The notes under the pieces: generated by a model
What the model was told of the DNA's origin: nothing
What the model saw: only the letters and a program-made list of their open reading frames with translations
Database searches by the model: none
Made by a program: the position numbers and the translations under genes
Virus record (IMG/VR): IMGVR_UViG_3300005613_000399
Coordinates: 1-24,778 of that record
Origin: a virus
DNA length: 24,778 bases
Direction: 5' to 3' (one strand)
Shown: in pieces, positions 1-24,778 of the stretch
How positions within the stretch are numbered: position 1 is the stretch's first letter
Layout: each line of letters starts with the position of its first letter

Positions 1-456
1 ACTTTCTTTTTCATTTTCACTTTCCTTTTCTTTGCCATTCTTTTCCTTTTACTATCATCATGCATCACTGAGAAGAGGTGTTATGAGAAGTTTCCCCCTA
101 GTGTTAGGGACAGTATTGTGTATCGCGATACGACTATAATCCTTCCCCCCGACACGATAGCTTTCACGTTTATAGACACTTGCCAGGACTTGGATACGGT
201 GTTTATTATTAAGGAGGGTAAGAAGGAAAAGGGTAGGGTAAGGATAATTAGGGAGAGGGGTAGAATGTGGGTGGATTGTGTTACCGCGCCGAAAAGCACT
301 TTGTTCACACTTCCTAATCATTACCGCATCATAACTAGAACAATCAAAGCCCCTTGGCACGAGAGGCTATTTTCTTTGATGGGTAAATTTTTCTTATTTT
401 TGCTCTTGGTGAGTATAATAATTTTTTCTGTGAAACGATGGACAAGTTCAAACTAA
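1..456 (+). CDS. Probable unimolecular spanin (lipoprotein with C-terminal membrane span), 5' partial
   Basis: The frame is open from base 1, so the gene begins outside the window; the internal GTG at 118 is probably not the start. The first 20 visible residues are a hydrophobic Phe/Leu stretch ending in LLLSSC, a good lipobox with Cys at visible residue 21. The rest is a charged soluble part, then one membrane span at about residues 128-144 and a short basic tail (KRW). An outer-membrane lipid anchor plus an inner-membrane C-terminal span is the layout of unimolecular spanins such as T1 gp11, which fuse the two membranes in the last step of lysis. It overlaps the following holin gene by 19 bases, which fits a lysis cassette. 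The role is inferred from architecture; an unrelated phage lipoprotein is the alternative. Confidence 0.62.
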   Translation, partial: TFFFIFTFLFFAILFLLLSSCITEKRCYEKFPPSVRDSIVYRDTTIILPPDTIAFTFIDTCQDLDTVFIIKEGKKEKGRVRIIRERGRMWVDCVTAPKSTLFTLPNHYRIITRTIKAPWHERLFSLMGKFFLFLLLVSIIIFSVKRWTSSN

Positions 457-884
457 CAATCTTATCCTACCTATCGGTAGTAATTTCATTCTTTATCCCA
501 TTAGCCCCTTTATTAGTGCTAGTATTTTTTGCGGTAGTTGCTGATACCTTTGTTGGCCGGTGGTATGCTAGGAGGATAGGCGAAGAGATAACAAGCAAGA
601 AAACTAGGGAGGGATTTACCTCCAAGATGGTAAGCTATTGTGGCGGCCTTACATTTGTCTTTTTGCTTGATTCTTGGGTGTTGAATGACATTGTAATGAT
701 GTACTTCCCCAAAGACCACCTTTCAACGCTTCTAACGGCCTTATTTTTGATTTGGATAGAATACACCTCGATAGATGAGAAAGTCAAATGGGCAACAGGA
801 AATGGCATAACTGATAGGGCATTTGACTTTGTTAAGAAGGTAAAGAAAGGATTAGGTATTATCCGGAGTGTCAAGCCTGATTAA
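438..884 (+). CDS. Phage holin (small multi-span membrane protein)
   Basis: A 148-residue protein with a hydrophobic N-terminal pair of segments (about 7-41), a further one near 68-86 and one near 93-110, then a basic tail rich in Lys/Arg. Size, span arrangement and the KxxREGFTSKM loop resemble the holin_4/toxin-secretion holin group seen in phages of Firmicutes and Bacteroidota. Holins form inner-membrane holes that trigger lysis. It sits directly after the spanin-like gene (19-base overlap) and overlaps the next gene by 17 bases, so the three are likely co-transcribed. The family assignment is by resemblance; the membrane topology is visible. Confidence 0.72.
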   Translation: MDKFKLTILSYLSVVISFFIPLAPLLVLVFFAVVADTFVGRWYARRIGEEITSKKTREGFTSKMVSYCGGLTFVFLLDSWVLNDIVMMYFPKDHLSTLLTALFLIWIEYTSIDEKVKWATGNGITDRAFDFVKKVKKGLGIIRSVKPD

Positions 885-1209
885 ATGTGCTGTGCTTTGT
901 GCTGACCCAAACATGGCCAAGCACTATGAAGATGTTTTAACAGACAGAGGGATATATTGCATTAGGAAGAGGGGGTTTGAAATGATTCTTTCCTTTGACA
1001 ATAAGTTTTCCCCAGACATATACTTTGTGGATTTTTCTTGTGTGTCTTTGAAGGGGATAGAGACTATGTATATGATAAAAAAGATTAGAGCCATAACCTT
1101 ATCTCGGAAGGTTTTTATCCGCCGAAAAGTTCATATCATAGGCTATGGCGCCAATCGTCATTTGTTTAAAATAGTAGATAGGTGGGTGGACTCGGTCCAC
1201 GATATTTGA
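868..1209 (+). CDS. Small protein with degenerate response-regulator-receiver-like fold
   Basis: A 113-residue protein starting at GTG 868, 17 bases inside the holin gene; no ATG is available in frame near the N-terminus. The order of predicted elements recalls a CheY-like receiver: a first strand AVLCAD with one acidic residue, a helix, a third strand DIYFVDF ending in the Asp expected at the phospho-acceptor position, then a strand KVHIIGYG. The usual second acidic residue after strand 1 and the C-terminal Lys are missing, so phosphotransfer is doubtful. It is the last plus-strand gene and converges with the minus-strand operon. The fold is an inference from pattern; it could be an unrelated small alpha/beta protein. 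Confidence 0.5.
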   Translation: MSSLIKCAVLCADPNMAKHYEDVLTDRGIYCIRKRGFEMILSFDNKFSPDIYFVDFSCVSLKGIETMYMIKKIRAITLSRKVFIRRKVHIIGYGANRHLFKIVDRWVDSVHDI

Positions 1210-1331
1210 TTGTCGAACCACACAATCATTCCCTTCTCATCTTTCTTCACATTCACAAGGTCTTCCTTATTGACTATTAGAATAGGGGATATGGAATGGG
1301 TAATGCTAAACAGTTGGTGGGGAGTCTTCAC
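1158..1331 (-). CDS. Possible frame-shifted extension or separate small ORF
   Basis: After the run of eight A (minus strand) at 1341-1334, the +1 frame relative to the gene at 1306-1704 stays open for 57 codons past that gene's stop. It reads like protein rather than shadow: it includes SPILIVNKEDLVNVKKDEKG and ends ...STILNK. A GTG at 1331 could start it, but the AAGAG before it is too close to serve as a normal ribosome site. It may be a separate gene, a C-terminal extension reached by frameshifting, or the result of one extra A in the homopolymer. It overlaps the converging plus-strand gene by about 50 bases. Confidence 0.33.
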   Translation of the reverse strand: MKTPHQLFSITHSISPILIVNKEDLVNVKKDEKGMIVWFDNQISWTESTHLSTILNK

Positions 1332-1704
1332 TCTTTTTTTTAGTGGCTCTACGCCGTTTAGGAGGATTGTCAGCAGATCGTAATCCTCCATCGGGAGCAT
1401 GTGCTTCATCAGGAACTTGAGCGTCTTGAGTTGTATCTTCTTCATAAAGTCCAAATAGTTGTAGTAGTTGTAATGGGAAATCATCTTTAAGTGCATTGGC
1501 ACGTTTCCCTTCGGCGTGGCGCTGGTTCCAGAGGGTTTTAAACTCCATGCCTTTTTTAAACATGGCCTTCTGGGCAGCTTGCATATCGGTTTCCCCTTCG
1601 CCCACTTGGAAGGTAATGTTTTTGGCAGACTCAATAAATTTGCCAAGTATCTGTTGGTCGTTCTCTACGGCCTTATCGTAAATCTTTCTTTGTCTTCGGT
1701 TCAT
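1306..1704 (-). CDS. Hypothetical phage protein with charged low-complexity tail
   Basis: A 132-residue protein I do not recognise. Residues 1-90 look folded and mostly helical (MNRRQRKIYDKAVENDQQI... at the start). From about residue 93 the sequence becomes acidic and Pro-rich, then ends in a strongly basic KRRRATKKK segment encoded by the A8 run. It is the last gene of the leftward operon and follows a likely rho-independent terminator placed between it and the SSB-like gene, so its expression may be reduced or separately driven. See the overlapping open frame at 1158-1331. Confidence 0.72.
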   Translation of the reverse strand: MNRRQRKIYDKAVENDQQILGKFIESAKNITFQVGEGETDMQAAQKAMFKKGMEFKTLWNQRHAEGKRANALKDDFPLQLLQLFGLYEEDTTQDAQVPDEAHAPDGGLRSADNPPKRRRATKKKSEDSPPTV

Positions 1705-1708
1705 GGTA

Positions 1709-1742
1709 AAAGTTAAAAAGCCCCAGCTGTTACACTGGGGCT
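1709..1742 (-). terminator. Rho-independent terminator after the SSB-like gene
   Basis: A perfect 8-base-pair stem AGCCCCAG/CTGGGGCT (1719-1726 with 1735-1742) has an 8-base loop. On the minus strand it is followed by a T-rich stretch (TTTTTAACTTTTA) just before the next ATG at 1704. It lies 10 bases past the stop of the SSB-like gene. The orientation favours termination or attenuation of leftward transcription. Confidence 0.7.
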
Positions 1743-1751
1743 GTGGTTAAT

Positions 1752-2435
1752 TTAGAATGGGAAGTCCTCATCATCACCCTCGGCCAAGAGTTCCTCTTCA
1801 CCTTGGGTTAGGGGTTGCTCTGTTGCTGGTGGAGGGGTTGCCGTACCAAAGTATGCTTCCAGGTAATCCTCTAGGAGTTGCCACACGCCTTTTGCAGACT
1901 CTTCCTCTTGTGGGGTTGATTGCTCTAGGGTGAACTTTGGAAACTTGTAGGAAACGGCCCCTTTCTTTCCTGTGCCAACCTCTGCGAATTTAACTGCACC
2001 ATCGTACATGCGGTTGTTCTTTTGGAAGTCAACCCATGAGTTGAGGGCAGCGCCGGAGAGTTTGATGTTGCCAAGTTTAACCTCACCATCAACCTCTACG
2101 GCAATGTAGATGGAGGAGGTGAACTTAATGCCTTTGGGCAGGCTTTCCTTGATTTGGCTATACAGCCCTTTTTTAATTACCCCAGATTTGCTTCTGACGG
2201 TTATCTCTTGCTTTGTGGTGTCCCTCACCTCATTGGCATACACGCCTTGGTTTGAACTTTCGTCAAAACCGGTGATGGTGCTAAGGACATCTAGCACGAT
2301 AAACCGCCCCAGTTCAAATGGGACTCTGGTACCTGCTGCTTTGTCATAGTAGCGGAAGTTACCATCAGCACCACCCCACTCTAACCAAAGAGTGCAAGGG
2401 TGCTGGTTGTTGTTACGAGGCTTGAATCTGCTCAT
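1752..2435 (-). CDS. Putative single-stranded DNA-binding protein
   Basis: A 227-residue protein whose C-terminus is the main clue: after a Pro/Gln/Glu linker (about residues 175-215) it ends EGDDEDFPF. This matches the acidic tip (DDDIPF-like) by which bacterial and phage SSBs recruit partner proteins. The N-terminal 170 residues have the alternating hydrophobic pattern of a beta-rich domain (LWLEWGGADGNFRYYDK, GEVKLGNIKLSGAALNSWVDF), but I cannot identify a canonical OB-fold motif by eye. It would coat single-stranded phage DNA during replication and recombination. Its position at the end of the replication operon, before a terminator, fits. The assignment rests on the tail and the context. 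Confidence 0.6.
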   Translation of the reverse strand: MSRFKPRNNNQHPCTLWLEWGGADGNFRYYDKAAGTRVPFELGRFIVLDVLSTITGFDESSNQGVYANEVRDTTKQEITVRSKSGVIKKGLYSQIKESLPKGIKFTSSIYIAVEVDGEVKLGNIKLSGAALNSWVDFQKNNRMYDGAVKFAEVGTGKKGAVSYKFPKFTLEQSTPQEEESAKGVWQLLEDYLEAYFGTATPPPATEQPLTQGEEELLAEGDDEDFPF

Positions 2436-2453
2436 AATTTAACGGATTAGTGG

Positions 2454-2651
2454 TTAAAATTTTTTGCCGTATGGCTTTAGGTCTTTGATAATGTTTTTGA
2501 TTGCTGTGGCGTTTCTGACCAGCCGGAAGGAAGCCTTGCTCATAGTTCTTTGGGCGGTCTTGCTTCCATTCTCAGCTTCATCAACGTGGAGCATAAGCTC
2601 TGAGGATAAGTCCTCAATGTTAGTTAATAGGTGTTGTAGTGTCTGTTTCAT
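2454..2651 (-). CDS. Small helical protein, possibly histone H1/Hc1-like
   Basis: A 65-residue protein, predicted to be entirely helical. An acidic N-terminal helix is followed by NGSKTAQRTMSKASFRLVRN and a Lys-rich end (IIKDLKPYGKKF). The second half recalls the short histone H1-like (Hc1) proteins of Bacteroidota, where a Gly/Thr/Arg-containing turn leads into a basic helix that may bind DNA. The match is weak, and an unrelated small phage protein is possible. It overlaps the MazG gene by 32 bases and lies just upstream of the SSB-like gene in transcription order. Confidence 0.6.
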   Translation of the reverse strand: MKQTLQHLLTNIEDLSSELMLHVDEAENGSKTAQRTMSKASFRLVRNATAIKNIIKDLKPYGKKF

Positions 2652-3156
2652 CTTTTACAAATATGCCACCTTGTGTCTTGCCAGTACGGTTTTTGATTTG
2701 TTCCCATGCTAGGGCGAGACATTCGGCGAGGTTAATATTTCGGAGTTTGCAATAGATTATGAGCGTTACAAGCACATCTCCCACAGCGTCTTTTTCTTCT
2801 TCCTCTTTGTTTTTAAGCAGTGCGCTTGCAAGCTCACCACCTTCTTCAAAGAACTTTAGGAGTTGGGACTGGGGGGAGGTTATGCCTCTAGCCTCTGCCC
2901 AGGCTTCAATGCTTGGGATAAGGGTTTGGATTGGTGTGGGGAGGGTTGCTCCTGTATCGGGATGCAACACTTTATCATAAACATTAGACCAAAAGGTGAT
3001 TCCTTCTGGGGATTCAGTCCAATAAAAGCTGCCAACAAGGGCTTCGTCCAAGCTTTCGTATTTCGATAGCAATGGAATTTTATCGGTATTAGCCAAAGCC
3101 TTTTCCCTAGCGGGTTGTGGTAATTCTGCGAACCACTCGCGTGCTGTTTTTTTCAT
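2620..3156 (-). CDS. mazG: MazG-type nucleotide pyrophosphohydrolase with N-terminal extra domain
   Basis: The C-terminal half carries the all-alpha NTP pyrophosphatase signature: EEGGELASALLKNKEEEEKD followed by AVGDVLVTL, giving the ExxE...ExxD metal-binding pattern. Residues 1-70 form a separate module (KKTAREWFAELPQP..., YWTESPEGITFWSNVYDKV) that I have no function for. MazG enzymes hydrolyse NTPs or dNTPs to NMPs; phage copies may adjust nucleotide pools or alarmone levels. I place the start at ATG 3156, because it overlaps the previous stop as ATGA; an upstream ATG at 3180 would add eight residues. The protein is 178 residues. Confidence 0.75.
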   Translation of the reverse strand: MKKTAREWFAELPQPAREKALANTDKIPLLSKYESLDEALVGSFYWTESPEGITFWSNVYDKVLHPDTGATLPTPIQTLIPSIEAWAEARGITSPQSQLLKFFEEGGELASALLKNKEEEEKDAVGDVLVTLIIYCKLRNINLAECLALAWEQIKNRTGKTQGGIFVKDETDTTTPIN

Positions 3157-3467
3157 AGGTTTGATTTTACTTTTTTCCAATAGTTAAGGGTAGATTCTTT
3201 AAGGTGTCCTTTCGGCCCGCCATTCCATTTCCGGGCAATAACTTCAAAGTCGGTATATCCGCTAATCTTCACCCACTTGGCAAGGGCAGCCTTAGACTTT
3301 TCACAGTCTAGCCTATCCTCTAGGGTAAAGTGTATGCCGATATTGTTGAAGTGCTGGACCATTGTGGGGCGAATCTGCAAGCAACCCACCGCATCGCCAT
3401 TCTGCGCCGAAGGGTTTCCTTTACTTTCCACCATTACCATAGCGGCAATTAAAACAATTATCTTCAT
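3153..3467 (-). CDS. Lysozyme-like lytic transglycosylase (SLT fold)
   Basis: A 104-residue protein. The first helix contains MVMVESKGNPSA with the probable catalytic Glu (residue 14), followed by NGDAVGCLQIRPTMV, the SLT 'G-LQI' block. Further on, FTLEDRLDCEKS and ARKWNGGPKGH complete the pattern seen in small phage transglycosylases. It cleaves the glycan strand of peptidoglycan and is the candidate endolysin. I chose ATG 3467; the longer upstream frame would only add a non-conserved leader. The hydrophobic N-terminus is probably the first helix of the fold rather than a signal peptide. It is coupled to mazG by ATGA, away from the plus-strand lysis genes. Confidence 0.75.
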   Translation of the reverse strand: MKIIVLIAAMVMVESKGNPSAQNGDAVGCLQIRPTMVQHFNNIGIHFTLEDRLDCEKSKAALAKWVKISGYTDFEVIARKWNGGPKGHLKESTLNYWKKVKSNL

Positions 3468-3504
3468 TATTCTTGTGTTTACTGCAAAGTAAAGCAGGAT
3501 TTTC

Positions 3505-3966
3505 TTAACTACCAAATTTTTCAAACAAATATGTTCCTTGTATTGTTTGGTTGGGGCCAAGGGCAAGGTAGGTATCCACTAGGCCAATGGCATCATCGAG
3601 GGATTTGGAGAAGAAAGCGCAATAGCCTTTATCCCTAAGGAGCAGCATTGTTTTGTATTGTTCTTCTAGGTGGTTTACCGTTTTGAAGATCGGGCCGAAA
3701 CGCACCTTTTTATTTTCAGTTTTAAGGCTACCATCTTTCTTCAAAGGTGATTCCCTTTTAAGCTCAATATAAAGGCCGTGGTAAGCGCCTTTGGCCTCGG
3801 AAACAAACACATCAAGGTGGGTATGCTCGGAGCGAGTAGCTTTAAGGGCAAGTGCCTGGCCGATACTAACCCTCACGCCACTGCTCTCACTGGTAAAGAT
3901 TGTGTGGGGGTAGCGCAAGTGCATATAAGAGGCAAAGGCTTTATGGATATTTTTCTCGGTACTCAT
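3505..3966 (-). CDS. VRR-NUC-type nuclease
   Basis: A 153-residue PD-(D/E)xK protein. Visible active-site pattern: D52 in HTHLDVFVSEAKG, then E68 and K70 in GLYIELKRE. An N-terminal SSGVR...QALALKATRS segment matches the basic conserved patch of virus-type replication-repair nucleases. These are structure-specific DNA nucleases, some of which cut Holliday junctions or flaps. The start shares bases with the stop of the zinc-ribbon gene (ATGA), and the gene lies among replication and recombination genes, so processing of branched phage DNA is a reasonable role. Confidence 0.78.
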   Translation of the reverse strand: MSTEKNIHKAFASYMHLRYPHTIFTSESSGVRVSIGQALALKATRSEHTHLDVFVSEAKGAYHGLYIELKRESPLKKDGSLKTENKKVRFGPIFKTVNHLEEQYKTMLLLRDKGYCAFFSKSLDDAIGLVDTYLALGPNQTIQGTYLFEKFGS

Positions 3967-4079
3967 TTCTTCACAACAAGTATAAAAAGTTTGGTTTTAC
4001 ATTCTTTGCATTGATACACCTTGTCGGGGCATCTTTCGGGCTTGATTAACGCCCCAGAGCATATTGGGCAGTGGTTCAT
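3963..4079 (-). CDS. 38-residue zinc-ribbon microprotein
   Basis: A short gene encoding CPIC near the N-terminus (residues 4-7) and CKEC (residues 25-28), plus a Cys at 18: two Cys pairs spaced as in a zinc ribbon. It ends in a hydrophobic and basic stretch (LFILVVKK). Both ends are ATGA overlaps: its ATG shares bases with the stop of the primase-like gene and its stop with the start of the VRR-NUC gene, which strongly supports it as real. It may bind nucleic acid or serve as an accessory to its neighbours; this is inferred from the Cys pairs only. Confidence 0.78.
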   Translation of the reverse strand: MNHCPICSGALIKPERCPDKVYQCKECKTKLFILVVKK

Positions 4080-4921
4080 AGTAGTCCGTTATTTTTAGAT
4101 TTAATTGGCCGAGAGGCAAACTCATTAGCATACCTTTCATAAACACCACGCAAAGTAACATTTATTTCTTTGCCATCAAACTTTCTACCTTCAAACCTTC
4201 CGGCAAGTAGTCTATCGGCCACGTTCATTTCTATGCCCATTCTATTCAAGATGCAGCATATCTTAAAAACGTATAGGTTTCTCTGCCCAGGCCGAAAGGT
4301 TATGCCTGTATTCTGCACTCCCTTTTCAGCTATCCTTAACGCATCATCTATACCCCTTACCTCCATAGGATTAAAGTAGATAGGTTTTTCCTCTGGCATG
4401 ATGGGTGGCGTGTAGGTAGGTGCTTCAAGGTTTAGGTACGCTTCGGGATCGTAGGACAAGTTACACTGTTTGTTTACAGGCTTTCCGGCTTTGTCGGAAA
4501 GGCCGAAGGCAAACTCTCTATCAATACACTCCCATGCCCACTTGTGATGGTGGTTATCCTTTGGGATAGCTGTTCTAAAGCCAATCTTAACTCCTCCCCT
4601 TGGGGAGCGGAACAAAAATAAAACGTATGTTGTGTCAAGGTAGGATAGTACCCTTTCGGCGCGTTGCTTTCCATCAATGTCTAAGTGTATAATTCCAGAA
4701 TGTTTAACTAAGTTTTCAGCCTTCTTCCCACCAGAAAATACCCCAGAGGGGAAAAAGGCCGGAAGCATCATCTTTGCAGCATCAGCCTCTTCCTTTTTCA
4801 TCTTCCTAATTGCACCAATCCTATCCCTCATAGCATCACTTTTAATATGCCCTATGATAGCCTTGATATGCACAGGCTTGCCCTCTAACTGATAGTTGTC
4901 TTGGAGAACGGTGCAAATCAT
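4076..4921 (-). CDS. Primase-like protein with BT4734/VirE_N domain
   Basis: A 281-residue protein. Residues 50-115 contain LPAFFPSGVFSGGKKAENL, HSGIIHLDIDGK (D81, D83) and FRSPRGGVKIGF. This is the pattern of the BT4734-like N-terminal domain, which I relate to archaeo-eukaryotic primases; the DxD pair would bind metal. A second part (about 190-265), including FRPGQRNLYVFKICCILNRMGI, resembles the helical C-terminal region that follows such primase cores. It may synthesise primers for phage replication. It lies just after the sliding clamp gene with an ATGA overlap. Polymerase activity is not certain, since many members are uncharacterised. Confidence 0.7.
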   Translation of the reverse strand: MICTVLQDNYQLEGKPVHIKAIIGHIKSDAMRDRIGAIRKMKKEEADAAKMMLPAFFPSGVFSGGKKAENLVKHSGIIHLDIDGKQRAERVLSYLDTTYVLFLFRSPRGGVKIGFRTAIPKDNHHHKWAWECIDREFAFGLSDKAGKPVNKQCNLSYDPEAYLNLEAPTYTPPIMPEEKPIYFNPMEVRGIDDALRIAEKGVQNTGITFRPGQRNLYVFKICCILNRMGIEMNVADRLLAGRFEGRKFDGKEINVTLRGVYERYANEFASRPIKSKNNGLL

Positions 4922-5967
4922 ATCATCACCGGCATAAAGTACAAGGCAACATCTCCCTTAATAATTCCTACCACTCGGTTGTCTGCTTGGAAGCCAATGG
5001 TAGCCTCACCAGTCATTCCCACAGCTTGAAGCAACTGCTTGCCGTTCAACCCCACAACATTCTCTTCCAGCAACCCATCAAACTCTTCCTCATAGTTCTT
5101 GCCAAAGTCAATATCTTCTGAGGACACTTTCCCATTGCCAATCCTAACAAGGGAAGTGGCTTTCGGGCTGAAAGATATGCACCTTTCCACAGCGCCCAAA
5201 AACTCTGGCAGGGAAACATCACAAAGCACTGGGTACTCTTTGATTATCACGCTTTCAATAACCTCTAATTTCATTGGGTTGTCAGAAGTTCGCATAAACA
5301 AAGAGGTAATGCCATCGCTAAACTGCTGCCACTTTTCAGAGGCGCCAACATTCACCATGCCTTGCATGCTCGCAACCACTGGGATATACCTCGGAGTAAT
5401 GCCTACAATCTTGCCATCGTTTTCCTCAACCCTATCTATGTCTTTGATAACGGCAAGGTAAACACTATACGCGTTGGTGGCGTAGCAATACACCTTATCC
5501 CTTCGTGTTTGGAGGTTTACTTGGCACATTTGTGGCCGGAGGTCATCGTTGCCTGCAAACCTGCCAGCTAGGGAAAGGTGTGAAACAAGGTCTTTTACTG
5601 GCTCGGAGAATAATGCTGGGGCCAAGGTGTAGTCAAAGGATAGAGCCGAAGAACTATCTTGGAGGGGCACTTGGCCTTTACCTCTACCGCTTTTGAAGTA
5701 TAGCACATCGGAAGCGGTAAGCTCTATCTCTTCGGCGCTTCCCTTATTTGCGATTGTTTCAAGGTCATAGTATGAAACATAAAAGTCGTTGGGAATGGTG
5801 TCGGGGATAGCCTCAATGTTAATCATTATGGCGGCATCTAAACCAGCACAAGATATTGTCCTGTCTGTTACCCTCAGCCAAGAAGTTGCTGGGGCGGTGC
5901 TTTTTGCTTTTGCTACTGGCGCCAAGGCTGCCAAGGCGTTTTTCAGTTGTGTTCGGGTTACTCTCAT
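4918..5967 (-). CDS. dnaN: Sliding clamp (DNA polymerase III beta-like), copy 1
   Basis: A 349-residue protein, near the usual 365 for bacterial beta clamps. Landmarks in order: an N-terminal helix after MRVTRTQLKNALAALAPVAK; DDLRPQMCQVNL with YCYATNAYSVYLAV at about 141-172, equivalent to the 'R..L.GV...ATDGHRL' block; KEYPVLCDVSLP, a weakened version of FPDYRRVIP; and a C-terminal YFMPVMI matching the VMPMRL end. It should encircle DNA and tether polymerase or repair proteins. It is divergent but full length. It is coupled by ATGA to both the SNF2 helicase and the primase-like gene. A second clamp is encoded at 17382-18635. Confidence 0.72.
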   Translation of the reverse strand: MRVTRTQLKNALAALAPVAKAKSTAPATSWLRVTDRTISCAGLDAAIMINIEAIPDTIPNDFYVSYYDLETIANKGSAEEIELTASDVLYFKSGRGKGQVPLQDSSSALSFDYTLAPALFSEPVKDLVSHLSLAGRFAGNDDLRPQMCQVNLQTRRDKVYCYATNAYSVYLAVIKDIDRVEENDGKIVGITPRYIPVVASMQGMVNVGASEKWQQFSDGITSLFMRTSDNPMKLEVIESVIIKEYPVLCDVSLPEFLGAVERCISFSPKATSLVRIGNGKVSSEDIDFGKNYEEEFDGLLEENVVGLNGKQLLQAVGMTGEATIGFQADNRVVGIIKGDVALYFMPVMI

Positions 5968-7556
5968 TTTTTTATGTAATTGTATATTTCCTCAAAGATA
6001 TTTTCCTTTTTCATATTATATGGCTTCCCATCAATAATTTTATCAATGTCTTCCATTTTGTTTCCCATTAAGTTCCAGATATGCTCATCAATAGTGTCTT
6101 TTACAAGTATGGTATAGATGTTCACTGGCTTGGTCTGGCCGGCACGATACACCCTACTCACTGCCTGGGCGAAGTCGGTAGGTACAAATGCCCAATTCAA
6201 GAAGAGTACATCGGAGGCGTTTTGAAGCTCAATAGAAGTCCCTGCTGCCCTCATATTGCCAATGAATACCTTGCACCTATTGTCTCCGGTAAACCTTCTA
6301 ATAATGTCTCCACGCTTCTCTGTTGAAACGCTCCCATCAATGTAGGCCGCCGAAGGGTATAGCTTATACACCTCTTGCAAGGGGGCGGTATAACTGCCAA
6401 ACACCACAGCCTTCTTCCCAGCCTCAATGATGTTGTCAATAGTTTCCTTAATGATTGGCACTTTGGCTAGGGAGATAATGCGATTAAGGGAATGGATATT
6501 GTTTTCAAGCTGTTGCCTGGTCCTAACCTCCTCCTCGCAGATTCTTTTAATTTCAGCCTCATACTGTTCTAGCCACTGGCCATCACCCTTCACGCTATAA
6601 AGAACATAGTTTTTCTTAGGCATATCCCAGCAATCCTCCAGCCTATACCTTACCATAAAGTTTGCCATTTCCTTTCTTAGCTGGGGGATATTCTTTGCCC
6701 CTTTAACCTTAAAGCCATCTTTCTCTAGGAACTTTAGGTCAAACTTCAACTTGTTCGAGCCTAAAGGGTGGCCGGAAAGTTTAAGGTACGCAAAGAAATC
6801 ATCTGCCCTATTTGTGTTGGGTGTGCCAGAGGCAAAGGTAATATGGGCATCAGAGCCTTTAAGGATAGCCTTCACCGCCTTGAACCTTTGGGTTTTGGTA
6901 CTCTTAATCCGCTGGCACTCGTCTAGGATAATGTGCTTTATGCCCTTGCTTCTAAGGTAGTCAACACTCCTATGCAACAAGTCATAGTTGATGATGATAA
7001 ACTTTTCGTTTAGGGCTTGGATAAAGTGCCGGCGTTGGGAGTACACTACCGTAAACTCAAAGCTGTTAAATCCCCATTGTTCGCTGAGAGATGTTACCCA
7101 GTTGTCTTTGGCGCTGGCCTCACAAACTATTAAAGTTGGGTAGAGGTTTCTGTACTTAGACTTCATGATGGTGGTAATGGTTTTGCCTGTGCCTTGGTCT
7201 AGGGCTGCTAGGGTGTGCTTGTTGGTACAGGCAAACATTAGGGTGTCTATTTGGTGGTGGCGTAGCTTCCTTCCGTTGAGGGGGAATAGGGAGTGTACCT
7301 TGGCATCAAACATCTTGTACAGTTTAGCGTACATACTTTTTAGTTTTTCGGCGATTATGGCCCCTTGGGGGGACTTCCAATCTATGCCACGATCTTCAAG
7401 GAGATTCTTTACCGCTTCTTTGCGGAGCGCCGAAAGGTTGCCCTTCCAATAGGCTTTCCCCCCTACCACAACCTTAGTCATACCATACAGCTCTGCATAA
7501 TACTCCCCCTCCCTATACTCTAGATATAGGTTTCCATTCTCCTTTAAGTGCATCAT
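5964..7556 (-). CDS. SNF2-family DNA helicase/translocase
   Basis: A 530-residue two-lobe superfamily 2 ATPase. Walker A ALDQGTGKT ends at about residue 126; motif II is DECQ at 212-215; motif III SGTPN begins at 243; and a C-terminal lobe ends with the motif VI region FAQAVSRVYRAGQTKPV near residue 480. The first 95 residues are a phage-specific N-terminal extension. Such proteins translocate on double-stranded DNA, and phage versions are placed in replication or recombination modules. Two tandem ATGs exist; the outer one at 7556 overlaps the preceding stop as ATGA. Confidence 0.9.
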   Translation of the reverse strand: MMHLKENGNLYLEYREGEYYAELYGMTKVVVGGKAYWKGNLSALRKEAVKNLLEDRGIDWKSPQGAIIAEKLKSMYAKLYKMFDAKVHSLFPLNGRKLRHHQIDTLMFACTNKHTLAALDQGTGKTITTIMKSKYRNLYPTLIVCEASAKDNWVTSLSEQWGFNSFEFTVVYSQRRHFIQALNEKFIIINYDLLHRSVDYLRSKGIKHIILDECQRIKSTKTQRFKAVKAILKGSDAHITFASGTPNTNRADDFFAYLKLSGHPLGSNKLKFDLKFLEKDGFKVKGAKNIPQLRKEMANFMVRYRLEDCWDMPKKNYVLYSVKGDGQWLEQYEAEIKRICEEEVRTRQQLENNIHSLNRIISLAKVPIIKETIDNIIEAGKKAVVFGSYTAPLQEVYKLYPSAAYIDGSVSTEKRGDIIRRFTGDNRCKVFIGNMRAAGTSIELQNASDVLFLNWAFVPTDFAQAVSRVYRAGQTKPVNIYTILVKDTIDEHIWNLMGNKMEDIDKIIDGKPYNMKKENIFEEIYNYIKK

Positions 7557-7981
7557 TGATTAAAAAACTTATCTAGTATTTTGTAAGCGTTAAACACTGG
7601 CCGGAGGTTTCTTGACAGCTCTTCAATCTTCCAGTTGTTTTCTTCAATCCTTTCCGCAGCGCTAGTAAGCGCCGAAAACATAAGCTCATAAGTTTCACTG
7701 GAAGCGGTAAACGACCACTTATCCTCCTTGATAAACACTAAATCTGTTCCTGTGGCAATGAAGTGAGCACCATCACCCTCATGGTCTAGGCATACCTCGC
7801 CATCAAAACGGTAAGTGCCATAGCCATCAACTTGAAGGTAGCCATTCTCAAAGATAATGGTGGCGGTCTGTGCCCCCTTGAGAAAAAGAAATGCGTTATC
7901 ATCACCGAAGTGAATTGTTACCTCTGTGCTGTACTTATACACATCGGTAAACTCTTGGCTTGTTAGGATGTGGACTCTCAT
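7553..7981 (-). CDS. Hypothetical protein
   Basis: A 142-residue protein of unknown function, start taken at ATG 7981 (MRVHILTSQEF...), two bases after the previous stop; a TTG three codons earlier would overlap that gene. The first 90 residues look beta-rich with short strands (TEVTIHFGDDNAFLFLKG, ATIIFENGYLQVDGYGTY). The last 45 form a helix (SALTSAAERIEENNWKIEEL). It is followed by the SNF2 gene through ATGA, which hints at a linked role. I recognise no motif. Confidence 0.78.
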   Translation of the reverse strand: MRVHILTSQEFTDVYKYSTEVTIHFGDDNAFLFLKGAQTATIIFENGYLQVDGYGTYRFDGEVCLDHEGDGAHFIATGTDLVFIKEDKWSFTASSETYELMFSALTSAAERIEENNWKIEELSRNLRPVFNAYKILDKFFNQ

Positions 7982-7983
7982 TA

Positions 7984-8217
7984 TTACCAAGATATAGTGT
8001 AACTAAATTTTACATTATGGATTGGGAATGGAGAGAAGTCAACCCTATATCCGTTTTGCTCTAACATTTCAATGTCTGGATTTGAAATTTCCCTATCATA
8101 AATCGTGTAGGAAAATTCGCCAATCATTGCTTGGTATTCAATACCATTTTCAATCTCTTTCAGGGAGATGAATGCTTTTGAGTTTGCGACTTCTCGCATG
8201 TGTTGTGCTGTTTTCAT
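7984..8217 (-). CDS. Small conserved-type phage protein
   Basis: A 77-residue protein beginning MKTAQHMREVANSKAF and containing GEFSYTIYDREISNPD and LEQNGYRVDFS. This arrangement, a helix at the N-terminus, a strand with FxxxxY and an 'L-E-x-x-G-Y-x-V' hairpin, recurs in short proteins of unknown function in many unrelated tailed phages. It is linked on its upstream side by ATGA to the preceding gene and ends two bases before the next start. No function can be given. Confidence 0.75.
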   Translation of the reverse strand: MKTAQHMREVANSKAFISLKEIENGIEYQAMIGEFSYTIYDREISNPDIEMLEQNGYRVDFSPFPIHNVKFSYTISW

Positions 8218-8399
8218 GGTTTTTGGGTTTTCATTTGTTTGTGTAAAGCTTTAAGTTCTTCGATAAGTTGGGCAACCTCGGTTTTGGTTAGCCATGTTTT
8301 GTAATAGTAGTCGCAACATTCTTGAATAATCAATCTGCCGTTGGGCGCAATTTCAAAACCAACAATGCTGCTTTCTTCAAGTTTTTCAAGTATTGTCAT
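8214..8399 (-). CDS. Hypothetical small protein
   Basis: A 61-residue protein: a short N-terminal helix, a beta hairpin (VGFEIAPNGRLIIQECCDYYYKTW), then a helix LTKTEVAQLIEELKALHKQM. The Cys-Cys-Asp-Tyr stretch is notable but not a known motif. It begins 12 bases after the Rad50-like gene and its stop overlaps the next start (ATGA), so it is clearly part of the operon. Unrecognised. Confidence 0.72.
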   Translation of the reverse strand: MTILEKLEESSIVGFEIAPNGRLIIQECCDYYYKTWLTKTEVAQLIEELKALHKQMKTQKP

Positions 8400-8411
8400 G
8401 GTGTTTGGGTT

Positions 8412-9662
8412 TTAAAGTAGCTCCTCAGTAAATTTAATCTCTACGCCTTCCTCAGCGTCCCAGCCAACCTTTTCAAAGATAAGCTGAATATCCTCTCCGG
8501 CCAAGTCCATAATCCTTTCAAAGGTGTCTTTGTCCATTGAGTTCATGTCTAGCTTCATAACCCTAAAGTTTGAGCCTAGCGCCCGGAAGATATGGAAGCC
8601 TACCTCGTATATCTTGGCAGTGTTTATTTGCCCTTCTTCAAACGGCAGGCCATCTAAATACACGCCATCATCATCAAAGCTCAGACCTTCAACTGGCAGG
8701 GAACTGCTTGAGAGTATCTCTGCCTTTTCCCTATCTATGTCGGCAAGTTTGTTTGTTAGGGAAACGCTTGTCTTTTTGTAGTGTTGGAGTTCTTGGTGTT
8801 GGGAGATGAGAGCCTCTTGGGTTTTTACTTTGGCGTTATGCTCTTCGGCGGCTCTTAGCTTTTCGGAAAGGTGTTCCACCGAGGGCTTTTCCCTTTTCTT
8901 TAGCCAAGCATCGGCCTTTTCAATCTCTGCCTTTAGGGTTTCGTTTTCAAGTTCTAATGCCTTAATCTTTTCCCGATAGCCCTCAATCGCCGAAATGTTA
9001 TCATTCAACTTATCCAGTCTCTCCGCCTTGCCACTCTCCGCCCTAACATAAAGCTCAACCTCTTTCCCTACATTTTGCATCTGGGAATAAATCTCTGAGG
9101 TATCAATAGCCTTCAACATCTCCCCCAACTCCTGACCTTTGAGCTTGCCCTCATATTCAGCAACCTTTCGGTTAACCTCTGTACGATCATCATAAGCCTT
9201 TTTCCTTTCAATGTCTAAGATGTCTAACTCTTTCTTTTTCCCAGACAAAGTTTTAAGAAGCTCAATTTGCTCGTTTTTCTTGCGTCTAAGGAAGTTTTCA
9301 ACCACATCAAAGGAGATAGTGCCAAGCATCTGCCGAAAAGCCTTTATACCTAACTTCTGGCCTTGGGAATTATGCACTGTGATATTCCCTTCGGTCTTGC
9401 CGGTATTGTTAGACCATACAGCCCTTACTTTGTAGGTGTCTTGCTCATCTCCCACCTCCACAATTACCTCTGCCATAGTTTCCCCTTTACGGATTACTTC
9501 TGTGGGGTGTCCCTGGCCGGAAAGGGTGGAAAGGAATGCTTGAATGGTACTTGTCTTACCGGCGCCATTGGGGGCGGTAACAATAAAAGACTTGCCATCT
9601 ACGTTTATCTGGGCTTCGGCTATGCCCTTGTAGTTCTTAATGTGTGCGCTTTGTAGCTTCAT
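8412..9662 (-). CDS. Rad50/SMC-like AAA ATPase
   Basis: A 416-residue protein starting MKLQSAHIKNYKGI, as in RecF/Rad50/SMC N-termini, with Walker A APNGAGKT at 30-37. The centre (about 120-325) is a Lys/Glu-rich coiled coil. Near the C-terminus, LPFEEGQINTAK takes the place of the ABC signature and RVMKLDMNSMDKDTF the place of Walker B and the D-loop. The coiled coil is short and no zinc-hook CxxC is seen. Phage homologues (gp46-like) pair with Mre11-like nucleases in end processing; no such nuclease is adjacent. A leader with AACCTTTAATACC precedes the ATG. Confidence 0.8.
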   Translation of the reverse strand: MKLQSAHIKNYKGIAEAQINVDGKSFIVTAPNGAGKTSTIQAFLSTLSGQGHPTEVIRKGETMAEVIVEVGDEQDTYKVRAVWSNNTGKTEGNITVHNSQGQKLGIKAFRQMLGTISFDVVENFLRRKKNEQIELLKTLSGKKKELDILDIERKKAYDDRTEVNRKVAEYEGKLKGQELGEMLKAIDTSEIYSQMQNVGKEVELYVRAESGKAERLDKLNDNISAIEGYREKIKALELENETLKAEIEKADAWLKKREKPSVEHLSEKLRAAEEHNAKVKTQEALISQHQELQHYKKTSVSLTNKLADIDREKAEILSSSSLPVEGLSFDDDGVYLDGLPFEEGQINTAKIYEVGFHIFRALGSNFRVMKLDMNSMDKDTFERIMDLAGEDIQLIFEKVGWDAEEGVEIKFTEELL

Positions 9663-9739
9663 GGTTTTTGGTATTAAAGGTTAATTATTGGCTGTCGGTG
9701 GTTGTTAGTCTGTGCATTAGTTGGTAGTAATTATTTTTG

Positions 9740-10003
9740 CTACCTGATGTGGGGATAAATAACATTTTCCGCCTCAATGTTCATTTTATATCCATCAACC
9801 CAAACAGATGCCTTTCGTGTGCCATGCATTTGAAAGCTATCACATTCTACTATTGAACCACCTGCACTCCATCCGCTACCATTTCTTACGTTTAAGAAGC
9901 ATTTTCTTTCTGGCTTGCTTGGGACTTGTTCTTCGCAACCGAAAAAAACAACGGCTACTAAGGCGAAAGCAAAGGCCTTGTTGGTGAATTGTAATTTTTT
10001 CAT
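9740..10003 (-). CDS. Small phage lipoprotein
   Basis: An 87-residue protein with a lipoprotein signal: a basic start MKKLQFTNK, a hydrophobic core AFAFALVAVVFFGC with the lipobox FFGC (Cys 23) and a short acidic/Pro linker. The mature part of about 64 residues has two more Cys (35 and 54), which could form a disulfide, and looks beta-rich. An early-region phage lipoprotein in a replication operon is typical of superinfection-exclusion or receptor-blocking factors, but no homology is visible. Joined to the gene before it by ATGA. Confidence 0.8.
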   Translation of the reverse strand: MKKLQFTNKAFAFALVAVVFFGCEEQVPSKPERKCFLNVRNGSGWSAGGSIVECDSFQMHGTRKASVWVDGYKMNIEAENVIYPHIR

Positions 10004-10380
10004 TTTGTTTTGTTTTTGGTATCTAATTTTTTTACACTAGCAATATACTCTTCTGAAAAGGAAATGTTTATGGTCTTATAGTACCGGTCATTTAGCTTAA
10101 ACGCCCGATGCTCACCGTTGTTAAATGTTTCAACTATGTACTGGTTGTCTGGATCAAACCTCGCATTGAAAATGGCAACATCTTCATGATGTAAACTATC
10201 CTTATACCTCCAATTTCTTTGCATCCACTCAAACAAGTGCGCCCTTTCCTCTTCGGTCATTTTCTCCCAATACACCCTAGTCAAGTCTTGCCAAAAACAA
10301 TTTCTAGCTATTGGCACTGGGGGAATGCACGCCTCAGCAAGGAAGGCAAGCTCACAGAAATCTATTTCAAATTTGCTCAT
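10000..10380 (-). CDS. Hypothetical phage protein
   Basis: A 126-residue protein starting MSKFEIDFCELAFLAEACIP, then PPVPIARNCFWQDLTRVY and KMTEEERAHLFEWMQRN. It is helical in the first 60 residues and strand-rich later (DNQYIVETFNNGEHRAFKL). This N-terminal block looks like a conserved family in phages of Bacteroidota, but I know no function. The start and stop are both ATGA overlaps with neighbours. Confidence 0.75.
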   Translation of the reverse strand: MSKFEIDFCELAFLAEACIPPVPIARNCFWQDLTRVYWEKMTEEERAHLFEWMQRNWRYKDSLHHEDVAIFNARFDPDNQYIVETFNNGEHRAFKLNDRYYKTINISFSEEYIASVKKLDTKNKTK

Positions 10381-10604
10381 TGGTTTATCTCGTTAAGTTC
10401 AATTTGTAAGGCACTAATCATTGACAATACTCTGCCCTTGGCAAAGTCTGCTTCAATAGGTATGTGGCCGAGGGCAAGGCTTAACTGCTCAATGGCGAAG
10501 CGTAGCCTTTCGGCGTTTTCCCTCTCCCTGGCAACCTTAAACAATTCCTTCCCACCGTACATATTGGGCAACAACATCTCTTCTAAAAAATCAACGCCAC
10601 TCAT
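10377..10604 (-). CDS. Hypothetical small helical protein
   Basis: A 75-residue protein, almost wholly helical: MSGVDFLEEMLLPNMYGGKEL, then ARERENAERLRFAIEQLSLAL and a C-terminal helix GRVLSMISALQIELNEINQ. The heptad-like spacing in the centre suggests a helical hairpin or a small oligomer. ATGA overlaps on both sides place it firmly in the operon. Unrecognised. Confidence 0.72.
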   Translation of the reverse strand: MSGVDFLEEMLLPNMYGGKELFKVARERENAERLRFAIEQLSLALGHIPIEADFAKGRVLSMISALQIELNEINQ

Positions 10605-10750
10605 TTCCAGTTCCTTACTTCGTAATACAAACTAAACCAAAGCCAGCTAAAGCTAACCTCCAAGTGCAACAGCACCTTCATTCTCCGGAAATAATCTACC
10701 CTTACGCTTGGCAAGAGGTAAAAGGCATTTTTGTGAAAGTAGTAACTCAT
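10601..10750 (-). CDS. 49-residue basic/aromatic microprotein
   Basis: A short ORF filling what would otherwise be a 140-base gap. It begins MSYYFHKNAFYLLPSVRV and has an amphipathic or membrane-seeking middle (VLLHLEVSFSWLWFSLYYEV). Its start shares bases with the stop of the gene before it, and its stop with the start of the gene after it (ATGA at both ends); I count this as strong support despite its length. The high aromatic content (Phe, Tyr, Trp) suggests membrane association or tight packing. No family recognised. Confidence 0.7.
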   Translation of the reverse strand: MSYYFHKNAFYLLPSVRVDYFRRMKVLLHLEVSFSWLWFSLYYEVRNWK

Positions 10751-10971
10751 TGGTTTTTGGTATTAAAAGTTTCGTAGTATTGCTCTACATTTAAAAAAGC
10801 GGTTCTAACATCCAAATCTTTAGCTTTATCTAAACAATGTTTGGCAAAGTTTAAACTCTGCTCCTTTTCCATTTGTTTGGCTTTTTCTAAAATGGAATGC
10901 CAAACCATTCTATCCTTTGGCCTATTCCATAGCTCTTGGAATAACCACTCTACGGATGTTTGTTTGCTCAT
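10747..10971 (-). CDS. Hypothetical small phage protein
   Basis: A 74-residue helical protein. It begins MSKQTSVEWLFQELWN and contains ILEKAKQMEKEQSLNFAK, an 'ExAKxMEKxQ' stretch found in many short early proteins of phages of Bacteroidota and Proteobacteria. It ends with a Tyr-rich segment (VEQYYETFNTKNQ). Function unknown. It sits directly after the Cas4/RecB-like nuclease, joined by ATGA. Confidence 0.74.
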   Translation of the reverse strand: MSKQTSVEWLFQELWNRPKDRMVWHSILEKAKQMEKEQSLNFAKHCLDKAKDLDVRTAFLNVEQYYETFNTKNQ

Positions 10972-12008
10972 TGGTTTTCTAATTTATATTGGTTACAAAA
11001 ATCTCTAAACTCGCAATACTCCTTACAGCGTTTGTTCTCCCCTTCTATCTTTTTTACTATCACGCCTTCTGGGTACTTATGTTCATTCTCCAACACCCAT
11101 TGCAAAGCATCGTTCTCGCGGTAAAACTCACTCGCTAAAGACCTCTTCTGCTTCTCTGGGTTGGCATTATAAACCTTCCAGGCACTTGCACTCTGCCACT
11201 TTTCCTCTGGGGTGCATTGGTAAGAGTCCGGTCCTTCAAGCTCTACCCTCTGGTGCAAGGCTATCCTTTCAGTAACATACTCCTCAACCTCCTTAAAGCC
11301 CATTAGCGGCACTTCAATTTCCATTACCCTTTGGGGTGGGTATATGGAGGAAGGGGTGGACTGTGCCTTACTTTTCTGCCAATCCCTAAACCACTTAACA
11401 AGTACCGATTGGGCAATGTCTATGTCAAGTTCCTTCTTGATCATCCACCGGTAAATGTTTTGTTGGAGGTTGTGTTGTTTTGATTCGTACTTGTTGGCAT
11501 AAGACCATACCGACACCTTCTTAAAGTCAATGAGCTTTCTCTTGTCAAGCTCTACCCTGTCAAACTGCCCCTTTAGATGCCAGCCCAACACTTCAACCTG
11601 CATTATCTCCTCAGTGATAACATACTTGCGGTAATATGGGAAGCCGGAGGTTAACACTTCTTGCATCCCATCCCTAAGTTCTTTTGATTTGAAGTATAAG
11701 GGCATCTGCTCTCGGTTGTTGAACTGGCTGATTAGCTTGTCCAGAACTTCTATGGCTCGGTGCAAGGTTCTGGCATCGGCGTTATACACATCGGCCATTT
11801 CAAGTACATAGTGTAGCGCTGTGCCCTCAATCGCTGGGAGCATATCTACCACATCTTTATGTACCTTGTTGGCATACTTCTTTCTGAACTGCCTAATCTT
11901 TGGGCTGTCAATAAGAGAGGTAACGCTTATATCGCCCTTGCTTATGTATGTTTCGCATTGGGCGGCTTTGAAGATTACCTCTGGGAGGTTGTGTTTGTTG
12001 GTTAGCAT
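10968..12008 (-). CDS. Cas4/RecB-like PD-(D/E)xK nuclease
   Basis: A 346-residue nuclease. Motif I is the His in EGTALHYVLE (H66). The catalytic block is GQFDRVELDKRKLIDFKK, giving D150, D161 and K163. Then follows the motif region ESKQHNLQQNIYRWM, with the Gln and Tyr typical of RecB-type nucleases. Four Cys (18, 328, 332, 338; the last three in CKEYCEFRDFC) are placed as in Cas4/AddB-type Fe-S proteins. It should act on single-stranded or broken ends, with the Fe-S cluster stabilising the fold. No helicase partner is fused to it; the nearby SNF2 and Rad50-like proteins are possible co-workers. Confidence 0.8.
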   Translation of the reverse strand: MLTNKHNLPEVIFKAAQCETYISKGDISVTSLIDSPKIRQFRKKYANKVHKDVVDMLPAIEGTALHYVLEMADVYNADARTLHRAIEVLDKLISQFNNREQMPLYFKSKELRDGMQEVLTSGFPYYRKYVITEEIMQVEVLGWHLKGQFDRVELDKRKLIDFKKVSVWSYANKYESKQHNLQQNIYRWMIKKELDIDIAQSVLVKWFRDWQKSKAQSTPSSIYPPQRVMEIEVPLMGFKEVEEYVTERIALHQRVELEGPDSYQCTPEEKWQSASAWKVYNANPEKQKRSLASEFYRENDALQWVLENEHKYPEGVIVKKIEGENKRCKEYCEFRDFCNQYKLENQ

Positions 12009-12030
12009 TGTGCAATGTTAAGTATTATTT

Positions 12031-12186
12031 TCACGCCAAAATGTTAAAAATAGTTAAAAGAAAAGCAGCCACAACGGATAGGACTATAATGGCCACATCT
12101 TCAACATTAAGAGGTTCGCAGTTTACCACCTTGTTATCATAGTAGATAAACACTGAGGCTACAAGTATTATGGCTAGGGCAATCAT
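12031..12186 (-). CDS. 51-residue two-span membrane microprotein
   Basis: A short ORF with two hydrophobic segments, residues 1-15 (MIALAIILVASVFIY) and 32-50 (VAIIVLSVVAAFLLTIFNI), joined by a short polar loop with a Cys. Its ATG overlaps the stop of the next gene upstream (ATGA). It ends 22 bases before the nuclease gene's start. The protein should lie in the inner membrane. Small phage membrane proteins can affect host signalling, lysis timing or superinfection; none of these is shown here. Confidence 0.72.
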   Translation of the reverse strand: MIALAIILVASVFIYYDNKVVNCEPLNVEDVAIIVLSVVAAFLLTIFNILA

Positions 12187-12326
12187 GGCAGGCATATTGT
12201 TATGGTATCGCCAATTTCATGTGGCTCGGAGGTGTATAGCTTTCCGCGCTCCCCATCAATGGTTTTGACTTCATATTCCGGAATGCCCAAGGCCGCCGAA
12301 ACGATAATTAAAACAAGTAGTTTCAT
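12183..12326 (-). CDS. 47-residue secreted or anchored microprotein
   Basis: A short ORF beginning MKLLVLIIVSAALG, a plausible signal peptide or N-terminal anchor, followed by about 33 mostly polar residues (from EYEVKTIDGERGKLYT to TITICLP). If cleaved, the mature peptide would be tiny. ATGA overlaps at both ends with two other membrane-type microproteins support translation. Unknown function. An envelope or periplasmic location is inferred from the signal-like start. Confidence 0.7.
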   Translation of the reverse strand: MKLLVLIIVSAALGIPEYEVKTIDGERGKLYTSEPHEIGDTITICLP

Positions 12327-12457
12327 ACATCAAAAATTACACCGTTAACCCTACCTATGGCAAAAATAGTTAGGGGGATAAAATAAATCTTTACGCTCAG
12401 GACAATAACACCTGCCCAGAGCAATAGCATAAATGCCTTAGTCAATACTTTTTTCAT
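12323..12457 (-). CDS. 44-residue single-span membrane microprotein
   Basis: I start it at ATG 12457 (MKKVLTKAFMLLLWAG...), 20 bases inside the preceding gene; the longer frame to 12526 overlaps that gene too much. Residues 7-38 are hydrophobic with a break at Lys 23, so there may be one long or two short spans. The stop forms an ATGA overlap with the next microprotein. No family recognised. Confidence 0.65.
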   Translation of the reverse strand: MKKVLTKAFMLLLWAGVIVLSVKIYFIPLTIFAIGRVNGVIFDV

Positions 12458-12848
12458 TTCTATAATCTTCACTTGTTGGTACTTCATAACCCATTCTCTC
12501 CAGGTACAAAACACAATCGCTAACAAAGGTCTTGAGCCTATTAAAGCTCATATCCCTCTTTCCCATTAGCACCGGTGTTTCCTCCCCAGTCAAAGGGTTA
12601 TGCACATTTCTTTTTGCAAATTGAAACTTCAAAAAATCATCTGCATAGCTCTCATCTGCCGGCTCACCCATATCTCTAAGGAAAGCCATACAAACTTCTA
12701 GCACAACAGCATGGTAATAGGCATACATAGCCTCCTTACCCCTATTGGCTGTGGTAATAACCACCCTGCCAGTCATTTTAGGCAAGAATTTCTTAAAGTC
12801 CTCGTCAACAATAATCCTCCCTTCCTTTATGGTGGCGTAGATAGTCAT
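12438..12848 (-). CDS. Hypothetical protein, possibly NinB/Orf-like recombination mediator
   Basis: A 136-residue protein. The first 35 residues are two or three strands (MTIYATIKEGRIIVDEDF, TGRVVITTANRG). Then come a helix MYAYYHAVVLEVCMAFLRDMG, the segment FLKFQFAKRNVHNPLTGEETPVL and a final helix ending in LERMGYEVPTSEDYR. The order 'strand pair, YYHAVV helix, P-TGE loop, F...LYLE helix' recalls NinB-type proteins of lambdoid phages that help recombination, but identity is too low to be firm. It is joined to the DnaA-like gene by ATGA. Confidence 0.7.
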   Translation of the reverse strand: MTIYATIKEGRIIVDEDFKKFLPKMTGRVVITTANRGKEAMYAYYHAVVLEVCMAFLRDMGEPADESYADDFLKFQFAKRNVHNPLTGEETPVLMGKRDMSFNRLKTFVSDCVLYLERMGYEVPTSEDYRNEKSID

Positions 12849-13192
12849 GCAAACTGTTTTAACTCTTGGTAAAAGCCCTTATTAAACTCTTGGGCGTTGG
12901 ATATTTGCTTGTCGTAGTACAGCAAGGTAGTTCTATCCTTACCTATAAACGACCAGATAACTTTTCTAGCAATGTTTAGGCTGGAAAGGTAAAAGTGTAT
13001 TGCTATTCGGGCTTTTACAATCTCCCGATTCTTTCTCTTGCCCTTAACATCTTCCATAGTAACATTGTAGTAGGCCAAGATATGGTCAACAGAGTTCTGG
13101 GCGGCATCCATCTGCCTAATTCTATTCTGTATCTTCAAACCCAATTCAATGAGTTCAAACTTATTCAATTCCGAAAGCCTTAAAGCGCTCAT
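12845..13192 (-). CDS. DnaA domain IV-like DNA-binding protein
   Basis: A 115-residue protein with residues 43-98 resembling the C-terminal helix-turn-helix domain of DnaA. NVTMEDVKGKRKNREIVKAR matches the 'V-x-dl-xskxRkrxIvxAR' start, and IGKDRTTLLYYDKQI matches the 'GxRDHTTVlha' DnaA-box-reading signature. There is no AAA+ ATPase domain. Residues 1-40 form a separate helical stretch. A stand-alone domain IV could bind DnaA boxes, recruiting the host machinery to a phage origin or interfering with host initiation. The overlap with the HNH gene stop is 32 bases. Confidence 0.68.
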   Translation of the reverse strand: MSALRLSELNKFELIELGLKIQNRIRQMDAAQNSVDHILAYYNVTMEDVKGKRKNREIVKARIAIHFYLSSLNIARKVIWSFIGKDRTTLLYYDKQISNAQEFNKGFYQELKQFA

Positions 13193-13529
13193 AAGATTGT
13201 GGATCGTGTTTTTGTATGTAATCTAGTTTAACTCTTAAATTGTTATGTCCCTTCACTTCCTGGACATAAGCCTCCCAGCTTTCCCATTGATTGTGGGCGG
13301 TTCTCCCTTCAAGTTGGAGGTTATTCACATCCCAAGCAAGTTCACTCTTGCCCATTTCTTGGCACCGCTTAACGCTGATGATGTGGGAACAGTCTAGCCT
13401 TTCATCTGTGCGGCCAGAGGCATGGCAGTAATGCTCTACGCTATCTACCAGAGCCTGCTTGGCTTCCTTTATCTTGGCATCAATGATGCTCTTAGACACT
13501 CTCCCTGAGCTTGTGTTGTAGTGATTCAT
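13161..13529 (-). CDS. HNH endonuclease-like protein
   Basis: Start taken at ATG 13529 (MNHYNTSSGRVSKS...), giving 122 residues; an ATG 30 bases upstream is also in frame. The core LDCSHIISVKRCQEMGKSEL then AWDVNNLQLEGRTAHNQWE carries the His, Asn and His/Asn positions of an HNH fold. It looks like NinG/recombination-nuclease relatives, with an N-terminal helix (IIDAKIKEAKQALVDS). One of the zinc-binding Cys pairs usual in such proteins is missing, so metal support may differ. It probably nicks or cuts branched DNA; exact substrate unknown. Confidence 0.68.
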   Translation of the reverse strand: MNHYNTSSGRVSKSIIDAKIKEAKQALVDSVEHYCHASGRTDERLDCSHIISVKRCQEMGKSELAWDVNNLQLEGRTAHNQWESWEAYVQEVKGHNNLRVKLDYIQKHDPQSYERFKAFGIE

Positions 13530-13890
13530 GGAGTTCAAGTAATTGGTGGATGTTGGCAAAGTTATGCTCGATATGTTTGTTTGGCCGGAAGGAGTTGGTG
13601 TATAAGGTGTGGTAGTTGGAGATGAGTTCTTTCATTCTCACAAAGTATTCTTCTGGGTGGTAGTTTTTCTTTGTTTGTTCCCAGCGAAACTTGTCTAGGG
13701 TTTCCTTGGCATAGAGTATCTCTCCGGCGTGTTCAACGGCGCCGTAAATCTCTTCCAAGTGCTGATAAACCAAAACCATAATCGGCCCGAAAGAGCCAAG
13801 CATAGCGTTCATGCTAGGCACCTCAACAACCCTAAACAAATTCATAGGGATAACAGCCTTCAACGTATTATTTTCAACAACTATCTTCAT
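13492..13890 (-). CDS. Hypothetical protein
   Basis: A 132-residue protein. It starts with a short strand (MKIVVENNTLKAVIPMNLF); the rest is helical, with a stretch rich in His, Tyr and Asn (ISNYHTLYTNSFRPNKHIEHN) and a closing helix LLELHESLQHKLRESV. No motif recognised. It follows the HTH gene with an ATGA overlap and overlaps the HNH gene by 38 bases. Confidence 0.72.
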   Translation of the reverse strand: MKIVVENNTLKAVIPMNLFRVVEVPSMNAMLGSFGPIMVLVYQHLEEIYGAVEHAGEILYAKETLDKFRWEQTKKNYHPEEYFVRMKELISNYHTLYTNSFRPNKHIEHNFANIHQLLELHESLQHKLRESV

Positions 13891-14285
13891 ATAAACTTCG
13901 TTGTAATTCCAAGCAACTTAAAAATCCTTTCGCAATCCTTCAACCGTATTGGCCGGTAGCCACCATGCAGCCGAAAGAACTTATCATAAGACATATCCAG
14001 CAGGTTGGCAACCTGGGCAACCTTTAGCTTCTTCGCTACCATTGCATAGCGGATAACCTCTAGGAATGGCTTCTCGGTGTGGGGAGTGTAAGTGCCTCTG
14101 AACTTAACCTTAAACTCTAGGGCTATGCTCATGGCCTTGAGATACCTTACCACGAGCTTCATATCCACATCTTCGCCCTTTTCAATTCTAGGGCCGGAAG
14201 AACTATCAACCTCTTTCAAGGTCATGCCCCTAGCCTTGCGGAGGGCTTGCAGGTTTCGGCCTAGTGCCATACCACTCTCTGTCAT
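13887..14285 (-). CDS. Double helix-turn-helix regulator-like protein
   Basis: Start at ATG 14285, which overlaps the preceding stop as ATGA; an upstream ATG is in frame but would cover most of that gene's end. The 132-residue protein has an N-terminal Cro/C1-type HTH: LGRNLQALRKARGMTLKEVD then RIEKGEDVDMKLVVRYLKAM. A second similar segment follows near residues 85-130 (AMVAKKLKVAQVANLLDMSY... LKDCERIFKLLGIT). It may regulate phage or host promoters; the first HTH lacks the usual 'S..tis.iE.G' spacing, so DNA binding is likely but not certain. Confidence 0.68.
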   Translation of the reverse strand: MTESGMALGRNLQALRKARGMTLKEVDSSSGPRIEKGEDVDMKLVVRYLKAMSIALEFKVKFRGTYTPHTEKPFLEVIRYAMVAKKLKVAQVANLLDMSYDKFFRLHGGYRPIRLKDCERIFKLLGITTKFI

Positions 14286-14539
14286 TGTGTTTGTTTTAAT
14301 CGCATTCGGTAAATGGTCAGTTGTATGGGGATAAGCACCCCCAAGTTCTTTTTCTTGCACCAGTCCATGTGGCCGTACTTTCTGCCGTTATGTTCAACAG
14401 CATAGGTAACATGCACGTCTTCCCCTTCAAACTTTTCTAGGGCTACCCTGGCAGCAAGGTAGTGACCATTAAGTTCGCTTGGAGAGTCAAACTCATCGGT
14501 GAACTCTGTGTTGTTAATCGTTAAGGTAACGGTTCCCAT
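14282..14539 (-). CDS. Hypothetical small protein
   Basis: An 85-residue protein beginning with strands (MGTVTLTINNTEFTDEF), a helix (SELNGHYLAARVALEKFEG) and a strand DVHVTYAVEHNGRKYG. The last 20 residues are basic and hydrophobic (LIPIQLTIYRMRLKQTQ). No known motif. It overlaps the first gene of the operon by 19 bases and couples to the HTH gene. Confidence 0.68.
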   Translation of the reverse strand: MGTVTLTINNTEFTDEFDSPSELNGHYLAARVALEKFEGEDVHVTYAVEHNGRKYGHMDWCKKKNLGVLIPIQLTIYRMRLKQTQ

Positions 14540-14751
14540 ACACTATACTCTGAGCTGTCAATCTTTGGGTTGATGGCCTTGAAGCCTCTATCATAAACCC
14601 TAGGGAACATAAAGCCACCCTTTGAGGCTGTGGCAGCATCTACCTGGTCGATGGTGATCTTCATTTCACCTTGCCAAGCATTGATGACTACAACATCACC
14701 TACTTGCAGCTCTTCGCCATAAGCTCGCTGTCTTTTTTTATCTTTTGCCAT
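14521..14751 (-). CDS. Hypothetical small protein, first gene of the leftward operon
   Basis: A 76-residue protein with a basic start (MAKDKKRQRAYGEEL) and a strand pattern that resembles a small beta barrel (LQVGDVVVINAWQGEMKITI). It could be an SH3/KOW-like nucleic-acid binder, but no sequence signature proves this. It lies just downstream of the best promoter in the window, so it would be highly expressed with the replication genes after it. The leader ahead of the ATG ends in TTTTTTAACC. Confidence 0.7.
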   Translation of the reverse strand: MAKDKKRQRAYGEELQVGDVVVINAWQGEMKITIDQVDAATASKGGFMFPRVYDRGFKAINPKIDSSEYSVWEPLP

Positions 14752-14776
14752 TGGTTAAAAAATTAAAGGTTTGTAA

Positions 14777-14806
14777 CAAAGGTATAAATTTATTGAGGTT
14801 TACCAA
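14777..14806 (-). promoter_or_regulatory. Bacteroidota-type promoter for the replication operon
   Basis: On the minus strand a -7 box TACCTTTG (14784-14777) matches the Bacteroidota consensus TAnnTTTG exactly, and a TTG (14806-14804) lies 19 bases upstream, as expected for the -33 element. The predicted transcript starts about 20 bases before the ATG at 14751. The site lies right after the terminator of the previous unit. Assigned by motif only. Confidence 0.65.
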
Positions 14807-14812
14807 GTATTT

Positions 14813-14849
14813 GTAAAAAAATACCCCCCTATATTTCAAGGGGGTGTAT
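14813..14849 (-). terminator. Rho-independent terminator between operons
   Basis: On the minus strand, ATACACCCCC pairs with GGGGGGTAT around a short AT-rich loop (14821-14849, one bulged base), followed by a run of seven T (14820-14814). It lies about 35 bases past the stop of the 14885 gene. It should end transcription of the upstream minus-strand unit before the replication operon's own promoter. Confidence 0.75.
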
Positions 14850-14884
14850 CTTCCCTTTAACTACAAACACCTATTGTTAACACT

Positions 14885-15307
14885 CTAATAAGTATCTTCT
14901 GTGCTTAACTTGTTGTTTCTCAACATTTTAGCAGCAGTTTTCTTTGAGTTGATTTCTTTGGTTAGGGTAATGGAGTCTTTAATCGATTCGGCAAGGTCGC
15001 CGAAAAGTATCTCTTGCAAGGGCACTTTAAGATACCAGCTGAGGACTATGAGTTCGGAGAGTTCAATCCTAGGGTAGTAGCCTTTCCTATCTTTCAACAA
15101 GTACCTACATATCCCTAGTTTATTTCTCTTCAGATACCTAGTAAGGAACACCGGTGGCGTGCCGCTAGTCATAAGGATAGCCCTTACATTCTCCTCTATC
15201 TTTAGGAGCATAGCCTCAGCGGAAATGAGTGCATCGTACTTTAGAGGCTGTTGATTCCATTTATTCTCCCGCCATCCTCTTGCTCTATGCTTGCTAGTAT
15301 CGGCCAT
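14885..15307 (-). CDS. Helix-turn-helix-like protein
   Basis: A 140-residue protein. It has a basic, polar N-terminus (residues 1-25), then a helical domain LISAEAMLLKIEENVRAILM. This leads to LTRYLKRNKLGICRYLLKDR and RIELSELIVLSWYLKVPLQEI, which has the helix spacing and the 'L...L.VPLqELLFGD' ending of Cro/C1-type regulators. The tail is Lys/Asn-rich. It is the last gene before a terminator. It could be a transcription regulator; the HTH is plausible, not certain. Confidence 0.68.
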   Translation of the reverse strand: MADTSKHRARGWRENKWNQQPLKYDALISAEAMLLKIEENVRAILMTSGTPPVFLTRYLKRNKLGICRYLLKDRKGYYPRIELSELIVLSWYLKVPLQEILFGDLAESIKDSITLTKEINSKKTAAKMLRNNKLSTEDTY

Positions 15308-15334
15308 AGTAGTATGATTGCAATTATGTAAAGT

Positions 15335-15706
15335 TTAAGAAGGCAAAGAACTAACAACAATGCTAGTGCCGCCGGTCTCTTTATCAACCCGTAAAGATAC
15401 ATCATCACCCTTGATAAACGCCTTGACGTTCTCAGCCGAAAGGCCAAGCTCTTTAATATCCTGCCTACCATATCTTTCAACATTAAGGTTGGGGAGAGTT
15501 ACCTTGCCGGCTTGCAAGTCTATTTGCTGGGTTACCTCGTTGCTTGGTAAAATCCAATCCTGCCCACTCCTCACAATCCCCTTCGAGGCGAGGAGTCGGA
15601 TCAAGAATAAGTTGCTTTCTGGGCCGGAGCCTGCAAAGATTATCCGGTAGTTGGCTGCCTGAGGTGTCTCCTCCAGGCTGATTAAAACTCTTAAAGGTGT
15701 TTTCAT
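15335..15706 (-). CDS. Hypothetical protein, possibly reached by frameshift
   Basis: A 123-residue frame that looks like real protein: MKTPLRVLISLEETP, YRIIFAGSGPESNLFLIRLL, LNVERYGRQDIKELGL and a C-terminal GGTSIVVSSLPS. I recognise no family. An ORF in another frame (15779 down to 15483) has the operon-style ATGA start but turns into Pro/Arg-rich shadow-like sequence after about 25 codons. The real gene may therefore start at 15779 and shift frame near 15706, or the two ORFs may both be used. Confidence 0.65.
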   Translation of the reverse strand: MKTPLRVLISLEETPQAANYRIIFAGSGPESNLFLIRLLASKGIVRSGQDWILPSNEVTQQIDLQAGKVTLPNLNVERYGRQDIKELGLSAENVKAFIKGDDVSLRVDKETGGTSIVVSSLPS

Positions 15707-15779
15707 TTTTCAAATTGTTTGCGAAGTCATTAAAATCTTTAGCTGGGTTAGCGTTAACAGTTGATTGTACTTTTATCAT
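15483..15779 (-). CDS. Overlapping ORF, probable true N-terminus of the gene above
   Basis: The start at 15779 shares bases with the stop of the membrane-protein gene (ATGA), as at most junctions here. The first 25 residues (MIKVQSTVNANPAKDFNDFA, then a short helix) look plausible. After about 15706 this frame runs in parallel to the better-looking frame of the 15335-15706 gene and reads as low-complexity. A +1 shift near the A-rich codons at about 15712-15700 would join the two. Only the N-terminal part is likely to be meaningful. Confidence 0.35.
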   Translation of the reverse strand: MIKVQSTVNANPAKDFNDFANNLKNENTFKSFNQPGGDTSGSQLPDNLCRLRPRKQLILDPTPRLEGDCEEWAGLDFTKQRGNPANRLASRQGNSPQP

Positions 15780-15955
15780 AACTCAATGTAATGGTTAGGG
15801 AAATTGGTTGGGTTAATTCTTCTTTCCTTATACCGTTTTCTAGCAACGTTAAGCTGATGCTGGGTAAAGGTATAACAAGTGGTAGAGGTAAACAAGAGGT
15901 GGATAACTATCCCCATAGCTAATAGCCAGAGGGGGATAAGAAGGAGCAGCATCAT
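15776..15955 (-). CDS. Small membrane protein
   Basis: Start taken at ATG 15955 (a TTG three codons earlier is possible), giving 59 residues. Residues 2-23 form one strong hydrophobic span (MLLLLIPLWLLAMGIVIHLL), followed by a Thr/Cys stretch and a basic cytoplasmic-looking tail (LNVARKRYKERRINPTNF). The positive-inside rule would put the C-terminus in the cytoplasm. Unknown function; its stop is an ATGA overlap. Confidence 0.68.
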   Translation of the reverse strand: MMLLLLIPLWLLAMGIVIHLLFTSTTCYTFTQHQLNVARKRYKERRINPTNFPNHYIEL

Positions 15956-15979
15956 ATCTTTCAACTAATAGGGGTTAAG

Positions 15980-16204
15980 TTACTGGTTATCAGGGATAAC
16001 AAGGACAAAGCCATATTCCTCTTCAAAGTCCTTAGAGGCAAATTCCCCAGAGTAGTTTTGGGATTGGTTATTACCGAAGACAAGGGTAACATCTCCGGTG
16101 ATGGATTCTTCCCCTCTCCAATTTCTGCTACCGCGAAGGTCTGCAAGGTTAACATCGTCGAGCTTGCTGTCGAACAGCTGTTGGTTTGTGATTTTGTAAG
16201 TCAT
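15980..16204 (-). CDS. Hypothetical small protein
   Basis: A 74-residue protein. The N-terminal part MTYKITNQQLFDSKLDDVNL is followed by NWRGEESITGDVTLVFGN and SGEFASKDFEEEYGFVLVIP, which look beta-rich and acidic. No motif recognised. The leader before the ATG contains AACCTTTAATACC, as at several other genes in this section, so it probably has its own translation signal rather than coupling. Confidence 0.7.
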   Translation of the reverse strand: MTYKITNQQLFDSKLDDVNLADLRGSRNWRGEESITGDVTLVFGNNQSQNYSGEFASKDFEEEYGFVLVIPDNQ

Positions 16205-16216
16205 GGTTGATAGGTA

Positions 16217-16645
16217 TTAAAGGTTAGAGTTATCAGCGAAAGAATAATAGTCCTCTTCGGAAAGGATGATGTGATCCAAAACTTTGCAATCAAAGAAGGC
16301 TGCCATACCTTGAACTCGTTTCGTTATGTCCTTGTCCTGTTGGCTTGGGTTAAGGTTCCCAGATGGGTGGTTGTGGGCGAGGATAACGCCATGGCACATC
16401 GTTTCGGCAATGTACTTGGCAATTACCTTGACATCTACATAGGTGCCGGCCACTCCGCCCTGGCTAATCTTTACGAAGCCCACCGTACTATTGGCTCGGT
16501 TAAGCAAGAGCATAAAGAAGCTCTCATAGATGCCAATGTCATCGGCATAGAAGCGCCTAATAAACTCTTCGGCGGCTTTGGAGGTTGTGATTTTTACCTT
16601 TGGGAAGTCGGTCTTGACTTTCTTTAATTTGATTTCTGGTGTCAT
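16217..16645 (-). CDS. radC: RadC-like JAB/JAMM domain protein
   Basis: A 142-residue protein matching RadC. The JAMM metal-binding motif is HNHPSGNLNPSQQD (H91, H93, S95 and D104), and residues 40-60 (YESFFMLLLNRANSTVGFVKI) match the 'E.f....l...n......' strand before it. The usual N-terminal helix-hairpin-helix region is absent, as in many phage and plasmid copies. The biochemical role of RadC is unsettled; a JAMM fold suggests a hydrolase, and phage copies may counter host defence or help repair. The leader contains AACCTTTAACCCTTAT. Confidence 0.85.
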   Translation of the reverse strand: MTPEIKLKKVKTDFPKVKITTSKAAEEFIRRFYADDIGIYESFFMLLLNRANSTVGFVKISQGGVAGTYVDVKVIAKYIAETMCHGVILAHNHPSGNLNPSQQDKDITKRVQGMAAFFDCKVLDHIILSEEDYYSFADNSNL

Positions 16646-16657
16646 GGTTGATAAGGG

Positions 16658-16927
16658 TTAAAGGTTTTCAAAGTACCCATCGGCCTTTGCTAGTTTGTAG
16701 TTTTGTTTCATGGTGGGTGAGATGTATTCCCATTCGCCAGTTGCAAGCTCATCGAATAAGCCTACACTTGCAAAGTAGTTGTTGGAGATCAGTTCCATAT
16801 CTCGGTTATACATTTCGCAAGAGCCATTCTCATCGCCTTCTTGGAAGTTAACATAGAACACGAAGTCCTTTGTGATGAGCGCCCTATAAAAGCGCTCATT
16901 GAATCGGGTTAGGAATAGAGGGTACAT
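16658..16927 (-). CDS. Hypothetical protein
   Basis: An 89-residue protein rich in Phe, Tyr and Asn. It begins MYPLFLTRFNERFYRALITK, has a strand/turn centre (VFYVNFQEGDENGSCEMYN) and ends with GEWEYISPTMKQNYKLAKAD. The pattern suggests a small alpha+beta domain, with no recognised motif. It has a leader of the AACCTTTAAC type just before its ATG. Confidence 0.7.
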   Translation of the reverse strand: MYPLFLTRFNERFYRALITKDFVFYVNFQEGDENGSCEMYNRDMELISNNYFASVGLFDELATGEWEYISPTMKQNYKLAKADGYFENL

Positions 16928-16931
16928 GGTG

Positions 16932-17321
16932 TTAAAGGTTTTCGTTTAGCGTGTATTCAATTTGCTCGTTGATTTCTTCAATGATGCGCGGAGAGGTCAT
17001 AACCTCATTAAGTACCTCCATGCACTCATCATCTGTTAGGTTTTCATCGTAATTCTTAACATCATCAATGTGCCAAAGGTTCCTGGTGTAATAGCCCTTA
17101 AATTCAAGGGCTACCTTTGCGTCTTGGGTGGCGATGTACCCAACCTCAATACCGATGTCCAGGCCATTCTCTAAAGACTTGTTAAGGTCTTCAAAGGTTT
17201 CGATTAGAGCCTCGCTGCCATCATCGTGCAGGGTGTAGAGCTGGAATAAATCAGCGTTAAAGATTTCCTTTGCTTTGTCGGTTACAACCAACCAGACAAA
17301 GTCATTTACAATTTTTTTCAT
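16932..17321 (-). CDS. Hypothetical acidic protein
   Basis: A 129-residue acidic protein. MKKIVNDFVWLVVTDKAKEI is followed by a strand-rich middle (FQLYTLHDDGSEALIETFED) and a long acidic C-terminal helix region (DENLTDDECMEVLNEVMT... INEQIEYTLNENL). No family recognised. It ends just before the next gene's leader, and upstream of it lies a GC-rich hairpin. Confidence 0.7.
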   Translation of the reverse strand: MKKIVNDFVWLVVTDKAKEIFNADLFQLYTLHDDGSEALIETFEDLNKSLENGLDIGIEVGYIATQDAKVALEFKGYYTRNLWHIDDVKNYDENLTDDECMEVLNEVMTSPRIIEEINEQIEYTLNENL

Positions 17322-17350
17322 GGTGTTTAATTATTAAAGGGTTAAAGATA

Positions 17351-17370
17351 GCCCGGCGGTTAAGCCGGGC
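17351..17370 (-). other. GC-rich intergenic hairpin (leader element)
   Basis: A perfect 7-base-pair stem GCCCGGC/GCCGGGC with a 6-base loop lies in the 60 bases between the clamp-2 stop and the next ATG. On the minus strand it follows CCTTTCGG directly and precedes a TATCTTTAACCCTTTAA leader. No long T-run follows, so attenuation, mRNA protection or a processing site is as likely as termination. Related elements are at 18874 and 19856. Confidence 0.6.
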
Positions 17371-17381
17371 CGAAAGGTTAA

Positions 17382-18635
17382 TTAATCGTTGTTAATCATT
17401 ACAGGCATGACAAGCAAGCTCTCATCATTGATAAGTGATGGCCTGTTTGCGCTTTCAAAGTGCAGGCTAAAGGAGCTGCCTTCGATACTTTTAAGGCACT
17501 CAGCTAAGAGTCTGCCATTGTACGCCACATAGCAATCATTCCCAGAGGCTGGCATATCAAAGCTAACCTCTGCCCCTGTGTCAATATCTGAGGCATAGAT
17601 ATTCAGGCTACCATCTTTGAGGGTTAATTTAACAGCCCTTGTTGAGGCGTTAATCTTTGCGGCGGTCTCGGCAAAGCCAATGAAGGTCTTTTTGTCCTGC
17701 ACAAAGATAGTGTTGGTCATGCCCTCTATTTTGGGGATTACGCATTTGTAGTCGGGGTATCTGGCATCGATCACCCCTTTGTCAATTACCACGCCATCAA
17801 GTTCAACCCTGCCGTTCTTGTAGGCTTTAGCCCCAGAGTATTTGAGTAGGGTGGCAACCTCTTTGCATAGGATTGCCGAGCCTTCCGAGGGCGCCGAAAT
17901 GACTCTAAGCCTATGGGCATCTGTCCCTACCATATTTTCCCCATCAAAGTACACGCCCATCATAGCTGGCCGCAGTTCGTCTTTCCCTAGGTAAGGAATA
18001 ATCCCTGAGCAATCTGTCTGAGGCACTGATAAGATAAGCTCATCGGCCTCTAGGGGTGTTGGTACGGTGTCATTCTCTGAGATCTTGGCTTTTATCCCAT
18101 TGGCAAAGGTGGCAAAGCCTGCATCAATACTAACCGGCAGGCCGTTTGCTTTTATGTAGCTTGCATCGAGGGAGCAGTCTGGCAGGTTTGTACCTTGCAG
18201 GACAACCGATCCGCGATCGCTAAGGTAGTGCATGTTGCCCTGGTTAAACCAGATGTAAGGCAATGCCTTGTTTACCGGCAGCACCCTGAGCAGTTCCTTT
18301 GCCGTTATGGTTGAGGGTTTGGGCGCTGGCTTGGGTGGCGCTGGTTTGGGTGGTGTTGGTGGCGCTGGCCTAGTTGGTTCCGGTGTTGGTGTTGGTGTTG
18401 GTGGCGCATAGATGGGCGCCGAAACAACTTCCACGTTTGCCAAGGTAACGGGCTGAGGGTTACTAATTACAGCGCGTATCTCCACCTCCTTTGTCTTTGA
18501 GGCAATCCAGCCTGGGCCGCCTTTCAGGTAGGGGTTATACCTTGCCCCTAGGCTTTTTAGAGCATCCTTTAGGGGTTTGGTGTCGCCATAAATTTTTATG
18601 GCTTTTTCCGAGTAGGTTACGATTTGAATGTTCAT
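17382..18635 (-). CDS. dnaN: Sliding clamp copy 2, fused to an N-terminal module
   Basis: A 417-residue fusion. Residues 1-55 form a small module (IYGDTKPLKDALKSLGARYN, GGPGWIASKTK), a type I associate with mobile-element proteins. A Pro/Thr-rich linker follows at about 74-108. From about 110 the sequence is beta-clamp-like: DELRPAMMGVYF, NMVGTDAHRLRV (near residue 240), ARYPDYKCVIPK (291-302, equal to the FPDYRRVIPK block) and a VMPVM end. Domain I is shortened. It retains the canonical motifs better than copy 1. Two clamps may serve different partners; the N-terminal module may target one. A leader with AACCTTTAACCCTTTAACCC precedes the ATG. Confidence 0.82.
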   Translation of the reverse strand: MNIQIVTYSEKAIKIYGDTKPLKDALKSLGARYNPYLKGGPGWIASKTKEVEIRAVISNPQPVTLANVEVVSAPIYAPPTPTPTPEPTRPAPPTPPKPAPPKPAPKPSTITAKELLRVLPVNKALPYIWFNQGNMHYLSDRGSVVLQGTNLPDCSLDASYIKANGLPVSIDAGFATFANGIKAKISENDTVPTPLEADELILSVPQTDCSGIIPYLGKDELRPAMMGVYFDGENMVGTDAHRLRVISAPSEGSAILCKEVATLLKYSGAKAYKNGRVELDGVVIDKGVIDARYPDYKCVIPKIEGMTNTIFVQDKKTFIGFAETAAKINASTRAVKLTLKDGSLNIYASDIDTGAEVSFDMPASGNDCYVAYNGRLLAECLKSIEGSSFSLHFESANRPSLINDESLLVMPVMINND

Positions 18636-18646
18636 GGGTTAAAGGG

Positions 18647-18841
18647 TTAAAGGTTACGGCCTTTGTTAAAGCCAAGGATAAAACAATTTAGGTTTGAATA
18701 ATCAAGGACAGGGGAGATGCTGCTCCCATTAAGGGTTAAGAAGAAGAGTTTAACCGTTCGGCGCTTGTCATGTGTCCATTTTTCATGCACCTCTAGGCCG
18801 AGGGGGGTGGCTGCATTTTGCAGCGATTCTAGTTCATTCAT
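18647..18841 (-). CDS. Hypothetical small protein
   Basis: A 64-residue protein starting MNELESLQNAATPLGLEVHE, followed by KWTHDKRRTVKLFFLTLNGS and a C-terminal strand (CFILGFNKGRNL). Probably a small alpha/beta fold; nothing recognised. The leader before its ATG carries a double AACCTTTAACCCC-type motif and, further upstream, the 18874 hairpin. Confidence 0.68.
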   Translation of the reverse strand: MNELESLQNAATPLGLEVHEKWTHDKRRTVKLFFLTLNGSSISPVLDYSNLNCFILGFNKGRNL

Positions 18842-18873
18842 AGGGTTAAAGGGGTTAAAGGTTTGGAAAATAA

Positions 18874-18895
18874 GCGCCGATTTTTAGGCCGGCGC
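18874..18895 (-). other. GC-rich intergenic hairpin with CCTAAAAA loop
   Basis: A GCGCCG/CGGCGC stem of 6 base pairs around a 10-base loop lies between two genes, preceded on the minus strand by CTTTTCGGC. The loop and half-stem sequence GGCCTAAAAA is shared with the hairpin at 19856, so the two are copies of one element. No T-run follows, so it may not be a terminator. Likely an mRNA structural or regulatory element. Confidence 0.6.
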
Positions 18896-18903
18896 CGAAA
18901 AGA

Positions 18904-19452
18904 TTAAGCATACCAAGAGCAGCCAAGGGGTTTACCTTCGTACTTAGAAAGGCTACCGCGATGCGAAGCAATACTAATTCCTCCCCACTTGTTAATCTTT
19001 CGCATGATAACCTCTTCGCCCACTTTGGTAGTATCTGGGTAGGCGTTGCCACTCATAAATCCTGTCTCTTCCACTTTGGAGCCAATAGGGGAGAGCCAAA
19101 CAGATGAGGCGGAGCGTTTAACCACGATGTAAAAGTCAATGTTAGTCTGCTCCCAGCCCCATGATTCATAGAGTATCTCCCCAGGGATAAAGCCTCCAGC
19201 CTCGGCCATTCGCCTAGCTTTGTATGCTTCGCGCTCTGCCTCTTGTTTTTCTATGCTCGCAAACCGTTCATTAAGCCAAGAGGCTTTTTGAGCTTCGGTT
19301 TTGAAGCGGTAGTGGTTAGATGGTCGCTTTGTGTTATGCGTCCACTCTGCCGCGCACAGCTCATAGAGTACAAAGGTAGAGCTATGCAGGGTGATGATTT
19401 CCCCCTTCACTGCCTGGGCGAAGGATTGGATTCTTGCTTGGTGTTTGGTCAT
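18904..19452 (-). CDS. Conserved phage/plasmid-type hypothetical protein
   Basis: A 182-residue protein. A helical N-terminal half ends in a long charged helix (SIEKQEAEREAYKARRMAEA). A second half contains LYESWGWEQTNIDFYIVVKR, which resembles the SWGYDQTNVDFYxVV motif seen in proteins of unknown function in phages and plasmids, and a final strand region (KINKWGGISIASHRG). The substrate is unknown. Its ATGA overlap with the gene before it supports the start. Confidence 0.75.
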   Translation of the reverse strand: MTKHQARIQSFAQAVKGEIITLHSSTFVLYELCAAEWTHNTKRPSNHYRFKTEAQKASWLNERFASIEKQEAEREAYKARRMAEAGGFIPGEILYESWGWEQTNIDFYIVVKRSASSVWLSPIGSKVEETGFMSGNAYPDTTKVGEEVIMRKINKWGGISIASHRGSLSKYEGKPLGCSWYA

Positions 19453-19817
19453 AGGATTTGATTTGCTGCTGAGTTGTCTGATAAGATAAGGTTTCCCACC
19501 TGCTTTCCTGCTGTGGTAAAGATGTGCATTTTTAGGGCTTGCAGGTCTAGCGGATCCATTGTAAAAGATACGGCCTCATTTCTTGCTTGCTGGAGCATTA
19601 AGAGCCATCGGTTGGGGTGTCCCCCTTTGCCGTTTGTCATTTGCGTTTCGCCCGTTTCTGGGTTAATTTCTGCCCATCTTTTATCCGATTGGACTAGGAT
19701 AGCATCGGCGCTTTCTGACATTGGATAAACAATAAACTCTTGGGGCTTTCTCCAGCCTTTGAGCTGCATATCAAAGGAAATAGTTCCCATGATGTTCTTT
19801 TTGAAGTTTGTTAACAT
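19449..19817 (-). CDS. Hypothetical protein
   Basis: A 122-residue protein. The start at 19817 follows a leader of the AACCCTTTAATAACC kind; an ATG 27 bases later (MGTISFDMQLKG) is possible. Contains IVYPMSESADAILVQSDKRW, then EINPETGETQMTNGKGGHPN and a helix LLMLQQARNEAV. The 'NPETG.T..TNGKGGHP' stretch looks conserved and loop-like, perhaps binding a nucleic acid or nucleotide, but no known motif fits. Function unknown. Confidence 0.72.
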   Translation of the reverse strand: MLTNFKKNIMGTISFDMQLKGWRKPQEFIVYPMSESADAILVQSDKRWAEINPETGETQMTNGKGGHPNRWLLMLQQARNEAVSFTMDPLDLQALKMHIFTTAGKQVGNLILSDNSAANQIL

Positions 19818-19855
19818 GGTGTGTTTGTTAAGTGGTTATTAAAGGGTTAAAGGTA

Positions 19856-19875
19856 GCCCGGTTTTTAGGCCGGGC
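19856..19875 (-). other. GC-rich intergenic hairpin, copy of the 18874 element
   Basis: A 6-base-pair stem GCCCGG/CCGGGC with an 8-base loop, preceded on the minus strand by ACCTTTCGG and followed by ACCTTTAACCCTTTAATAACC before the next ATG. It shares the TTTTTAGGCCGG half with the 18874 element. It lies just after the stop side of the 19884 gene. Confidence 0.6.
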
Positions 19876-19883
19876 CGAAAGGT

Positions 19884-20078
19884 TTAATGAAGTTTACAAG
19901 TTAGAGATTCAATCCAGCTTTGATATTGCAAATATCTAGCCTCGCTATGCCTCAGAGACAACTCCCTCAGGATTGCATCGGCATAATCATTTATACACTG
20001 CCTCCTGGCTGGTTTGTCGTTTGTGTTAATTGCTTCGGCGAAGTCAATTAACTCTTGTTTTGCTTGTTGGTACGTCAT
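19884..20078 (-). CDS. Hypothetical small helical protein
   Basis: A 64-residue protein, helical throughout: MTYQQAKQELIDFAEAINTN, then ARRQCINDYADAILRELSLR and YLQYQSWIESLTCKLH. It resembles short early proteins of Bacteroidota phages and mobile elements that I have no function for. ATGA overlap with the membrane microprotein upstream. Confidence 0.72.
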   Translation of the reverse strand: MTYQQAKQELIDFAEAINTNDKPARRQCINDYADAILRELSLRHSEARYLQYQSWIESLTCKLH

Positions 20079-20221
20079 TGGTCATAGTTTTTAAGGATTA
20101 AAACAGAGAGTAAGATAATTGCCACGCCTATAATTGTAATGACAATATCTCTGCTGTGGTGAAGGACAACGCCACCGAAGGCAATTCCTACAATACCGAA
20201 GGCAATAGTTAGCTTTTTCAT
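20075..20221 (-). CDS. 48-residue two-span membrane microprotein
   Basis: A short ORF with hydrophobic segments at 4-21 (LTIAFGIVGIAFGGVVL) and 25-43 (IVITIIGVAIILLSVLI) separated by HHSRD. The Gly-rich first span and the short loop suggest a helical hairpin in the inner membrane. ATGA overlaps at both ends. Such proteins can be holin-like, antiholin-like or host-directed; nothing here decides. Confidence 0.72.
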   Translation of the reverse strand: MKKLTIAFGIVGIAFGGVVLHHSRDIVITIIGVAIILLSVLILKNYDQ

Positions 20222-20406
20222 GGGTTAAATAGGTTTTTATGTGTTCTAATTTCTACAACTTCCGATAGGGAAAAGTCAACGGTTTGTTTTCCTAATTCGG
20301 TTTCCACCTCGCAAGCTACAATTGTGCCCAGGAATGAGATCACCTTTAAGAACTCGCCGTTGAGTCCCATATAATTTGATTTTGTTTTGATTTTTGCGTA
20401 GTGCAT
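20218..20406 (-). CDS. Hypothetical small protein
   Basis: Start taken at ATG 20406 (MHYAKIKTKSNYMGLNGEF), because the preceding gene stops at 20411 and the AACCTTTAATCCT leader precedes it; the longer frame would read back through that gene. The 62 residues form a probable small beta-barrel (FLKVISFLGTIVACEVETEL, then QTVDFSLSEVVEIRT). No family recognised. Its stop is an ATGA overlap. Confidence 0.65.
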   Translation of the reverse strand: MHYAKIKTKSNYMGLNGEFLKVISFLGTIVACEVETELGKQTVDFSLSEVVEIRTHKNLFNP

Positions 20407-20410
20407 AGGA

Positions 20411-20551
20411 TTAAAGGTTAAAAAACGTAATGAGTAAAACTGAGGAGCAAAAGCCCGCGCAAATAATCCCAAGGCCTAAAATAATGCCATTGGCTTGGGC
20501 TTGGCGTTTCTCCGCCTTGATTCTTTGGGTTTCTTTTTGTAGATTGAACAT
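20411..20551 (-). CDS. 46-residue single-span membrane microprotein
   Basis: A short ORF that starts after an AACCTTTAACCCTTTTAACC leader. A basic N-terminal helix (NLQKETQRIKAEKRQAQ) leads into one hydrophobic span (IILGLGIICAGFCSSVLLIT). Positive charges favour an inside N-terminus. It reads better than the longer overlapping frame that begins at 20621. Function unknown. Confidence 0.65.
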   Translation of the reverse strand: MFNLQKETQRIKAEKRQAQANGIILGLGIICAGFCSSVLLITFFNL

Positions 20552-20599
20552 GGTTAAAAGGGTTAAAGGTTTGCGGATTAAAAGAACGCGCCGAAAGGC

Positions 20600-20965
20600 T
20601 TAAATAAAAGGGTTGAGCCATAATTCATAAACGTGTTTATAGTCCACGTCTAAAAATTGAGATAGGCCTGAAAATACTCTCTCTCGGATTACTGTATCAC
20701 ATACATCTAGGTAGGAATAAACATCTACCCCCTGCTGTAGTGCCTCATGCAATCCCTCAAAGCTAGCATCATCGCTAATTTCTTCGCCCATATCATCGTC
20801 AAAGTATGCAAGATACCACTGCCGTATAGGGGTGAATGTAGAGGTACATTCGGTATAGTTCATACCTTCGGCAATATGTGCCGAAATTTCAGGTAAGAAA
20901 CGAGGTTCACCTATTGCATCGAAGCCCTCGGCATCGAGTACAATGTACATTTGTGTAGTGTTCAT
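20600..20965 (-). CDS. Hypothetical acidic protein
   Basis: A 121-residue acidic protein: a strand at the start (MNTTQMYIVLDAEGFDAIG), then SAHIAEGMNYTECTSTFTPI, the acidic run YFDDDMGEEISDDASFEG and a helix ending (VDYKHVYELWLNPFI). The acidity and size would suit a protein that mimics DNA, as some anti-restriction factors do, but no sequence signature supports that. ATGA overlap with the gene before it. Confidence 0.68.
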   Translation of the reverse strand: MNTTQMYIVLDAEGFDAIGEPRFLPEISAHIAEGMNYTECTSTFTPIRQWYLAYFDDDMGEEISDDASFEGLHEALQQGVDVYSYLDVCDTVIRERVFSGLSQFLDVDYKHVYELWLNPFI

Positions 20966-21099
20966 AAGCTTAGGACTTGTTTAATAAATTGCCTTTTTGC
21001 TTCCATTGGATTGATTCCAAAGAAAGTCAATTTGTACTTAGTCCCGTTCACAATTTTGGAAACGGTTACTTTGTCGGACTGAATGATAATACAGCACAT
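20962..21099 (-). CDS. 45-residue microprotein
   Basis: A short ORF ending at an ATGA overlap. Composition is basic with a strand region (VTVSKIVNGTKYKLTFFG) and a helix (NPMEAKRQFIKQVLSL). The first residues include a Cys pair (MCCIII). A leader with an AATCCTTTACC motif precedes the ATG. No family recognised. Confidence 0.65.
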   Translation of the reverse strand: MCCIIIQSDKVTVSKIVNGTKYKLTFFGINPMEAKRQFIKQVLSL

Positions 21100-21120
21100 A
21101 GGTAAAGGATTAAAAGTTAG

Positions 21121-21186
21121 CCCTATTTATGGAGTCGAACCATACAAGTATGGAGTTGAGCCATACAAGCCACCACTGGAATAGGT
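21121..21186 (-). other. tRNA-like tandem hairpin
   Basis: On the minus strand two near-identical 21-base units each form a hairpin of 5 base pairs (TATGG/CCATA) around a 7-base loop. The second loop is TTCGACT, which fits the T-loop consensus TTCRANY. The first loop is CTCAACT, with T at position 33 and a CAA anticodon. ACCTATT and AATAGGG flank them and pair in six of seven positions, like an acceptor stem. The D-arm region is too short (14 bases) and base 37 is C. It may be a degenerate tRNA, a tRNA mimic, or a structured leader made by repeat duplication. Confidence 0.35.
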
Positions 21187-21215
21187 TTCCCGATTATGGG
21201 AGCGCGCCGAAACGC

Positions 21216-21554
21216 TTACTTACTTTGAGACACCATGCCCCAAGTTTGCAAGTGCTCAGCAATCATTCCGCAACCTAAGGCAAAATTATCCTCATTCGAT
21301 AGGGCAATTTTGTACTTTGTCATGGATATGCTAAAAGCAACCGTTTCCCCGTCATCAAAGGATATAGATATAGCTAAGGGTTTAGATGTACGGATGCCCG
21401 TATTGATTCCCATACCTACATCCTTTAGTTTCTTTTGTAGGGATAATTGATCGGCAATAAAACGAGCCGTAAGTTCAGCAGCTGCCTTAGGCGTTTCTAA
21501 ATTAAATTTAGCGGTAGCTTCAAAGCCTTTCTGAGACAAAATTACGTGTAACAT
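21216..21554 (-). CDS. Hypothetical protein
   Basis: Start taken at ATG 21554 (MLHVILSQKGFEATAKFNLE, after a leader ACCAATTAAACACTTTTATC), giving 112 residues. The frame is open further upstream but that part reads poorly. Helix-rich second block (LTARFIADQLSLQKKLKDVG) and a beta-like part (AISISFDDGETVAFSISMTK). Probably a small alpha+beta fold. No motif recognised. Confidence 0.65.
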   Translation of the reverse strand: MLHVILSQKGFEATAKFNLETPKAAAELTARFIADQLSLQKKLKDVGMGINTGIRTSKPLAISISFDDGETVAFSISMTKYKIALSNEDNFALGCGMIAEHLQTWGMVSQSK

Positions 21555-21604
21555 GATAAAAGTGTTTAATTGGTTAATAGTTTGAGCGCAGCACGTGCCT
21601 AAAC

Positions 21605-21642
21605 CTATCAATCCTTTTGATAGACCTACCTTAAATAAGGTA
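21605..21642. promoter_or_regulatory. Two adjacent inverted repeats, operator-like
   Basis: CTATCAA-N5-TTGATAG (21605-21623) and, three bases further, TACCTTA-AA-TAAGGTA (21627-21642). Each is a perfect 7-base inverted repeat. They lie in the non-coding 170 bases before the ATG at 21554, where a promoter would be expected. The arrangement suits a repressor binding site pair or an mRNA structure. Confidence 0.5.
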
Positions 21643-21727
21643 TGCACTATTTGTACCTAATCCGTTGACCTTTCAGCCACGCCTTGCAGCGCTTTAACGA
21701 GGTGGGCCCCTCTATTTTAACGTGCGC

Positions 21728-22075
21728 TCATTTGCGCTTATTCAACCTATATGCAATGCGGTCTTGCTTTTGTTTTTTGCTTCGTTCAGTTTTAAAGGTT
21801 TCTATTTGCTCTATTCGTTCTAGTTTACGTGCTGTTGCCAAAGTGCGGGCAAAGGTATCTTCTATGCGCTCTAAGGTAATTTGGGTTCGCTCTCTTTTGC
21901 CGTCCGATTGCCTCCGTTTAATAACGCCCGAACCTTTATAGGAATTAACCTCTTTGGTTTGGTTTAAGATATCGCCGTGGAAAATTTCGCCCGTAGTTTT
22001 GTGAGTAGTGACTACACTAAACGGGCTAACTTCGTTGGGATTGTTCCTGAGCTTTATGTGAGTAGTTAATTTCAT
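21728..22075 (-). CDS. Hypothetical highly basic protein
   Basis: A 115-residue protein. A short beta-like N-terminal part (MKLTTHIKLRNNPNEVSPF, TTHKTTGEIFHGDI) is followed by a strongly basic and helical remainder (VIKRRQSDGKRERTQITLE, then FKTERSKKQKQDRIAYRLNK). The charge suggests nucleic-acid binding. It is the first gene downstream of the large repeat region on the minus strand, so it may bind that region or its transcript, although this is inference. Confidence 0.68.
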   Translation of the reverse strand: MKLTTHIKLRNNPNEVSPFSVVTTHKTTGEIFHGDILNQTKEVNSYKGSGVIKRRQSDGKRERTQITLERIEDTFARTLATARKLERIEQIETFKTERSKKQKQDRIAYRLNKRK

Positions 22076-22093
22076 ATCTGATTAATTGCTTCA

Positions 22094-22124
22094 CAAAGTA
22101 CGATAGAAAAAATGGCATATGCAA
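22094..22124 (-). promoter_or_regulatory. Candidate promoter for the 21728-22075 gene
   Basis: Minus-strand TACTTTG (22100-22094) is one base short of the Bacteroidota -7 consensus TAnnTTTG, with a TTG 21 bases upstream (22124-22122). It lies about 20 bases before the ATG at 22075. Weaker than the 14777 site. Confidence 0.35.
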
Positions 22125-22232
22125 TAGCTATTTTGAAAAAAAATACACTTTTTTAGAATCTTTTTTTGAAAGTCCTTTATTTGCAAGGGTTTCAGAGGGT
22201 AAAAAAAATTCAAAAAAAGTACATTTTTTTTG

Positions 22233-22270
22233 GTTTGTGTTTGGTTTGGTTTGGGTTTGGGGGGGGGTTG
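22233..22270 (+). repeat. G-tract array (possible G-quadruplex)
   Basis: Plus strand contains GG, GG, GG, GGG and a run of eight G, separated by TTT spacers (with one GTG interruption), then GG. The spacing would allow a two-layer G-quadruplex, or an R-loop when transcribed. It lies in the repeat-rich gap beside A/T homopolymer palindromes. Confidence 0.5.
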
Positions 22271-22446
22271 GATAAAAAAAGAGTGAACGAATGACCAAGC
22301 TCAGTCCACAAAATAGGGGCAAATTTGCAACTGTGATCAACCTTGGTACGCGTTCAATGGAATTTTTTGGGTTGCATATCTACCTAAATAACATTAACGC
22401 AATGAACAAAGGGTAAAAGTTACGATTGAAAGATACACGCCCGCCC

Positions 22447-22605
22447 ACGTGTGCGCGTGTGTGTGCCCGCGTGTGCGTGCGCGTGTAGGTGTGCGCGTGT
22501 GTGCGTGTGCGTGGGTGAGGGGTTTCTTTTCGCGTTTCTTTTCGCGTGGGTGCGTGCGTGTGGGTGCGTGCGCGTGTGCGTGTGCGCGTGTGGGTGGGGT
22601 GGGGT
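22447..22605. repeat. Alternating GT/CG purine-pyrimidine block
   Basis: Long stretches of GTGTGCGCGTGTGTGCGTG-type sequence, interrupted by a duplicated TTTCTTTTCGCG segment near 22528-22548. Alternating purine-pyrimidine DNA with CG steps is prone to Z-DNA. Its base composition differs strongly from the neighbouring genes. Translated frames through it are Thr/His/Arg or Val/Cys repeats and are not considered coding. Confidence 0.75.
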
Positions 22606-22660
22606 GCAAGGGCGCGGGTACTTTGGCGCGCCGGCACGTGCGCTGGATCTGTACGATACA

Positions 22661-22736
22661 CCACGAACACAAAGAGGTAAACCATTTTCCTTTACCACGA
22701 ACACAAAGAGGTAAACCACGAACACAAAGAGGTAAA
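22661..22736. repeat. Three exact 21-base direct repeats
   Basis: Copies of a unit with core CACGAACACAAAGAGGTAA start at 22661, 22695 and 22716; the last two abut and the first is 13 bases away from the second. The end of the unit (GAGGTAA) is the reverse complement of the TTACCTC core found in the tandem array that follows at 22745. Iteron-like arrangement. Confidence 0.85.
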
Positions 22737-22744
22737 TGGTTTGG

Positions 22745-22887
22745 GTTACCTTTCTGCCAGTTACCTCGTTGCCAGTTTCCTCTCCCCAAGTTCCCTCCAT
22801 CAAGTTACCTCTCCCCAAGTTACCCTGCTGCCAGTTATCCTCCAGGTTGCTTTCCCCCAGTTACCTTGCTACTGTTTCTCTCCTTTG
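22745..22887. repeat. About ten degenerate 15-base tandem repeats
   Basis: Units begin with GTT and usually follow GTTACCTCTCCCCAA or GTTACCTTTCTGCCA. Unit starts are 22745, 22760, 22775, 22790, 22804, 22819, 22834, 22846, 22860 and 22874. Unit lengths are 15, 15, 15, 14, 15, 15, 12, 14, 14 and 14. Phase is not conserved to codon triplets, arguing against a coding repeat. Resembles an iteron array of a replication origin. Confidence 0.78.
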
Positions 22888-22997
22888 GTTGTTCTTGTGG
22901 AATTTCTCTCACCGCTGTTGAGATAATTGATGGGGTGGGTGTTGAGGGGGGTGGTGTTTTTTTGATATGGTGCTTTTCGGCGCGGTTGGGTAATGGG

Positions 22998-23243
22998 CTA
23001 TTTTTTGGAAGATTTCCCTCCCTTGCCGTTCCTTGCCCTGTTGGTGCTTCTGGCTTCGTTTACCAGCTTGCCAGACTTGGTGTGGGACTTATCCATGCCT
23101 TTAGGTGCTGGATTGGCTCTATTGGCTTTATTTAGGGCTGCACGATACTTTCTACGCTCTGGGGTGGAATGGTATTCCTTGTTGTAGGCGTTTTTCTTCT
23201 TTCGGGCCTCTGGGTTGTTGCGGAAATATTCGGCTGATTTCAT
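22998..23243 (-). CDS. Small highly basic conserved-type phage protein
   Basis: An 81-residue Lys/Arg/Asn-rich protein: MKSAEYFRNNPEARKKKNAY, NKEYHSTPERRKYRAALNKA, then MDKSHTKSGKLVNEARSTNR and a basic end. This combination (AEYxRxNPEARKKK, YHxTPExxKYR, DxSHTKSGK, NRARNGK) recurs in small proteins of many environmental phages, with no known function. It could bind nucleic acid or pack with virion DNA. It has an exact -7 box just before its ATG. Confidence 0.78.
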   Translation of the reverse strand: MKSAEYFRNNPEARKKKNAYNKEYHSTPERRKYRAALNKANRANPAPKGMDKSHTKSGKLVNEARSTNRARNGKGGKSSKK

Positions 23244-23247
23244 ACTA

Positions 23248-23255
23248 CAAAGATA
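23248..23255 (-). promoter_or_regulatory. Candidate -7 box, possibly for a leaderless transcript
   Basis: Minus-strand TATCTTTG (23255-23248) matches TAnnTTTG exactly, and ends four bases before the ATG at 23243. The expected transcription start would fall on or next to the start codon. I do not see a clear -33 TTG at the normal spacing, so this is tentative. Confidence 0.4.
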
Positions 23256-23337
23256 AACCTTTCGGCCAAATTGCCCTTTTGGAACGATATTCCAATTTTA
23301 CATTAAATGTCTAACCAAAAAACACAAAAACGAAAAC

Positions 23338-23376
23338 AAGGCTTTTATACAAAAATTTCCGAGCCGAGCCTTTTTT
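23338..23376. terminator. Likely terminator hairpin
   Basis: AAGGCT (23338-23343) pairs with AGCCTT (23367-23372). On the plus strand it is followed by a run of T; on the minus strand by the T-rich GTTTTCGTTTTTG. It lies just past the stop of the 23391 gene, so it probably ends leftward transcription. The 23-base loop is larger than usual. Confidence 0.5.
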
Positions 23377-23390
23377 ATTTTCTTTTTTTG

Positions 23391-23549
23391 TTAATTGTCA
23401 ACGAATGGGAAGAGGTCGTGGGGTTCAAGTTGTAGTTGCTGGATAACGGCCTTCATGCCTTCAATGGCTTGGAGAATGGAGCAGTCTAGGTCATACTCAA
23501 CGATCATCTTATCCCCTTCTTGTTCAAATTTAATCAGTAGGTGCTGCAT
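23391..23549 (-). CDS. 52-residue hypothetical protein
   Basis: A short acidic ORF starting MQHLLIKFEQEGDKMIVEYD, followed by a helix LQAIEGMKAVIQQLQL and an acidic end (HDLFPFVDN). It overlaps the preceding gene by 20 bases and is followed by a terminator-like hairpin. The C-terminal acidic-Phe-Pro-Phe pattern is slightly like an SSB-type tail, but the protein is too small and the match too loose to call that. Confidence 0.65.
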   Translation of the reverse strand: MQHLLIKFEQEGDKMIVEYDLDCSILQAIEGMKAVIQQLQLEPHDLFPFVDN

Positions 23550-23763
23550 TGATTGAGTCGCATAAAGATTTGGCTAGATCGTAATCCTGTTGGGTTTCAT
23601 ACCTGTGGCCGGTGGAAGGCTTGCCCCACACTCTGAGCCACCGCTGTGAGGGGGTGGTGCCTAGGTTGGTGTAGAACTCTATAACGCTTACCTTGTCCTC
23701 AGAGATTATTTCTAGCTCTGTGCCCAGGTAGTTGTTGTCTAGGGGAAGTATTCTGGCTCTCAT
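23530..23763 (-). CDS. Hypothetical small protein
   Basis: A 77-residue protein: beta-rich first half (MRARILPLDNNYLGTELEI, KVSVIEFYTNLGTTPSQRW) and a short helix (QQDYDLAKSLCDSINAA). ATGA overlap with the metallophosphoesterase gene upstream. Nothing recognised. A small alpha+beta fold is likely. Confidence 0.68.
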   Translation of the reverse strand: MRARILPLDNNYLGTELEIISEDKVSVIEFYTNLGTTPSQRWLRVWGKPSTGHRYETQQDYDLAKSLCDSINAAPTD

Positions 23764-24778
23764 CGTACTTTGCGGTCAATGATTCTAAAGTTCTCAACGC
23801 TAAAGTCGCCGTCTTCATCAACATCTACAATCGCCGCCCCGTGATTCCATTTCGTGTATGCGAATGGTCGGTAGGCTGGTTGCAAGTCGCACAAACACCC
23901 AGTCGAAAAGCAAGCGGTAGGCTGGCCGTTCAGGTTGTTCTCGTGGTGTTCCGATGTTTGGTGGTTATGGCCCGCAAGTACGCTTGACTTACCACGAAGG
24001 AACAAGCCCCTCGCTGGGTTAACTGGGCTGAAGATGCTATCGCCAAACTCGTGGCCGTGCAGTACACTTAGCTTGCCGAACTTGGCGTGTTGGCGGCTGT
24101 CGATTAGTTCAATCTCAAGTTCGTCAAGGCCAAGGGCGGCTTTAAATTGAAGGCCGGGCAGCGTTATCAACTCAGGTGCATTTTGAAGTATGTACTTTTC
24201 CCAGCGGTCTTCGTGGTTGCCCAGCTTGTAGAACACAGGCAAGCCAAGGCTGACCAACCCTTGCAGAAAATCCCTTACCATTTGCACCTCAACGGGAGCC
24301 GACATTAACGCTGGGTCTTTGTCCCAACGGCTAATTTTGGCAAAGTCAATACAATCCCCGTTAATGTAAAATGCATCAATGCCTTTCTTAAAGCCATAGT
24401 CGATTGACGTTTCAATTGCCGACAATTCGTGGTAGGGAAAATGAAGGTCGGACATTACAAGTGGCTTGCGTATGCTTTTAGGCAAATGCCAAACATCTTT
24501 GCTGGTCTTTTCCCCTCGGCCGATAAACGCTTGCATGTACTCGGAGGGCTTCATCTGCTCGGGGTTATAAAGGTTTTCCCTCAACGCCCCGCTGCTTGTT
24601 GCATAATTTCTTTGCTGCTCGCCCGCATTCCCAGTACGGTAACGGATTGAAAACCGTACATTGTCGATTTCTGCATTTGTTTGCTCGAACAGGCCCGGGT
24701 TTTCCATTACAATTTTTCGTGCAAGTGTACGCTTGAAGAAGCCAGCATCTTGGCCGTCAATGTACTTTTCAATGATTT
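23760..24778 (-). CDS. Metallophosphoesterase with N-terminal phage-type module, 5' partial
   Basis: The frame is open to the window edge, so the gene begins outside it; an internal ATG lies at 24707. Counting from that ATG, the calcineurin-like motifs are all present: SDLHF (D87, H89), NGDCID (D118), GNHED (N164, H165), LHGHE (H217, H219) and AGHNH (246-249). The visible N-terminal region (RTLARKI, ENPGLFEQTNAEIDNVRFS, RYRTGNAG) is a module often joined to phage phosphoesterases. Substrate could be nucleotides, cyclic or capped nucleotides, or DNA ends. An Mre11-like partner for the Rad50-like protein is possible but far away. Confidence 0.85.
   Translation of the reverse strand, partial: IIEKYIDGQDAGFFKRTLARKIVMENPGLFEQTNAEIDNVRFSIRYRTGNAGEQQRNYATSSGALRENLYNPEQMKPSEYMQAFIGRGEKTSKDVWHLPKSIRKPLVMSDLHFPYHELSAIETSIDYGFKKGIDAFYINGDCIDFAKISRWDKDPALMSAPVEVQMVRDFLQGLVSLGLPVFYKLGNHEDRWEKYILQNAPELITLPGLQFKAALGLDELEIELIDSRQHAKFGKLSVLHGHEFGDSIFSPVNPARGLFLRGKSSVLAGHNHQTSEHHENNLNGQPTACFSTGCLCDLQPAYRPFAYTKWNHGAAIVDVDEDGDFSVENFRIIDRKVR

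Follow-up and report, generated by a model that had tools for sequence, protein, structure and literature searches.

We propose that a 922-base non-coding gap in a virus fragment from IMG/VR (24.8 kb) is a phage replication origin whose iteron-like initiator sites turn over quickly, combined with an early control region. From our computational analysis, we give this reading a probability of about one half. (By the window, we mean the whole stretch of DNA that was analysed, which is 24,778 nucleotides long.) An origin is the best fit because a large gap has been retained, because its repeat field has been renewed while keeping its core, because one segment is AT-rich and unstable, and because an early operon with replication genes is adjacent. 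The repeats themselves, both the 21-mers and the degenerate units, are real and far beyond chance. The features are as follows, with coordinates in the window.

22076-22997, minus strand: non-coding gap of 922 bases, flanked by the stop side of the p81 gene and by the first early gene; its position is conserved in two other phage types
22998-23243, minus strand: p81, a small basic protein (PHROG 6437)
22745-22887, minus strand: degenerate tandem array (block A) of about 10 units of 12-15 bases, with the core AGGTAAC on the gene strand
22715-22735, plus strand: 21-mer, copy 3, in tandem with copy 2
22694-22714, plus strand: 21-mer, copy 2
22660-22680, plus strand: 21-mer, copy 1, the boundary copy
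22443-22592, no strand: GC-rich alternating purine-pyrimidine tract (Z-DNA-like) of about 150 bases
22522-22547, minus strand: 12-base direct repeat GCGAAAAGAAAC, 2.2 copies, inside the tract
22076-22260, no strand: AT-rich part (about 70-78% A+T), a candidate unwinding element
22211-22233, no strand: second arm, CAAAAAAAGTACATTTTTTTTGG, of a spaced inverted repeat within the AT-rich part
22135-22154, no strand: first arm, GAAAAAAAATACACTTTTT, of this inverted repeat
22094-22124, minus strand: weak Bacteroidota-type promoter, TTG-N21-TACTTTG, one base short, as read from the window sequence
12845-13192, minus strand: candidate initiator of 115 amino acids, whose DNA-binding domain resembles DnaA domain IV

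The 21-mer (ACCACGAACACAAAGAGGTAA) is present in three exact copies, all of them in the repeat field, and in none of 100 shuffles. Apart from these three sites, the window contains no copy of it, even if 3 mismatches are allowed, and we did not find the exact 21-mer in other IMG/VR contigs. The first-pass annotation had reported three exact copies, and these are borne out at 22660, 22694, and 22715. It had drawn the feature at 22661-22887; the repeats are there, but the feature reaches further and the repeats are one part of the gap. We rejected the idea that the 21-mer is a dispersed repeat of Bacteroidota: a 15-base part of it occurs in 4 of 395 genomes, which is about the number expected by chance, and in unrelated contexts.

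The tandem array was identified by TRF at 22745-22842 (with a period of 15 or 30) and can be followed by eye to about 22887. Its ten units start at 22745, 22760, 22775, 22790, 22804, 22819, 22834, 22846, 22860, and 22874. The self-match of the array at a lag of 15 is 0.586, versus 0.300 (standard deviation 0.040) in 1,000 dinucleotide shuffles, and none of the shuffles equals it at any lag from 8 to 35. An array of about ten units that begin with TTACCTC had been described. The array is genuine, if degenerate, but the common start was overstated: TTACCTC is exact in just 2 of the 10 units (22761 and 22805), and TTACC is found in 5 of the 10. This makes a core shared by both blocks in two orientations weaker than had been claimed, and the claim fails in the relatives (see below), where the opposite-orientation TTACCTC is not conserved and TTATCCC is found. 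Furthermore, GAGGTAA occurs 11 more times in the window beyond the field, so this 7-mer alone is weak evidence that one protein acts on both blocks. The repeats are spaced by 14-16 bases in the array, by 21 and 34 bases between the 21-mers, and by 13-33 bases in the relatives. Helical phasing is absent; units 15 bases apart do not fall in phase with the helix.

Relatives were found via the neighbouring phosphoesterase gene: three contigs have the order phosphoesterase, p77, p81, gap, and early genes. A scan for conserved motifs gave a fourth contig, which is identical in this region to one of the three, and a second such scan gave no additional relatives. The relatives represent two further sequence types (L010/L011 and L017/L110), and with the window these are the only three independent versions of the region in the collections that we searched. 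A single map of about 69 kb accounts for the window and for contigs of 65.9 kb and 65.1 kb, all three of which are circular permutations of it; the repeat field is therefore internal and is not a genome end. In the same group, L117-L120 and L135 had no match to the gap (L135 begins downstream of it), and neither isolate phages nor plasmids matched it. GGTAA-rich spots in L024, L036, and L040 and a 586-base gap call in L019 were discarded because they look like coding sequence. The phosphoesterase (23760-24707) is 85-88% identical in more than 12 phage contigs in which none of the other tested genes has a match, which suggests that this gene moves between phages independently. These contigs do not carry the gap.

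The gap, which is the largest intergenic region in the window, has the same layout in all three phage types: the GGTAAC block is nearest p81, followed by the second repeat block, the alternating tract, the AT-rich end, and the early genes. It does not appear to be coding, as stops interrupt every frame in all three phages, and the long chance frames seen in the window and G002 do not stay open in G003. Between phages, the alignment is at 69-98% identity beside the p81 stop and over 22440-22640. The alternating tract, which is the strongest purine-pyrimidine alternation anywhere in each contig, is conserved in blocks at 69-98% identity, and the 12-base direct repeat within it is conserved as well. 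The repeat field (22690-22920) is the least conserved part of the region, at only about 40-60% identity to the relatives over most of its length. Identity at 4-fold sites, our neutral yardstick, varied from 0.51 to 0.91 between genes, which is too variable to prove constraint.

In each of the three contigs, GGTAA/TTACC is most densely clustered at this syntenic position (9, 8, and 10 copies per 250 bp, with about 1 expected), and none of 1,000 shuffles matched the GGTAA count in any of the three contigs. In the relatives, the 8 and 10 occurrences are on the gene strand, while the 9 in the window are counted over both strands. The GGTAAC block nearest p81 has 2 copies in L011 and 3 in L017; in the window it is the expanded 15-base array. 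The second block consists of GGTAAA units with GCTTATCCC in the relatives and of the 21-mers in the window. The site that is orthologous to copy 1 of the 21-mer reads GCTTATCCCTTTGTGTTCCCGGTGTAT or CTTATCCCTTTGTGTTCCCGGTGTAT in the relatives, and because this boundary copy is orthologous to CTTATCCCTTTGTGTTCCCGGTGTAT, the three copies in the window look like a local expansion. Thus, the alignment among relatives that had been recommended as a check gave a divided answer: the cluster of GGTAA cores is kept at the syntenic place, but the exact 21-mer and 15-mer units are missing from both other types at the same gap. The length, copy number, and orientation of the units also vary among the phages. 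The core common to the three versions may simply have been left over from one ancestral array.

On the far side of the alternating tract, the AT-rich segment lies about 400 bp from the repeats. When the 100-bp windows of each contig are ranked by instability, the least stable one in the gap falls within the top 0.09-0.66%; the most stable (GC) 100-bp window of each contig is in the gap too. The spaced inverted pair was predicted in L011 and aligns in all three phages. Both relatives have a full-consensus promoter, TTG-N19/20-TANNTTTG, at the same place as the weak promoter of the window, 30-60 bp before the first early gene. Near-identical leaders of the AACCTTTAACCCTTTAATACCAAAAACCATG type stand before many early genes of L010, L011, and L017. 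The window has one more 21-base tandem repeat, TATGGAGTCGAACCATACAAG, at 21128-21169 in a smaller gap between genes; it has 2 copies and an internal palindrome of the GTATGG/CCATAC type.

Nearly all genes in the window point leftward. Those near the gap include replication-type genes: two DnaN-like clamps, a SNF2 helicase, a BT4734/VirE-like protein, and a PDDEXK nuclease. RadC is also encoded in the window. One DnaN-like protein (17382-18635) has extra N-terminal residues (2-59), which alone match Prevotella Lak megaphages, at 43-46% identity; the second clamp (4918-5967) is different. The p81 protein is always directly upstream of the gap in this group and is 96% identical in the relatives. 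In the relative L102 (12103-14192), the large subunit of the terminase appears to be split into a 439-amino-acid frame without family matches and then a 256-amino-acid frame, which matches the C-terminal part of the TerL profile only. The host of the bacteriophage is probably a member of the Bacteroidota, given the Bacteroidota-style promoters in the relatives and weak gene matches; a host search with the AAA protein gave one weak match, to Flectobacillus, over the first 44 residues only.

We infer that the gap is bound by protein, melts, and has origin activity. Several copies of a phage-encoded initiator would bind the GGTAA-core repeats, and strain in the DNA from the bound complex would then open the AT-rich segment (22076-22260), beside an early promoter that would fire toward the replication genes. 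The alternating tract in between may absorb supercoiling. The best candidate for the initiator is the 115-amino-acid protein encoded at 12845-13192. It matches the DnaA domain IV structures 3pvp and 1j1v and Pfam's Bac_DnaA_C (E = 4e-7, slightly short of the curated cut-off), and it is 85-91% identical in the relatives. No initiator gene adjoins the gap. The basic 115-amino-acid protein at 21728-22075 had also been named as a possible repeat binder to test, but its gene is absent from the relatives. A more specific proposal, which we consider improbable, is that the free-standing DnaA domain IV-like protein (with its DHTT motif changed to DRTT) reads the fast-turnover GGTAA-core sites and that a Z-DNA-forming tract between these sites and the unwinding element serves as a supercoil sink.

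As at iteron origins, the gap has several copies of a short repeat with a common core; the helical phase that is usual in plasmids is lacking. We rejected a DnaA-dependent (oriC-type) origin, as the three gaps contain no DnaA boxes (with up to 1 mismatch), where 0.7-1.3 are expected. The minimum of the cumulative GC skew is 4-7 kb downstream of the gap and the skew tracks the gene strand; the third-position skew is uninformative as to the place of the origin. The iteron-like origin suggested by the first-pass annotation is therefore sustained in part, by the cluster of GGTAA cores that is kept in the largest gap near replication genes, but not by unit conservation, phasing, or DnaA boxes. Because there is no DnaA box, the skew is uninformative, and the basic protein is absent from the relatives, an origin is no more than the leading inference; and because phasing is missing, the AT-rich part is distant, and the skew is uninformative, we do not class the gap as a proven iteron origin.

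The main rival to an origin is an operator array, which we view as possible but rather unlikely: a phage regulator on the GGTAA repeats would control the early operon, which reads leftward from 22075, possibly along with the end of the p81 operon, and would have no role in replication. The full-consensus promoters of both relatives suit this, the spaced inverted repeat in the AT-rich part resembles an operator, and the region is kept in phages whose operons start with different genes. However, about 600 bp separate the repeats from the promoter downstream of them, and in the window this promoter is an imperfect one. Also, phage repressor operators usually turn over more slowly than this field. 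A second rival is mostly neutral turnover: slippage in an unconstrained gap would make and lose GT/GA-rich repeats, with GGTAA only as a relic of the ancestral unit. The low conservation of the field relative to the neighbouring tract, the variation of its units, and the other low-complexity tracts in the gap are all consistent with such neutral turnover, but we think it unlikely: GGTAA is above shuffles in all three phages although the remaining field no longer aligns, a 0.9-kb gap would not otherwise be retained in a dense phage genome, and the adjoining tract is conserved at up to 98%.

Another kind of DNA site, such as a packaging start, a partition site, or a recombination site, seems very unlikely to us. 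Circular permutation would suit headful packaging from a pac site and a relative encodes a serine recombinase, but the terminase-like gene is about 6-7 kb away on the opposite strand, the contig ends do not cluster here (the sole break is in a C-run, in L110), and the genes scanned included none that is ParA/B-like. The presence of conserved non-coding sequence upstream of the early operon might also suggest a structured or regulatory RNA, which we find barely credible: z-scores for folding of the field range from -0.15 to +2.0, the covariation term from RNAalifold is unfavourable, and the sole Rfam match of the gap falls far short of its gathering score.

In uncultured phages, origins are rarely identified. 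If the gap is a true origin, then it provides a defined segment of 0.9 kb with a candidate initiator, and it shows how far initiator sites can drift while a 5-base core stays. If it is a control region instead, then the repeats are candidate operators of the early operon.

The region is a candidate for a familiar kind, the repeat-bearing non-coding control region of a phage. PLE, a satellite of Vibrio cholerae phage, has a non-coding origin with repeats, including RepA iterons (PMC7145576, PMC8263062). As in our gap, there are several types of repeats, which diverge between variants, and in PLE one type is bound by the element's initiator (PMC7145576, PMC8263062). In contrast, the PLE iterons are semi-palindromes of about 30 bp that are bound by a RepA_N protein, while our repeats have a 5-base core in units of 13-21 bases, and our family searches identified no RepA_N protein. 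The lambda origin, with O-protein iterons beside an AT-rich region, likewise combines repeated sites (here, putative initiator sites), an AT-rich segment, and transcription of early genes close by (PMC5043065). However, the lambda sites are four regular 19-bp inverted repeats within the O gene, immediately adjoining an AT-rich stretch of 40 bp, while those of the gap are irregular, intergenic, and distant from its AT-rich part. Plasmid iterons are usually in helical phase (PMC5043065), and DnaA boxes often act together with them; neither is true of the repeats of the gap. What the gap shares with the iteron origins of P1, RK2, F, and pSC101 is a set of direct repeats with a common core, within a non-coding control region.
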